A DNA stretch of 64,000 nt, taken from positions 62,001-126,000 of the forward strand of contig JAJEBV010000001.1 in assembly GCA_022822365.1 (NCBI GenBank). Reading direction: 5' to 3'. A program made the position numbers and the translations under genes. Each line of letters begins with the position of its first letter. Position 1 is the stretch's first letter. This stretch comes from Thermoanaerobaculia bacterium. Its GTDB lineage: Bacteria > Acidobacteriota > Thermoanaerobaculia > Multivoradales > Multivoraceae. Positions 1 to 64,000 of the stretch are shown one piece after another. Under the pieces are notes generated by a model. That model was not told the DNA's origin. It saw only the letters and a program-made list of their open reading frames with translations, and ran no database searches.

Positions 1-255
1 GTGGGGGTCGGCGAACCCTTCGAGGGTTGGCCGGAGTTCGCGCCGTTCGACTCGATCGTGATCAAGGCGCCGGTGGACGCCGTACCGCAACCGCTGATCG
101 ACCAGCTCGACGTGGGCGGGAAGCTCGTGGCGCCAGTGGGACCGCCGGAGGGACCTCAGGTACTCAATGTGTTGGAGAAGCTGCCGGAAGGCTCGGTGGC
201 GGTGAGATCGGTGCTGGAAGTGCGCTTCCCACCGCTCGCCTATGTCCGACAGTAA
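1..255 (+). CDS. Protein-L-isoaspartate O-methyltransferase, C-terminal part (runs off left edge)
   Basis: PFDSIVIKAPVDAVPQPLIDQLDVGGKLVAPVGPPEGPQVLNVLEKLPEGSV aligns with the C-terminus of the complete PCMT at 3470-4270. Confidence 0.75.
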   Translation: MGVGEPFEGWPEFAPFDSIVIKAPVDAVPQPLIDQLDVGGKLVAPVGPPEGPQVLNVLEKLPEGSVAVRSVLEVRFPPLAYVRQ

Positions 256-275
256 ACCAGGAGGGACGGCCGGCC

Positions 276-1340
276 ATGGCTAGCGGCAGTAATCGTTGGA
301 CCTCCGAGCCGCATGACGCGCGCCCGGCGCCGAATGCGGTGAGCGACGACGACCATGGCATCACGCTGGAGGCAGTCGAAGACACGCTCGCGCTGATCGC
401 TCGTCACATCGTTGAAACGCCGGTCGTCGAGTGGTCGGGCGCTGAGATGCGGGCGATGCTGCCGGGGAACAGCCGCGTCCACGCCAAGCTGGAGCTTTTT
501 CAGCGCTCCGGTACGTTCAAGGCGCGAGGGGCGCTGTCGAATGTCCTGCGACTGAGCGCTGAACAACTGCGGGCCGGCGTGACGGCCATGAGCGCGGGCA
601 ATCACGCGGTCGCCGTGGCGTATGCGGCGAAGGCGGCCGGCACCAGCGCGAAGGTCGTCATGCAGCGATCGGCGAATCCGGCGCGCGTCGAACTGGCCGC
701 GGCGCTTGGCGCCGAGATCCTGATGGCGGAGGATGGCCCCAGCGGATTCGAGATGGTGGCCGGGATCGCGGCCGCGGAAGGCCGGGCGATGATCCATCCG
801 TTCGACGGCGTGGCGACGGCCCTCGGCGCGGCGACGCTCGGTCTCGAGATGCATCGGCAGCTTGGAGACCTCGACGTGCTCGTCGTCGCCATCGGTGGCG
901 GCGGTCTGGCTGGGGGCGTGTCGGCGATCACGAAGCGACTGAACCCCGATTGCCTCGTTGTCGGCGTGGAACCCGTGGGCGCCGACGCCATGCACAGGAG
1001 CTTCAGGTCGGGCAGACCGGAGCGCCTTGAAGGCGTGGACACCATCGCGGACAGTCTGGCGCCGCCCATGACCGAACGGCTGCCCTTCACGCTCTGCAGA
1101 AGCAACGTGGATCGGCTCGCCCTGGTCACCGACCGCGAGTTGGCTCAAGCCATGGGGCTCATCTTCAGAGAACTGAAGCTTGCCGTGGAGCCCGCCTGCG
1201 CCGCCACCACGGCTTCCCTGCCGGGTCTCGCCGAGGAGCTCTCGGGTGCGCGTGTCGGGCTGATCCTCTGCGGGTCGAACATCGACCGGAGCACGTACGA
1301 TCGGTACTGCGAGCTCGGCGAGGGTCGATTCCGTTCCTGA
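276..1340 (+). CDS. PLP-dependent threonine/serine dehydratase family protein
   Basis: KLELFQRSGTFKARGA, SAGNHAVAVAYAAK, IGGGGLAGGVSA; start taken at ATG 276 (MASGSNRW) rather than the longest ORF start at 27. Confidence 0.88.
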   Translation: MASGSNRWTSEPHDARPAPNAVSDDDHGITLEAVEDTLALIARHIVETPVVEWSGAEMRAMLPGNSRVHAKLELFQRSGTFKARGALSNVLRLSAEQLRAGVTAMSAGNHAVAVAYAAKAAGTSAKVVMQRSANPARVELAAALGAEILMAEDGPSGFEMVAGIAAAEGRAMIHPFDGVATALGAATLGLEMHRQLGDLDVLVVAIGGGGLAGGVSAITKRLNPDCLVVGVEPVGADAMHRSFRSGRPERLEGVDTIADSLAPPMTERLPFTLCRSNVDRLALVTDRELAQAMGLIFRELKLAVEPACAATTASLPGLAEELSGARVGLILCGSNIDRSTYDRYCELGEGRFRS

Positions 1341-1417
1341 TGGGCGTTCGGGCGGTGGACCACGTCTACACGATCGAGCCCGTTGAGCCCAGCGAGCTTC
1401 AGCGTCGCGGCAGCTGA
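1340..1417 (+). pseudogene. PCMT remnant (internal fragment)
   Basis: MGVRAVDHVYTIEPVEPSELQRRGS* matches the EIVDHVYTIEIVEPLGLRAAA segment of the full PCMT at about 3928-3995; no flanking PCMT coding. Confidence 0.6.
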
Positions 1418-1656
1418 GGGACGTACCTCCGGGCGCAATCAAGGTCGATGTCGAGAACGTCAACGAGCTGCTCGACCTTTCCCGTCCAGACTTCGAAGAC
1501 CTGATGGCGCCCGGGGCCCTTCGGCAGCCAGGGGTAGGTCTTTCCCCTGTACTTGACGCTCCAGTGGTGTGTCTTCAGCGTTCTCTCGTGTCCGGGCGCA
1601 CACCGATTCAGCATCTTCCAGACCTGGGAGATGCGAACTGTTCCCCTGGTGGCCAA
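1399..1656 (-). CDS. Small HicA-like toxin candidate
   Basis: About 85 aa (VRISQVWKMLNRCAPGHERTLKTHHWSVKYRGKTYPWLPKGPGRH...VDVLDIDLDCARRYVPQL); proposed TTG start at 1656 preceded by GGAGG; directly downstream of a HicB-like ORF. Confidence 0.45.
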   Translation of the reverse strand: MATRGTVRISQVWKMLNRCAPGHERTLKTHHWSVKYRGKTYPWLPKGPGRHQVFEVWTGKVEQLVDVLDIDLDCARRYVPQLPRR

Positions 1657-1673
1657 CCGAACCTCCGCAGCGA

Positions 1674-2147
1674 TCAGGCCGCGAGTGCGGCCGGAGTCTG
1701 GTGCTGCGGGGCCGAGTTGGCCGCTGGCGTCGCTTCCTCGAGAAGCTCGACATCGATACCCAGGTCGGGATCGTGGCGTTCGATGCGTAGCCCGAGTTCC
1801 GTGTCGATATCCCCCCGGCGGGCACGGGCCCGGGCCTCGTCCCATCTCGCCTCGGTTCGGCTGCCGGTGGTGGCGAAGAGCTCTCCGGCCTGGCGGCGGA
1901 ACTCCTTGAACTCGCAGCCTTCGGCGGCTATATCGACCAGCGCGAGCCGCAGATCTTCGACGAACTTCACGTAGGCCTCGTTGAGCGTCGGACCATGTAC
2001 GGCCGCACCGCCCGGGTTGACGCCGTACAAGTCAAAGTCGTCCGGAGTCCTGACTGCCAGCAGCCGGCCTCGTACCGTCACCAGAGCCACGTAGCCCTGG
2101 CCGAACACCGGCCCACCGGTCTCGAAGAACAGGGCGTACTCCGTCAT
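1674..2147 (-). CDS. HicB-like antitoxin / conserved hypothetical protein
   Basis: MTEYALFFETGGPVFGQGYVALVTVRGRLLAVRT...; ATG at 2147; followed closely by the small toxin-like ORF. Confidence 0.45.
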   Translation of the reverse strand: MTEYALFFETGGPVFGQGYVALVTVRGRLLAVRTPDDFDLYGVNPGGAAVHGPTLNEAYVKFVEDLRLALVDIAAEGCEFKEFRRQAGELFATTGSRTEARWDEARARARRGDIDTELGLRIERHDPDLGIDVELLEEATPAANSAPQHQTPAALAA

Positions 2148-2244
2148 TGTCGCGACTCCTTCTCCAGGCACGGCAACCGCCGAAGGGAACTTCTCAGTTT
2201 GCCCGCGAGGCGACGGGCGGTGACGGAGTATATGTCGACGGGGT

Positions 2245-3411
2245 CTAGGGCGCGCTCCGATACCTCCACAGTTCAGTCGCCGCCATGCTGTAGAGGAACA
2301 GCAGCACCGACACCGCCATGCCGGGGACCAGGCCGGCCAGGGCCCCGTACTGCTCGACGATCCAGCCGAGGATGACGGCGCCGATCAGCGGCGCGCCGAG
2401 CAGGCCGATGCCGAAGACGGCCATGACGCGGCCGCGGGACAGCGGCTCTGCGGCCTCCTGGACGATGGCCCGGGCCAGTGTGGTCGTGACGCCCATGTTG
2501 AGGCCCCAGGCGATGACTCCGGTCACGACCAGCCACCAGGCGGGTTCGACCCAGATCAGGAAGAGGACGACGACGCGGGAGAGCTGGAACAGGATGAACC
2601 AGCGGCCGGGTCGATGGAACGGCATGAACCGGAGCATGATGACGTTCGAGACGACCGCGCCGGCGAAGAAGACGATCATGAGCCACGACAGCAGTTCTGC
2701 GTCCCCGTCGTAGACCTCCCGGACGATGAAGGGGAAGGCGGTCAGGAAGCCGCCCGCGTTGAAGATGCTGGAGACGAAGTTGACCGTCATCGCGTCGAAG
2801 ACCGGACGCTGGAGGTAGGAGGCGCGGAAGCCCTCCCGGATCCGGCGCCAGGCGGGCTCCGTCGGACCGTTGCTGGCGGACTCGTGGGAGCCGATTCTCC
2901 GGATCCAGAGCGCGGCCGCGACCAGACACAGGCACTGGACCAGCAGGACCTGGCGCAGACCGATGCGGTCGAGCTGGCCGGCGGCGCCGATCCCGATCAT
3001 CGTGGTGAACATCGTGATGGCCGTGGACGCGGTCACTCCCCGCTGCAGATCCCGACCCGCGATGCGGCTCAGCACGGACTGCTGGGCCGGCCCGGAGAAC
3101 GAAAGGGCGGCGCTGATTCCGAGACCCCACGCGGTCACGGTCCAGACGCTGAGTTCTCCGAGTTCGAGTACGAGAATCAGTCCGAGGGGTACGAAGGCCG
3201 CCGCGCCGAACACCCGGGTCAGCGTTGCCCGGGCGTCCGTGCGGTCGGCGCTGGCGCCGCCCCAGAGCATGATGATCACGCCGGGAAGGCCGACGGCCGC
3301 CTGCAGCGGGCCGACCTGGCTGGCCGGAAGGGACAGCGCGCTTATCAGCAGCCAGGGCAGGAGGAGCTGGTACATGCCCAGGCCGGAGCTCGAGCAGGCC
3401 AGTGTCCCCAT
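2245..3411 (-). CDS. MFS transporter
   Basis: Multiple hydrophobic helices and MFS-like LLPWLLISALSLPASQVGPLQAAVGLPGVIIMLWGGASADR; first ATG in the conserved part at 3411, true start uncertain. Confidence 0.85.
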   Translation of the reverse strand: MGTLACSSSGLGMYQLLLPWLLISALSLPASQVGPLQAAVGLPGVIIMLWGGASADRTDARATLTRVFGAAAFVPLGLILVLELGELSVWTVTAWGLGISAALSFSGPAQQSVLSRIAGRDLQRGVTASTAITMFTTMIGIGAAGQLDRIGLRQVLLVQCLCLVAAALWIRRIGSHESASNGPTEPAWRRIREGFRASYLQRPVFDAMTVNFVSSIFNAGGFLTAFPFIVREVYDGDAELLSWLMIVFFAGAVVSNVIMLRFMPFHRPGRWFILFQLSRVVVLFLIWVEPAWWLVVTGVIAWGLNMGVTTTLARAIVQEAAEPLSRGRVMAVFGIGLLGAPLIGAVILGWIVEQYGALAGLVPGMAVSVLLFLYSMAATELWRYRSAP

Positions 3412-3469
3412 GTACGCTTGCAGGCCCGGTCGGTTCCAGAGACGGTTGGGCGGAGTTGGGGGGCGAGCG

Positions 3470-4270
3470 ATGACGACTACCTCGGTTGGCGGCGGTCGGA
3501 CGGGATGGCGAAGGCTACACGCGGGCCTCCGTCGCCTTTCGCGACCGGGCTGGAGTCTCGGGCTGGCCGCCGTCGCAGTCATGGGTTGCGCGGGCTCGAC
3601 AGCCGCGACCCAGGAGCGCGTCGACTTCGCGGCGCTCCGCCGGCAGATGGTGCGCGACACGATCTCCGAGCCCCGCGACGGCCGGCCGCCGGTCCTCGAC
3701 GTGCGCGTCATCGATGCGATGGAGAAGGTGGAGCGCCACCTGTTCGTGCCGGAGGAGATGCGCGACTGGGCCTACCGGGACTCGCCGCTCGGGATCGGCT
3801 GGCGGCAGACGATCTCCCAGCCCTACATCGTCGCGTTGATGACGGAGCTTGCGGAACCCGACCCGGAGGACAGGGTGCTGGAGATCGGTACGGGCTCCGG
3901 CTACCAGGCCGCCGTACTGGCCGAGATCGTGGATCACGTGTACACGATCGAGATCGTGGAGCCTCTGGGGCTGCGGGCCGCGGCGGCGCTGGACATGGCC
4001 GGCTACCAGAACGTGACGACGCGGATCGGCGACGGATACGCGGGTTGGCAGGAGGAGGCGCCGTTCGACGCGATCGTCGTCACCGCCGCGCCGGACCACG
4101 TGCCGCAGCCGCTGATTGACCAGTTGGCGACCGGCGGCCGGCTGGTGCTGCCGGTGGGCCCGGTGGGCGGCCGCCAGGAACTCCAGGTGCTGGAGAAGCA
4201 GGCCGACGGGTCAGTCGAGCGGACCCGGGTGATCCCGGTGCGCTTCGTGCCGCTGACGCGGAATCGGTAG
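3470..4270 (+). CDS. pcm: Protein-L-isoaspartate O-methyltransferase with N-terminal lipoprotein-like signal
   Basis: VLEIGTGSGYQAAVLAEIV SAM motif and PCMT signatures; N-terminus LGLAAVAVMGCAGS resembles signal peptide plus lipobox. Confidence 0.9.
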   Translation: MTTTSVGGGRTGWRRLHAGLRRLSRPGWSLGLAAVAVMGCAGSTAATQERVDFAALRRQMVRDTISEPRDGRPPVLDVRVIDAMEKVERHLFVPEEMRDWAYRDSPLGIGWRQTISQPYIVALMTELAEPDPEDRVLEIGTGSGYQAAVLAEIVDHVYTIEIVEPLGLRAAAALDMAGYQNVTTRIGDGYAGWQEEAPFDAIVVTAAPDHVPQPLIDQLATGGRLVLPVGPVGGRQELQVLEKQADGSVERTRVIPVRFVPLTRNR

Positions 4271-4273
4271 CAC

Positions 4274-4936
4274 CTAGAGCGGCACTTCCTCGCCCTCGCC
4301 TTCGATGACGAGGCCGAGGGTCACGTCGCCGAGGGGTACGGCCAGCGTGGGCTGGTCGAGGTCGTTCCAGAACATGGTCGCGCTCTCCGCGCCGTCGTAG
4401 TTCTGGAACAGGGCCATCGTCATCGGGTGGGTGGCGCCCTCGATGATCGTGATGCTTGCCTCGACGAGGGGCTCCTGCTCCGGGAAGCCATAGGGATCGA
4501 AACTGTCGAGCGTCACCGGGATCAGGACCAGGAAGTCGCGAAACCAGGTCTGGCCCGTGTGGTCGCCGTCGGCCGGCTGCACGGCGTAGCGGAGGGTGTA
4601 TGTGCCGGCCGGCACGATCTGCTTCTTGTAGGTGCTCCAGTCGTCCGTCGTGCGCATCAGGCCGACCAGGCCGCCGGGAGGCAGGGTCGGATACTCGACC
4701 CCGAGTTCGGCCGACGGGTCCTGCATCGGCAGCGCCGGCGGGAACCAGAACTCGATCGGCTGGCCCTCGTCCCGGACCACCTTGTAGCCGGCCGGATCGA
4801 GCAGCGGCCCCAGCCAGTCCGGCAGATCCGGCGGCAGTGCTTCCGTGCGCTCGAGCGACGGGTCGGCCGCAAGCGGCGCGGCGAGCATCAGCGCCGCGAG
4901 CAGCAGCCCAACGAGCGGGAGACCGGCGCTCCTCAC
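4274..4936 (-). CDS. Exported hypothetical protein
   Basis: Signal peptide MRSAGLPLVGLLLAALMLAAPLAAD; stop codon lies beside pcm, start overlaps the peroxidase stop. Confidence 0.7.
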   Translation of the reverse strand: MRSAGLPLVGLLLAALMLAAPLAADPSLERTEALPPDLPDWLGPLLDPAGYKVVRDEGQPIEFWFPPALPMQDPSAELGVEYPTLPPGGLVGLMRTTDDWSTYKKQIVPAGTYTLRYAVQPADGDHTGQTWFRDFLVLIPVTLDSFDPYGFPEQEPLVEASITIIEGATHPMTMALFQNYDGAESATMFWNDLDQPTLAVPLGDVTLGLVIEGEGEEVPL

Positions 4937-6072
4937 TCGAAGTTAATGAGGTAGTGCCGGAAGTTCTCGGGCCCGACCTCGTCCAGCATCTGCAGGAACA
5001 GCACCAGCGGCTCGATGTCCGCGTCCGTGATGTTGATCTCGCCGAACAGCGGGTCGACGCCTTCCTGTTCGCTGTCGGCGGCTTCGGCCAGCGCCACGTG
5101 CGCCCGGATCGCGTCTTCGAGCGTGGCGGCGCTGCCGTCGTGGAGGTACGGGTCCGTGCGGGAGAGGTTCCGCAGCGGCGGCGTCTTGAAGTCGCCCGCG
5201 CCGGTGCCGTGGAGCGCGTAGTCGCTGAACGTCGGGGGCACGTGGCAGCGGACGCAGTTGCCGACCGATTCCACGTCGAAGGCCCGGAAGAAGGTCTTGA
5301 AGCCCTCGTAGGCTTCCTGGGTGAACCCCTCCGGTCGCCGGATCAGGTTGCGACCCTCCTGGTTGAAGATCCGGCTCTCGATGCTCGCCGCGTAGTTCAG
5401 CATGTCCTCGCCGTCGTTCGGTTCCTTGCGGAACCGGTTCTGTTCGGCGAAGGCGTCCCAGCGCGCGGTCATCGTGTAGCTCAGCGTGCGGGTGTAGTCG
5501 GCCAGGGCGCGGGCGGCGGCGGCGGCTACCTCGGGCCGCGGCAGGGACTCCAGGTCCAGGCCGTAGACCTCCTGGAACTGGTCGAGATAGGGCACGCCCG
5601 AGATCGCGTTGTGGCCCTCGTTGAGCAGCACGTAGGCCGCGTTGTCCATCCCTTCTGGACGGTCCTCGGCGTTCCAGCCGTACTGCTTGCCGACCAGCTT
5701 GTCGAGGATCATGTCCTCCATCGAGTCGTAGGCGCCGTCCCAGCCGAACACCTCGGCGCGGGAAGCGTCGGCCAGGGTCTGCGCGTTCCGCTCGGTCGTC
5801 TCGCGGTTCGCGGTCAGGCTGGTCGGCGTGTGGTCGGCGTAGTAGCGCTCCGGCTTGCCGGGCACCGACTCGCCGATGGCGTGGCACACGGAACAGGCGA
5901 TCGCGAAGCCCGTCCCCTGGTTGTTGAACAGCAGTTCGGCGAACAGGTCGTTGCCGAGCTGCTGCAGGGCTGGGGACGGTTCTTCCTGGGCGGCGGTCGG
6001 GGCGCCGAACAGGAGAGCGGTTGCCATGGCGAGCGTCGCCGGACCGGTCAGGCTTCTTCGCTTCATCGTCAT
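4933..6072 (-). CDS. Di-heme cytochrome c peroxidase family protein (CcpA/MauG-like)
   Basis: Two CxxCH motifs (CSVCH, CVRCH), PPLRNLSRTDPYLHDGSAATLEDAI, signal peptide. Confidence 0.9.
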   Translation of the reverse strand: MTMKRRSLTGPATLAMATALLFGAPTAAQEEPSPALQQLGNDLFAELLFNNQGTGFAIACSVCHAIGESVPGKPERYYADHTPTSLTANRETTERNAQTLADASRAEVFGWDGAYDSMEDMILDKLVGKQYGWNAEDRPEGMDNAAYVLLNEGHNAISGVPYLDQFQEVYGLDLESLPRPEVAAAAARALADYTRTLSYTMTARWDAFAEQNRFRKEPNDGEDMLNYAASIESRIFNQEGRNLIRRPEGFTQEAYEGFKTFFRAFDVESVGNCVRCHVPPTFSDYALHGTGAGDFKTPPLRNLSRTDPYLHDGSAATLEDAIRAHVALAEAADSEQEGVDPLFGEINITDADIEPLVLFLQMLDEVGPENFRHYLINFE

Positions 6073-6123
6073 CCTCCGTGATGTGGAGAATAGACGATCC
6101 CGTTAGTGGCACACTAAGCCGCC

Positions 6124-6870
6124 ATGGCGATGTCGCGAACGGTTCCCTGGTCGGACCTCGACACGATCTTCTTCGACGCCGGCAACACCTTCCTGTCGAT
6201 GGACTTCGACCGGGTCGCCGCGGTCGCGGCCAGTCTGGGCGTCGAGTGCTCGGGACAGCAGCTGGAGCGCGCGGAAGCGGCGGCGCGGCCGGCGCTCTCC
6301 GCGGCGCTGGCCGAGCGGCGGACGACCGAAGGCAGCGGCGCCTTTCGCTTCTACCTGGGAGCGACTCTCGAGCGGCTACCGGCGTCCAACCGGGACGGCG
6401 TCGACCTGGACGCCGTGGTCTCCGGGCTCGCGGAGCGGCTGTTCCTGCCGGGCCGCAACGACCGGCTCTGGAACCGCAGGTTGCCGGGCAGACGCGAGGC
6501 GCTCGAACGAATCCGCTCCCTCGGTTATCGCATGGTGGTCGTCAGCAACTCGGACGGCAGCATGGCGCGGACCGTCGCGCGGATCGGCATGGACCATCTC
6601 TTCGACGGTCTGGTCGACTCGACGGTCGTGGGCTGCGAGAAGCCGGACCCGCGGATCTTCGAGGTCGCGCTCGAGCTGGCCGGCGCGCGTCCGGAACGGA
6701 CGGTGCACGTCGGCGATCTGTACGCCGCCGACGTCGTGGGCGCCTGGGCCGCCGGGGTTCACGCCGTCCTGCTCGACCCCTGGGCCGACTGGCCGGAGAT
6801 GGACTGCCCGAAGGTGGCCGATCTGGACGAGCTGGCCGCCCTGCTGCCGGGGCCGCCGGGGCGCGCGTGA
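6124..6870 (+). CDS. HAD-superfamily hydrolase
   Basis: DTIFFDAGNTFLSMD, VVVSNSDG, KPDPRIFEVAL, HVGDLYAADVVGA. Confidence 0.9.
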   Translation: MAMSRTVPWSDLDTIFFDAGNTFLSMDFDRVAAVAASLGVECSGQQLERAEAAARPALSAALAERRTTEGSGAFRFYLGATLERLPASNRDGVDLDAVVSGLAERLFLPGRNDRLWNRRLPGRREALERIRSLGYRMVVVSNSDGSMARTVARIGMDHLFDGLVDSTVVGCEKPDPRIFEVALELAGARPERTVHVGDLYAADVVGAWAAGVHAVLLDPWADWPEMDCPKVADLDELAALLPGPPGRA

Positions 6871-7691
6871 AGCCGACGGAGGTTCGCCGGCACCGCCATC
6901 GGTTCTACGAGGCGGCCGTCCAGAGCGTGGAGGTGGACCTCGACTTCGTCGAGCGGGTCTATCGCCGCCTCAACGGACGGCTGCCCGCCACCCTGCGGGA
7001 GGACTTCTGCGGCACCGCCTCGCTGGCGAGCGCGTTCGCCGCGCGCAGGCCGGAGAACCGCGCCTGGGGCGTCGACCTTCACCGGCCGACCCTGGACTGG
7101 GGGCGGCGCAACCGGGTAGAGGCCAGGTGCGTCGAGGACCGGGTCGAGCTGGAGTGCCGCGATGTCCGCCTGGCCGGCAGCCTGGCCGTAGACGTGCAGG
7201 TCGCCTTCAACTTCTCCTTCTTCCTGTTCCCGGGTCGCGGCGAGATGCTGGACTACTTCCGGGCCGCGAGGCGCTCGCTCAAGCCGGGAGGCCTGTTCGT
7301 GCTGGATGCCTTCGGCGGCACGGATTCGTTTCAGGCCACTACCGAGGACACGGAGATCGAGGCCTCGGTAGGCGTCGACGGAGTCGCCTTGCCGCCCTTC
7401 ACCTACAGTTGGGACCAGCTCGCCTTCAACGCCGTCGACCACTGGATGCGCTGCGCGATGCACTTCACGCCGGCGGGCGGCGAGACGGTGCGCAACGTGT
7501 TCCGCTACGCGTGGCGGATGTGGACCCTGCCCGAGATCCGGGAGTTGCTGGCCGAGGCCGGCTTCGACGATGTCGAGGTGTACGGCGAGGGCTGGGATGC
7601 CGGCAGCGGGGAAGGGAACGGCATCTTCCGGCGCCGCACGCGGCTGCCGAACGAGGGCAGTTGGGTCGTCTACGTGGTGGCGCGCTACTGA
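6867..7691 (+). CDS. SAM-dependent methyltransferase
   Basis: REDFCGTASLASAFAARRPENRAWGVDLHRPTLDWG; GTG start at 6867 overlapping the previous TGA (GTGA). Confidence 0.85.
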   Translation: MKPTEVRRHRHRFYEAAVQSVEVDLDFVERVYRRLNGRLPATLREDFCGTASLASAFAARRPENRAWGVDLHRPTLDWGRRNRVEARCVEDRVELECRDVRLAGSLAVDVQVAFNFSFFLFPGRGEMLDYFRAARRSLKPGGLFVLDAFGGTDSFQATTEDTEIEASVGVDGVALPPFTYSWDQLAFNAVDHWMRCAMHFTPAGGETVRNVFRYAWRMWTLPEIRELLAEAGFDDVEVYGEGWDAGSGEGNGIFRRRTRLPNEGSWVVYVVARY

Positions 7692-8743
7692 GTGCTGCGG
7701 GATCCGGCCAGGCGCTGCCAGTCCTCGTCGCGGACGTCGTTGGCCAGGGTCAGGCCGCCGTCGGAGCCGACGAAGACCGGGTCCTTGACCACGCGCACGC
7801 GTCCGCCGCCCAGTTCGCCGAGCGAACTCTGCAGCGCGGCGCCAAGGCCGCGGATCAGCCCGGAGCCGCCGGTCAGGATGACGTTGTTGCGCACCCGGCT
7901 CTGGTACTCCGGTTCGACCCGTGCGATCAGGTCGAGCATCGTCTCGCGCAGCGGCTCCAGGAGACTTTCGCAGGCGGTGCGCATCGGCTCGGTGATGTCG
8001 ATCCGGGTCGGTCTGCCGTTTACCGGCGCCTCCACCACGACCGGGCCACCTCCGCCCACGAAGGAGTGTTTTTCCTTCCACGCGCGCGCCATGTGGATCG
8101 ACACCGAAGCGTCGGGGAAGCGTTCCTCGATGCGCGCGTGCAGGTGATGGTCGACGGCGTCGCCCGCGACGTTCAGGGTGCGCTGGTCGCCCTCGGTGGG
8201 AAAGCGGCCCATGAGGATGCACAGGTCCGTCGTGCCCGCGCCGACGTCGACGACCATCGTGTGGACCAGGGCATCCAGGCCATAGGCGACGGCGAACGGT
8301 TCCGAGACGATCATCGTGCTGGCGACCTGGCCGTCGAGGATGCGCCGCAGGTTCTGGCGGTTCACCCGGAGCGTTTCGGCCGGCACGCCGACCACGGCGT
8401 GGATCGCCGGCTTCGGAGCCCGCCCCTCGGGGACGGCCAGGTCGAGCAGCCGGCGGACGATCTCGCGCACGGCCTGCTCGTCGCGGGCGGACCCTTCCTT
8501 GATCAGGCCCCGCTCGAGCGGCCGGCGCAGCTCCAGCATCGGTCGTTTCTCCAGGGCCTCGATGCCCACGAGCACCTCGCGCCGGAGGACCTTTCGGGCG
8601 ACCATGTCCCGCGGCCAGCCGACGTAGCTTCGCACCATGTGGCGCTCGCCGTTCGCGGCGGAGATCGAACTGCGGGACGTCCCCAGGTCGATGCCCACCT
8701 TGAGCACCGGCGGTTCGGGAGTGGCGGTGGTCTGCGTGGTCAT
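7685..8743 (-). CDS. MamK-like actin-family ATPase
   Basis: VGIDLGTSRSSISAANGERHMVRSYVGWPRDMVARKVL, SEPFAVAYGLDALVHTMVVDVGAGTTDLCIL, EYQSRVRNNVILTGGSGLIRGLGAAL, VVKDPVFVGSDGGLTLA: collinear with MamK as recalled. Confidence 0.8.
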   Translation of the reverse strand: MTTQTTATPEPPVLKVGIDLGTSRSSISAANGERHMVRSYVGWPRDMVARKVLRREVLVGIEALEKRPMLELRRPLERGLIKEGSARDEQAVREIVRRLLDLAVPEGRAPKPAIHAVVGVPAETLRVNRQNLRRILDGQVASTMIVSEPFAVAYGLDALVHTMVVDVGAGTTDLCILMGRFPTEGDQRTLNVAGDAVDHHLHARIEERFPDASVSIHMARAWKEKHSFVGGGGPVVVEAPVNGRPTRIDITEPMRTACESLLEPLRETMLDLIARVEPEYQSRVRNNVILTGGSGLIRGLGAALQSSLGELGGGRVRVVKDPVFVGSDGGLTLANDVRDEDWQRLAGSRSTQ

Positions 8744-8768
8744 CCTCAGGCCTCAGGCGCCGGAGAGC

Positions 8769-9752
8769 TTAGCTTTGGGGCAGCAGAGACTCGGCAAAGC
8801 TCTGGATGCCCGCGTCCAGGGCTTCGGCGATCGACTGAAGGTGGCTCTCGTCCCGTAGCCGCTTGACCTCGTCGGCATCGGAGAGGCAGGAGACCTCGGC
8901 CAGGACCGCCGGCATCTCCGCACCGATCAGGACGACGAAGGGCGCGGACTTGACGCCGCGATTCCGGAGGTCGGGGTTCTCAGCCCGCAGGCGTCCGAAG
9001 AGCGAGCGCTGAATCGCGGTCGCCAGCGCCCGGCTGTCGTCCTGCCGGGCCTGGGCGTACACGCCGTCGAGGAGCCGGCGGAGGTCGCCGAGGGAGTAGC
9101 CCTGGGCCTCCGAGTTCTCGCGCTCGGCAAGCGCGGCAAGTTCGGGATCGTCGGTGGGGCCGAGGTAGAAGGTCTCGACGCCGCAGGTTCTGTTCGCCGG
9201 CAACCAGTTCACGTGAATCGAAACGAACACGTCGGCGCCCGCGCGGTTGGCGATCAGGGTGCGCTGGTCGAGGGCGACGTTCATGTCGGCCTCCCGGGTC
9301 ATCGCGACGCGATAGCGGTCGTCCAGCAGGTTGCGCAGCCGGTAGGCGATGTCGAGGGCGAGCGCCTTCTCGGTCAGACCGGCGGCAGCCGTGCCGGGGG
9401 AGGAGCCGCCGTGGCCGGGGTCGAGCACGATTCGCTCCACGGGCAGCGGGAAGACGCCTGGGTCGACGGCCTCCGGGGGACCGGTGAAGCGGATCTCGGG
9501 TGCCCGGAGACCGCCATCCACTTTCACTTCCGGCGGAGGACCCGGTTCCGGGCGGTTCAGCTCCAGGTAGCCGAGGGCGGCAATAGCCGCAACGGGAAGC
9601 AGCAGAAGCAGGCTCCATGGCGAGACCCTGCGCCGCCGGCGGACGTCACCGTTGCCCGGGACCTTACGCGGTTTGAGCGCCCGGCGGTCGAGGGCCTCGT
9701 TGTCGCGGACCGCGGCCTCGACCAGACCGCGTTTGAAGTCCCGGCCGGACAT
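8769..9752 (-). CDS. N-acetylmuramoyl-L-alanine amidase (Amidase_3)
   Basis: IVLDPGHGGSSPGTAAAGLTEKALALDIAYRL, TREADMNVALDQRTLIANRAGADVFVSIHVNW; one N-terminal TM. Confidence 0.92.
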   Translation of the reverse strand: MSGRDFKRGLVEAAVRDNEALDRRALKPRKVPGNGDVRRRRRVSPWSLLLLLPVAAIAALGYLELNRPEPGPPPEVKVDGGLRAPEIRFTGPPEAVDPGVFPLPVERIVLDPGHGGSSPGTAAAGLTEKALALDIAYRLRNLLDDRYRVAMTREADMNVALDQRTLIANRAGADVFVSIHVNWLPANRTCGVETFYLGPTDDPELAALAERENSEAQGYSLGDLRRLLDGVYAQARQDDSRALATAIQRSLFGRLRAENPDLRNRGVKSAPFVVLIGAEMPAVLAEVSCLSDADEVKRLRDESHLQSIAEALDAGIQSFAESLLPQS

Positions 9753-9816
9753 GAATCGACGCTACATGATCGGTCGCCACGGGCTGCCAGACGGGTGCCT
9801 CAAGTAGTCTCGCGAG

Positions 9817-11355
9817 TTGGTGTTTGCGATGAGCGTCCGCCGATTCTCCGGGGCCGGGTCTGGCCGGGGCCGCGCCTGGCGAGTTCTGGTTCTCGCGGGC
9901 GGCATTCTCGCGCTGCAGGGTTGTAGCGGGGTTCGGAAGCCGGAACTCGAGGCGCCGGCGCCGGCCGGCTACGGCGACGATGCGCGTATTCCGGATCCAG
10001 GGGCCGAGACGGTGGCCGAGACGGGACACCTCGATGAGGAGTGGTGGACGGCGTTCGGCGATCCCCTGCTGTCCCGCCTGGTTGTCGAAGGGCTCGAGCA
10101 CAACTCCAGTCTCCGCGCCGCCGCCCTGAACGTCGACGTCGCGCTCGCCCAGGCTCGGCTGGACGGCGCGGCGCGCAACCCCGAGCTGGAGGCGGCGCTC
10201 GACCCCGGCCGGCGCAAGCAGAACACGGCGCAGAGCGGTCTCACCGAGGCGATCCCGATTCCCATTCCCGGCTTCGAGCCAGGCGGCGTGCGGAGTTTCG
10301 CCTTCACTTCCTACGGTCTGGCGCTCAACGTCCGCTGGGAGGTCGATCTCTGGGACCGGCTCGGCGCGCTGACCGCCGCCTCTCTGGCCGAGGCGGCCGC
10401 GACCGGAGCGGACTTCGACGGCGCCCGGCTTTCGATCGCCGGCCAGCTCGCGAAGGTCTACTTCGGCGTCGTCGAGGCCGTGCAGCAGGTGGAGCTCGCC
10501 GAGCGCACTCTCGCCAGCCGGGAGCGGACGCGCGACCGGGTCGAGGCGCGCTACCGCCGGGGCGTCGCCGTGGCCCTTGAGGTGCGGCAGGCGCGAACCC
10601 AGGTCGCAACCGTGGAGGCCCAGTTGTCGGCCCAGCGTCAGACGCTCGACGGTTTGCGCCGGCAGATGGAGGTCCTGCTGGGCCGCTATCCCTCCGGTGA
10701 GATCGAGGCGGCCGCGGGGTTGCCGGAGCTTCCACCCCTGCCGGCAACCGGGGTGCCGGCCGCCCTGCTGGCACGGCGCCCCGATCTGAGGGCGGCGGAG
10801 TACCGGGCGGTCGCGGCCTCGGAGCGGCTCCGCGCCGCCCACAGGGCGCTCTATCCGAGCTTCACGCTGAACGGATCGGCGGGCACGTCGAGCGGCGAAC
10901 TCCGGGACCTGCTGGACGGAGACTTCTCGGTCTGGAGTCTCGCCGCCGGCCTTCTCCAGCCCCTGCTGTCCGGGGGCCGTCTCCGCGCCGGCCGCGACCT
11001 GGTGGAGGCGGGGCTGGACGCCGCGGAAGCAGACTGGTTGCAGACGGCGCTCCAGGCCTTCGCGGAAGTGGAGTCGGGCCTCGCGGCCGAACGGATGCTC
11101 GACGAACGAACGGCGGCGCTCGAGCGCGCCGCGACGGAGAGCCGGGAGGCTGAACGCCTGGCGGAAGGCCGCTATCGGGAAGGACTCGTCGGCTATCTGC
11201 AGGTGCTCGACAGCCAGCGAACGTCGTTCCAGTCGGAGAGCCAGTTGCTGGCGGCCCGACGCCAGCAACTGGAGTCGCGTGCGGACCTGATCCTGGCGCT
11301 GGGCGGCGGCGTCTACGCCGAACCGACCTTGCCGACCGGGAGCGGGGGACCCTGA
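9817..11355 (+). CDS. RND efflux outer membrane lipoprotein (TolC/NodT family)
   Basis: LQGCSG lipobox, EEWWTAFGDPLLSRLV, LLARRPDLRAAEYRAVAASERLRAA. Confidence 0.93.
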   Translation: MVFAMSVRRFSGAGSGRGRAWRVLVLAGGILALQGCSGVRKPELEAPAPAGYGDDARIPDPGAETVAETGHLDEEWWTAFGDPLLSRLVVEGLEHNSSLRAAALNVDVALAQARLDGAARNPELEAALDPGRRKQNTAQSGLTEAIPIPIPGFEPGGVRSFAFTSYGLALNVRWEVDLWDRLGALTAASLAEAAATGADFDGARLSIAGQLAKVYFGVVEAVQQVELAERTLASRERTRDRVEARYRRGVAVALEVRQARTQVATVEAQLSAQRQTLDGLRRQMEVLLGRYPSGEIEAAAGLPELPPLPATGVPAALLARRPDLRAAEYRAVAASERLRAAHRALYPSFTLNGSAGTSSGELRDLLDGDFSVWSLAAGLLQPLLSGGRLRAGRDLVEAGLDAAEADWLQTALQAFAEVESGLAAERMLDERTAALERAATESREAERLAEGRYREGLVGYLQVLDSQRTSFQSESQLLAARRQQLESRADLILALGGGVYAEPTLPTGSGGP

Positions 11356-11357
11356 TC

Positions 11358-12530
11358 GTGATGAAGTGGTCCCTCCCCGTGGCGATTCTGGCGGTGGCGG
11401 TCCTCGTGGTCGTCGCCCTCGTTTCTTCGCGGCCGCAACTGGAGACGGCGCCGAGAGAGGTCGTGCCGCCGCCGGTTCGCGTGCTGACCGTGACGCCGAC
11501 CGAGGTCGACCTGGGCGTCCGCTCACAGGGGTCGGTCATTCCGGTGACCGAGGCCGACCTGGTCTCGGAGGTCGCGGGCACGATCGTCTGGACGGCGGAG
11601 AGTTTCGAGGTTGGCGGCTTCTTCGATGCCGGCGAGGTCCTGCTGCGGCTCGACCGCCGCGACTACGAGCTGGCGCTGGCGAGCGCCCGGGCCGCGCTCG
11701 CGCAGGCGGGAGTGGGGCTGGCCCGGGAGCAGGCCGAGGCCGATGTCGCCCGCGAAGAGTGGGAGGAACTGGGAGAGGACGGTGAGCCGGGCCCCCTGGT
11801 GCTCCGCCAGCCCCAGTTGGCCGAGGCGAGGGCGCAGGTGGAGGCGGCGCTCGCCAACATGAGGCGCGCCGAACTGGACCTCGAGCGAACGGCCATCCGG
11901 GCGCCCTTCGCCGGCAGGCTTCGCGCCAAGAGGGTCGACCGCGGCGAGTTCGTGAACCGCGGCGTGCCGCTGGCCACGATCTACGCCGTGGACGCCGCCG
12001 AGGTCGTCCTGCCGGTGCCCGACTCGGAACTCGCCTTCCTCGACCTGCCGCTCGGCGGCGAGCTGGGGGACAGGGGACCTCGGGTGTTGCTGCGAGCGCA
12101 GTTCGCCGGCGGCCGGCACGAGTGGGAGGGCCGGGTCGTTCGCGTCGGCGGCGAGATCGACCCGGCGACGCGGATGGTGAACCTGATTGCGCGGGTGGAT
12201 GATCCGTACCGGGCCTCCGGGGACCGGCCGCCGCTCTCGGTGGGCCTGTTCGTGGATGCCGAGGTGGTCGGTCGATCGGTGGAATCCGTGTTCCAGGTGC
12301 CGCGCGGGGCGCTGGTGGGAGCCGACCGGGTGTGGCTGGTGGAGGAGGGCAGGCTGGTCCTGCGTCACGTCGGGATCCTGCGCGCGGACCCGGAGGTCGT
12401 CATCGTTTCCGACGGCCTGTCGGCGGGAGACCGGATCAGCCTCACGATTCTCGAGAGCGCGGTGGATGGGATGCGGGTAACGCCGCAGCCGGAGCCTGAG
12501 GGCGTCGCGACCGGCGGGAGCGCGCCATGA
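11358..12530 (+). CDS. RND efflux periplasmic adaptor (membrane fusion protein)
   Basis: SQGSVIPVTEADLVSEVAGTI, hairpin and barrel segments AELDLERTAIRAPFAGRL. Confidence 0.92.
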   Translation: MMKWSLPVAILAVAVLVVVALVSSRPQLETAPREVVPPPVRVLTVTPTEVDLGVRSQGSVIPVTEADLVSEVAGTIVWTAESFEVGGFFDAGEVLLRLDRRDYELALASARAALAQAGVGLAREQAEADVAREEWEELGEDGEPGPLVLRQPQLAEARAQVEAALANMRRAELDLERTAIRAPFAGRLRAKRVDRGEFVNRGVPLATIYAVDAAEVVLPVPDSELAFLDLPLGGELGDRGPRVLLRAQFAGGRHEWEGRVVRVGGEIDPATRMVNLIARVDDPYRASGDRPPLSVGLFVDAEVVGRSVESVFQVPRGALVGADRVWLVEEGRLVLRHVGILRADPEVVIVSDGLSAGDRISLTILESAVDGMRVTPQPEPEGVATGGSAP

Positions 12531-12543
12531 GCGGGATGGCGCC

Positions 12544-15500
12544 ATGAACGGGATGATTGGCTGGTTCGCCCGCAACGGCGTGGCGGCGAACCTCCTGATG
12601 GTGTTCATCGTGGTATGGGGACTGCTTGCCCTGAACGGGATGCCGATCGAGGTCTTTCCGAGCATCGAGATGCAGACGATCACCGTGAACGTGCCCTACC
12701 TCGGCGCCGCGCCCGAGGAGGTCGAGCAGGGCGTGTGCCTTCGGATCGAGGAAGCGGTGCAGGACCTCGAGGGCGTGACCACGGTACGTTCTACAGCGGC
12801 CGAGGGCGCCGGCGTCGTCGTCATCGAACTGGACGCGGACGCGGAACCGCGGGCCGTGCTCGACCAGGTCAAGTCGCGCGTCGATGCGATCGCGACCTTT
12901 CCGGAAGAGACCGAGGAGCCGATCATCCAGGCGGCGCTGATCCGGCGCAGGGCGATCACGGTGGCCGTGTACGGCGACATCGGGGAACGGGCGCTCAAGG
13001 CGTTCGCGGAGGAGATCCGCGACGGGCTTTCGGCGCTTCCCGACGTTTCGCAGGTGGAGCTTGACGCGGTTCGCCCCGACGAGATTTCGATCGAAGTGTC
13101 CGAGGCCACGCTTCGTCAGTACGGTCTGACGTTCGACGAGGTCGTTCAGGCGGTGCGGCGATCGTCGATCGACCTGCCGGGCGGAGCGGTTCGCGCGCGT
13201 GGCGGCGAGATCCTGCTGCGAACGATGGGTCAGGCGTACCGAGGCTCGGAGTACGGCGCTGTCGTGCTGCGGGCGCGACCCGACGGCAGCCGCCTGCTTC
13301 TCCGGGACGTGGCGCAGGTGACCGACGGCTTCGCCGAGACGGAGGTGACTTCGCGGTTCGACGGCCAGCCGGTCGCACTGGTGCAGGTCTACCGGGTGGG
13401 CGACCAGAGCGCGCTGCGGCTTGCGCGTCAGGTCAAGGAGTTCGTTGCGGAACGCGAACCGTCGCTGCCCCCGGGCCTTCAGGTGACGACCTGGCTGGAC
13501 GACACGGTGCCGCTCGAGGACCGGATGCGGGTTCTGCTGGAGAGCGGCCGCCTGGGGCTGTTCCTCGTGTTCCTGGTGCTTGCGCTGTTTCTGAAGTTCC
13601 GGCTGGCGCTCTGGGTGTCCGTTGGCATCGCCGTGTCCTTCATCGGTTCGCTCGGCGTGCTGAGGATGCTCGACGTTTCGATCAACGTGATGTCCCTGTT
13701 CGCGTTCCTGCTCGTGCTCGGGATCGTGGTTGACGACGCGATCGTCGTCGGCGAGAACATCTATCGTCATTTCGAGATGGGCAAGTCCGGCCTGCGTGCC
13801 GCGGTGGACGGCGCACGCCAGGTGGCGACACCGGTCACCTTCTCGATTCTCACGACTCTGGCCGCGTTCTCGCCGTTGATCAACTCGGTCGAGGGGCCGT
13901 CCGGGGCGGTCGCGAGGATCATTCCGATCGTCGTCATCGGCTGTCTCGGGTTCTCCCTGATCGAGTCGATGCTGGTGCTGCCGAACCACCTGTCGCACCT
14001 GTCGCACCGGCGCGAAGACCGCGAGCGGCGCGGGGTCTTCCGGGGCTGGTACCGGTTCCAGGGCTTCTTCGCCGATGGGATGCAGTGGGTGATCGACCGC
14101 GGCTACCGGCCGCTTATCGAGCGGGCGATCGAGTGGCGCTACTCGACCCTGGCCATCGCACTGGCCGTCCTTGCGATCACCGCGGCCTACGTCGCCTCGG
14201 GCCGGGTCAAGTTCGAGTTTTTCGAGGACGTCGACGGCGACAATGCGGTCGTCCTCCTGACCATGCCCCAGGGGACCTCGGCGGATGTAACCCTTGGCGC
14301 TCTGCGTCGCATCGAGGAAGCGGCCTTCGAGGTCGAGGCGGATCTCGAGGCCGAAGGCCACGGAGGGGTTTTCCGCCACGTGATGGCGACGGTCGGCGCC
14401 CAGCCCTACGCGGCGCTTCAGCGGGCGAGCGGGCCGGCGGCGGGTTACGAGGTGGCGGTGGCGGCGCCGCACGAGGGCGAGGTCAACATTGAACTGGTCC
14501 CCGGCCTGGAGCGGCCGATTCCCACGGCGGAGGTGGTCCGGCGGTGGCGGGAGAAGGTGGGGCGGGTGCCAGACGCGGTCCGGGTCGACTTCACGTCCAG
14601 CTTGGTCAGCTTCGGGGCTCCCGTGGATGTTCAGCTCACGGGCGCCAGTCTGGGCGACCTGCGGGCGGCGGCCGAGGAGATCAGGGAGCGGCTCGCGGAT
14701 TATCCGGGGGTGTTCGACATCTCGGACTCCTTCCGCGCCGGCAAGCGGGAGATTCGGCTGGAACTCGACCCGCGTGCCGACGCGCTGGGCCTGAGTCTGG
14801 AGGATATGGGACGCCAGGTGAGGCAGGGCTTCTACGGCGCCGAGGCGCAGCGGATCCAGCGGGGCCGCGACGACGTGCGGGTCATGGTGCGTTACCCGGC
14901 CGACGAGCGAGAGACGCTGGCGTCGCTCGAGGACATGCGGATCCGTACGCCGGCGGGAGCGGAGGTGCCGTTCTCCTTCGCGGGCCGCGCCGAGTTCGGC
15001 CGGGGCTTTGCAACGATCGAGCGAATCGACCGGCGGCGTGCCATCAATGTCGTCGCGGATGTCGACGCGGCGGTCATTACGCCGAACGAAGTCGTTTCCG
15101 ATCTGGAAGCGAACGTGCTGCCTGAGATTCTGGAGCGTTACCCGGGACTGACCTACTCGCTCGCGGGCGAACAGGAAGAGCAGGTGCGGGCGTTCGAGGG
15201 TCTCTTCCGCGCGCTTGCGTTGGCGCTGATCGGCATCTACGCCCTGTTGGCGATCCCGTTCCGCTCCTACCTGCAGCCGCTCATCGTGATGAGCGCGATT
15301 CCCTTCGGCCTGATCGGCGCCGTGGTCGGCCACCGCCTCGCGGGTTTCAACCTGACGATGCTGTCGCTGCTCGGCCTGATCGCGCTGACAGGAGTCGTCG
15401 TCAACGATTCCCTGGTCATGGTCGACTTCATCAACCGGCGGCTCCGGATCGGCATGCCGGTTCACCAGGCGATCCACGATGCCGGCGCCGCCCGCTTCCG

Positions 15501-15759
15501 GCCGATCGTCCTGACCTCGCTGACCACGTTCGTGGGGCTGCTGCCCCTGCTGCTCGAACGGAGCTTCCAGGCCCAGTTCCTGATCCCGATGGCGGTGTCG
15601 CTCGCTTTCGGGGTCCTGTTCGCGACCGCGATCACGCTGCTGCTCGTGCCGGCGCTCTACGCCATCCTCAACGACTTCCGTTCCCAACTCGCCATCCACG
15701 GCGCGAAGCCCCCCGCGGCCCCGCCCGGCGATGCCGAGCCTGTCCTCGAAGGAGCCTGA
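12544..15759 (+). CDS. RND efflux inner membrane permease (AcrB/HAE-like)
   Basis: 1071 aa, FARNGVAANLLMVFIVVWG, VFPSIEMQTITVNVPYLGAAPEEVEQGV, LGIVVDDAIVVGENIYRHFE. Confidence 0.95.
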   Translation: MNGMIGWFARNGVAANLLMVFIVVWGLLALNGMPIEVFPSIEMQTITVNVPYLGAAPEEVEQGVCLRIEEAVQDLEGVTTVRSTAAEGAGVVVIELDADAEPRAVLDQVKSRVDAIATFPEETEEPIIQAALIRRRAITVAVYGDIGERALKAFAEEIRDGLSALPDVSQVELDAVRPDEISIEVSEATLRQYGLTFDEVVQAVRRSSIDLPGGAVRARGGEILLRTMGQAYRGSEYGAVVLRARPDGSRLLLRDVAQVTDGFAETEVTSRFDGQPVALVQVYRVGDQSALRLARQVKEFVAEREPSLPPGLQVTTWLDDTVPLEDRMRVLLESGRLGLFLVFLVLALFLKFRLALWVSVGIAVSFIGSLGVLRMLDVSINVMSLFAFLLVLGIVVDDAIVVGENIYRHFEMGKSGLRAAVDGARQVATPVTFSILTTLAAFSPLINSVEGPSGAVARIIPIVVIGCLGFSLIESMLVLPNHLSHLSHRREDRERRGVFRGWYRFQGFFADGMQWVIDRGYRPLIERAIEWRYSTLAIALAVLAITAAYVASGRVKFEFFEDVDGDNAVVLLTMPQGTSADVTLGALRRIEEAAFEVEADLEAEGHGGVFRHVMATVGAQPYAALQRASGPAAGYEVAVAAPHEGEVNIELVPGLERPIPTAEVVRRWREKVGRVPDAVRVDFTSSLVSFGAPVDVQLTGASLGDLRAAAEEIRERLADYPGVFDISDSFRAGKREIRLELDPRADALGLSLEDMGRQVRQGFYGAEAQRIQRGRDDVRVMVRYPADERETLASLEDMRIRTPAGAEVPFSFAGRAEFGRGFATIERIDRRRAINVVADVDAAVITPNEVVSDLEANVLPEILERYPGLTYSLAGEQEEQVRAFEGLFRALALALIGIYALLAIPFRSYLQPLIVMSAIPFGLIGAVVGHRLAGFNLTMLSLLGLIALTGVVVNDSLVMVDFINRRLRIGMPVHQAIHDAGAARFRPIVLTSLTTFVGLLPLLLERSFQAQFLIPMAVSLAFGVLFATAITLLLVPALYAILNDFRSQLAIHGAKPPAAPPGDAEPVLEGA

Positions 15760-15760
15760 C

Positions 15761-17278
15761 ATGTCGCTCGTCCGCACGACAGAAACCGGGTGCGCCGGCG
15801 CCCCCGCAGGCATCCGACGCAGAGCGCCGGGCTTCGGACGTCTGGCGGCGCTTGTCGCCGTGGCTACCTTCGGTCTGGCGTGTGCCGTCGAGCCCGTGAG
15901 CTACGACCTCGTCCTCGCGGGCGGCCGCGTGATGGACCCGGAGACGGGTCTCGACGCCGTCATGGACGTCGGCATCTCCGGCGGCTCGGTGCGGGCGATT
16001 TCGGCGGAGGGTCTCGAGGGGACGGAAGTCGTCGCCGTCGCGGGACTCGTCGTGGCCCCCGGGTTCATCGACCTCCATGCTCACGGCCAGGATCCGTTCA
16101 GCCGGGACCTGCAGGTGCGCGACGGCGTGACCGCCGCGTTCGAGCTCGAGGGCGGGGCCTTCCCGGTCGACGAGTGGTACGAGGAGCGCGAGGGCTCGTG
16201 GCGCATCCACTTCGGCGCCACGGTCGCCTACGGCGCGGCGCGGGTGCTGGCGTTCGGCGAGGACGAGCGCGCGGCGACCTATGAGGCTGCGACGGCGGAG
16301 CAGATCGAGGCGATGCAGGAGACCCTCAGGGAGGGTCTCGGCGACGGCGCCCTGGGCGTCGGGTTGCCGCTTCAGTACCAGCCGGGCGCCTCGAGGGCCG
16401 AGATCTTCCGCATGTTCCAGACCGCGGCGGAGGCGGGCGTGACCGTGTTCTCGCACATCCGCTACGCCGGCGTGGTGGAACCGGAAAGTTCGATCTCCGC
16501 CGTCCAGGAGATGATCGCCGACGCGGCCGGCTCCGGCGGTTCGGTTCACATCGTCCACATCGGTTCGAGCGGGCTGGCGCAGATGCCGATCGTCATCGAG
16601 ATGATCGACAGGGCGGCTGCCGGGGGCGTCGACGTGACGACGGAGATCTATCCGTACACCGCGGCCTCGACCGACATCCGGGCCGCGATCTTCGATCCCG
16701 GCTGGCGGGAGCGGCTGGCCGCGGACTACGGCGACATCGAGTGGGTCGCCACCGGCGAGCGCCTGGACGAGGCCGGCTTCAACGAGCGAAGGGCCCTGCC
16801 CGCGTCCGAGGAGGCGCGGATCATCGCGCACATCATTCCGGAGCAGGAACTCGGCGACGCGATCGCTCATCCGGCCGTGATGATCGCAAGCGACGGCGTC
16901 GGCTACATCGACGGCCGGGCCCATCCCCGCGGCGCCGGCACATTCGCCCGCGTGCTCGGCCGCTACTCGCGCGACGAAGGCCGACTCAGTCTGATGGAGG
17001 CGCTCCGCAAGATGACCCTGGCGCCGGCCCGCCGTCTGGAGGACGTGGCGCCGGCGATGCGCAGGAAGGGTCGCCTGAGCGTCGGCGCCGACGCCGACAT
17101 CACGGTCTTCGACCCCGAGACCGTGATCGACCGGGCCACTTTCGCCGAACCCGCCATTCCCTCGGCGGGTATTCCGCACGTGCTCGTCGACGGCGTGTTC
17201 GTGGTCCGCGATGGCGAACTGGTCGAGAACGCGCTGCCGGGTCGGGGGATCCGGTCAGGCGTCGTCGACGCGGACTGA
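15761..17278 (+). CDS. Exported amidohydrolase (N-acyl-D-amino-acid deacylase-like)
   Basis: VVAPGFIDLHAHGQDPFSRDLQVRDGVTA, ALRKMTLAPARRLEDVAPAMRRKGRLSVGADADITVFDPETVIDRAT. Confidence 0.88.
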   Translation: MSLVRTTETGCAGAPAGIRRRAPGFGRLAALVAVATFGLACAVEPVSYDLVLAGGRVMDPETGLDAVMDVGISGGSVRAISAEGLEGTEVVAVAGLVVAPGFIDLHAHGQDPFSRDLQVRDGVTAAFELEGGAFPVDEWYEEREGSWRIHFGATVAYGAARVLAFGEDERAATYEAATAEQIEAMQETLREGLGDGALGVGLPLQYQPGASRAEIFRMFQTAAEAGVTVFSHIRYAGVVEPESSISAVQEMIADAAGSGGSVHIVHIGSSGLAQMPIVIEMIDRAAAGGVDVTTEIYPYTAASTDIRAAIFDPGWRERLAADYGDIEWVATGERLDEAGFNERRALPASEEARIIAHIIPEQELGDAIAHPAVMIASDGVGYIDGRAHPRGAGTFARVLGRYSRDEGRLSLMEALRKMTLAPARRLEDVAPAMRRKGRLSVGADADITVFDPETVIDRATFAEPAIPSAGIPHVLVDGVFVVRDGELVENALPGRGIRSGVVDAD

Positions 17279-17280
17279 GG

Positions 17281-18111
17281 TCACTGCCCGAAGCGCGGCG
17301 CCCGCTTCTCCATGAACGCCCGCACGGCCTCCTTGTGGTCCGCCGTCCGCACCGAGCGGACCATTCCCTCCGCTTCGGCGGAGAGCGATTCCCGCAAATC
17401 GCCCAGCACCGCCCGGTTCACGTTCCGCTTCATGTAGCGGAGCGCGCTCCTGGGTCCGTTGGCCAGCTCCAGCGCCAGATCGCGGGCCGTGGCGGCCAGA
17501 TCCTCGAACGGCACGATCCGGTTGACGATCCCGAGCCGCAGGCACTCCTCGGCCGGGATGCGGCGGGCCGTCATCAGCAGTTCCTTCGCCACTGCCGGCC
17601 CGACCAGCCGGGTCAGGAACCAGCTCGACCCGTAGTCGCCCGACAGGCCGATGTTGCGAAACGCGGTGGTGACGAAGGTGTCGTCGGCCATGACCCGCAG
17701 GTCGGCGGCGAGCGCGATGGAGAGTCCGGCGCCGGCGGCAGGCCCGGGCAGGGCGGCGACGATCGGCTTGTCCAGTTCGGCCATCCGCAGGGTCAGGGTT
17801 TCCTGCTTCTCGATCAGGGCGGCCACGGCTTCATCGACCGTCGGCGGCGCCTTGGGTGCTTCGCCGTCCTTTCCGCGGTTCGATCCCATGCCCGAGACGT
17901 CGCCGCCGGCGCAGAACGCCCTGCCGGCGCCGGTCAGCAGGATGGCGCCGCAGCGTTTGTCCGCCTCGAGCGTGAGCAGGATGCTGCGCAGCGCCGGCGT
18001 CAGGATGTCGCCGAGGGCGTTTCGCTTCTCCGGCTTGTTGAGCGTCACCGTGGCGACGCCGTCCTCGAGGACGCAGAGAAGTTCGTTTGTGCCGGTGTCG
18101 ATCGTGCTCAT
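17281..18111 (-). CDS. Enoyl-CoA hydratase/isomerase family protein
   Basis: VATVTLNKPEKRNALGD, GAGRAFCAGGDVSGMG, LPGPAAGAGLSIALAADLRVM. Confidence 0.92.
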   Translation of the reverse strand: MSTIDTGTNELLCVLEDGVATVTLNKPEKRNALGDILTPALRSILLTLEADKRCGAILLTGAGRAFCAGGDVSGMGSNRGKDGEAPKAPPTVDEAVAALIEKQETLTLRMAELDKPIVAALPGPAAGAGLSIALAADLRVMADDTFVTTAFRNIGLSGDYGSSWFLTRLVGPAVAKELLMTARRIPAEECLRLGIVNRIVPFEDLAATARDLALELANGPRSALRYMKRNVNRAVLGDLRESLSAEAEGMVRSVRTADHKEAVRAFMEKRAPRFGQ

Positions 18112-18144
18112 GACTGCGTCTCCTGGAACGGCCGCTGGTCGGGG

Positions 18145-19323
18145 TTAGCGGCCCACCATACCGGCGCCAGCGCCGACGCGGCAGGTGTGGATCTTCGGCC
18201 ACCTGCCGAAGCGATGCTCGAACGCTGACGCGGTCTGCTGGCGCACGTGGTCGGCGGTCGATTCGCTCGCGATCGCGGTGACGCACCCGCCGAAGCCGGC
18301 CCCGGTCAGCCGGGCGCCGTAGCAGCCTTCGGCGCCGGCGGCGGCTTCCTGGAGCACGTCGAGTTCCTCGATGCTGACTTCGTAGTCGTTGCGGGAACTG
18401 CGGTGGGACTGGGCCATCAGCTCGCCGAGTGCGTGCAGGTCGCCTTGCCGCAGCGCTTCGGCGCCGTCGAGGACCCGGCGGCACTCGGTGACGACGTGCC
18501 GGGCGCGGCCGTCGAGCGGTGGTTTCAGCACGTGTTGCAGCCGGTTCAGGTCGGCCGGTTCCAGGTCGCGGAGCGTGGAGAGTTCCGGCAAGTGGGGCCG
18601 CAGCAGGTCCGCGGCGCGGAAGCACTCGCTCTTTCGGTCGTTGAAGCCGGTGCCTGAAGCGAGGGCGCGCCGGACTCCCGTATCCGCGACCAGAAAGACG
18701 AGATCGTCGGGTGTCGGGATCAGCTCGTGCTCGAGCGACCGGCAGTCGAGCAGCAGGGCGTGTCCTTCGCGGCCGTGGACCGAGGCGAACTGGTCCATGA
18801 TCCCGGACTGCACGCCGACGTACTCGTTCTCGACCGTCCGGCCGACCTGTGCGCGGTCGATGCCGGAGAGCCGGAAGCCGGCGAGCTGCTCCCAGGCCAC
18901 GAGGAACGCCATCTCGACCGCCGCCGACGAACTGACGCCGGCGCCGACCGGCAGGTCGCCTCCGAACGCGGCTTCGATCGCCGGTACGTCGACACCTCGT
19001 TCACGTAGCGCCCAGGCCAGTCCCCGCGGATAGTCGACCCAGGCGGCGTCGCCTCCGCGTTCGGCGACCGGCGGTTCAGGTCTCGCGGCGTCGAAGGCGG
19101 CCTCCTCGCCGAAATCGAGCGCGCCGACTCGGGTCCAGGGCCCCGGTGCGCGCCGCGCCGCGACCCACACGGCGCGGTCGATCGCGGCCGGCAGCACCCA
19201 GCCCTCGCTGTAGTCGACGTGGGCCCCGAGCAGGTTGACGCGCCCGGGCGCCCGGGCAACGACCTCGGGCTCGGCGCCGAAACGCTTCCGGAACGCGTCG
19301 ACGACGCGGTCGACTTGCTTCAC
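18145..19323 (-). CDS. galK: Galactokinase
   Basis: APGRVNLLGAHVDYSEGWVLPAAID, GDLPVGAGVSSSAAVEMAFL, GARLTGAGFGGCVTAI; GTG start at 19323. Confidence 0.92.
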   Translation of the reverse strand: MKQVDRVVDAFRKRFGAEPEVVARAPGRVNLLGAHVDYSEGWVLPAAIDRAVWVAARRAPGPWTRVGALDFGEEAAFDAARPEPPVAERGGDAAWVDYPRGLAWALRERGVDVPAIEAAFGGDLPVGAGVSSSAAVEMAFLVAWEQLAGFRLSGIDRAQVGRTVENEYVGVQSGIMDQFASVHGREGHALLLDCRSLEHELIPTPDDLVFLVADTGVRRALASGTGFNDRKSECFRAADLLRPHLPELSTLRDLEPADLNRLQHVLKPPLDGRARHVVTECRRVLDGAEALRQGDLHALGELMAQSHRSSRNDYEVSIEELDVLQEAAAGAEGCYGARLTGAGFGGCVTAIASESTADHVRQQTASAFEHRFGRWPKIHTCRVGAGAGMVGR

Positions 19324-19355
19324 GCCGGCCGGATGTCGGTCAAGGTGGGCCGAGG

Positions 19356-19805
19356 CTACGCCAGGAGGTGGTACATGTCGGTACGCCGCCTGGCCGGGTC
19401 GTCGTGCCAGTCGCCGTAGATCTCCCAGCACGGACCCGCGAGGACGAGGCCCTGCTCGGCGCACCATTGGTGGATTGCCTGATGCACGCCTGGGATTCCC
19501 GCGTAATCGCCATGGAAGGTGGCGTGAGCGCACCGGCCTGCCGGCGTGGCCGAGCGGACGAAGCCGTCCGCGGCCTCGGTGGCGGCGGGCACCTGCAGTC
19601 CTACGTCGACTTGCATCCGGCCGCCGTTGACGTCGCGGTAGAACCAGACGTTCTGACCGGCGCCATCGATGCCGTGTTCCCGTACGAAGGCCCCGACCTG
19701 GTCCATCAAGGGCAGGAGCTTGCCGGGCACTTCCGCGAAGGTGACGGAGGTGCGGGCGGCCAGCAGGGGTTGTTCTTCGACGGTGACGATCGAGATTTCG
19801 GTCAC
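19356..19805 (-). CDS. GyrI-like small-molecule-binding domain protein
   Basis: MTEISIVTVEEQPLLAARTSVTFAEVP...GPCWEIYGDWHDDPARRRTDMYHLL. Confidence 0.75.
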   Translation of the reverse strand: MTEISIVTVEEQPLLAARTSVTFAEVPGKLLPLMDQVGAFVREHGIDGAGQNVWFYRDVNGGRMQVDVGLQVPAATEAADGFVRSATPAGRCAHATFHGDYAGIPGVHQAIHQWCAEQGLVLAGPCWEIYGDWHDDPARRRTDMYHLLA

Positions 19806-19875
19806 TTGTTGTTCTCCTCGGACTCGCGCGGGCTGAAGGGTTCGGCTCGAAGGCTAGATGCGCGCTGGAATCCGA

Positions 19876-21822
19876 TCAAGGACTGTCGAGAGCGTCCGCC
19901 GCTCGTAGCAGGAGGTCCTGCGACTCGCGCAGGCCGCCCTCGCGGCTGGTGGCGAGCCAGACGTCGGGGAGGTCGTTGGCGATGCGGCGGAGGTCTGCGC
20001 CGAGGGTAGTCCGGACCTTCGGCGCGAGTTCGTCGGCCCGGAGGCCGCGGCCGGCGGCCAGCCGTGCGATGCCCAACTGGCAGCACCACGTCATCATGCG
20101 ACAGGTCCAGTCGAGAGTGGTGAAGGTGGGGTCGCCGACGAGCGGTTGGCGGATCTCGGTCAGGCGGGTGTACGTCCTTTGCAGCCGGGCGATGCTCAGC
20201 CGCCGGAAGCGCCGGTGGGTGAGGTCGTCGTCGATGAACCGGAGCAGATAGAAGAGAGCGGTTCCGTTGAGCACCGGACCGCCGCAGTCGAGGTCGATGG
20301 CGCCGAGGTCGACGACGGTGCGCGCCAGCGTCCCGTCGCCGTCGTAGACCAGGCCGGCGGCGTGGTCGAGCCAGGCCTCTTCGTTCCGTTCCGGGCGGCT
20401 CGCCTCTTCCCGCGCCGTCGCGACAGACCAGGCGAAGCCGGCGCCGATCGACAGCGGCAGTTCGGCGATCGCGGGTGGCTGCAGGTGGCCGTGGTCGCCC
20501 CAGTCCGTGATGAGAAGACCCTGAGCGCCGGCCTCGGAACCAGCTATCGCGGCAAGGGCCAGATTGCCGACGGCGTTCTGCAGCCGTCCGCCGAAGCTGT
20601 GCCAACTGCTGGTCCCTGGGCACACCCAGAACTCCCGGCCTGAAGCTGCGAGCCGAGCGCACTGGTCTTCGAAGGGGTGATCGGCCTCGTAGCCCCAGCA
20701 CAGCGCGACCGCGTCCTCCGGGACCTGGTCGACCAGCTCCGGATAGCGCAGGATGATGTCGCCCCAGAACAGCATCTGGCGGCCGCGGTCGGTGACCATG
20801 CGGTGCACCCGGCGCAGGAAGTCCAGGTACACGGCCGGCTTGCCGCGCTCCTCGCACGCCTCGGCGGAGCGTCCCCGACCGAGATCGAACGTCTCGTCGA
20901 GGCCGACGTTGAACCGGCGGCTACCGAACTGGGGCAGCAGTTCGTCGTAGAGGCCCGCAAGCAGTTCCGGCACCCTTGGATCGGTCGCGCACAGGCTGAA
21001 CGGCTCGGGGTCGATGGAGAAGGGATGCTGGAAGCCCTCGGGCACTTCGGCCAGCGGCCGGTAGCGGTCGTGGACCAGCCAGCGATGGAAATGGCCGAAG
21101 CTGTTCTGGTTGGGCGTCAGCTCGATGAACCGCTCCCGGCAAAGGGCATCGAGCCTACGGATCTCCTCGGCGGTGAACGGAGAAGCGTCGCGCCAGACGT
21201 CCTCTTGGTCAGCGTAGGCGTAGGTGTGTTCGACGTAGAGCTGGAGGTGGTTGATTTTCCACTCGGCGAGCCGGTCCACGAGCCGCTCGAGGTACGCCAT
21301 CCGCGGCACCCGGTTTCGGCTGACGTCCAGCATTGCGCCGCGGACGGGGAAGTCCGGCCGGTCTTCGATCTCGACGGCTGGCGCCTCGAAGGCTGCGGCC
21401 GCCGGCCGGCCGCGCGCGGCGAGCCACTGCTTCAGGGTGGAGGCCGCCCGGAACACTCCGGTCGGCGTAGCGGCGTCGACCCGGATGCCGCTACGGTCGA
21501 CGCGCAGGCGATAGCTCTCGTCGGCTGGGACCTGGACCGGCGCGTCTCGGCCGGACCCGGTCGAGTCGACCCGGACCCTGCAGGCAATGGCGGTCGCGGC
21601 CCCGGCGTCGTCGCCCGCGAACTCGGGTGCTGCCAGGTCGAGGGCGGAGTCCGCGAGTGCCCTGTGCAGGCCGGCGACCGCGAACTCCAGTTCCCCAGAG
21701 ACCTCCGCCTGTTCCGCCCCCGCCGCGGTCAGGTGGAGCGCGACGGGTGCGCCCGGCGGCAGGACCAGCGGTTCGGCGGCGTCAAGGACCTCGACCCACC
21801 GCGGCGGCGGCCAGAGACTCAC
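19876..21822 (-). CDS. Beta-N-acetylhexosaminidase, GH20 family
   Basis: FPVRGAMLDVSRNRVPRMAYLERLVDRLAEWKINHLQLYVEHTYAY, FNVGLDETFDLG; GTG start at 21822. Confidence 0.85.
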   Translation of the reverse strand: MSLWPPPRWVEVLDAAEPLVLPPGAPVALHLTAAGAEQAEVSGELEFAVAGLHRALADSALDLAAPEFAGDDAGAATAIACRVRVDSTGSGRDAPVQVPADESYRLRVDRSGIRVDAATPTGVFRAASTLKQWLAARGRPAAAAFEAPAVEIEDRPDFPVRGAMLDVSRNRVPRMAYLERLVDRLAEWKINHLQLYVEHTYAYADQEDVWRDASPFTAEEIRRLDALCRERFIELTPNQNSFGHFHRWLVHDRYRPLAEVPEGFQHPFSIDPEPFSLCATDPRVPELLAGLYDELLPQFGSRRFNVGLDETFDLGRGRSAEACEERGKPAVYLDFLRRVHRMVTDRGRQMLFWGDIILRYPELVDQVPEDAVALCWGYEADHPFEDQCARLAASGREFWVCPGTSSWHSFGGRLQNAVGNLALAAIAGSEAGAQGLLITDWGDHGHLQPPAIAELPLSIGAGFAWSVATAREEASRPERNEEAWLDHAAGLVYDGDGTLARTVVDLGAIDLDCGGPVLNGTALFYLLRFIDDDLTHRRFRRLSIARLQRTYTRLTEIRQPLVGDPTFTTLDWTCRMMTWCCQLGIARLAAGRGLRADELAPKVRTTLGADLRRIANDLPDVWLATSREGGLRESQDLLLRAADALDSP

Positions 21823-21833
21823 GGGTCCGCGGC

Positions 21834-22481
21834 TCAGGCTCCCCGCAGCCGGATGTCGACGCCGGTCGGGCTGGTGTGGCGTCCGCCGCCGGCGTTGGCC
21901 GCGGTCCAGGCGAGATGGTCGATCGCACGCCCCGCCGTCGGTTCCAGGTCGTCGTCGGTCTGCCGGAACAGCACCCGCATCGTGCCGTAGTTGACGGCCA
22001 GCAGGACGTCCTTGAAGGTCTCGGCCGGACCGGGGACGTGCTCCAGCAGCCAGGCGCGGTCCTCCTCGCAGTCGGGGCCGAGGATGTGGACGTGGTGGAA
22101 GCCGGGGTGATCGGCGTCCTCGAGGAGCTCGATCTTCGCTCCCCAGGGATCCGTCACGAAGGAGATGTAGAGCTTGGCCGGACCGAAGTGCCGCGGTTCC
22201 CAGAACTCGGTGGCGCCGTCGCCGAGCATCGCGGCGTGAAGTTCGTCCAGGTTGTCGACGGACCAGCCCGAGTGGTCGAGTCCGGTGCCGATGCTGGGGC
22301 CGGGGCTTTCGGCGTGCCGCCAATGGAGGTCCGCGGTGCCTTCGCCGGCCCGAAACCTGGCGGCGGCGCCGGCGATGCTCTCCAGTACTTCGCCGCCGAA
22401 GTGCCGCGCGTACCAGTCGGCAGCGGCGGCCGGGTCGGAGGCGTTGAGCGCCAGGCGGTTGAATCGGCAGGTGTCGGTCAT
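21834..22481 (-). CDS. VOC-family (glyoxalase-like) protein
   Basis: CRFNRLALNASDPAAAADWYARHFGGEV, YISFVTDPWGAKIELLED; ATG at 22481. Confidence 0.85.
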   Translation of the reverse strand: MTDTCRFNRLALNASDPAAAADWYARHFGGEVLESIAGAAARFRAGEGTADLHWRHAESPGPSIGTGLDHSGWSVDNLDELHAAMLGDGATEFWEPRHFGPAKLYISFVTDPWGAKIELLEDADHPGFHHVHILGPDCEEDRAWLLEHVPGPAETFKDVLLAVNYGTMRVLFRQTDDDLEPTAGRAIDHLAWTAANAGGGRHTSPTGVDIRLRGA

Positions 22482-22617
22482 TTCGGAGGCTCCTCGGGCG
22501 CGGTGTGGGCTTGAACTGAGGGCGGTGATTGTGTCACCGATCGGCCGTGCCGCGCGGGTCTCGTCCGATCGGGCGTAAGCTGTGTCCCGTGAGAGGGATG
22601 CGGGGCGGAAGCCCGCC

Positions 22618-24825
22618 ATGACGACGCCGGCCGGGGACCGCGAGGCGCTATCGGGCGTCGTCGAGCGGGTCGTCTTCCACAATCCGGACAACGGATTCGC
22701 GGTGCTCCGCATACGGGTACGGGGCAGCTTCCAGTTGACGACCGTGGTGGGACGGCTGCCACTGGTCTCCCAGGGGGAGACGATCCAGGCGTCCGGCTCG
22801 TGGAAGAACGACCCCAACCACGGGGTCCAGTTCCAGGCCGAGCGGCTCGCCGTGTCGCCGCCCGATTCGCTCGACGGCATCCGCCGCTATCTCGGTTCGG
22901 GCAAGGTACAGGGCGTCGGTCCCAAGATGGCGAAGCGCCTGGTCAAGGCGTTCGGTGAGGACGTGTTCGACGTCATCGAGAACGAGCCCGAGCGCCTGGT
23001 GGAGGTTCCCGGCATTGGTCCCAAGCGGGCGAAGAGCCTGAGCGAAGGCTTCAGGGACCAGAAGGCTGTGCGGGACATCATGGTCTTCCTGCAGACGCAC
23101 GGTCTCGGCTCGGCGCGGGCGGCCCGGATCTACAAGGCCTACGGCGCCGACGCGGCGACGTTGCTCACGGAGGATCCGTACCGGTTGGCGCGGGACATCC
23201 GCGGCATCGGCTTCAGGATCGCGGACGGCATCGGCGCCAGTCTGGGCAAGGACCGCGAGGGTCTGCCGCGGGCGCGGGCCGGCCTCGGCTACACGCTGGA
23301 GCAGGCGCGAGGCGCCGGACACTGCGGGCTTCCCCGGAACGAGCTCCTCGAGCAGGCGCAGGAACTGCTGAAGATTCCGGAGGAGATCCTGGTCACCGGA
23401 CTCTCGGACGAACTGAACGCAGGGCGGCTGGCTGTCACGCGTCTGAACGGTGAAGAGGCCGTCTTCCTGCCTCCGCTGCTGTCGGCCGAGCGCGCCATCG
23501 CGCGCCGGCTGGGGGAGCTGATTCGGGCAGACCCGCCGTCCTGGGCGGGTATCGATGCCGCCAAAGCGCTGGCGTGGGTGGAGCAGCGCCTGGACGTGAC
23601 GCTCGCGCCGACCCAGCGAGCCGCGGTGGAGACGAGCCTCCGTTCGCGCGTCGCCGTGATTACCGGCGGCCCGGGGGTCGGCAAGACGACTCTGGTCAAC
23701 GCTCTGCTCCGGATCCTGAAGGCCCGCAATGTGCGCTGCGCGCTCTGCGCCCCTACGGGTCGCGCGGCCAAGCGGCTCGGCGAGAGCACCGGCGAGACGG
23801 CGAAGACAATCCACCGGCTACTGGAGATCGACCCGTCGAGCGGCGCCTTCCGCCGCGGCCGCCTGCGCCCGCTCGATTGCGGTCTGCTGGTCGTCGACGA
23901 ATCCTCCATGGTCGACGTCGAGCTGATGGCGGCGCTGCTCCAGGCGCTGCCGGCGGAGGGGTCGCTGCTGCTCATCGGCGACGCGGACCAGTTGCCCTCG
24001 GTGGGCCCGGGACAGGTCCTCCGGGACCTGATCGACTCGGGGGCGATTCCCGTGGCGCGTCTTCAGGAGATCTTCCGCCAGGCGGACAACAGCCGGATCG
24101 TGCGCAACGCGCATCGCGTGAACCGGGGCTACCTGCCCGAGCTGGAGTCAACGCGGGGCGAGCTGAGCGACTTCTACTTCGTGCCTGCCGAAGACGCCGA
24201 GGACGGTCAGCGCAAGGTGGTGGAAATCGTCGCCGGCCGAATCGGCCGCCGCTTCGGTCTCGATCCGATCAGCGACGTCCAGGTCCTGTCGCCGATGAAC
24301 CGCGGACCGCTCGGCGTGCGGACCCTGAACGTCACCCTGCAGGCGGTCCTGAACCCGGCGCCGGAGTCAGGCGCCGTCGAGGTCGAGCGCTTCGGCTGGA
24401 AGTACCGGGCCGGCGACAAGGTGATGCAGACCGAGAACGACTACGACAAGGACGTGTTCAACGGCGATCTCGGCCGCATCGTGTCGATCGACCCGGGCGC
24501 CGAGCAGATGACGATCGGCTTCGACGGCCGCCCCGTCGAGTACCGCTTCAGGGACCTGGACCGCCTCATGCTGGCCTACGCCGTCACCGTCCACAAGTCG
24601 CAGGGCTCCGAGTATCCGGCGGTCGTCGTGCCGATCTCCACCCACCACTACGTGATGCTCCGGCGCAACCTGCTCTACACGGCGATCACCCGCGGTCGCC
24701 GCCTGGTCGTCATCGTTGGCCAGAAGTGGGCGCTCCAGAAGGCCGTGGAAGAGGCCTCCGACCTGCGCCGTTACTCGACGCTGCGCGAGCAACTGGCGGC
24801 GCTGGCTTCCTACCGGAGCGAGTGA
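22618..24825 (+). CDS. recD2: RecD2-like ATP-dependent DNA helicase
   Basis: SGVVERVVFHNPDNGFAVLRI, GGPGVGKTTLVNALL, VDESSMVDVELM, AYAVTVHKSQGSEYPAVV. Confidence 0.94.
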   Translation: MTTPAGDREALSGVVERVVFHNPDNGFAVLRIRVRGSFQLTTVVGRLPLVSQGETIQASGSWKNDPNHGVQFQAERLAVSPPDSLDGIRRYLGSGKVQGVGPKMAKRLVKAFGEDVFDVIENEPERLVEVPGIGPKRAKSLSEGFRDQKAVRDIMVFLQTHGLGSARAARIYKAYGADAATLLTEDPYRLARDIRGIGFRIADGIGASLGKDREGLPRARAGLGYTLEQARGAGHCGLPRNELLEQAQELLKIPEEILVTGLSDELNAGRLAVTRLNGEEAVFLPPLLSAERAIARRLGELIRADPPSWAGIDAAKALAWVEQRLDVTLAPTQRAAVETSLRSRVAVITGGPGVGKTTLVNALLRILKARNVRCALCAPTGRAAKRLGESTGETAKTIHRLLEIDPSSGAFRRGRLRPLDCGLLVVDESSMVDVELMAALLQALPAEGSLLLIGDADQLPSVGPGQVLRDLIDSGAIPVARLQEIFRQADNSRIVRNAHRVNRGYLPELESTRGELSDFYFVPAEDAEDGQRKVVEIVAGRIGRRFGLDPISDVQVLSPMNRGPLGVRTLNVTLQAVLNPAPESGAVEVERFGWKYRAGDKVMQTENDYDKDVFNGDLGRIVSIDPGAEQMTIGFDGRPVEYRFRDLDRLMLAYAVTVHKSQGSEYPAVVVPISTHHYVMLRRNLLYTAITRGRRLVVIVGQKWALQKAVEEASDLRRYSTLREQLAALASYRSE

Positions 24826-24929
24826 AGCTGAGTGCGCCAAGCGGTCGCACGCCGACGTCCAGCGGGCGGAATCCACCCGGACCTTCGGGAGTCGCTGCTA
24901 TGCCTCGTCCTTCGGGCTGCTTCTGGCGC

Positions 24930-27234
24930 TTAGCGTTGGCAACTGTCGGGGAACGCCTCGCTTGCGGTGATGGCGGAAGCAGGCGGGCCGGGCGTCTTGG
25001 AGTGGCTCCACGTCTTGCCGCTCGCCGTGTCGGTCACGGTGATGTCCAGACCCTGATCGGTGGCGGAGGCCGCGTACACCCAATGGTGACCGTTGATCTG
25101 GCATCCGTCCAGCACCTTGACCAACATCTCCCAGTTGCCCCGGTCGAAGAAGTAGAAGAGACCCGAGTTGTTCGTGCCCACAGGAACCGTTCTGGCTGGA
25201 CCCCGGTTCCCATCCGCTGTCGACCAGTCGACGGTCACCTCGAAGCGGCTGTCGGCAAGGCACAGCGACGAATCGCTGCCCATGCACCCCGAACCGGAGC
25301 TGCCGCTGAGCTGCGCCAAAGGCGGCTGTACGTAGCCGGCTGAGCCACTCCTGGCGCGATTCTCCGAGTCCGTCGCGGCCGAGCCACTTTCATCACAGGC
25401 CCCGGAGAACGCTTCGTTGTCCGTGATCGCCGGCGCTGGCCGACCGGCCTCGTTCCGGTACTCCTTGGCCTCACCATCGACCGTGTCTGTCACACGAATC
25501 GAGTAACCCTGGTCCGTCGTCGAGGCGCCGTAGACCCAGACGTGGCCGTTGACCGTGCAGCCGTCGAGCACCTTGATCAGGATCTCCCAGTTGTCACGAT
25601 CGAAGAAACGGAACAGGCCGGAGTCGTTCGTCCCCTCTGGAACCGCCTTGGCCGTACCCGTCTCCCCGCTCCCAGTCCACCAGTCCACGTGCACTTCGTA
25701 CCGGGAGTCCTGCAGACATAGTGTCTCACTGTCCGGCGTGCACGTACCCACGACTACCCCCGGATCCTCGGCGACAGCAAGTGTCACCGGCAGGTTCATG
25801 CCCTGATCGGGCCACCGGTCGGAAGTGATCGTCAAGTCGGCACGGTAGGTGTCGGGCTGACCGGGGAGCCAACGCGGCTGAACCGCAATCTCCGTCTTGC
25901 GCCCAGCTCCAAGGCTGACTTCCGCTGGATGAACCGCCAGCCAGTCCCGGTCCGAGGCGATGCGGTACGAAAGCTGCCGGTCGGCCATGTTCCTGAGTTC
26001 AAACGTCTGAGCCGGAGGCTGGGGCCCTCCGACCGACACGAAACTGAACGCTCTCGGAAAGGCCTTCACCGGAGCGCCTCTCGACACCGCGACGCCGATC
26101 TCGCCGCGAGCGCCGGCAGAGCCCGAAACCACGATGTGGTAGGGGCCGGCAGTGAGCGGGGGCGTCGATTCCGGCGTGATCACGAGTTCCGCTGTTCCCC
26201 CCGACAGTTCTTCGCGGAAGTGGGCGACGCCCTGTTCGCCTTGGCGAGCGGATAGTGTCCCGTCCATTGCGGCTTCCATCGCCAGATCCACGGCCAGTCT
26301 CGTTGCGCCGAACGGTACGTTGAACCAGAAACTGCGCGCCGAGCCCGCCGACAGATCGACTTCCTCCGTCCTGCCTTCCTCTAACAACGGATCCGCGGAG
26401 AAGATCGCTCGAAGCACCTTCGGGTGATCCGTGAGAACGGTCGTGACGGAATCGGTGCCGCGCGCTCCCTCCGCCCATGCAACGAATTTCTGTCCTGCCT
26501 CCGGTACGGCGGTCGCCTGGACGGCCGTGTCTTTCGGATAGTAGTGCTCGTTGGGGTACTCACCGGTTTGAAACAACATCTCCGTCGACGGTGGTGACAG
26601 TTGAACGGTTCCGCCTCCGCTCGTGCGGAGGAGTAACCAGTTGTAGGTCGTCCACTCCATCGTCAGCTTGCCCCCATTCGCTGGCACGTCGACCTCTCGC
26701 GTGATCTCGGCGTGGAAGTCCAGCCGCTCCCTGACGCCGTACACACCGTCGCTCCAGCCGTCGAAGCCGGGGACTGGATCGACCGCCGTTGAACCAACCT
26801 GATCGAGCACAGTGATTCGTACGTGCCCGTCGTCGTCTTCGAAAGTGGAGACGAAGTCAGAGACCGACGCTGTGAAGGGCGCTCCTCTAAGGCGCTCGTT
26901 CCTTGTGTAGCCGAATCCCCCACCATGGTCGTAGCCGGCACTGTCCACCGTGAACACGGGAGACTTCGTGAACACGGCGCCGAAGCCTGGATCTGGTCGT
27001 GCGACCTGCCCAACCGCCAGATGTGCAGGATTCCAACTGTTACCAGGAATCCAACTGATGAACTCACTCCCCGGACTCCACTCGTCGATCCACTCCACGA
27101 AACTCCAACCCGGACCCGGTATGGCCGCCAACTCAAGCCGGGTGCCCACTGTAAAGAAGTCGTCCGGACTTTGAGGGCGCACACTTACTCTGCTCGGGTG
27201 TGGATCACGCGGATCCGGGTGGAACGCCCAGGCA
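24930..27234 (-). pseudogene. Large secreted/surface protein, 5' end lost at IS junction; two tandem C-terminal Cys-bracketed domains
   Basis: Open frame from the IS left end to 24930; no start codon or signal peptide at the IS edge; repeats CTPDSETLCLQDSRYEVHVDWW... and CMGSDSSLCLADSRFEVTVDWS... Confidence 0.75.
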
Positions 27235-27260
27235 TGAAGTTGCCCCGCTTTCGTGGACAG
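27235..27260 (+). repeat. IS terminal inverted repeat (left in window)
   Basis: TGAAGTTGCCCCGCTTTCGTGGACAG. Confidence 0.9.
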
Positions 27261-27274
27261 TTTGTGTTTAGGGT

Positions 27275-28135
27275 TCAGGCGGCGGCTTCGTAGTGTTGGT
27301 TGCAGGCTTTCTCGAAGTTGACGGGCGAGAGGTATCGGAGGGCGGAGTGGCGCCGATGGGGGTTGTACCAGCCCTCGATCCAGCGGAAGAGTTCGGTCTT
27401 CGCTTCGGCGCGATTCCGGAACGTGCTCCGATCCAGCAGTTCGCATTCGAGGCTGGCGAAGAAGCTCTCGGCCATCGCGTTGTCGTAGCAGTCTCCGACG
27501 GAACCCATCGAGACTGCGATGCCGGCGCCGCGGCAGCGCTTCCCGAAGGCCAGGGAAGTGTACTGGCTGCCTTGATCGGAGTGATGGATCACACCCTCGG
27601 GCCGGCGCTGGGCGATCGCCATCTCGAGCGCGTCGACGACGAGGTCCGTCGCGAGGGAGGAGTCCATGGCCCAGCCGACGATGCGACGGCTGAACACGTC
27701 CAGGACGACGGCCAGGTACAAGAAGCCGGAGAGCGTCGGTACGTAGGTGATGTCCGCCACCCACAGCCGGTCGGGGGCATCCGCCGAGAACTTCCGATCG
27801 ACCAGGTCCGGCGCCGGACGAGCGTTCCTGTCGCGTCGGGTCGTGCCCGGCTTCTTGCGCCGGCTTGCGCCTGTCAAACCGAACTCTCGCATCAGTCTGG
27901 CGACCCGCTTGCGGCTCGCGAAGACTCCTTCGTCGGCCAACTCGGCCTGAATCCGCGGCGCGCCATACGTACCCCGGCTCCGTCCGTGAATCGCCCGAAT
28001 GCGTTCGGCAAGAACGCCGTCCGCCTTGTTCCTGGCGGACCGAGGACGTTTCAACCAGGCGTAGTACCCGCTCGTGGAGACGCCGAGCACGCGAGCCATC
28101 GTCGTGATCCGGAACTCGGCCCGGTGCGCTCTCAT
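27275..28135 (-). CDS. IS3-family transposase OrfB (DDE integrase)
   Basis: LWVADITYVPTLSGFLYLAVVLDVFSRRIVGWAMDSS, GVIHHSDQGSQYTS, NAMAESFFASLECEL. Confidence 0.95.
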   Translation of the reverse strand: MRAHRAEFRITTMARVLGVSTSGYYAWLKRPRSARNKADGVLAERIRAIHGRSRGTYGAPRIQAELADEGVFASRKRVARLMREFGLTGASRRKKPGTTRRDRNARPAPDLVDRKFSADAPDRLWVADITYVPTLSGFLYLAVVLDVFSRRIVGWAMDSSLATDLVVDALEMAIAQRRPEGVIHHSDQGSQYTSLAFGKRCRGAGIAVSMGSVGDCYDNAMAESFFASLECELLDRSTFRNRAEAKTELFRWIEGWYNPHRRHSALRYLSPVNFEKACNQHYEAAA

Positions 28136-28440
28136 GAACCGGAAGACCCCTTCGGTTCCGTCTCCCGAGCGAACCAGGCCGTTGCTTTTGCCAGTATCTC
28201 CCGCTCTTCCCGAAGCCGGCGATTCTCCCGCCGCAGGCGCCGCAGCTCCGACCGCTCCGCTGTCGTCAGGCCGTCAACGCGGCGGCCTTCGTCCCGGTCC
28301 GCCTGCCTCACCCAGTTGCGGATCGACTGCGCTGAAGCCTCGAACTCGCGGGCGAGATGGTCCGGGCTCCGCCCGGACCGGACCAGATCCACCATCTGCT
28401 GCCGGTACTCTGCCGGGTACCGGGGTCTTGATCTTGGCAT
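28132..28440 (-). CDS. IS3-family transposase OrfA (HTH, leucine-zipper-like)
   Basis: MPRSRPRYPAEYRQQMVDLVRSGRSPDHLAREFEASAQSIRNWVRQADRDEG...; ATGA overlap with OrfB. Confidence 0.93.
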   Translation of the reverse strand: MPRSRPRYPAEYRQQMVDLVRSGRSPDHLAREFEASAQSIRNWVRQADRDEGRRVDGLTTAERSELRRLRRENRRLREEREILAKATAWFARETEPKGSSGS

Positions 28441-28468
28441 CGTGGATACCTCCTCCTCAAAGGATGCC

Positions 28469-28494
28469 GTGTCCACGAAACCGGGGCAAGCTCA
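28469..28494 (-). repeat. IS terminal inverted repeat (right in window)
   Basis: Reverse complement reads TGAGCTTGCCCCGGTTTCGTGGACAC. Confidence 0.9.
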
Positions 28495-29504
28495 AACCGC
28501 CAATGGTGTCGGCCTACGAACTCCACCTCGAAGACCTTGCCGTCGCCAAGCGGAGCATCGTCGGTACCTGTCGCGCGAACTCTTCCCAAGCCCAAGATCT
28601 TCTCGCAGTCCGCAAGAAGCACGACTCCGGGAGACGACATTTGCAGTGTCTTCCGGAATCCGCGGATATCGCGAAAGGCAACGGGATCGGCGAACCTCAG
28701 ACAGAACTCCATGAGTCCGTCTTCCTCATTCGCGAGGACGAGCCTACCCGCCCCCTCCGCTCCCTCATACGTCGACGCCGACACGCGATTGAACTGCATG
28801 AGGAGATCAGGACCGACGCTCCTGTCTTTCATCGCAACGCGCGGCGTGCGCATGAAACTCACTCCGGCTTGGCGAACAATCTCCGAGGTAGAACGGAAGC
28901 GCTGCGCGTGCTGACGACCGGGGTCCTGTCGCCGGAGTTCCTCTCGCGCCTCGTCCAGTACCGCGGCGACAGCGGCATGGACAAGGCTCGGGGGGCCGCT
29001 GAGGACGCCATCGCGGATCGGCTCCCGCAGTGGCGTGAAACGCTCGAACAGATCCTCGGGAAGTTGGATCACGGGAAAGACGTGGTACTGACCCACATCT
29101 CCAGCGATTCGCACGAAGGACCGAACTCCATGCTCTGAATCGCACTCCCGTAGAGTCTCCAGGAGGACGCCGCCGACCGAGAACCGGTACTTCTCTTCGC
29201 TCCAGTCCCGCCACGTCTGTTCGTCCACGTTGGTGATGATCTCGGTCGTACCATCTGCGATGGCTTTCTCTACATCGTCAAGAACGGACGAGAAGAGGTC
29301 CAGGCGCCATTCCCCATCTTCTGGTTCGAGACACACTTCGTTCCGGACTTCCTGGCCACGGATTCTCACTCCCACCAGGAAGCACTCGGGCCGCGCATCT
29401 GGAACTCCCAGTTCCTTCAGCACATCTGTCATGCAGTGCTGAACGGCGTCTCTGAAGTGGTGCTGGTAGCTCCACATGAACAACCGGATCACCTTAGGTT
29501 CCAT
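28495..29504 (-). pseudogene. Putative DisA_N/DAC-like nucleotide-binding sensor protein, 3' end truncated by IS
   Basis: MEPKVIRLFMWSYQHHFRDAVQHCMTDVLKELGV...FNRVSASTYEGAEGAGRLVLANEEDGLMEFCLRFADPVAFRDIRGFRKTLQMSSPGVVLLADCEKILGLGRV...VEFVGRHHWRF then IS sequence; family call is pattern-based. Confidence 0.4.
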
Positions 29505-29561
29505 ACGTCCTGAAGGTCGGGTCGCGCCGCAGCTCGACCGGGCTCTTGACCGGGAGCCCGC

Positions 29562-29696
29562 TTACCGAGCACTCCTCCGCGACTGCTTCGGCGGCGGCTT
29601 CGGCTCGGGCTTGGGCTTCGGCTTCGGTTTCGGCGGCGGCGGAGTCGGTTTGGGCGGAGGCGGCCAGCCTGCCGTGCGGATCTCCTTCGGGCTCAT
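29562..29696 (-). CDS. Pro/Lys-rich 44-aa micro-ORF
   Basis: MSPKEIRTAGWPPPPKPTPPPPKPKPKPKPEPKPPPKQSRRSAR; ATGA overlap with the upstream 2TM gene. Confidence 0.45.
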   Translation of the reverse strand: MSPKEIRTAGWPPPPKPTPPPPKPKPKPKPEPKPPPKQSRRSAR

Positions 29697-30199
29697 GCAG
29701 ACGCGCCGGACGCCAGTGCGATCGCCTGATCGTGGCAGCGATCGAGAAGCTTGGCGCGTTCCGGCTGGTCGGCTACGTCCCGGTCGATATGCCGCGCGTG
29801 CTCCCGCAGTCGAGCGAGGGCGTCGTGCACACCCTCGCGGTCGATGTGGCCGCTTTCGAGATCGACCCATGTGGTCTGCAGACCATGATGAAGATCGGCC
29901 CAGGCGACGGAGCAGTTCACGAACCTGTTGGCGGACTCGCCGTACTTACCCAGGCCGGCGAGGCCACTGAGAACCGCGGCCGGCACCGTCAACCACAGCA
30001 GCCACAGATCGACCTCGCGCCCGCTCAGAATGGCCGTGCAGGCAGCAGCCGAAAGGCCAGCCGCCAGCGCCGCGGCGCCGTTCTGGATGCGCCGCGCGCG
30101 CACGGCCAGCCGGGCGAAGTACATGGAGCGCATGTGGGCCGCGATCATCTCTTCCCACACTCGGACGCGGTGTTCTTCGGACGGCGGCTCGACGGTCAT
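29693..30199 (-). CDS. Two-TM protein, SLATT-like
   Basis: MTVEPPSEEHRVRVWEEMIAAHMRSMYFARLAVRARRIQNGAAALAAGLSAAACTAILSGREVDLWLLWLTVPAAVLSGLAGLGKYGESANRF...: N-terminal helix, two TM helices, soluble helical tail. Confidence 0.5.
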   Translation of the reverse strand: MTVEPPSEEHRVRVWEEMIAAHMRSMYFARLAVRARRIQNGAAALAAGLSAAACTAILSGREVDLWLLWLTVPAAVLSGLAGLGKYGESANRFVNCSVAWADLHHGLQTTWVDLESGHIDREGVHDALARLREHARHIDRDVADQPERAKLLDRCHDQAIALASGASA

Positions 30200-30283
30200 G
30201 TTCGGAACTCTAACCCGCTGGGCCACACGCACAACAAACCCGACAGTGACGGGTTGCTGACCGTTGCCGTGACGGCCTCGCGC

Positions 30284-30315
30284 CGGATGCCGGCCGGAAG
30301 GCCGGCGCACCGACA
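30284..30315 (-). repeat. Dispersed 32-nt palindromic (REP-like) element, copy 1
   Basis: Reverse complement TGTCGGTGCGCCGGCCTTCCGGCCGGCATCCG, identical to 58426-58457. Confidence 0.75.
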
Positions 30316-30327
30316 GGCGGAGGCTGC

Positions 30328-31641
30328 TCAGGCCCCCCGGATCCCCTGCATCCACTTGCCCCGGGTGCGCTTCATCAGCTTCCGCATCTGGCGGTACTGC
30401 CGGAGCAACTGATTCAGTTCCTGGACGGTGCGGCCGGAGCCACGGGCGATGCGGCGGCGCCGGCTGGCGTTGAGGATCGCCGGGTTGCGGCGTTCGCGCG
30501 GGGTCATCGAGTCGATCAGGGCGGTGATGCCGACCAGGCGGCTCTCGTCCACAGCGCCCGCGAGGTCGGCGCCGCGGAACTGACCGGGAAGCAGTTCGAG
30601 GAGCTGGGACAGCGGCCCCATGCGGCGAAGCTGCCGCAACTGGTCTCTCAGGTCCTCGAGGGTGAACTCCTGGCGGGCGATGCGCTCGGCGAGGCGCTCC
30701 GTTTCCTCGCGGTCGACGACCCGCTCGGCCTTCTCGATCAGGGACAGCACATCGCCCATGCCCAGGATGCGGGAGGCGATGCGGTCCGGCGCGAAGGACT
30801 CGAGGTCTTCCAGCTTCTCGCCGACGCCGACGAAGCGGAGCGGAACCTCGGTGACGCCCCGGAGCGACAGCGCGGCGCCGCCGCGGGCGTCGCCGTCGAG
30901 CTTCGTCATCACGGCGCCGGTGAGCGGCGCGCCCTCGGCGAACGCGGCCGCGCTCCGCACCGCGTCCTGCCCGGTCATCGCGTCGCAGACGAAGAGCGTC
31001 TCGCAGGGGTCGACCCGGTCCGCCAGCGCCACGAGTTCGGCCATCGACTCGTCGTCCACGTGCAGCCGGCCCGCGGTGTCGAAGATCAGCGTGTCGAAGC
31101 CGCCCTCCCGAGCCGCCGCCAGGGCACGGTTCGAGAACGCCGGCAGATCCTCCCCTGCTGAAGGCTCGATGACCGTGGCGCCGGCCGCGGCGCCGACCTG
31201 CCTGAGCTGCTCCACCGCCGCGGCCCGCCGGAGGTCTCCGGCCGCCAGCACCGGGTTCCTGCCCTGCCCGCGAAGCCGCACCGCCAGCTTGCCGGCGGTC
31301 GTCGTCTTGCCCGAGCCCTGGAGGCCGCAGAGCAGCACCACCGCCGGCCGGCCCGTGAGTTCGAGCTCCGCGCCCGGCTCCCCCAGCACCGCGATCAGCT
31401 CATCGCGGACGATCCGGATCATCTGCTGGTCCGGGGTCAGGCTGCTCAGCACTTCCTCGCCCAGCGCCAGCTCCTGGACCCGGGCGATGAAGGAGCGGAC
31501 CACCTGGACGTGGACGTCGGCCTCCAGGAGCGCGAGGCGGATCTGCCGCACGGCCCGCCGCACGTGATCCTCCGAGATCCGGCCTTCCGAGCGCAGGGAG
31601 CGGAAGACTCCCTGGAGCTTGTCCTGCAGACCCTCGAACAT
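30328..31641 (-). CDS. ffh: Signal recognition particle protein Ffh
   Basis: LCGLQGSGKTTTAGKLAVRL, DTAGRLHVDDESM, TKLDGDARGGAALSLRGVTEVPLRFVGVGEKLEDLESF, M-domain. Confidence 0.96.
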   Translation of the reverse strand: MFEGLQDKLQGVFRSLRSEGRISEDHVRRAVRQIRLALLEADVHVQVVRSFIARVQELALGEEVLSSLTPDQQMIRIVRDELIAVLGEPGAELELTGRPAVVLLCGLQGSGKTTTAGKLAVRLRGQGRNPVLAAGDLRRAAAVEQLRQVGAAAGATVIEPSAGEDLPAFSNRALAAAREGGFDTLIFDTAGRLHVDDESMAELVALADRVDPCETLFVCDAMTGQDAVRSAAAFAEGAPLTGAVMTKLDGDARGGAALSLRGVTEVPLRFVGVGEKLEDLESFAPDRIASRILGMGDVLSLIEKAERVVDREETERLAERIARQEFTLEDLRDQLRQLRRMGPLSQLLELLPGQFRGADLAGAVDESRLVGITALIDSMTPRERRNPAILNASRRRRIARGSGRTVQELNQLLRQYRQMRKLMKRTRGKWMQGIRGA

Positions 31642-34217
31642 CAGGTCCTCCGCGCCGCGCGCCGCCGCCAGCCGAGCGCCACCAGAGCCGGCAGCAGCGT
31701 GATCGAGACCAGGGCCGTGGCGACCGCGCCGAGGATGGCGACGATGCCCATCGAGCGCAGTCCCGGGTAGTGCGACAGCGCCAGCGAGCCGAAGCCGACG
31801 CTGGTCGACGCGGCGGCGAGCACGATCGCCTTCCCGGTCTCGCCCAGGCCCGCGACCAGGCGGTCACTCTGAAGCGCCTCCGGCCCGTAGCCGATCTCGC
31901 GCCAGCGGTGCACCATGTGCACGCCGTAGTCCACGCCGATGCCGATGATCATCGTGACGACGAAGACGTTGAAGAAGTTCATGTCGATCCCGGCCAGGAC
32001 CATGATCCCGAGCATCCATACGACCCCGACCGACAAGGGCAGCAGGGACAGCAGGGTGCTCAGCAGCCAGCGATAGTCCAGGAAGAGAAGCAGCGCCACC
32101 AGGACGAAGCCGAGGATCGAGGCGGTGACGGCGTCGACCCGGATGCCGTTCCGGAGCCTCTCGCCCACCACGTTGACGCCCGACAGGGCGGCCTGGGGAC
32201 CGAGGCGCTCGACCATCTCCGAAGCCCCGGGCGGCGCGCTGCGGCGCCACTGACCCGGTGGCGGATACAGGTAGACGACGAGCTTCGGCTCGCTCTCGTT
32301 CCGGCTCATGTAGCGCTCCAGCAACCGCTCTATCCGCGGGTCGGCACGGAGCGAGGACAGCGTCACCGTCGTTCGGTCCGCCGCGGCGTCGGCCAGGAGG
32401 TCGATGCCCGCCTGGAACGGCGCCGCCCGAAGACCCTCTTCCGTCGCGTACCGCTCGAACAGGGACTGCAGCCGCTGCCGCTCGAAGAGGTCCCGGCGCT
32501 CGTCCAGCCACTCGTGTGCCGCCGCCTGCCGGGCTGGCAGCGGAACCAGGCTGCCGATGCCGTTCACGCCGGTCAGGATGCCGCTGTCGACCAGGGCTCC
32601 GGCCTCCTCTTCGGCCCGGTGCGAGAGCTCCATGACTTCCTGCTCCGTCGCGCCCGAAAGCACGACCATCGTCGGCCGGAGCCCCGAGCCGAAGTACTCG
32701 GAAACCTCGTCCTCGACCTCGACGCCCGGGTTCCCCTCCGGGCGGAGCTCCCGGATCGCGTCCTCGAACTCCAGCCGGGGAGCGATCGCGCCGGCGGCCG
32801 CGGTGACCGCCACGCAGCAGCAGATCACGGCGACCGGCCGCTCGAAGCTCCAGCGCACGAGGCGGCGAGCGCCCAGCCCATGGAGAACCAGCCGGGGCTG
32901 CCTTCCCGAAGCCGGTCGGTGATCTTCCCGCCAGGCGAGCATGGCCGGCAACAGGAGGAGCACCGAGACCATGCAGAACAGGATGCCGGTGCCGGTCAGA
33001 AGACCCATCTGGCGAAGCCCCACGAAGTCGGTCACCAGGAACGCGTAGAACGTCGCCGCCGTGGTGATCGCACCGGTCCAGACCGCCCTGCCCGAGGAGC
33101 GGCTCATCGCCACCAGCGCCGCTTCCAGGCCGGCCCCCCGGCGCCGTTCCTCGACGTAGCGGCCGTAGGAGACGATGACGAAGTCCATCCCGAGGCCCAC
33201 CAGTAGCGCCGCGAAGCCGCTGGTCAGTGCGTTCAGCTCACCCAGCACCGTGCCGGCGAAGCCGAAGGCGAGCACCAGGCCGAAGGCGAGCGGAACGAAG
33301 GCATAGGCGATGAGGCCGACGCGCCGGAACGCGAGAGCGAACAGGAGCAGGACGCCGATCAGCGAAGTGGCCATGTTCGAGATCAGCCCCGTCACGATCG
33401 TGCCCGCGTCCGAGACCGCCGTCACATAGGTGCCGCCGAAGGCCACCTCGGGGAGCGGCAGCAGTTCGCCGTGCCGGTCCTCGCCTCCGATCTCGGGCCA
33501 GCGCCTCCCGAGGTCGGCGGCCAGGGCTTCCACCTCCGCCAGCAGCCGGCGGCCGAACTCGACCTCCTGCGCCGGTTCGGCCGGCCGCGCGATCAGGAGC
33601 GCGCGCGACCGGTCGTCGGACAGGAAGTAGCCCGTCGCCCAGTCGAAGGGCGGGCCGCCGCGGGTGAGTTCGAACTGATCGAGGAACACCTCGTGGATGC
33701 CCAGCGGATCGAGCAGGAACAGTTCGCGAAGCGCCAGGCCCTCCGGCGTGGCCAGCCGGCGGCTCAACTCCTCGACCTTGCGCCTGAGCCCGTCGTCGGT
33801 CAGCCGACTCGCCACCTCCTCGCGGCCCTTCTCGTCGAGATAGACGAAGGCGTGGGCGAAGAAGGTCTCGGCCAGCTCCTCCACATCCAGGGTGTAGTCG
33901 ACGTAGTCGATCTCCTCGAGCGCCTCCATCGAGGAGCCGAGCTCCTCGACGAACGACAGGTACGGATCGAGCGGCACGTCCGGCGGCAGCCGGACCAGGA
34001 CGAGCAGGTAGTCGAGGCTGCCGAAGTCCTCGATCGTCGACCGGAAGGTCGTGACCACCGGGTCGTCCTTCGGCAGCAGATTCAGGATCTCCGTGTCGAA
34101 GCGGAGTCGCGTCGCCGACCACACGGAGAGGACGACCAGCACGGCCCCAGCCAGGAACACGGCCCGATGGCGGCGCCGGGCGAAGGCGGCCAGCCAGGCC
34201 AGGACGGACTGGATCAT
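31641..34217 (-). CDS. MMPL/RND-superfamily exporter
   Basis: LRFDTEILNLLPKDDPVVTTFR, VGLGMDFVIVSYGRYVEERRRG, IGIGVDYGVHMVHRWRE; ATG at 34217. Confidence 0.88.
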   Translation of the reverse strand: MIQSVLAWLAAFARRRHRAVFLAGAVLVVLSVWSATRLRFDTEILNLLPKDDPVVTTFRSTIEDFGSLDYLLVLVRLPPDVPLDPYLSFVEELGSSMEALEEIDYVDYTLDVEELAETFFAHAFVYLDEKGREEVASRLTDDGLRRKVEELSRRLATPEGLALRELFLLDPLGIHEVFLDQFELTRGGPPFDWATGYFLSDDRSRALLIARPAEPAQEVEFGRRLLAEVEALAADLGRRWPEIGGEDRHGELLPLPEVAFGGTYVTAVSDAGTIVTGLISNMATSLIGVLLLFALAFRRVGLIAYAFVPLAFGLVLAFGFAGTVLGELNALTSGFAALLVGLGMDFVIVSYGRYVEERRRGAGLEAALVAMSRSSGRAVWTGAITTAATFYAFLVTDFVGLRQMGLLTGTGILFCMVSVLLLLPAMLAWREDHRPASGRQPRLVLHGLGARRLVRWSFERPVAVICCCVAVTAAAGAIAPRLEFEDAIRELRPEGNPGVEVEDEVSEYFGSGLRPTMVVLSGATEQEVMELSHRAEEEAGALVDSGILTGVNGIGSLVPLPARQAAAHEWLDERRDLFERQRLQSLFERYATEEGLRAAPFQAGIDLLADAAADRTTVTLSSLRADPRIERLLERYMSRNESEPKLVVYLYPPPGQWRRSAPPGASEMVERLGPQAALSGVNVVGERLRNGIRVDAVTASILGFVLVALLLFLDYRWLLSTLLSLLPLSVGVVWMLGIMVLAGIDMNFFNVFVVTMIIGIGVDYGVHMVHRWREIGYGPEALQSDRLVAGLGETGKAIVLAAASTSVGFGSLALSHYPGLRSMGIVAILGAVATALVSITLLPALVALGWRRRAARRT

Positions 34218-34272
34218 GGCCGCCGCCCCGCGCCGGCGAAAGGCAGCGCGGGCGCGGCCGGGGAGCGCACCG

Positions 34273-34905
34273 TCATGGCTCCGGGGATGCCCCGAACGCT
34301 TCGAGCACACGCCGGCCGTTGCGCACGAAGTACTCGATGCCGGAGTAGAGCGTCGCGACCAGGGCCACCCAGAGCGACAGGGGCGCCAGCACGTCGAACG
34401 CGCCGAGCTGGTCCGAGATGATCAGCAGCGAGATGGCGACGATCTGAGTCACCGTCTTCACCTTGCCCGCGAAGCTCGCCGCGAGGACGACGTCCTGGGC
34501 CGCCGCCAGTGAACGCAGCGAGGAGACGGCGAACTCCCGCGCGATGACGACAACGACCATCCAGGCGGGTGCCAGACCGAGACCGACCAGCGAGATGAAG
34601 GCGGCCGAGGTGAGGATCTTGTCCGCCGCCGGGTCGAGCAGCTTGCCGAGCGCGGTCACCTCCTTGCGCCGGCGGGCGAGGAAGCCGTCCAGGAAGTCGG
34701 TCAGCGAAGCGACCAGGAACAGTCCCAGGCCGATGAACTCCCGGCCCTCGATCTGCGTCAGCAGGACGACGACGAGCAACGGGACGATCAGGATACGGCT
34801 GAGCGTCAACGCGTTCGGCAGGTTGAGCCCGGCGCGCAGCAACGCCCCCGTCGCGGGCCGCTGCCGTTCCGCTTCCCGCCCGGTCACGTTTCCTGCCTCC
34901 GGCAC
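34273..34905 (-). CDS. pgsA: CDP-diacylglycerol--glycerol-3-phosphate 3-phosphatidyltransferase
   Basis: SLTDFLDGFLARRRKEVTALGKLLDPAADKIL matches the CDP-alcohol phosphatidyltransferase motif. Confidence 0.93.
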   Translation of the reverse strand: MPEAGNVTGREAERQRPATGALLRAGLNLPNALTLSRILIVPLLVVVLLTQIEGREFIGLGLFLVASLTDFLDGFLARRRKEVTALGKLLDPAADKILTSAAFISLVGLGLAPAWMVVVVIAREFAVSSLRSLAAAQDVVLAASFAGKVKTVTQIVAISLLIISDQLGAFDVLAPLSLWVALVATLYSGIEYFVRNGRRVLEAFGASPEP

Positions 34906-34906
34906 C

Positions 34907-37552
34907 TTAGGAGTGCGTGCCGCTCAGGCTGTCTTCGATGAGCCGTTCGGCGGCGGCGAAGGCGGAGGTCAGGTTCTCGGCCCGGCCGCCCGCCTGGGCG
35001 AAGTCACGGCGGCCGCCGCCGCTGCCCGAGATCGCCGAGCCCATGGCGCGGGCCACCGCCGCCGCGTCGACCCGGTCCTGGAGGTCCTTCGTCACCGAGG
35101 CGACGAGCTTCACCTTGCCGTCGTCCCGGGCGCCGAGAACGACGACACCGGATCCCAGACGGCCCCGCAGGACGTCGGCGAGGCTGCGAAGCTCGCCCAC
35201 GTTCGAGGCCGGCACTTCGCGCAGGACGACGTCGACGCCGCGAATGGACCGCGTGTCGCCGCCGGCGTCCTGGCCGGGAGCCGGCTTGCCGTCGCCGGCC
35301 AGCACGCCGAGCCTGAGCCGGGACAGCTCCCGTTCGACCTCGCGCAGCCTCTCCTTGAGCGACCGCACCTCGGCCGCGGCGTGTTCTCCGTCGGCGCCGA
35401 TCTCGCGTTCGAGTGTCGCCAGCAGGTGCGCCTGACTCCGGCGCAACCGGTCGGCGCGGTCGCCGGCGAGCGCCTCGATCCGGCGGACCCCGGCCGCCAC
35501 GCCGCGCTCGCCGACCAGGGCCACCGGGCCGATCTCGCCCGTGTTCCGGACGTGACAACCGCCGCAGAGCTCGAGACTGAACCCTGGCACCTCGACCGTG
35601 CGCACCCGGTCGCCGTACTTCTCGCCGAAGAGGGCCATCGCTCCGGCCGCCACCGCCTCGTCATACGAGCGCTCGCTGATCTCCAGAGGTACCGCACGCC
35701 GCACCCACTCGTTGACCGTGCCCTCGATCGCCTCCTGCTGCTCTTCGCTGACCGGCGCGCCGTGGGTGAAGTCGAAACGCAGCCGGTCCGGGTGAACCAG
35801 GGAGCCGGCCTGACGCACGCCCGTGCCGAGGTGCTGGCGCAGGGCGGCGTGGAGCAGATGGGTGGCGGTGTGGTGCCGCTGGGCTGACTCTCTCGTCTCG
35901 CGGTCTACGCGCAGTTCGACGCCGGCGCCCACTTCGATCGCACCCTCGGTGACCTCGATCTGGTGAACCGTCAGTTCTCAATCCTTGAAGGTGTCCAGGA
36001 CCCGGGCTTCGTCGCCATTCCCCGTCAGGAGACCGACATCGCCGACTTGTCCGCCAGACTCCGCGTAGAAGGGAGTCTGATCGAACACCGCCAGACCGGC
36101 GCCATTCAATTCCACGACGGACTCGCCCTCCGCCGTTCGAAGATCGACCACCCGGGCATCCAGTTCGAGATCCCGATAACCCGTGAATCTGGTCGCGGCC
36201 AGATCCGCGCCGAACCTGGGGCGCGTAGCCATCGCACTTCCACTGAGGCTCTTCGCCCGCGACCGCTCGCGCTGCTCCGCCAGCGCCGTCTCGAAGCCCT
36301 CCTCATCGATCCCGAACTGCTCCTCCTCGGCGATCTCGCGCACCGTCTCGATCGGCAGGCCGAACGTGTCGTAGAGACGGAACACGGCCTCGCCGCCAAG
36401 CACCGAACCGCCGGCGGCGCGCGCCTCCTCGATCGCCTGCTGGACCTTGCCGGCACCGACCGCGACCGTCTCCAGGAACCGCGTCTCCTCGGCGGTCACC
36501 GTCGCCGAGGACGGCTCGCGGGCCTTCTCCAGCTCCGGGTAGTGGCCGGCGAAGGTCTCCTCGAGCGACGGCAGGAGAGAAGCCAGGAACGGCTCCTCGA
36601 AGCCGAGCTTCATGCCGTGTCGCGAGGCGCGGCGGAGGAGCCGGCGCAGTACGTAGCCGCGGCCCTCGTTGCTCGGCAACACCCCGTCCGCGAGCAGGAA
36701 GCCGACCGCCCGGAGGTGGTCGGCCACGACCCGCATCGACACGTCCGCCTCCGGATCGCGGCCGTACTCGCTCCCCGCCGTCCCGGCCACCGCGGTCAGA
36801 ATCGTCCCGAACAGGTCCGTGTCGTAGTTCGAATCGACGCCCTGGAGCACCGCGGCCACCCGCTCCAGGCCCGCGCCGGTGTCGATCGACGGGTTCGGCA
36901 GCGGCTCGCTGCGGCCGTCCTCGTGTCGCTCGAACTGCATGAAGACGAGGTTCCAGATCTCGAGATAGCGGCCCGAGTCGGAACCCTCGTCGAAGCCGAC
37001 TTCGGGCAGTTCCGGCGCGGTGTCGACGAAGATCTCGCTGCAGGGGCCGCAGGGCCCGGTCTCGCCCATCGCCCAGAAGTTGTCCTTCTCGCCGCAGCGC
37101 AGGACCCGCCCCGGCGGCAGGCCGGAGATACGCAGCCACAGGTCCTCGGCCTCGTCGTCGTCCTCGAACACGGTGGCGAACAGGTGGTCCGGCCTGAGGC
37201 CCCAGGGACCGGTGACCAGCTCCCAGGCCGACGCGATCGCCTCTTCCTTGAAGTAGTCGCCGAAGGAGAAGTTCCCCAGCATCTCGAAGAACGTGTGGTG
37301 CCGGGGACTCGGCCCGACGTTCTCCAGGTCGTTGTGCTTGCCGGACACCCGGAGGCACTTCTGCGAGGTCACCGCGCGCGGCGAGTCCGGCTGCTCGACG
37401 CCGAGGAAGTAGTTCTTGAACTGGACCATCCCGGCATTGACGAACAGCAGGGTCGGATCGTCGCGCGGCACGAGGGGCGAACTCGCCACCTCCGCGTGTC
37501 CGCGGCCGGCGTAGAAGTCGATGAAGCTGCGCCTGATGTCCCGACTCAACAT
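34907..37552 (-). CDS. alaS: Alanyl-tRNA synthetase, interrupted by in-frame TGA at 35978-35980
   Basis: Catalytic half MLSRDIRRSFIDFYAGRGH...VLDTFKD, TGA, then in the same frame ELTVHQIEVTEGAIEVGAGVELRVDRETRESAQRHHTATHLLHAALRQHLG (editing half); 881 aa if read through. Confidence 0.92.
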
Positions 37553-38070
37553 GAGTTCTGGCCCTGCATCCCCTGCTCTGCGGCCGGGTCGTCAGCCGCG
37601 TCGAACAGGACGGCGCCAATAGTACGGGGAAGGAAGCCCCGCCGTTCCAGGTGCCGGGCCAGGGCGGCGGCATCGCGGGAAGGATGACTCGACCGGAAGC
37701 GGGCCGCCACGCCCGCTGCCCGCTCCAGTTCGTCCTCGTCGTCCACCGTCTCTAGCGCCGCACTGACCGCCGCTTCGTCCGCGCCACGCCTCCGCAGATC
37801 GAGTTCGAGCCGCCGCCGGCCGTAACCCCGGCGCTTGAGCGACCGCACGAGCAGGTGGGCGGTCTCCCCTTCGTTCAGGTGACCGCCATCCGTCAGCCGT
37901 TCGACCGCGCTCTCCACCTCGGCGTCCGTGTAGCCACGCTGCCTGAGCTTCGCGCCCAGCTCGGCCGCAAAGTGCGCGCGCCGGGCCAGCAGATCGAGCG
38001 CGCGGTCGTACGCCGGCTTCGACGCCCGCTTTCGACTGGGCGTTCCTCGAGTGGACTGGGAGTTCCGCAC
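37546..38070 (-). CDS. recX: Regulatory protein RecX
   Basis: ALDLLARRAHFAAELGAKLRQRGYTDAEVESAVERLTDGGHLNEGETA. Confidence 0.85.
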   Translation of the reverse strand: MRNSQSTRGTPSRKRASKPAYDRALDLLARRAHFAAELGAKLRQRGYTDAEVESAVERLTDGGHLNEGETAHLLVRSLKRRGYGRRRLELDLRRRGADEAAVSAALETVDDEDELERAAGVAARFRSSHPSRDAAALARHLERRGFLPRTIGAVLFDAADDPAAEQGMQGQNSC

Positions 38071-38098
38071 GTCATTCCTCCAGCGGAGGATAGCGCCG

Positions 38099-38785
38099 TC
38101 ACGGCGTCCCGGTCAGGGCAACGGCGAGCGCGGCCACCGCGGCCGTCTCTGTCCGCAGCACGCGGGGTCCGAGGTGCGCTGGAATCGCACCGCGCCCGGC
38201 CAGTTCCTCCATCTCCCGCTCGCTGAAGCCGCCCTCGGGGCCCACCACGACCGCTTCCGCCGATCCCGCGACCGCCATGAACGGCGTCGCGGCCCCTGGA
38301 TGCAGCGCCACCGAGCCGGCGCCGATCGGCGCCTCCCCGAGCGGGACGGGCTTGCCGATCTCGGGCAGCCAGGCGCCGCCGCTCTGTTCGAGCGCCGACT
38401 TCGCGACCCGGCGCTGACGCTCCAGAGCCCGCTCCGGCAAGGAACGGCTGGTGCGCTCCGAGACGAGCCACCGCAGTTCACGCAATCCCAGTTCCGTCGC
38501 CTTCTCCACCAGCCAGGCCGCCCGCTCCGGCCGCACGGCGGCCACGAACAGCGCCACGCGCCGGGGCGGCTCGAACACCGGCGCCGCTTCCCCGACTCGC
38601 AGCACCGCCCGCCGCGCGGTCACCTCGTCCACCACCGACCAGCGAGCCGCTCCGCGACCGTCGACGAGGCGCACCCGCTCGCCGACCTTCAGCCGGCGCG
38701 CTCGGAACAGATGACGGTAGTCGGCGCCTTCGACCTCGACCGTTCCACGGGCGAGATCAGAGGCTTCAGCCAGCAGGTGGATCAT
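38099..38785 (-). CDS. rsmE: 16S rRNA (uracil1498-N3)-methyltransferase
   Basis: HLFRARRLKVGERVRLVDGRG, VVVGPEGGFSEREMEEL, LGPRVLRTETAAVAAL. Confidence 0.93.
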   Translation of the reverse strand: MIHLLAEASDLARGTVEVEGADYRHLFRARRLKVGERVRLVDGRGAARWSVVDEVTARRAVLRVGEAAPVFEPPRRVALFVAAVRPERAAWLVEKATELGLRELRWLVSERTSRSLPERALERQRRVAKSALEQSGGAWLPEIGKPVPLGEAPIGAGSVALHPGAATPFMAVAGSAEAVVVGPEGGFSEREMEELAGRGAIPAHLGPRVLRTETAAVAALAVALTGTP

Positions 38786-38795
38786 GTCCGAGGGT

Positions 38796-40612
<1,817 letters not shown>

Positions 40613-40626
40613 CTCTACAGTCCCTG

Positions 40627-41667
40627 TTACAGCCGTCGGGTCAAAGCCTCGGACAGGCGTTCGCCCAGGTAGTTCACCAAGGGCACCATCCGCGGATACT
40701 CCATGCGCGCCGGCCCGACCACCGCGACCGACCCGGCGACGCCGTCGCCCGCCTTGTAGCTCCGCACGACGAGGCCGAAGCCGAGTTCCTCGGTCAGTCT
40801 CGAATCCTGCCCCAGAACGACCCGCACGCCGTCCGCGTCGAGGCAGCGGTTGAGCAGACCGGCCAGCCGGGCGCGCTCGGCGAACATCTGGAACATCCCC
40901 TCGATCCGCGACATGCCGGGCCCCGCATCGAACAAGCTGTGCGTCCCGTCGACGACGAGCGAAGGCGCGTGCCCGATGTTCATGCCGTCCCGGGCGAGCT
41001 CGATCGCACGCCGCAGCAGCTCGTCGAGCCGGGCACGCTCATCGCTCATCAGCCGCAGCAGCTCCTCCCGGATCTCGAAGAGGGTCCGCCCGCTGTAGTT
41101 CTCGGTCAGGTAGTTGGAAATGCGCACGAGGTCTTCGCGCGGGATCGGCTCGTCCGTGACGACGAGCTTGTTCTCGACGAAGCCCGTCTCCGCGACCACC
41201 ACGCAGAGCACCTTGCGACCGCTGAGCGGCACGAACTCGATCGCCTTCATCACCGCCGAACCGAGGGCGGGAGTCAGGACGACGCCGACGTGGTGGGAGA
41301 GCTGGGAGAGCAGCCGCGACGTCTCCTCGGTCAGTTCCTGGCCGGTACTCCCGGCGGTCGTCAGCCGATCGTCGATCAGCCGCCGGTCGTCGTCGCTCAC
41401 CACCTGCGCCGACATCAGGTCGTCGATGAACAGGTGGAAGCCGGCCTCGGTCGGCAGCCGGCCCGCCGAGACGTGCGGCTGGCGCAGGTAGCCCATGTCC
41501 TCCAGGTCCGCCATCACGTTGCGGATCGTGGCGGCGGACAACTGGACCTGGCGGTCCTTCGCGACCCTCCGCGAGGACACGGGCTCACCAGACGACAGAT
41601 ACGTCTGGATCACCTCCCGCAGAATCTCGCGGTCCCGGTCGCTGAGCTGGTCGTTGACGCGGCTCAT
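40627..41667 (-). CDS. hrcA: Heat-inducible transcription repressor HrcA
   Basis: LSDRDREILREVIQTYLSSGEPVSSRRVAKDRQVQLSAATIRNVMADLEDMGYLRQPHVSAGRLPTEAGF. Confidence 0.96.
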   Translation of the reverse strand: MSRVNDQLSDRDREILREVIQTYLSSGEPVSSRRVAKDRQVQLSAATIRNVMADLEDMGYLRQPHVSAGRLPTEAGFHLFIDDLMSAQVVSDDDRRLIDDRLTTAGSTGQELTEETSRLLSQLSHHVGVVLTPALGSAVMKAIEFVPLSGRKVLCVVVAETGFVENKLVVTDEPIPREDLVRISNYLTENYSGRTLFEIREELLRLMSDERARLDELLRRAIELARDGMNIGHAPSLVVDGTHSLFDAGPGMSRIEGMFQMFAERARLAGLLNRCLDADGVRVVLGQDSRLTEELGFGLVVRSYKAGDGVAGSVAVVGPARMEYPRMVPLVNYLGERLSEALTRRL

Positions 41668-41708
41668 GGGAGCGGCATTCTACCCGGTGGTAGCGTTCCG
41701 GGGTCGGC

Positions 41709-42173
41709 ATGAGATGTCCATTCTGCGGCGCCAACGATGACCGCGTGGTCGACTCGCGCGACGTGCGCGGCGGGGAGACGGTCAGGCGCCGGCGGGAGTG
41801 CCTGAGCTGCGGCCGCAGGTTCACTTCCTACGAACAGATCGAGAACATCGCCTACCGGGTCGTCAAGTCGGACGGCCGCCGCCAGGAGTTCGACCGCCAG
41901 AAGCTCCTCGGCGGCCTGCTCAAGGCCTGCGAAAAGCGGCCGGTCGGCCTGCCGGCGCTGGAAGAGATCGTCGACCAGGCTGAAGCCCTGCTCCACCGCA
42001 AGGAGGACCGGGAGATCTCCACGTCGGAGCTGGGCAACTTCGTCATCGACCGCCTGAAGACGCTCGACCAGGTGGCCTACGTCCGCTTCGCCTCCGTCTA
42101 CCGGAAGTTCGAGGACGTGGACGAGTTCATGGAGGAGCTGCGGGTACTCCTCGAAGCGTCGCGCAAGGACTAG
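41709..42173 (+). CDS. nrdR: Transcriptional repressor NrdR
   Basis: MRCPFCGANDDRVVDSRDVRGGETVRRRRECLSCGRRFTSYEQIE, ATP-cone. Confidence 0.97.
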   Translation: MRCPFCGANDDRVVDSRDVRGGETVRRRRECLSCGRRFTSYEQIENIAYRVVKSDGRRQEFDRQKLLGGLLKACEKRPVGLPALEEIVDQAEALLHRKEDREISTSELGNFVIDRLKTLDQVAYVRFASVYRKFEDVDEFMEELRVLLEASRKD

Positions 42174-42228
42174 AACCGGGCATCCGCAGACCGTCCCCGA
42201 GCGCTTCCGGGGCTGGTAGCGTGACCCC

Positions 42229-44625
42229 ATGGCCCAGAACCCGGTCGATGAGCAGGCGGACGCCATCCTGCTGCCCGACGTCCTGCCGGTGCTGCCGCTC
42301 AAGGACGCGGTCATCTTCCCCTACATCATCCTGCCGCTTTCGATCAGCCGCGACCCGAGCATGCTCGCGGTCGAGGACGCGCTGAACGGCGACCGCGTCA
42401 TCCTGCTCGCCCCCCAGCGCGACGGATCGATCGAGGAGCCGGGGGAGGACGACCTCCACGAGATCGGCACCGCCGCCCAGATCATGCGGATGCTGAAGTT
42501 GCCCGACGGCCGGGTCCGGATCCTGATCCAGGGTCTCGCCAGGGCCCGCCTGCGCTATCTGAGCCAGACCGAGCCCTTCCTTCGGGCCCGCGTCGAGGAA
42601 GTCGACGAGGCCGGCGAACCTCACCACGGGCTCGAGGCGGAAGCCCTGGTACGCAGCGTCAAGGAAGGTCTCGAGACGGCCGTCAACCTGGGCAAGGACA
42701 TCTCCTCCGAGGTCATGGTGATCGCCGCGAATCTCGATCACCCGGGCCGGCTGGCGGACCTGGCGGCCAGCAACCTCGACCTCCGGGCGGACGAAGCCCA
42801 GCTCGTGCTGGAGACGACGCCGCCGATCCAGCGGCTGCGGAAGGTGGGCGACCTGCTGACCCGGGAGATCGAGCTCCTGAGCATGCAGCAGCGCATCTCC
42901 GCCCAGGCCCGGAGCGAGATGGACCGCAGCCAGCGCGAGTACTTCCTTCGCCAGCAGCAACGCGCGATCCTGGACGAGCTCGGCGAGGGCGACGATCTCC
43001 ACGGAGACATCCAGAGGTACGTGCAAGCCATCGAGGAGAAGGGACTGAGCGAGGAGGCGGCCGCCGAAGTCGAGCGCCAGGTGAGACGGCTCGAGCGAAG
43101 CTCTCCCGACAGCGCCGAGAACGCGACCATCCGCACCCACCTCGACTGGCTGACCGGCCTCCCGTGGGCGACCCTGAGCGAGGATCGAATCGATCTCGAC
43201 CGGGCCCGCGGCGTGCTCGATGAGGATCACTACGACCTGGACCGGGTCAAGGAGCGGATTCTCGAGTACCTGGCGGTCAGGCGGCTCAAGCCCGACGCCA
43301 AGGGTCCGATCCTCTGCCTGGTCGGTCCGCCGGGGGTCGGCAAGACGTCGCTCGGCCGTTCCATCGCGCGCGCGATCGACCGCAAGTTCGTTCGCATTTC
43401 GCTCGGCGGCGTCCGCGACGAGGGCGAGATCCGTGGCCACCGGCGCACGTACGTCGGCTCGTTGCCGGGTCGCATCATTCAGGGCCTGAATCAGGCCGGA
43501 ACCGGCAATCCCGTCTTCATGCTCGACGAGATCGACAAGCTGGGCGCCGACTACCGGGGCGATCCGGCTTCCGCGCTGCTGGAAGTACTGGATCCCGAGC
43601 AGAACTCGACCTTCAGGGACCACTACCTGGGAGTCGAGTACGACTTGTCACGCGTGTTGTTCATCGCCACGGCCAACCTGCTCGAACCGATTCAGCCCGC
43701 CTTCCTCGATCGCCTCGAGGTGCTGCGACTCTCCGGCTACACCGAAGACGAAAAGGTGCTGATCGCGCGCCGGCACCTGTTACCGAAAGCCACGGACGAA
43801 AACGGTCTGCCGGCCGGCGCACTGACCATCACGACCCCCGCGCTTCGCCGCCTCATTCGCGGCTACACGAAAGAAGCCGGCGTACGCAATCTCGAACGCG
43901 AACTCGCAACGCTCTGCCGGAAAGCGGCCGTCCGCGTAGCGCGAGGCGATGGCCGGGAACTGAAGGTGACGCCGGCCCGGCTGAAGAACCTGGTCGGGCA
44001 ACCGCGTCACTTCAGCGAGGAACTGCTCGACCGCGACCGGGTAGGTGTGGCGACCGGACTCGCCTGGACCGCCTCCGGCGGGGATCTCATGCTGATCGAG
44101 GTCGCGGCGCCGAAGGGCAGAGGCAAGCTGATCCTCACCGGCCAGCTCGGCGACGTCATGAAGGAATCGGCCCAGGCAGCTCTGAGTTGCGCCCGCACCA
44201 CGTACGTCGCCGGTCCGGGCGCCGGAGGGCGTGATTTCTTCCGTAACCACGATCTTCACATTCATGTCCCCGCCGGTTCCGTACCGAAAGACGGGCCGTC
44301 GGCGGGAGTCACGATCGCCGCGGCCATCGTCTCGGTCTGCAGCGGCCGCATGATCGATCACAAGGTCGCGATGACCGGCGAGATCACGCTGCGCGGCGAA
44401 GTGCTTCCGGTCGGCGGCCTCAAGGAGAAGCTGCTGGCCGCGCGCGGCGCCGGAATTCGCAAGGTCGTCCTCCCGGAACGAAACCGGCGGGACCTTCCGG
44501 AGATACCGGCCGCGGTGACGCGAGGTCTTGAACTCCTGTTCGTCGAACACGTCGATCAGGTAATGGAAGCCGCGCTGCTCGGTCCGGAGCACGAGCGGTC
44601 ATGGCCGGCGGCGAAGACCGGCTGA
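42229..44625 (+). CDS. lon: ATP-dependent protease Lon
   Basis: [71 protein letters not shown] catalytic Ser. Confidence 0.97.
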
Positions 44626-45593
44626 TCGCCTGGCTCGCGGGTTTCGCGGGCGCCGGAGATCGAATCGGCGACGATGCCGTACTGCTCACGCTCGGCGAAC
44701 GGCAGTACGCGTTCAGCGTCGACACCCAGCGCGCCGGCGTCCACATTCCGGTCGATCTCGATCCCGCGGCCGCCGCCCGGCGACTGCTCGGCGTCAGTCT
44801 CTCGGATCTCGCCGCCACCGGGGCCGTACCGCGGTGGATGCTCGTCGCCCTCGGCATCGACGAAGAGCACGCCGCCCGTCGTTTCCTCGCCGCCCTCGTC
44901 CGCGCCGGCCGCCGGTACGAAGTCGAACTGATCGGCGGGGACACGGCCAGGCCGACGACGCCAGGCCGGCTGGACGCCAGTCTCACCGTCGTCGGCGAAA
45001 TACCCGAAGAAGGCTCGCCCCTGACCCGCGACGCGGCCAGTCCCGATGACCGGCTCTGGGTCGGCGGACCGATCGGCGAGTCCGCCCTGGGCCTCGGCCT
45101 GGTCCGCCTCGGCGCCCGGATCGCGGGGCGCCGCGCCAATCTGCCGGAGGGGCTGCCCGACCGACTGACCCGCGTCGCCAGCCGGGTCCTTCGCCGCCAC
45201 CTGGAACCGCGGCCGCAGATCGAACTGGGCCTGCTGCTGGGACGACGGTCGCCGGCCGTGGCCGCCATCGACGTATCGGACGGCCTGGTCACGGACGCGG
45301 CGCGCCTCTGCCGGCGCAGCGGGGTCGGCTGCGAACTCGAGGAAGGCGCACTCGCCCTTCGGTCAGACGCGCGCCGTCTGGCCGGCCACCTGCGCCGCGA
45401 TCCGCTCGAGCTGGTTCTGGGCGGCGGCGAGGACTACGTGCTTCTGTTCACCCTGCCGCCCGACGCCGACTTCCGCCATCCCGGGTGCCGACCGATCGGC
45501 CGCATCACGACCCGGCCCGGCCTGAAACTGCGCCGGGTCGACGGAACGATCGAACCGCTTGCCGCTGGCGGCTGGGACCACCTCAGCGATTGA
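44601..45593 (+). CDS. thiL: Thiamine-monophosphate kinase
   Basis: GDRIGDDAVLLTLGERQYAFSVDTQRAGVHIP, LSDLAATGAVPRWMLVALGI, AAIDVSDGLVTDAARLC. Confidence 0.9.
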   Translation: MAGGEDRLIAWLAGFAGAGDRIGDDAVLLTLGERQYAFSVDTQRAGVHIPVDLDPAAAARRLLGVSLSDLAATGAVPRWMLVALGIDEEHAARRFLAALVRAGRRYEVELIGGDTARPTTPGRLDASLTVVGEIPEEGSPLTRDAASPDDRLWVGGPIGESALGLGLVRLGARIAGRRANLPEGLPDRLTRVASRVLRRHLEPRPQIELGLLLGRRSPAVAAIDVSDGLVTDAARLCRRSGVGCELEEGALALRSDARRLAGHLRRDPLELVLGGGEDYVLLFTLPPDADFRHPGCRPIGRITTRPGLKLRRVDGTIEPLAAGGWDHLSD

Positions 45594-46497
45594 GCGTGAT
45601 GGTGATCGGCTGGTCCAGCTTCTGCAGCACCAGGCCTACCTGAGCCTCGAGCGCCGCCAGCCGCGCCTCCACGCTGCCGGCCGCCGCGGCCGCCGGCTGG
45701 CGCCGCACCTTGGCGGCCTTCGCCTTTCGCTTCCTCCGCACCGGCGCCTTCGTCACCTTGGCAACCTTGGCCTTCGGCTTCCGGCCGCGCCTGCTCTGGG
45801 AGCGGATCTCGTTGAAGACCGCCACCGCCTCCGGGTGGTAGCGCCGCTTGCGGCCCTCGCCCTCGTGCGGTATCCGGTCCCCGTACAACTTGAGGTAGCG
45901 CTGCAGCGTCGGACCGGAGATGCCCGTCTGCTTGCCGACCGCGGTAAGCGTCAGGAGCTTCGGAGCGGCGGGCTGAGCCTTCGCCGCCCGCGCCTTCCGC
46001 TTCTTCCGAGCCGGCGACTTCGCCGCCGGCGCCGCCTTCGGCTTGCGGCCCGGCTTGCTCTCCGCACGAAGCTCGCGGAACACCGCCACGGAATCCGGGT
46101 GGTAACGCCGCTTGCGGCCCTCACCCTCGTGCGGTATCCGATCGCCGAACAGCCGGACGTAACGCTGCAACGTCGGATAGGAGATCTTCGTCTGCTGGCT
46201 GATGCTGGACAGCGTCAACAGGGAGGGACCGCCAGCCGCGGCCTTCGCCTGGGTTCCTGCCGCTTTCGTCGCGGCCTTCTTCTTCCCCCGGCGCTTCGTT
46301 GACCGTTCGCTCTTGAGCGCCTTGAACTCCCGGACGGCCGCCACCGGGTACCGCTGCCTGCGCCCCGTTCCTTCGGACGAAATCCGGTCCTGGTACAGCT
46401 TCTTGTACCGCAGCGCCGTCGCCATCGACACACCGGCCCGACTAGCGACTTCGCCCAACGTCAACAGTTTCTTTCTTCCAGCAGCCGCTGCACTCAC
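45583..46497 (-). CDS. DNA-binding protein with three MerR-like HTH units and Lys/Ala/Arg-rich linkers
   Basis: Repeats LLTLGEVASRAGVSMATALRYKKLYQDRI, LLTLSSISQQTKISYPTLQRYVRLFGDRIPHEGEGRKRRYHP, LLTLTAVGKQTGISGPTLQRYLKLYGDRIPHEGEGRKRRYHP; C-terminal coiled coil. Confidence 0.8.
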   Translation of the reverse strand: MSAAAAGRKKLLTLGEVASRAGVSMATALRYKKLYQDRISSEGTGRRQRYPVAAVREFKALKSERSTKRRGKKKAATKAAGTQAKAAAGGPSLLTLSSISQQTKISYPTLQRYVRLFGDRIPHEGEGRKRRYHPDSVAVFRELRAESKPGRKPKAAPAAKSPARKKRKARAAKAQPAAPKLLTLTAVGKQTGISGPTLQRYLKLYGDRIPHEGEGRKRRYHPEAVAVFNEIRSQSRRGRKPKAKVAKVTKAPVRRKRKAKAAKVRRQPAAAAAGSVEARLAALEAQVGLVLQKLDQPITITLNR

Positions 46498-46612
46498 GAA
46501 GTTCTCCTTGCGCCGCCCTGTGGCGCTCCGGTTCGTTCCCTTACAGGAAGATCACGATCGAAGGGCGACCATAGCAGAAGACCGGAACCGACGGCCCGTA
46601 ACGCGAGAATGA

Positions 46613-49600
46613 TCAGTCTTCCGTCAGAGGCTCGTAGTTGAGCTTTCGCACCAGATACGACAGGGCCTGCCGGCTGATTCCAAGAGCACGGGCGGCCTTG
46701 GCCTGGTTGCCGCCGGACTCTTCGAGCGCCTTACCGATCAGTCGACGCCGGTATTGCTCCATCTTCCAGTGGTAGCCGCTTTGTTGAGGCGCGGCTTCCT
46801 CGACCGGCTCTTCGGGCAGTCCGAGCATTTCAACGGAGACTTCGGGGCCCTCGGCGAGCGCCACCGCGCCATCGATAGCGTTCTTCAACTCTCTGACGTT
46901 GCCGGGCCAGGAGTAGTTGCGAATCCTCGCGCGTGCCTTGTCGCTGAACTTCAGGTCCTGTCCAAGCGCGCCGGACGTCTCCAGGAAGTGGTGCGCGAGC
47001 AACATCACGTCCCCTTCGCGCTCACGCAACGGTGGTGCTTCCACATACGCAACCCTGAGGCGGTAGTAGAGATCCTGGCGGAACTCGCCGGCCTTCACCA
47101 TTCCTGCGAGGTCCTTGTGGGTCGCGGAGACGAGCCGGAAATCGAGCCGCCGCGTCCGGCTCTCACCGACGCGTCGCATCTCGCCCTCCTGCAACAGGCG
47201 CAGGAGCATGCCCTGCGCCGCCCACGGCAACTCTCCGATTTCGTCGAGAAACACGGTACCGCCGTCCGCGCTCTCGAACACTCCCACCCGATCACTGTCG
47301 GCGCCGGTGAACGCACCCCGACGGTGGCCGAACAGGTCGGACAGAAGCAGGCCGTCAGGCAGCGCCGCGCAGTTCACGGCCAACCAGGGCCGCGAGGCTC
47401 GGGGGCTCGACCGGTGGAGCTGGCGCGCCAGGAGTTCCTTGCCGGTCCCCGACTCGCCGAGAATCAACACCGGCAGGTCGTGGGCGGCGAACTTGTCGAT
47501 CCGGGCCTGAGCGTCCAGCAGAGCCTTGCTCTTCCCCACCATGCCGGTGGCGGCGGCCCTCCTGGGCTCCGCGAGCTCGGAAGCCCCGCGCCGGCGGCGC
47601 GCCGAGGTCGACAGCCGGGTCGCGACCGCGGCCGCCAACGCCCGGGCAGGTTCGTCGATTCCCTTCGCGCTGAGCACGAGTCGTCCCGCCGCCGCGTCGA
47701 CCGCGAACCGGTCGCCGCCGCCTGGACCCTGGAGCAGGACTTCCCCGCTTGCATCCAGAGAGCCGAAGCCTCCCGCGGAGCCATGAACCGCGAGTCGGGC
47801 CTCCGGATGGCCGGCCGCGGCCATCAGGATCCGATAGGCCTCCGCATCGGGGTCGGGCGTGGCCAGAAAGAGCCGAAGAGCCCGCCAGGGACCGACGCGC
47901 GCGCCATCCACACGCTGGACGAGCGCTTCAGCGCCGGCGGCCGAGAGGATGCGCACGGCGCTGGCCACCAGGTCCACGGGAACCGTTTCGACCTCGAGAC
48001 AGACCAGGTCGTGAACGGTGAGCGCGGCGCGGAAAGGGCCTTGCGCCTCGACTTGCCGCCAGTCCGCGGCGCTCGGCGACCGCTTCTCGCCGACCGCCCC
48101 CCAGAGTCCCTCCTGGGCGGCGCCGACCGCGACCGCGCGCGCCTCGTCGCGGAGTCCGGCAAGCAGCAGCAGGGGCGACAGGTCGTCCACTTCCGCCGGC
48201 GTCCAGACAGCGAGGGGACGTTCGAGCGCCTCCGAGAGTTCCTCCACCGCCTCCTCGCCACGTCCGAGCTGAACCAGGGCACGAGCCGAGAGCAGGCGCA
48301 GCGAGCGGAGCTGACGCCACCCCGTTCGCCTCCCGCGCAGATTCTCCAGGGCGGTTTCGCAGCACTCCAGCACCGATTCCCAGCGTCCCAACGACACGAA
48401 GAGACGCGCTTCGAGCAGGCGCGCCTCGACGACTCCGGGGGCGCTGCCCGCCATCAGGCTCTCCCGACGCAGATTCTCGATCGTCTCGGGGACTCCCGTA
48501 AACCGTCCGGTCCGAATCCGGATCTCCGACAGCTTCCCGTGCGCGGCGGCTCTCCCGGCAGGTCCATCGCAACGCCGGAACAGGCCCACCGCGATGCGCG
48601 CCGCGCGCTCGGCGCTGTCGAAGTCGTTCACGGCCAGTCGAACCGTCGCCAACTCGTTCCAAAGGAGAGCGCGCTCGTACACGGGAAGACGCTCCCTGAG
48701 GCGCCTGAGACCATCAGCCAGTAATCGTTCCGCCTCACTGAACCGACCGTTCGCCGAAGCGAGCCGAGCCCTCGCCATGACGCCCATCCACTGGTCCGGC
48801 TCCCCGACCGCGGGTTCCAGCAGGCTGGCCATGGCGTCAAGCTCGCCGAGCTCCCACTTCGCCAGCGCGCACAGGGCTCGACCGTGCGCCGCCTGGGGAC
48901 CGATCGTGGCATCGAGCACCCTCTCCGACCAGCTTCCAAGCTGATCCGAACGCCCCGCAGCCGCCTGGATTCCAATCGCCAGTTCGCACTGTTCCAGTGC
49001 GCGCCGACCCGAGAGCGACCGGTTCTCCAACGTGCTCAGACTGCGGCGCGCGGCAACCGTCCGACCCAGCCGAAGCTGAGCCCGGAGGCGCACCAGGATG
49101 TCGTCCGTTCGCCGGGAATCCTTGACCAGCCTCAGAGCGGCCTCGAAGCGGCCGTCTTCGAGGAGGAGGCGTGCCAGCGCCGACCGGCCCTCCGGTGCGT
49201 CGGGCGGCGGAGACTCGACGTCGGAGTCCCTGACACGTTGCCAGTACGACCGCGCCGCATCGCCGCCCGCAACGATCCGGCGGCGTTCGCCGCCGTCCAT
49301 GCCCGCCAGAATCCGCCGCCACCGGGACTGCCCGGCAACAGCCACCCGCTCGCCGTCCCGATCCTCCAGGACCGCGAAGAGGGAGGCGCGCGCGGCTTTG
49401 AACTTGTGATCCAACAGAAAGGGCGCCCGAGCCAGAATGTCGGCAACCATCCGGTTTCCGGAAACAGGCAGCAGCTCGTCTCGCCAGGTCTCGAAGAGGG
49501 GCCGAAGCACCGCCCGAACAGAGCTTCGACCGGGGGCGCTCTCGCTTCCGAAGAGGAGCACGACGAGTTGCCTCAACAGGGCCTGTGGCAGCCGGTCGTC

Positions 49601-49840
49601 ACGCACAGGCTGCACCGACGCCGGGGGAATCCGGAGGACGCCCTCAGTATCGACACGAAGCTCCTGCCAGGCCTCGAGCCGCCACCCGGCCGCCCGTACA
49701 TGAGCCAGCAGGGCCGCGCCCTGAAGCAGGAACGCGGCCCGATCGCGGTCTGTCGCGACGATCTCGTTCAGATCGGTTGCCCCGGTGCCCTTGGGAACCG
49801 GTTGAAGCGACTGGTGACGGATGCGAAGAACGGGTGTCAT
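46613..49840 (-). CDS. Sigma-54-dependent transcriptional activator with long TPR-like N-terminal region
   Basis: GESGTGKELLARQLHRSS, GAFTGA, GGTVFLDEIGELP, FIS-type HTH NQAKAARALGISRQALSYLVRKL; no receiver domain seen. Confidence 0.9.
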   Translation of the reverse strand: MTPVLRIRHQSLQPVPKGTGATDLNEIVATDRDRAAFLLQGAALLAHVRAAGWRLEAWQELRVDTEGVLRIPPASVQPVRDDRLPQALLRQLVVLLFGSESAPGRSSVRAVLRPLFETWRDELLPVSGNRMVADILARAPFLLDHKFKAARASLFAVLEDRDGERVAVAGQSRWRRILAGMDGGERRRIVAGGDAARSYWQRVRDSDVESPPPDAPEGRSALARLLLEDGRFEAALRLVKDSRRTDDILVRLRAQLRLGRTVAARRSLSTLENRSLSGRRALEQCELAIGIQAAAGRSDQLGSWSERVLDATIGPQAAHGRALCALAKWELGELDAMASLLEPAVGEPDQWMGVMARARLASANGRFSEAERLLADGLRRLRERLPVYERALLWNELATVRLAVNDFDSAERAARIAVGLFRRCDGPAGRAAAHGKLSEIRIRTGRFTGVPETIENLRRESLMAGSAPGVVEARLLEARLFVSLGRWESVLECCETALENLRGRRTGWRQLRSLRLLSARALVQLGRGEEAVEELSEALERPLAVWTPAEVDDLSPLLLLAGLRDEARAVAVGAAQEGLWGAVGEKRSPSAADWRQVEAQGPFRAALTVHDLVCLEVETVPVDLVASAVRILSAAGAEALVQRVDGARVGPWRALRLFLATPDPDAEAYRILMAAAGHPEARLAVHGSAGGFGSLDASGEVLLQGPGGGDRFAVDAAAGRLVLSAKGIDEPARALAAAVATRLSTSARRRRGASELAEPRRAAATGMVGKSKALLDAQARIDKFAAHDLPVLILGESGTGKELLARQLHRSSPRASRPWLAVNCAALPDGLLLSDLFGHRRGAFTGADSDRVGVFESADGGTVFLDEIGELPWAAQGMLLRLLQEGEMRRVGESRTRRLDFRLVSATHKDLAGMVKAGEFRQDLYYRLRVAYVEAPPLREREGDVMLLAHHFLETSGALGQDLKFSDKARARIRNYSWPGNVRELKNAIDGAVALAEGPEVSVEMLGLPEEPVEEAAPQQSGYHWKMEQYRRRLIGKALEESGGNQAKAARALGISRQALSYLVRKLNYEPLTED

Positions 49841-51162
49841 CGCCGGATTTCCTCCAGGTCCGCCCAGAAGCCCGGGTAGGACTTGCAAACGACCTCCGGA
49901 CGCCGAATCGAGAGGCCTCCCCGGCGCATCCCCACCAGGGCCATGCTCATCGCGATGCGGTGGTCGTCGTAGGTGTCGATCGGGATGCGCGGCGAGCCGG
50001 GCGGGGCGGCGAGGCCCGGATTGCCCTCGATCCGCAGGCCGTCTTCCAGTTCGTCGACGATCACGCCGGAGCGCCGCAGTTCGGTCGCCACCGCGGCCAG
50101 GCGGTCGCTCTCCTTGATCCTCAGGTGCGCCACGTTGCGGATCCAGGTCGTGCCGTTGGCGAAGGCCGCCACGGCGGCGAGCGTCGGCACCTGGTCGGGC
50201 ATCGCCGAGAGGTCGCAGTCGACCGCGGTCACGGCGCCGCCGCCCTCCACCTGAATCTCCTGGCCTGTCGCCTGCACCGTGGCGCCCATGCGCTCAAGGA
50301 GCCCCAGGAAGGCGCGGTCGCCCTGAGTCGACGCGGGCGCGAGCCCGCGCAGGCGCACGGAGCCGCCGCAGATCGCGGCCGCGGCCGCGGGATAGGCGGC
50401 CGCCGAATCGTCGCCCGCGACGCGATAGCGGCCGTCAGCCAGTTCGGGTTTGCGCGGTTCCACCCGGAACTCGCGGGCTTCGCCGTCCCGGCGCACCCCT
50501 ACCGGAGCGCCGAAATCGGCCATGACTTCGAGAGTTGTGTCCACATACGGACTAGAGACGAGAACCGGCGCCAGGAGTTCGATCGGGCCCTCCGCGTTGA
50601 GGGCCGCCATGAGCAGCGCGGACACGTACTGGCTCGATTCGCCGGCGTCGATCTCGACCCGGCCGCCGGTCAGCCTTCCGCCCCGGATACGGACCGGGGC
50701 GCAGCCCGGCCGGCCGAGCTCCTCGATCCCGGCGCCGAGCTGCCGGAGGGCCGCGACCAGAGGGCCGATCGGCCGTTCGCGCAGCCGGGGGGAGCCGTCG
50801 AGAATCCACTCGCCCGGGGTCACCGCGCAGCTCGCGACCAGCAGTCGCAGCAAGGTCCCGGCACCCCGGCAATCGAGCCGCACGGCATCTTCAGCGCCGT
50901 CCGCCTGCCCCGGCTCCACCCGCAGCCCCGAGCCCGCAACGGAACGGACGCGCCAGCCCATCGCCACGAGCGCGGCGCGGAAAGCCGCGATGTCGTCGGC
51001 GTCCAGCAGGTTCTCGATCGTCGCGGGCTGCCGCCCGATCAGCGCCAGGTTCAGCGCGCGGTGCGAGATGCTCTTCGAACCGGGCGGCTCGACCACGCCC
51101 GAAACCCCCGCCGCGCGGCGGACGGGGTACGGATCGGCAGGCGGAGCCGTCAGCCCAGCCAC
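49837..51162 (-). CDS. aroA: 3-phosphoshikimate 1-carboxyvinyltransferase
   Basis: VEPPGSKSISHRALNLALIG, LDCRGAGTLLRLL, KESDRLAAVATELRRSGV. Confidence 0.96.
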   Translation of the reverse strand: MAGLTAPPADPYPVRRAAGVSGVVEPPGSKSISHRALNLALIGRQPATIENLLDADDIAAFRAALVAMGWRVRSVAGSGLRVEPGQADGAEDAVRLDCRGAGTLLRLLVASCAVTPGEWILDGSPRLRERPIGPLVAALRQLGAGIEELGRPGCAPVRIRGGRLTGGRVEIDAGESSQYVSALLMAALNAEGPIELLAPVLVSSPYVDTTLEVMADFGAPVGVRRDGEAREFRVEPRKPELADGRYRVAGDDSAAAYPAAAAAICGGSVRLRGLAPASTQGDRAFLGLLERMGATVQATGQEIQVEGGGAVTAVDCDLSAMPDQVPTLAAVAAFANGTTWIRNVAHLRIKESDRLAAVATELRRSGVIVDELEDGLRIEGNPGLAAPPGSPRIPIDTYDDHRIAMSMALVGMRRGGLSIRRPEVVCKSYPGFWADLEEIRR

Positions 51163-51827
51163 AGCAACTTCCGATCGTGAAACCAGGCATCCGCGATCCG
51201 CACCTCGCCGTCACCCACGGTCCAGCGGCGGGCGGCATGGAAGTGTCCGAGCAGCAGCACGTCGTTGCCTTCGGCCAGCCGGCGCGCCGCGTAGCGCCGG
51301 ATGACCGCGCCCGGGATCCGGGCCCTGTGCTCACGGTTGGTTCGCGCCAGGCCCCGCTCCGTGGACGCGACGAGACGGCGGCCTGTCGATCGCGGCAAGC
51401 GGAACGTCAACCACCGGCTGACCGCGTTCTTCGACAGACGCCGCCAGCAGAGGTAGCGCCAGTCGCGCGGATTCAGCCCGTCGCCGTGAACCGCGAGGTA
51501 CCTCGCACCTCCGGCGTCGAAGCCGACTTCCCGGCCGCAGTCGTCGAAGAGGTCGCCGTAAGCCCCGTCTGCCAGAAAGAAGTCGCGGTTCCCCTCCACG
51601 TAGGAGACCCGGATTCCCCGCTGCCTGAGGCCCCGGATGGCCGCCGCGAGCCGCCGTATCTCGGGTGTTTCGAAGCGCCGCGATCCGATCCAGAGATGGA
51701 ACAGGTCGCCGAGGAACAGCACCCGGGCGCAGCGGCCGGAGTCGAGCGCGCCGAGCTGCTCTGCCAGATCTTCCCCGCTGCCCCCGGGGCCGCCCAGGTG
51801 GGCATCGGCGATCACGGCGACAGGCAT
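51150..51827 (-). CDS. Metallophosphoesterase, UDP-2,3-diacylglucosamine diphosphatase-like
   Basis: VAVIADAHLGG, VLFLGDLFHLWIG, VEGNRDFFL, LGHFHAARRW. Confidence 0.82.
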   Translation of the reverse strand: MPVAVIADAHLGGPGGSGEDLAEQLGALDSGRCARVLFLGDLFHLWIGSRRFETPEIRRLAAAIRGLRQRGIRVSYVEGNRDFFLADGAYGDLFDDCGREVGFDAGGARYLAVHGDGLNPRDWRYLCWRRLSKNAVSRWLTFRLPRSTGRRLVASTERGLARTNREHRARIPGAVIRRYAARRLAEGNDVLLLGHFHAARRWTVGDGEVRIADAWFHDRKLLWLG

Positions 51828-51846
51828 GAGTTCGAAAGCCGGATCC

Positions 51847-52920
51847 CTAGACGATCGTCAGAGTCGGCCGTTCGGAGGCCACCTCCAGCAGCCGCCGCTC
51901 GACCGCCGACGCGATGCCGCGGAAGATCGCCGCGTGCGGGCCGCCGGCGTCGGAGACCACGATCGGCAGTCCATCGTCGCTGCCCCGGACCAGGGCGCCG
52001 TCCAGCGGAATCGCTCCAAGCACCTCGCAGTCGAGCAACTCGGCCGTCCGCTCGACGCCGCCGCGTTTGAAGACGTCGGTCGTCTCGCCGCAGTGAGGGC
52101 AGACGAAGGTCGACATGTTCTCGACCATCCCCAGCACCGGCACCTCGACCTTGCGGAACATGGCGAGCCCCTTGCGGGCGTCGATCAGCGCCACGTCCTG
52201 CGGCGTCGAGACGATCACCGCGCCGGACAGTGGCAACTTCTGCGACAGCGTCAGCGCCGCGTCCCCGGTGCCGGGCGGCAGGTCGAGCAGCAGGTAGTCG
52301 AGCCGGCCCCAGTCCACGTCGCCGAGCAACTGGCCCAGCGCCTTCATCACCATGGGGCCCCGCCAGATCACGGGCGTGTCCGGATCGAGAAGGAACCCGA
52401 GGGACATGACCCGCACGCCGTGGCGCTCGAAGGGTTGGATCTTCCCCTTCACGATCTCCGGCCTGCGGTTGATGCCGAACATCAGGGGGATGGACGGGCC
52501 GTAGATGTCCGCGTCGAGCAGCCCGACCCGCAAGCCCTGGGCCGCCATCGCGGCGCTCAGGTTGGTTGCCACCGTCGACTTGCCCACGCCGCCCTTGCCG
52601 CTGGCCACGGCGATCACGTGGGACACGCCCGGCAGCAGCGAGGGGTCGCGCGCCGTCGCCGGCGCCGGCGCGGTCGCCACCTCGAGCGAGACCTGTACGT
52701 CGGACACGCCGTCCAGGCCGCGCACCGCATCGACGATGCGGCGCCTGATCTCCGTGGCGGCCTCCGGGTCCCGCGTCGGGACACGCAGATCCACCACCAC
52801 GTCGCCACCGGTGACCGCGACCCGCTGAACGAAGCCGAACGACACGATGTCGCGTTTCATCCCCGGGAAGGTGACGGTTCGGAGGCACTCGCGTACCCTG
52901 CTCTCGATCGCTTCAGCCAT
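51847..52920 (-). CDS. mrp: Mrp/ApbC family Fe-S carrier ATPase
   Basis: VIAVASGKGGVGKSTVATNLSAAMA, DLPPGTGDAALTLSQKLPLSGAVIVSTPQDVALIDARKGLAMFRKVEVPVLGMVENMS, CPHC. Confidence 0.95.
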   Translation of the reverse strand: MAEAIESRVRECLRTVTFPGMKRDIVSFGFVQRVAVTGGDVVVDLRVPTRDPEAATEIRRRIVDAVRGLDGVSDVQVSLEVATAPAPATARDPSLLPGVSHVIAVASGKGGVGKSTVATNLSAAMAAQGLRVGLLDADIYGPSIPLMFGINRRPEIVKGKIQPFERHGVRVMSLGFLLDPDTPVIWRGPMVMKALGQLLGDVDWGRLDYLLLDLPPGTGDAALTLSQKLPLSGAVIVSTPQDVALIDARKGLAMFRKVEVPVLGMVENMSTFVCPHCGETTDVFKRGGVERTAELLDCEVLGAIPLDGALVRGSDDGLPIVVSDAGGPHAAIFRGIASAVERRLLEVASERPTLTIV

Positions 52921-53683
52921 CCGTTCCTCCCGCTTCGGCGGCGGTCTTCAACCCCGCCAACCGGCCAACCCGCTCCTCGACGTCGCGCATGAAGGACCGG
53001 CGCCCCCGTACCCCGACGCTGGCCGGATCAACGACCTCGCCGAAGATCAGCTCGACGGTCTGCGGCCGGACCACGAGGTCGCCCTTGCGCCTGATGTGGG
53101 CCGTTCCCCGGATGCCCAACGGAACGATCAGGGCCCGGCCCTTCAGCGCGAGCAGGAATCCGCCCCGCTGAAACGGCCTCATCCGCGGGCCGGAGCTGCG
53201 CGTCTCTTCGGGGAACACGACCAGGGAAACGCCGGACGCCAGCAGCCCGGTGGCGGCCGCGAACGTCTCGCCGGCCCGACTCCGATCTTCCCGGTCCACC
53301 GGCACGAAGCCGGCAGCCTTGAGCCCCCAGCCGAAGAACGGCAGGCGGAACAGGCTGCGTTTGGTCAGGAAGCGGACCGGCAGGTCCAGGATCGCCAGCA
53401 GGGCCGCGATGTCGTACAGGCTCCGGTGGTTCGCCATGTAGACCACCGGCCGGTCGCCGATCCGGTCGCGCCAGGCCGCGTGGCTGCCCCCGGCGTAGCT
53501 GAGCTCGAGGCGAACACCGCTCGACCGGAGCAACCCCCGAGCCCAGAGGCGAGCCTGGACCCCGGCCCAGTCACGGCCCGGGAACCAGGAGGCGACGGCC
53601 GCGGCGACGCCCATCACGGCGCTGCCCAGAAACAGGTACACATTCCCCGTCAGCGTGGCCAGCGCCACCGACCAGGCGTTCAA
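52913..53683 (-). CDS. 1-acyl-sn-glycerol-3-phosphate acyltransferase-like
   Basis: VVYMANHRSLYDIAALLAIL (NHxxxxD), VVFPEETRS; probable TTG start near 53683, track ORF extends further upstream. Confidence 0.85.
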   Translation of the reverse strand: MNAWSVALATLTGNVYLFLGSAVMGVAAAVASWFPGRDWAGVQARLWARGLLRSSGVRLELSYAGGSHAAWRDRIGDRPVVYMANHRSLYDIAALLAILDLPVRFLTKRSLFRLPFFGWGLKAAGFVPVDREDRSRAGETFAAATGLLASGVSLVVFPEETRSSGPRMRPFQRGGFLLALKGRALIVPLGIRGTAHIRRKGDLVVRPQTVELIFGEVVDPASVGVRGRRSFMRDVEERVGRLAGLKTAAEAGGTDG

Positions 53684-53848
53684 GTCCCCCTCGGGCGCTT
53701 TCGCCGTAGACTTGCCGCGCTGCGTCGTGCGGCGCAGGTTCGTGGGGTTCCGGATCGACAAGGTTCTGCTCGGTGCCGTGAGTTGGCCGAAGCTACACCA
53801 AGCACCCAACCACGAGGGGCGACTCCAACAGACCCTTCTCTTGGGCAG

Positions 53849-54628
53849 ATGCAACAGGCTGGACACAGGATTCTGATCGATTTCAAGGCCCCCTTGCGAG
53901 AGGTTGGGGCCATCTGGTTACTGACTGCGCGCGGAATGGCCGCCCTCGTCAGACCGCCGTACGAGTTTCGGTCATGGCTAAGTCAGATGGGACACCTCGG
54001 CGTCAGTTCGCTCGGCGTCGCGTCGGTCACGACTCTGTTCACGGGCATGGTGCTGGCCCTTCAGACCGCGTACAGCCTGCCCGAGCTCGGAGTGAAGTAC
54101 TACATCGGCAGCGTGGTCTCCAAGTCGTTGACCCGTGAACTCGGCCCCGTCCTCGTGGCCCTCATCGTCGGCGGCCGGATCGGCTCCGGAATGACCGCGG
54201 AACTCGGCACGATGAAGGTCACCGAGCAGGTCGACGCCATGCGCTCGATGGCCGCGGATCCCATAAAGAAGCTGGTCGTTCCGAAGCTGGCGGCGACTCT
54301 GATCATGTTGCCCGCTCTCACCGTCCTCGGCGACCTGCTGGGCATTCTCGGCGGCCTGTTCGTCGCTGTGAACCAGTTGAACCTCTCCGTCGGCCTGTAC
54401 ATCAACGACGTCGTGCAGACCCTCACGATGGAAGACGTCTTCAACGGCCTCGGAAAGTCGGTTTTCTTCGCGTGCTTCATCGCGATCATCGGTTGCCACA
54501 ACGGACTGACGGCCAGCGGCGGCGCCGAAGGCGTGGGGCACGCCACCACACGCACCGTAGTCTGGGCTTCCATCATGGTGCTGGTATCTGATTTCTTTCT
54601 GACCAAGCTGTTCCATGTCCTCATCTGA
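53849..54628 (+). CDS. MlaE-like ABC permease
   Basis: TTLFTGMVLALQTAYSLPELGVKYYIGSVVSKSLTRELGPVLVALIVGGRIGSGMTAELGTMKVTEQVDAMRSM. Confidence 0.92.
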   Translation: MQQAGHRILIDFKAPLREVGAIWLLTARGMAALVRPPYEFRSWLSQMGHLGVSSLGVASVTTLFTGMVLALQTAYSLPELGVKYYIGSVVSKSLTRELGPVLVALIVGGRIGSGMTAELGTMKVTEQVDAMRSMAADPIKKLVVPKLAATLIMLPALTVLGDLLGILGGLFVAVNQLNLSVGLYINDVVQTLTMEDVFNGLGKSVFFACFIAIIGCHNGLTASGGAEGVGHATTRTVVWASIMVLVSDFFLTKLFHVLI

Positions 54629-55415
54629 ACCCGCCGGCAGCCAGGACGTGCGGGAACCGCTCTACGTCGTGCGCGGTCTCTGCCGTCGCTTCGGCGATCG
54701 CGCCGTACTCGACGACCTGAGTTTCGACGTTCTGCGCGGCGAGTGCCTGGTCGTGCTGGGCCGTTCCGGCTCCGGCAAGAGCCTCACGCTGCGGCAACTC
54801 AACGGACTCGACCCGGCCGAGGGAGGCGAAGTGCTGTTCGAGGGAACGGACCTCGTCCAACTGACCGAGCGCGAGCTGTTCGCGGTGCGCCGGCGGATCG
54901 CGATGCTGTTTCAGTCAGGCGCCCTGTTCGACTCCTTCGACGTGCTCGAGAACGTCGCCTTTCCCCTTCGCGAGCACGAGCGGGTGAGCGAGGAGGAGGT
55001 TCGCGAGCGCGTGGCCGCGGCGCTCGCATGGGTCGGACTGTCCGGGATCGAAGACCGAATGCCCGCGGCGCTGTCCGGCGGCATGAAGAAACGGGTCGCG
55101 CTCGCCCGCTCGCTCGTCCTGGAGCCCGAGGTCGTCCTGTTCGACGAGCCGACCGCCGGCCTCGACCCGGTCACCGCGGCGACCATCTCCCGTCTGATCA
55201 GGAACACCAGGGACGATCTCGGAACGACTTCGGTCGTGGTGACGCACGACATTCGTTTGGCCCGCCACGTCGGCGACCGCCTCGCACTGCTTCACGACGG
55301 ACGATTCCGGTTCCTCGGCTGCTGGGAGGAAGCGGAACAGAGCACCGACCCCGCGCTCCGCGCGTTCCTCGAAGGTCGGTTCGGCCCCGCACAGGAGGAC
55401 ATCGATGCAGCGTGA
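54615..55415 (+). CDS. MlaF-like ABC ATPase
   Basis: VVLGRSGSGKSLTLRQLNGL, LSGGMKKRVALARSLVLEPEVVLFDEPTAGLDP. Confidence 0.94.
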   Translation: MSSSEPAGSQDVREPLYVVRGLCRRFGDRAVLDDLSFDVLRGECLVVLGRSGSGKSLTLRQLNGLDPAEGGEVLFEGTDLVQLTERELFAVRRRIAMLFQSGALFDSFDVLENVAFPLREHERVSEEEVRERVAAALAWVGLSGIEDRMPAALSGGMKKRVALARSLVLEPEVVLFDEPTAGLDPVTAATISRLIRNTRDDLGTTSVVVTHDIRLARHVGDRLALLHDGRFRFLGCWEEAEQSTDPALRAFLEGRFGPAQEDIDAA

Positions 55416-56565
55416 TTCGAACACCACCAGGGTGGGTCTGACCGTACTCGCGGCCGTTGTCGCGCTTGCCGCCTTCATCTTCGCGATCGGCGAGCAGAGC
55501 GCTCTGTTCACGCCCACCAACAGCTACCGCACCATGTTCCCGAACGCCGCCGGGCTGGTCGAGGGGAACCCGGTCCAGCTGAACGGCGTGACCGTCGGCA
55601 GGGTCGACCGCATCCTGCTCAGCGAAGACCCGGACAGCGAACTGCTGGAGGTGCGGATCAGCGTCGAGCGCCGCTATGCGGGCAGGCTGCGCCGGGACTC
55701 CCTGGCGCGCCTCAAGACCCTGGGTCTTCTGGGCGACAAGTACGTCGAGATCACCTCGGGTTCGCCCGAAGCCGTCCTCCTGAATCCCGGCGAGGAGATT
55801 CCGGCGGCCCTGCCGACCGACGTCGACGAACTGATCGCCAGCGGAGCGGACGTGGTCGACCACGCGGTGGCGACGGCCCGCTCCCTCTCGAACATCCTCG
55901 CCCGCATGGAGCGCGGCGAGGGCCTGCTCGGCGAACTCGTCGCCGCACGCGAAGACAAGCGGATCACCGACACGGTGATCAGCACCCTCGAGTCGGTCGA
56001 GCGTGTGGCCGATCAGGTCGAGGCAGGCGACGGAGTCCTCGGGCGGCTGCTCACCGACCGTGAGATGGGAGACCGGATCGCTTCTTCGATCGAGGAACTG
56101 GACGAGACCCTGAGACTCCTGCGGGAAGGCGACGGCCTGGCGCCGGCGTTGCTGCATGACGGCGAGCTGAAGGCCCGCTTCGAGACCACCCTGGCGGACA
56201 CCGAGGTCGCCGCCGCGGATCTCCGCCAGATCACCGCCGACCTGCGCGAGGCCGACGGCCTCCTGCCCCGGCTCCTGAACGACGAGGAGCTGAGCGATTC
56301 GCTCACGACCGAGGTCGAGCAACTCCTCAAGCGGCTGAACTCGACGCTGGAACAGGTCGCGGAGGGAGACGGCACCGCGGCCCGCCTGATCAACGACCCC
56401 ACGATCTACGAGGCGCTCGACGATCTCGTGGTCGGCATCAACGAGTCGAGGCTGCTCCGCTGGCTCGTCCGCAACCGCCAGAAGGCGGGCATCAAGAAGC
56501 GCTACCGGGACACGCAGGACGAGATGGCGGCCGCCGGCTCGGAGGATCCGGGAGAACGACCGTGA
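55405..56565 (+). CDS. MlaD/MCE-family substrate-binding protein
   Basis: MFPNAAGLVEGNPVQLNGVTVGRVDRI, LKTLGLLGDKYVEITSG. Confidence 0.92.
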   Translation: MQRDSNTTRVGLTVLAAVVALAAFIFAIGEQSALFTPTNSYRTMFPNAAGLVEGNPVQLNGVTVGRVDRILLSEDPDSELLEVRISVERRYAGRLRRDSLARLKTLGLLGDKYVEITSGSPEAVLLNPGEEIPAALPTDVDELIASGADVVDHAVATARSLSNILARMERGEGLLGELVAAREDKRITDTVISTLESVERVADQVEAGDGVLGRLLTDREMGDRIASSIEELDETLRLLREGDGLAPALLHDGELKARFETTLADTEVAAADLRQITADLREADGLLPRLLNDEELSDSLTTEVEQLLKRLNSTLEQVAEGDGTAARLINDPTIYEALDDLVVGINESRLLRWLVRNRQKAGIKKRYRDTQDEMAAAGSEDPGERP

Positions 56566-56843
56566 TCGTCTGCGCGCGTTGCGGCCGCGACCGGGAAGCG
56601 CTCGCCGTGCCGCCGGTGCCCGGCGCCGCGGGCGAGGAGATCGCCCGGCGCGTCTGCGCCCCTTGCTGGGAGGAATGGGCGGCGATGGAGATCAAGGTGA
56701 TCAACGAGCTGCGCCTGAACTTCATGGATCCCGCGGCACAGGCGACCCTCACGAGCCACATGAGGGCATTCCTCTTCCCCGGCGACGACTCCACGGTCGA
56801 GCCGGGGGAACGGCTCGATTTCGACTCGATCGGCGAACAGTGA
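56562..56843 (+). CDS. YggX-like Fe(2+)-trafficking family protein with CxxC pairs
   Basis: CARC...CAPCWEEWAAMEIKVINELRLNFMDPAAQATLTSHMRAFLFPGD. Confidence 0.65.
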   Translation: MIVCARCGRDREALAVPPVPGAAGEEIARRVCAPCWEEWAAMEIKVINELRLNFMDPAAQATLTSHMRAFLFPGDDSTVEPGERLDFDSIGEQ

Positions 56844-56856
56844 CCGCGGGTCCACC

Positions 56857-57456
56857 CTACCGCCAGGGGCGGCGCGGGGGCTCGCGGATCCGGCGGAGCA
56901 TCCGGCGGCGTCGGTTGTCCGGGTCGGCCGGGTCGTTCGAGAACAGGCGCATCACGTCGCCGTCGCGGGCGAAGCGGTAGCGGCGTGCCGGCTTCCTGCC
57001 GTTGAGCCCCTTGGCGGCACTCTTCGCGTAGGTCCAGAGCTGGACGTCCGGGTCATCGATGTCTCGATGCTCTTCCCACTCCGTCTTCTCCGGGTCGCCG
57101 AACAGGATGTAGACCATGCCGCGGTCCGTGCGCCGGCCGAGCCGGCCGGACTCGGAGTAGCGCTTGTCCGCCTCGGCCGCGCGGACGTCGAACTGCCGCC
57201 GCAGACCGGCACCGCGGCGGCTCCAGAACTCGTCGACGAAGGCGGCGGCCTCCTCGTCCGACTCGAGCAGGAGATAGAGGGTCCGTTCCTCCTCGTCGGC
57301 GAGCTGCCCCACCGGGCCGACCAGCCAGCTCGTGTAGCCGGGGCCAAGGAAGGGGTTGATCAGGTCGTCCGGGTGGAGCCGCTCGAGGCTCTCGGCGGCC
57401 TGGGCGCTGCCGGCGGTCAGAACGCCGATCGCAAGAGCCAGACCGAACCGCCGCAC
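56857..57456 (-). CDS. Exported GWxTD-domain-like protein
   Basis: Signal peptide; FVDEFWSRR...FDVRAAEADKRYSESGRLGRRTDRGMVYILFGDPEKTE. Confidence 0.75.
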   Translation of the reverse strand: MRRFGLALAIGVLTAGSAQAAESLERLHPDDLINPFLGPGYTSWLVGPVGQLADEEERTLYLLLESDEEAAAFVDEFWSRRGAGLRRQFDVRAAEADKRYSESGRLGRRTDRGMVYILFGDPEKTEWEEHRDIDDPDVQLWTYAKSAAKGLNGRKPARRYRFARDGDVMRLFSNDPADPDNRRRRMLRRIREPPRRPWR

Positions 57457-57457
57457 G

Positions 57458-58084
57458 TCAACGACCCTTCAGCAGGTCCAGGAACTCCTCCCGAATCGGG
57501 CGTTCATGGAAGATGCCCCGAAGCGCGGACGTCACCGTCCTCGCGCCCGACTTCTTCACCCCACGCATCTCCACGCAGAGATGCCGCGCCTCGATGACGA
57601 CCATCGCGCCGCGGGGCCGGAGTTCCTCTACCAGAAAGCTCACGACCTGCTCCGTGAGGCGCTCCTGGAGTTGCGGCCGCTTGGCGTAGAACTCCAGGAT
57701 GCGCGCGAACTTGGACAGGCCCAGGATCTTGTCGCCGGGGACGTAGGCGATGTGCGCGTGACCGTAGAAGGGCACGAGGTGGTGCGAACACATGGAGTAG
57801 AACGGGATGTCCTTCTCCATCACCATTGCCCGGTAGTTCTCGTCGTTGGGGAAGGTCGTGACCTTCGGCTTGGTCCCCTGATCCAGTCCCCGGAACATCT
57901 CCAGGTACATCTTGGCGACCCGCTCGTGGGTGGTGTCCAGATTCGGGTCGTTCAGGTCGAGACCAAGCTCGACGAGCATCCGACGCACCAGCTCCGCGAC
58001 GCGAGCCACACGCTCCCCGTCCCGAACCGCCGGCGCACCATTTTCGTAGGTCGAGACTGGCTCGACCGGTTCCAGAACGCGCAT
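57458..58084 (-). CDS. folE: GTP cyclohydrolase I
   Basis: VMEKDIPFYSMCSHHLVPFYGHAHIAYVPGDKILGLSKFARILEFYAKRPQLQERLTEQV. Confidence 0.97.
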   Translation of the reverse strand: MRVLEPVEPVSTYENGAPAVRDGERVARVAELVRRMLVELGLDLNDPNLDTTHERVAKMYLEMFRGLDQGTKPKVTTFPNDENYRAMVMEKDIPFYSMCSHHLVPFYGHAHIAYVPGDKILGLSKFARILEFYAKRPQLQERLTEQVVSFLVEELRPRGAMVVIEARHLCVEMRGVKKSGARTVTSALRGIFHERPIREEFLDLLKGR

Positions 58085-58141
58085 CGGCGCATGCTACCGT
58101 AGTCGCCGTCAGTCAGAGGCCAACAACCAGGACGGAATCCG

Positions 58142-58369
58142 ATGAGCCGAGTGACGATCGAATACTGCGTGATGTGAAACTACCGGCCCCGAGCCGCCAG
58201 TCTGGCGGCTCAGTTGAAGGAGCAGTTCGACCTCGACACCGAACTCGTGGACGGCGGCGGCGGCGTCTTCGAAGTCGCCCTCGACGGCCGCCCCGTCTTC
58301 TCCAAGAAAGAGCTCGGCCGCTTCCCCGACAACGGCGAAGTCGAGCACGCCGTCGCCGATCTGCTGTAG
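58142..58369 (+). CDS. Selenoprotein W / Rdx-family selenoprotein (UGA at 58175-58177 read as Sec)
   Basis: MSRVTIEYCVMUNYRPRAASLAAQLKEQFDLDTELVDGGGGVFEVALDGRPVFSKKELGRFPDNGEVEHAVADLL*; CxxU redox motif and Rdx signatures; absent from the ORF track because of the in-frame TGA. Confidence 0.88.
58191..58211 (+). promoter_or_regulatory. Putative bacterial SECIS hairpin
   Basis: GAGCCGCCA-GTC-TGGCGGCTC, perfect 9-bp stem starting 13 nt after the TGA, loop begins with G. Confidence 0.75.
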
Positions 58370-58425
58370 CGACGCGGCGGAGGAAGCACCCGTCCGCGTC
58401 GGCCGCGGACGTGACGAGGTTCGGA

Positions 58426-58457
58426 TGTCGGTGCGCCGGCCTTCCGGCCGGCATCCG
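58426..58457 (+). repeat. Dispersed 32-nt palindromic (REP-like) element, copy 2
   Basis: TGTCGGTGCGCCGGCCTTCCGGCCGGCATCCG; core GCCGGCC-TTCC-GGCCGGC hairpin. Confidence 0.75.
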
Positions 58458-58483
58458 ATCCCTGTCAACGCTACGATCGGCCC

Positions 58484-58969
58484 ATGTCCGGCATCTACTC
58501 GCTGCGCCTCGGCAAGGAGGACTTCAAGTTCTCCGCCGCCCACTTCACCGTCTTCGGCGAGGGCGAGGCGGAGGCGCTTCACGGACACAACTACCGGGTC
58601 GAGGTGGAACTGAGTGGTCCCGAGGTGGATGGTCTCGAGTTCCTGGTTCCGATGGCCGCGGCGAAGCGGGACATCCGGGCGCAGTGCGCGGCACTGGACG
58701 AGAAGGTCCTGCTGCCGGCGGAGTGCCCGCATCTTGAACTCCAGCAAGGTGCCCCGGTGACGGCGTCCCTCGGGCAGCGGCGCTACGAACTCCCCTCATC
58801 GGAGGTCGTCCTGCTGCCCGTGGCGAACGTGACCGTCGAGGCGCTGGCCCGGTTGCTCTGGCAACGCCTGGCGGACCGATGGGGCTCTCTTCGCGACCGC
58901 GTGGAAACCCTTGAAGTCACCGTGGCCGAGACCCGCGGTCAAAACGCCAGCTACCGACGCAAGTTGTAG
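58484..58969 (+). CDS. 6-pyruvoyltetrahydropterin synthase family protein (PTPS-III-like active site)
   Basis: FKFSAAHF...EALHGHNYRVEVEL; canonical active-site Cys absent, Glu in the E-x-L-HGHNY context. Confidence 0.8.
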   Translation: MSGIYSLRLGKEDFKFSAAHFTVFGEGEAEALHGHNYRVEVELSGPEVDGLEFLVPMAAAKRDIRAQCAALDEKVLLPAECPHLELQQGAPVTASLGQRRYELPSSEVVLLPVANVTVEALARLLWQRLADRWGSLRDRVETLEVTVAETRGQNASYRRKL

Positions 58970-58976
58970 GCGGGTA

Positions 58977-60404
58977 TCACCGCCGCAGTCGCAACTGCGC
59001 CACGGTTTCCAGGTGGGCCGTCTGCGGAAAGATGTCGAAGAAGGAGATGGACTCGAGGTCGAAGTCGCGGGTCAGGTCGCCGAGGTCGCGGGCGAGGGTG
59101 GCGGGGTCGCAGGAGACGTAGGTAAGGCGGTTGGGCGCGGCGTTCAGGAGGGCGCTGCGGACCTTGCGCGGGAGGCCGCCGCGGGGCGGATCGACCAGCA
59201 CCCGGTCGAGGCCGGATTCCAGACCGGGACCGCCGCGGCGCCGATCGACCCAGCTCTCGACCGCCGACCGTTCGACGCGGCAGTGGCGGAGCCGGTTGCG
59301 GCGGAGGTTGTTCCGCGCGTAGCGGGCGGCCACCGACTCGCCTTCCACGGCCGTGACGGACCCGTACCGGCCGGCGAGTCCGGCCGTGAAGAAGCCGACG
59401 CCGGCGTAGAGCTCCACCGCGGCGTCGCCCTCGAAAGGCCCGACTGCCGACCGCAGCAGCGACTCCAGCAAACCCCCGTGGGCCTGGAAGAAGCAACGGG
59501 CGTCGTAGCTGAGCTTCCTGCCCAGCAGGTCGATCTCGAGGTCGCCACTTGGCAGCCCGTCCACGGGCGGCGCCGCCACCACCGGACTGTCCGGCTCCAG
59601 ACCCGCCGTCGCCAGACTCAGGCGGCTCGGCAGCTTCGTCGAAGCCGCAGCCGGGTCGCCAGGCAACGAGGACAAGCTGCGCACCTCCTTCTCGAGCGCC
59701 GGAGCGAGTACCGGGCAGCGGTCGACGAGGACCAGGTCGTGGCTGCGACGCCGCCGGAAACCGACGCCGACGGACCCCTCCGGGGGCGAGACGACATGGA
59801 CCTGGGCGCGCAGCCGGTAGCCCCACGCCCTCTCGCCGACCGGCTCCTCGAAGCGGCACGCGGCGAGCTGGGCCGGGTCGATGCCGCCCAGCCGCCGCAA
59901 CGTCTCCCTTGCAGCCGCCGCCTTCAGTCCCAACTGCGCCGCGTCCTCGATGTGCTGGAGCTGGCAGCCGCCGCAACGCGCGTAGAACGGACACGGCGCC
60001 TCCCGCCGCAGCGGCCCCGGAGTCTTCACCTCTTCGATCTCCGCGCGGGCGTAGCTCGGGCGACGCTCGGTGATCCTGACCTCGACCACGTCGCCGGGGG
60101 CGGCCCGCGGCACGAAGACCGGCATCCCGCGCCACCGCGCGAGGCCGTCGCCGCCGAGCACGAGCTTCTCGATGGTCAGTTCGAGGCGATTGATGCCGGC
60201 CAGGGCCGCCAGCGCTTCCAGGCGTTCGGCCGACAGCGGCCGCTTCCGGGGAGTCGGCTCAGTCTTGGTCGTGGCCGTGGTCGTGGTCGTGGCCGCCGCC
60301 GGTGTGGCGCCGCCCGTGTTCCCAGGCCGGGTCCCGGCGCGCGAACTCATCGAGCTCGCGCGGCACTTCGACGAGAGTCCGGCTGCGTTCCGGGTCGCAG
60401 ACAT
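58977..60404 (-). CDS. TrmA/RlmD-family RNA (uracil-C5) methyltransferase
   Basis: CPFYARCGGCQLQHI, ELYAGVGFFTAGLA, VLVDPPRGGL, YVSCDPATLARDL; start uncertain, probably near 60230-60260. Confidence 0.88.
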   Translation of the reverse strand: MSATRNAAGLSSKCRASSMSSRAGTRPGNTGGATPAAATTTTTATTKTEPTPRKRPLSAERLEALAALAGINRLELTIEKLVLGGDGLARWRGMPVFVPRAAPGDVVEVRITERRPSYARAEIEEVKTPGPLRREAPCPFYARCGGCQLQHIEDAAQLGLKAAAARETLRRLGGIDPAQLAACRFEEPVGERAWGYRLRAQVHVVSPPEGSVGVGFRRRRSHDLVLVDRCPVLAPALEKEVRSLSSLPGDPAAASTKLPSRLSLATAGLEPDSPVVAAPPVDGLPSGDLEIDLLGRKLSYDARCFFQAHGGLLESLLRSAVGPFEGDAAVELYAGVGFFTAGLAGRYGSVTAVEGESVAARYARNNLRRNRLRHCRVERSAVESWVDRRRGGPGLESGLDRVLVDPPRGGLPRKVRSALLNAAPNRLTYVSCDPATLARDLGDLTRDFDLESISFFDIFPQTAHLETVAQLRLRR

Positions 60405-60519
60405 CGTTCTCGCACTCGTAGACGTAGACGTTCCAGTCGTCGCGAGGGCGGTAGGCGCAGAGCGTCTGGTAGGTGTCGCAGTAGCCGCACTTGATCGAGA
60501 GGTTGCGGATGTTGATCAC
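60259..60519 (-). CDS. Small Cys-rich protein with His/Asp-rich tail
   Basis: MINIRNLSIKCGYCDTYQTLCAYRPRDDWNVYVYECENDVCDPERSRTLVEVP...GGGHDHDHGHDQD; overlaps the nominal methyltransferase ORF. Confidence 0.6.
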   Translation of the reverse strand: MINIRNLSIKCGYCDTYQTLCAYRPRDDWNVYVYECENDVCDPERSRTLVEVPRELDEFARRDPAWEHGRRHTGGGHDHDHGHDQD

Positions 60520-60567
60520 GACGCGATGGCCCTTCCGGTTCGCGGGAACCGCCGCCCGTCCCGGGCA

Positions 60568-61119
60568 TCAGCCGGCCGCGGACGCGAGCGCCTCCTCGAT
60601 CGCGTTGCGCACCACGCTGGCTCCGGTGATTCCGATCGAGATGTAGGAGAGGTCGCCCCGCGGGTCCAGCACCAGGAGGGTCGGCAGAGCGTAGAGTCCG
60701 GCCGCGCCCATCACCTCTTCGTCGGGGTCCAGCAGCACCGGGTAGCTGAACGGGGTCTTCTCGACGTATCCGCGGACCGTTTCCAGGTCCTCCCCGCTGT
60801 TCAGGGCGAGGAAGGACACACCCCGGCCGGCGTACTCCTCGCGCAGCCGCTCGAGGATCTCCGCCTGGACGACGCAGGGCTTGCACCAGCTCGCCCACAT
60901 GTCGACCACCACGACGTCGCCCCGCAGGTCCGGCGGACCCAGCCGCGATCCGTCCAGCGTGGCCAACTGGAAACTGCTCAGGATCGGATCGAGTTCCGAC
61001 ACGTCCGGCGGCTCGCCACCCGCGACGATGCTCGACACGAGGAAGCCGAACACCGCCACCATGACCGCCCCGGCCACGCCCAGGCCGACCAGCAGGCCGA
61101 CCGCCAAACGCCTCCTCAT
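60568..61119 (-). CDS. TlpA-like thioredoxin-family protein
   Basis: N-terminal TM; VVVDMWASWCKPCVVQAEILERLREEYAGRGVSFLAL. Confidence 0.9.
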   Translation of the reverse strand: MRRRLAVGLLVGLGVAGAVMVAVFGFLVSSIVAGGEPPDVSELDPILSSFQLATLDGSRLGPPDLRGDVVVVDMWASWCKPCVVQAEILERLREEYAGRGVSFLALNSGEDLETVRGYVEKTPFSYPVLLDPDEEVMGAAGLYALPTLLVLDPRGDLSYISIGITGASVVRNAIEEALASAAG

Positions 61120-61154
61120 GCCGGCAGACTAGCAGCCTGAGGCAGGAATGCGCG

Positions 61155-63953
<2,799 letters not shown>

Positions 63954-64000
63954 CTGCCGGCCGCCGGCTTGCGCCGCCTCCAGAACCCTGCCCTGACCGC

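Follow-up and report, generated by a model that had tools for sequence, protein, structure and literature searches.

In conflict systems, SLATT proteins are the predicted pore effectors (PMC7159879, PMC12483538) and are often paired with nucleotide-signalling enzymes (PMC7159879). A small membrane protein is likewise the predicted or shown defence effector in Hailong, in DRT9 with SLATT and in CBASS with Cap15 (PMC12483538), where an enzyme makes a nucleotide or DNA signal. The DS-2 system, validated in E. coli, comprises a phospholipase, a cGAS-like CD-NTase and a diadenylate cyclase (DAC); mutation of two predicted catalytic residues of the DAC led to loss of defence, and 15 of 30 DAC homologues adjoined a CBASS (PMC13092281). 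Toxin–antitoxin pairs with a membrane toxin are a further point of comparison, as small, mobile units of two overlapping genes.

The window analysed here, a stretch of 64,000 nucleotides from a Thermoanaerobaculia bacterium, contains an island with a gene for a SLATT-like protein and part of a gene for a DS-2-type cyclase. Its features are as follows.

30328-31641, minus strand: ffh, a housekeeping gene flanking the island on its 5' side
30199 (ATG) to 29693 (stop), minus strand: 2TM gene, encoding a 168-aa SLATT-like two-TM (2TM) membrane protein
29696-29562, minus strand: micro-ORF, encoding a 44-aa Pro/Lys-rich microprotein; its start overlaps the 2TM stop (ATGA)
29504 (ATG) to 28495, minus strand: gene 3, a diadenylate cyclase gene (DACNG-DACNH-DAC; DS2_3 family) of which an insertion sequence (IS) leaves the N-terminal 336 codons
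27235-28494, minus strand: IS3-family element of 1260 bp with ends TGAGCTTGCCCC...GGGGCAACTTCA and HTH_Tnp_1 and rve transposase ORFs
28132-28476, minus strand: orfA of the IS3-family element
27275-28135, minus strand: orfB of the IS3-family element
24930-27234, minus strand: C-terminal portion of a BACON/InlB-repeat surface-type protein, unrelated and attached here via the IS; contig C25 carries the other half

The GC content of the island is about 60–64%, against 69–73% in the surrounding DNA. In relatives, ffh is followed by rpsP-KH-rimM-trmD, and the ffh–rpsP interval is an accessory insertion site in the genus (the 30328 side of the window, L051 and L022). A first-pass annotation of the window had described an IS-disrupted accessory island between housekeeping genes, with three minus-strand ORFs at these coordinates, an ATGA overlap and a gap of 57 bp between the micro-ORF and the start of gene 3, and in all of this it was right. 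It had also proposed that the three genes form an undescribed operon. That proposal was not supported for a conserved triple, which was found at the window locus only.

We favour, at about an even chance, the reading that the locus consists of two modules: (i) a solitary, membrane-acting, defence- or toxin-like pair of the 2TM protein and a polyproline microprotein and (ii) a DS-2-type cyclase split by an IS. The pair is the new part of the locus and is apparently undescribed in Pfam, NCBIfam, PADLOC 2023, PHROGs and the open-access literature, and a SLATT protein with a proline-rich partner was not found in the last of these.

A DS-2-type cyclase divided by an IS3-family element

Residues 10–218 of gene 3 match Pfam DACNG (5e-47) and residues 234–339 match Pfam DACNH (9.7e-21), which are the sensor domains that precede a diadenylate cyclase domain in gene 3 homologues. 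NCBIfam DS2_3_antiphage (NF053872) matches the fragment at 1.1e-84 and a Citrobacter protein at 7e-242; against an equivalog cut-off of 630 bits the fragment scores 284.9, which is below it, and a full-length homologue 803.8. The frame of gene 3 is open up to the IS edge (28494/28495), with the ORF extending mechanically to 398 aa inside the element, and the homologues, from plasmids and genomes, are about 490–610 aa long and extend through a DAC domain that bears DGA/DGT and RGARYNS-type motifs. The protein of about 336 aa proposed in the first-pass annotation is thus a real frame as far as the IS, but it is the front part of a longer gene. The same applies to the DAC/DisA_N-like sensor recognised in it: the resemblance is genuine, and the domains belong to a split cyclase and not to a stand-alone protein. 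A separate 'DAC sensor' protein was therefore rejected as a candidate.

The DAC catalytic domain, cut from the gene 3 ORF by the IS, is present elsewhere in the genome, where contig C29 ends (G000:C29:289961-290701), a half that had been missed. It is 43% identical to residues 333–579 of the Citrobacter protein (the two halves were compared separately), contains zero stops and matches PF02457 (1.7e-6), with DGA and RGARYNS motifs.

This genome carries five copies of the element with ten flanks, and their 3-bp target-site duplications fall into five exclusive pairs: GTT (window left and C29), TGC (window right and C25), GGG, CAG and CTC. Contig C29 breaks within an IS copy, and at the TGC pair a frame of 911 codons reads through the junction. 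Because the duplications of all five copies pair in this way, the join in the window is chimeric or rearranged, through chimeric assembly or through an IS–IS rearrangement, and the DNA past the IS is not the true neighbour of gene 3, which had also been overlooked. A 944-aa BACON ORF, considered as a member of the island, was rejected since it flanks a different IS copy. On C29, the DAC half is followed by a convergent MmeI-type enzyme and then by rpsP-KH-rimM-trmD. This order, taken with the ffh–rpsP order in relatives, gives an original arrangement of ffh, 2TM, micro-ORF, DAC (with the IS), MmeI and rpsP. The MmeI-type restriction-methylation gene convergent to the DAC half (L059, 7074-9911) and a second one that is convergent to a 2TM/micro-ORF pair in genome G013 (L021, 16172-19186) are both divergent members of the MmeI family.

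Gene 3 is the third gene of the published CBASS-like DS-2 system, and this identity with DS2_3 makes the cyclase part of the locus known: gene 3 and the C29 half together correspond to the DAC component. For comparison we assembled 15 DACNG-DACNH-DAC loci. Single-protein scans of viral contigs and genome contigs gave no DACNG relative; an alignment query yielded 11 loci. CapV adjoins the DAC in 8 of the 15 loci, accompanied in 7 by an intact CD-NTase (in L012 a CD-NTase was not recovered), and Cap15 and a CD-NTase lie beside it in one, from Zoogloea. The window locus differs from DS-2 in having no CapV or CD-NTase, neither of which was seen in the island or at the C29 end, in the split of its cyclase gene and in the 2TM/micro-ORF pair upstream. 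A single query with the Citrobacter protein found no CD-NTase like that of DS-2 in the genome. Because the DAC is split by the IS, the triple of 2TM, micro-ORF and DAC is not functional as such in this genome. In open-licence papers, a literature search found neither DACNG by name nor a CBASS with a DAC plus patatin.

Some of the comparison loci have further neighbours. In Zoogloea oleivorans (L010, 2955-5881) the DS2_3 cyclase with Cap15 and CD-NTase adjoins two genes, one divergent, small and mCpol-like and the other 2TM effector-like, which together resemble a Panoptes pair, with weak PADLOC hits. In Shewanella sp. ANA-3 (L014, 7822-11106) the DS-2-type operon is followed by a gene for an MkoC-like helicase, and that of L012 by an ORF of the same length with a near-identical start.

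The 2TM family and its polyproline micro-ORF

The window 2TM protein has exactly two hydrophobic segments (42–58 and 67–83), as the first-pass annotation had it, and two were found in 32/32 family members checked. In the rows of the alignment that were printed, Lys and Arg residues lie in both tails, with 0–1 in the loop, which suggests that both tails are cytosolic. The SLATT-like assignment had been a guess, and it proved a good one at the level of remote similarity. Nothing in Pfam matches the window copy, and NCBIfam SLATT_4 aligns with its residues 32–145 at 2.3e-5 (24.3 bits, below the curated cut-off of 55). Across the family, SLATT_4 matches 28/32 members (best 5.2e-8), NCBIfam SLATT_1 15/32 (best 7.4e-7) and Pfam SLATT_1 14/32 (best 9e-5), and hhalign of the 2TM profile against ten SLATT_4-matched proteins gives 91% with an E-value of 8.9e-7 over 100 columns. 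A PDB sequence search returned no credible relative. AlphaFold without an alignment produced poor models of both proteins modelled (pLDDT 47 for the 2TM protein, with low-confidence helices), and a fold search with the 2TM model was meaningless. Based on the profile matches, the family is probably a remote SLATT branch. In common with SLATT_4 and SLATT_1 (NF033632, NF033634; PF18181, PF18186) it has a pair of TM helices with helical parts on the N- and C-terminal sides, the latter forming a tail. The window protein falls below the curated cut-offs, and the family is solitary, with no recurrent nucleotide-signalling partner at the loci compared. The families also differ in the overlapping polyproline microprotein, which accompanies 2TM genes and was found at none of the above-cut-off SLATT_4 loci screened.

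In G013, a 45%-identical 2TM gene (L004) has a GTGA overlap with a 34-aa ORF ending PKPRPKPPKPKK. When 26 SLATT_4 matches were screened, a similar micro-ORF was present at two more distant 2TM genes (G017 and G121), one of whose peptides has EIRTA in common with the window microprotein. A first search used a profile of five 2TM proteins, with the micro-ORF ignored, and recovered further members in the phylum: those in G385 (two), G015, G287 and G417 carry a micro-ORF, L112 has a Pro-rich frame whose start is not clear, L104 has no micro-ORF and L105 is ambiguous. A second 2TM profile was searched against 399 genomes of another class, 34 of which contain the family. We read 29 new loci (28 genomic and one viral), of which two stop at contig edges and 27 are testable, and scored a micro-ORF where a 20-residue stretch had at least 10 P or K and the ORF started near the 2TM stop. 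By this rule the micro-ORF, which the first-pass annotation had singled out for a conservation check, is conserved at 19/27 testable loci, and at 24/27 if broken, displaced or start-unclear copies (L134, L136, L139, L143 and L154) are counted. It was not found at the 2TM homologues of L137, L148 and L150. Coding-like ORFs from the same regions served as controls. A P/K-rich overlap occurs in 9/470 ORFs of the first set, all nine being 2TM genes, and in 1/118 of the second, a tandem 2TM copy, leaving 0/461 and 0/117 (0/578 together) among non-2TM ORFs.

The micro-ORFs are mostly 27–58 aa long. In rough consensus, the N-terminus is short and polar, W/Y-P-P-x-P-K/R-P is often present, and then come a proline run, commonly of 4–11 and at most of 15 residues, and a terminal Lys. 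In four pairs of related micro-ORFs (123 aligned codons), differences at the three codon positions are distributed 19/17/64, with the small caveat that the initial few codons lie within the 2TM gene, and 52 codon changes are synonymous versus 25 non-synonymous. The third-position bias is evidence for translation of the predicted micro-ORF and for protein-level selection on its peptide.

The 2TM homologues span at least 8 families within one bacterial phylum; none was found in plasmids or in phage records. Their neighbours at 27 loci are diverse (folP/ftsH, ftsZ, enolase, glnS, pyrG and others, named by eye from sequence), and clustering of these neighbours recovers a shared family only in two locus pairs and in tandem 2TM copies. 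Most pair loci lie between housekeeping genes, not in obvious defence islands, which weighs against a defence- or toxin-like reading of the pair. On one viral contig (IMGVR_UViG_3300005532_000243; L155, 5004-5640) the pair is flanked by a tail-tip gene and, on the other side, by a tail/endolysin region; this is a typical site for cargo genes on a phage or prophage contig. Tandem or multiple 2TM copies are seen in L166 (1539-2795) and in G610, G669, G693 and G797. All that G001 retains at the ffh site is a decayed 2TM remnant. The micro-ORF of G009 has a frameshift, with another IS behind it; this frameshift and the G001 remnant point to decay of the pair in this lineage. Taken as a whole, comparison of the loci shows a conserved, coupled and mobile pair, whose predicted products are a membrane protein similar to SLATT and a polyproline peptide.

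Possible modes of action

The pair can be compared with the signalling systems and with the toxin–antitoxin pairs described above. Hailong, DRT9 with SLATT and CBASS with Cap15 have an enzyme that makes the signal, and the 2TM/micro-ORF pair has none. In contrast to the membrane-toxin pairs, the gene for the membrane protein comes first, and the roles of toxin and antitoxin are putative, as is any role in phage defence or toxicity. To our knowledge the polyproline peptide is unlike known antitoxins, and the 2TM homologues without a micro-ORF (L137, L148 and L150) fit poorly with a strict antitoxin.

In the mechanism that we propose for the pair, the 2TM protein would probably oligomerise to form a membrane pore, as predicted for SLATT proteins, and the pore would depolarise or kill an infected or stressed cell. 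The microprotein would have a basic tail on a polyproline-II rod; after synthesis in the cytosol it would probably bind the cytosolic helices and keep the pore shut. Polyproline requires EF-P and is translated slowly. Because runs of up to 15 prolines would be made slowly and in dependence on EF-P, the supply of microprotein could report on translation. More speculatively, a phage that shuts down host translation would deplete the microprotein and the pore would open. The general form of this idea, a widespread undescribed class of solitary SLATT-type pore modules in which EF-P-dependent synthesis of a polyproline microprotein senses the loss of translation, is one that we advance tentatively and with considerable doubt.

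That the peptide instead assists the 2TM protein, as a co-effector or in assembly, is rather unlikely; in this reading it would not inhibit the pore but might, as a rod, open or anchor it. The fixed gene order and the coupling would fit such a role, and the positive tail may suit contact with membrane or nucleic acid.

We consider improbable a three-gene conflict operon in which c-di-AMP made by the DAC gates the SLATT pore, with the microprotein as an adaptor and an intact form equivalent to a CD-NTase-free DS-2 in which SLATT replaces the phospholipase. The three genes do share a strand and an island with only 57 bp between micro-ORF and gene 3, DS2_3 genes occur with varying membrane effectors (CapV at 8/15 loci and Cap15 at one), and SLATT often pairs with nucleotide-signalling enzymes (PMC7159879). 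However, the link of the pair to a DAC rests on a single locus. G009 and G013 have the pair, or a remnant of it, without a DAC; no DACNG/DAC gene adjoins any other 2TM-family member; and no 2TM gene was found at the 15 DACNG-DACNH-DAC loci (blastp, 1e-4). As a nucleotide-signalling partner, DAC occurs at the window locus only, with no recurrent partner in 27 other neighbourhoods. The split DAC and the single query that found no DS-2-like CD-NTase in the genome also count against such an operon. Co-occurrence in other genomes had been named in the first-pass annotation as a test that could refute it, and there the pair co-occurs but the triple does not.

Little credence also goes to the suggestion that the proline-rich ORF acts in cis, with ribosome pausing tuning 2TM expression or mRNA stability and a peptide that has no target. 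It would fit proline runs of up to 15 and a start that overlaps or abuts the 2TM stop, and the general requirement of polyproline for EF-P agrees with it. The ORF is, however, downstream of the 2TM gene and not upstream, and the WPP/YPP before the run, the terminal Lys and sequence conservation beyond the run itself (ASSGKPP; PID..GG.PPRPSSP) argue for a peptide with a putative binding function. Finally, although CCG/CCC repeats arise easily at 65–70% GC, the control ORFs and the codon-position bias led us to reject the micro-ORF as a by-product of GC-rich DNA, a reading to which we assign next to no probability.

Returning to the two-module reading, the cyclase half of the locus represents an inactivated DS-2 cyclase outside a CBASS setting, and its surroundings exemplify the false gene neighbourhood that can arise when sequence is joined through a multi-copy IS. 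The other half concerns a microprotein that is small enough for gene callers to overlook easily. The action of SLATT proteins is usually explained through a nucleotide signal from an adjoining gene, and the 2TM family is without such an enzyme. If the pair works as a unit, it would offer a simple system for the gating of a SLATT pore and a possible link between the translation status of the cell and its death.
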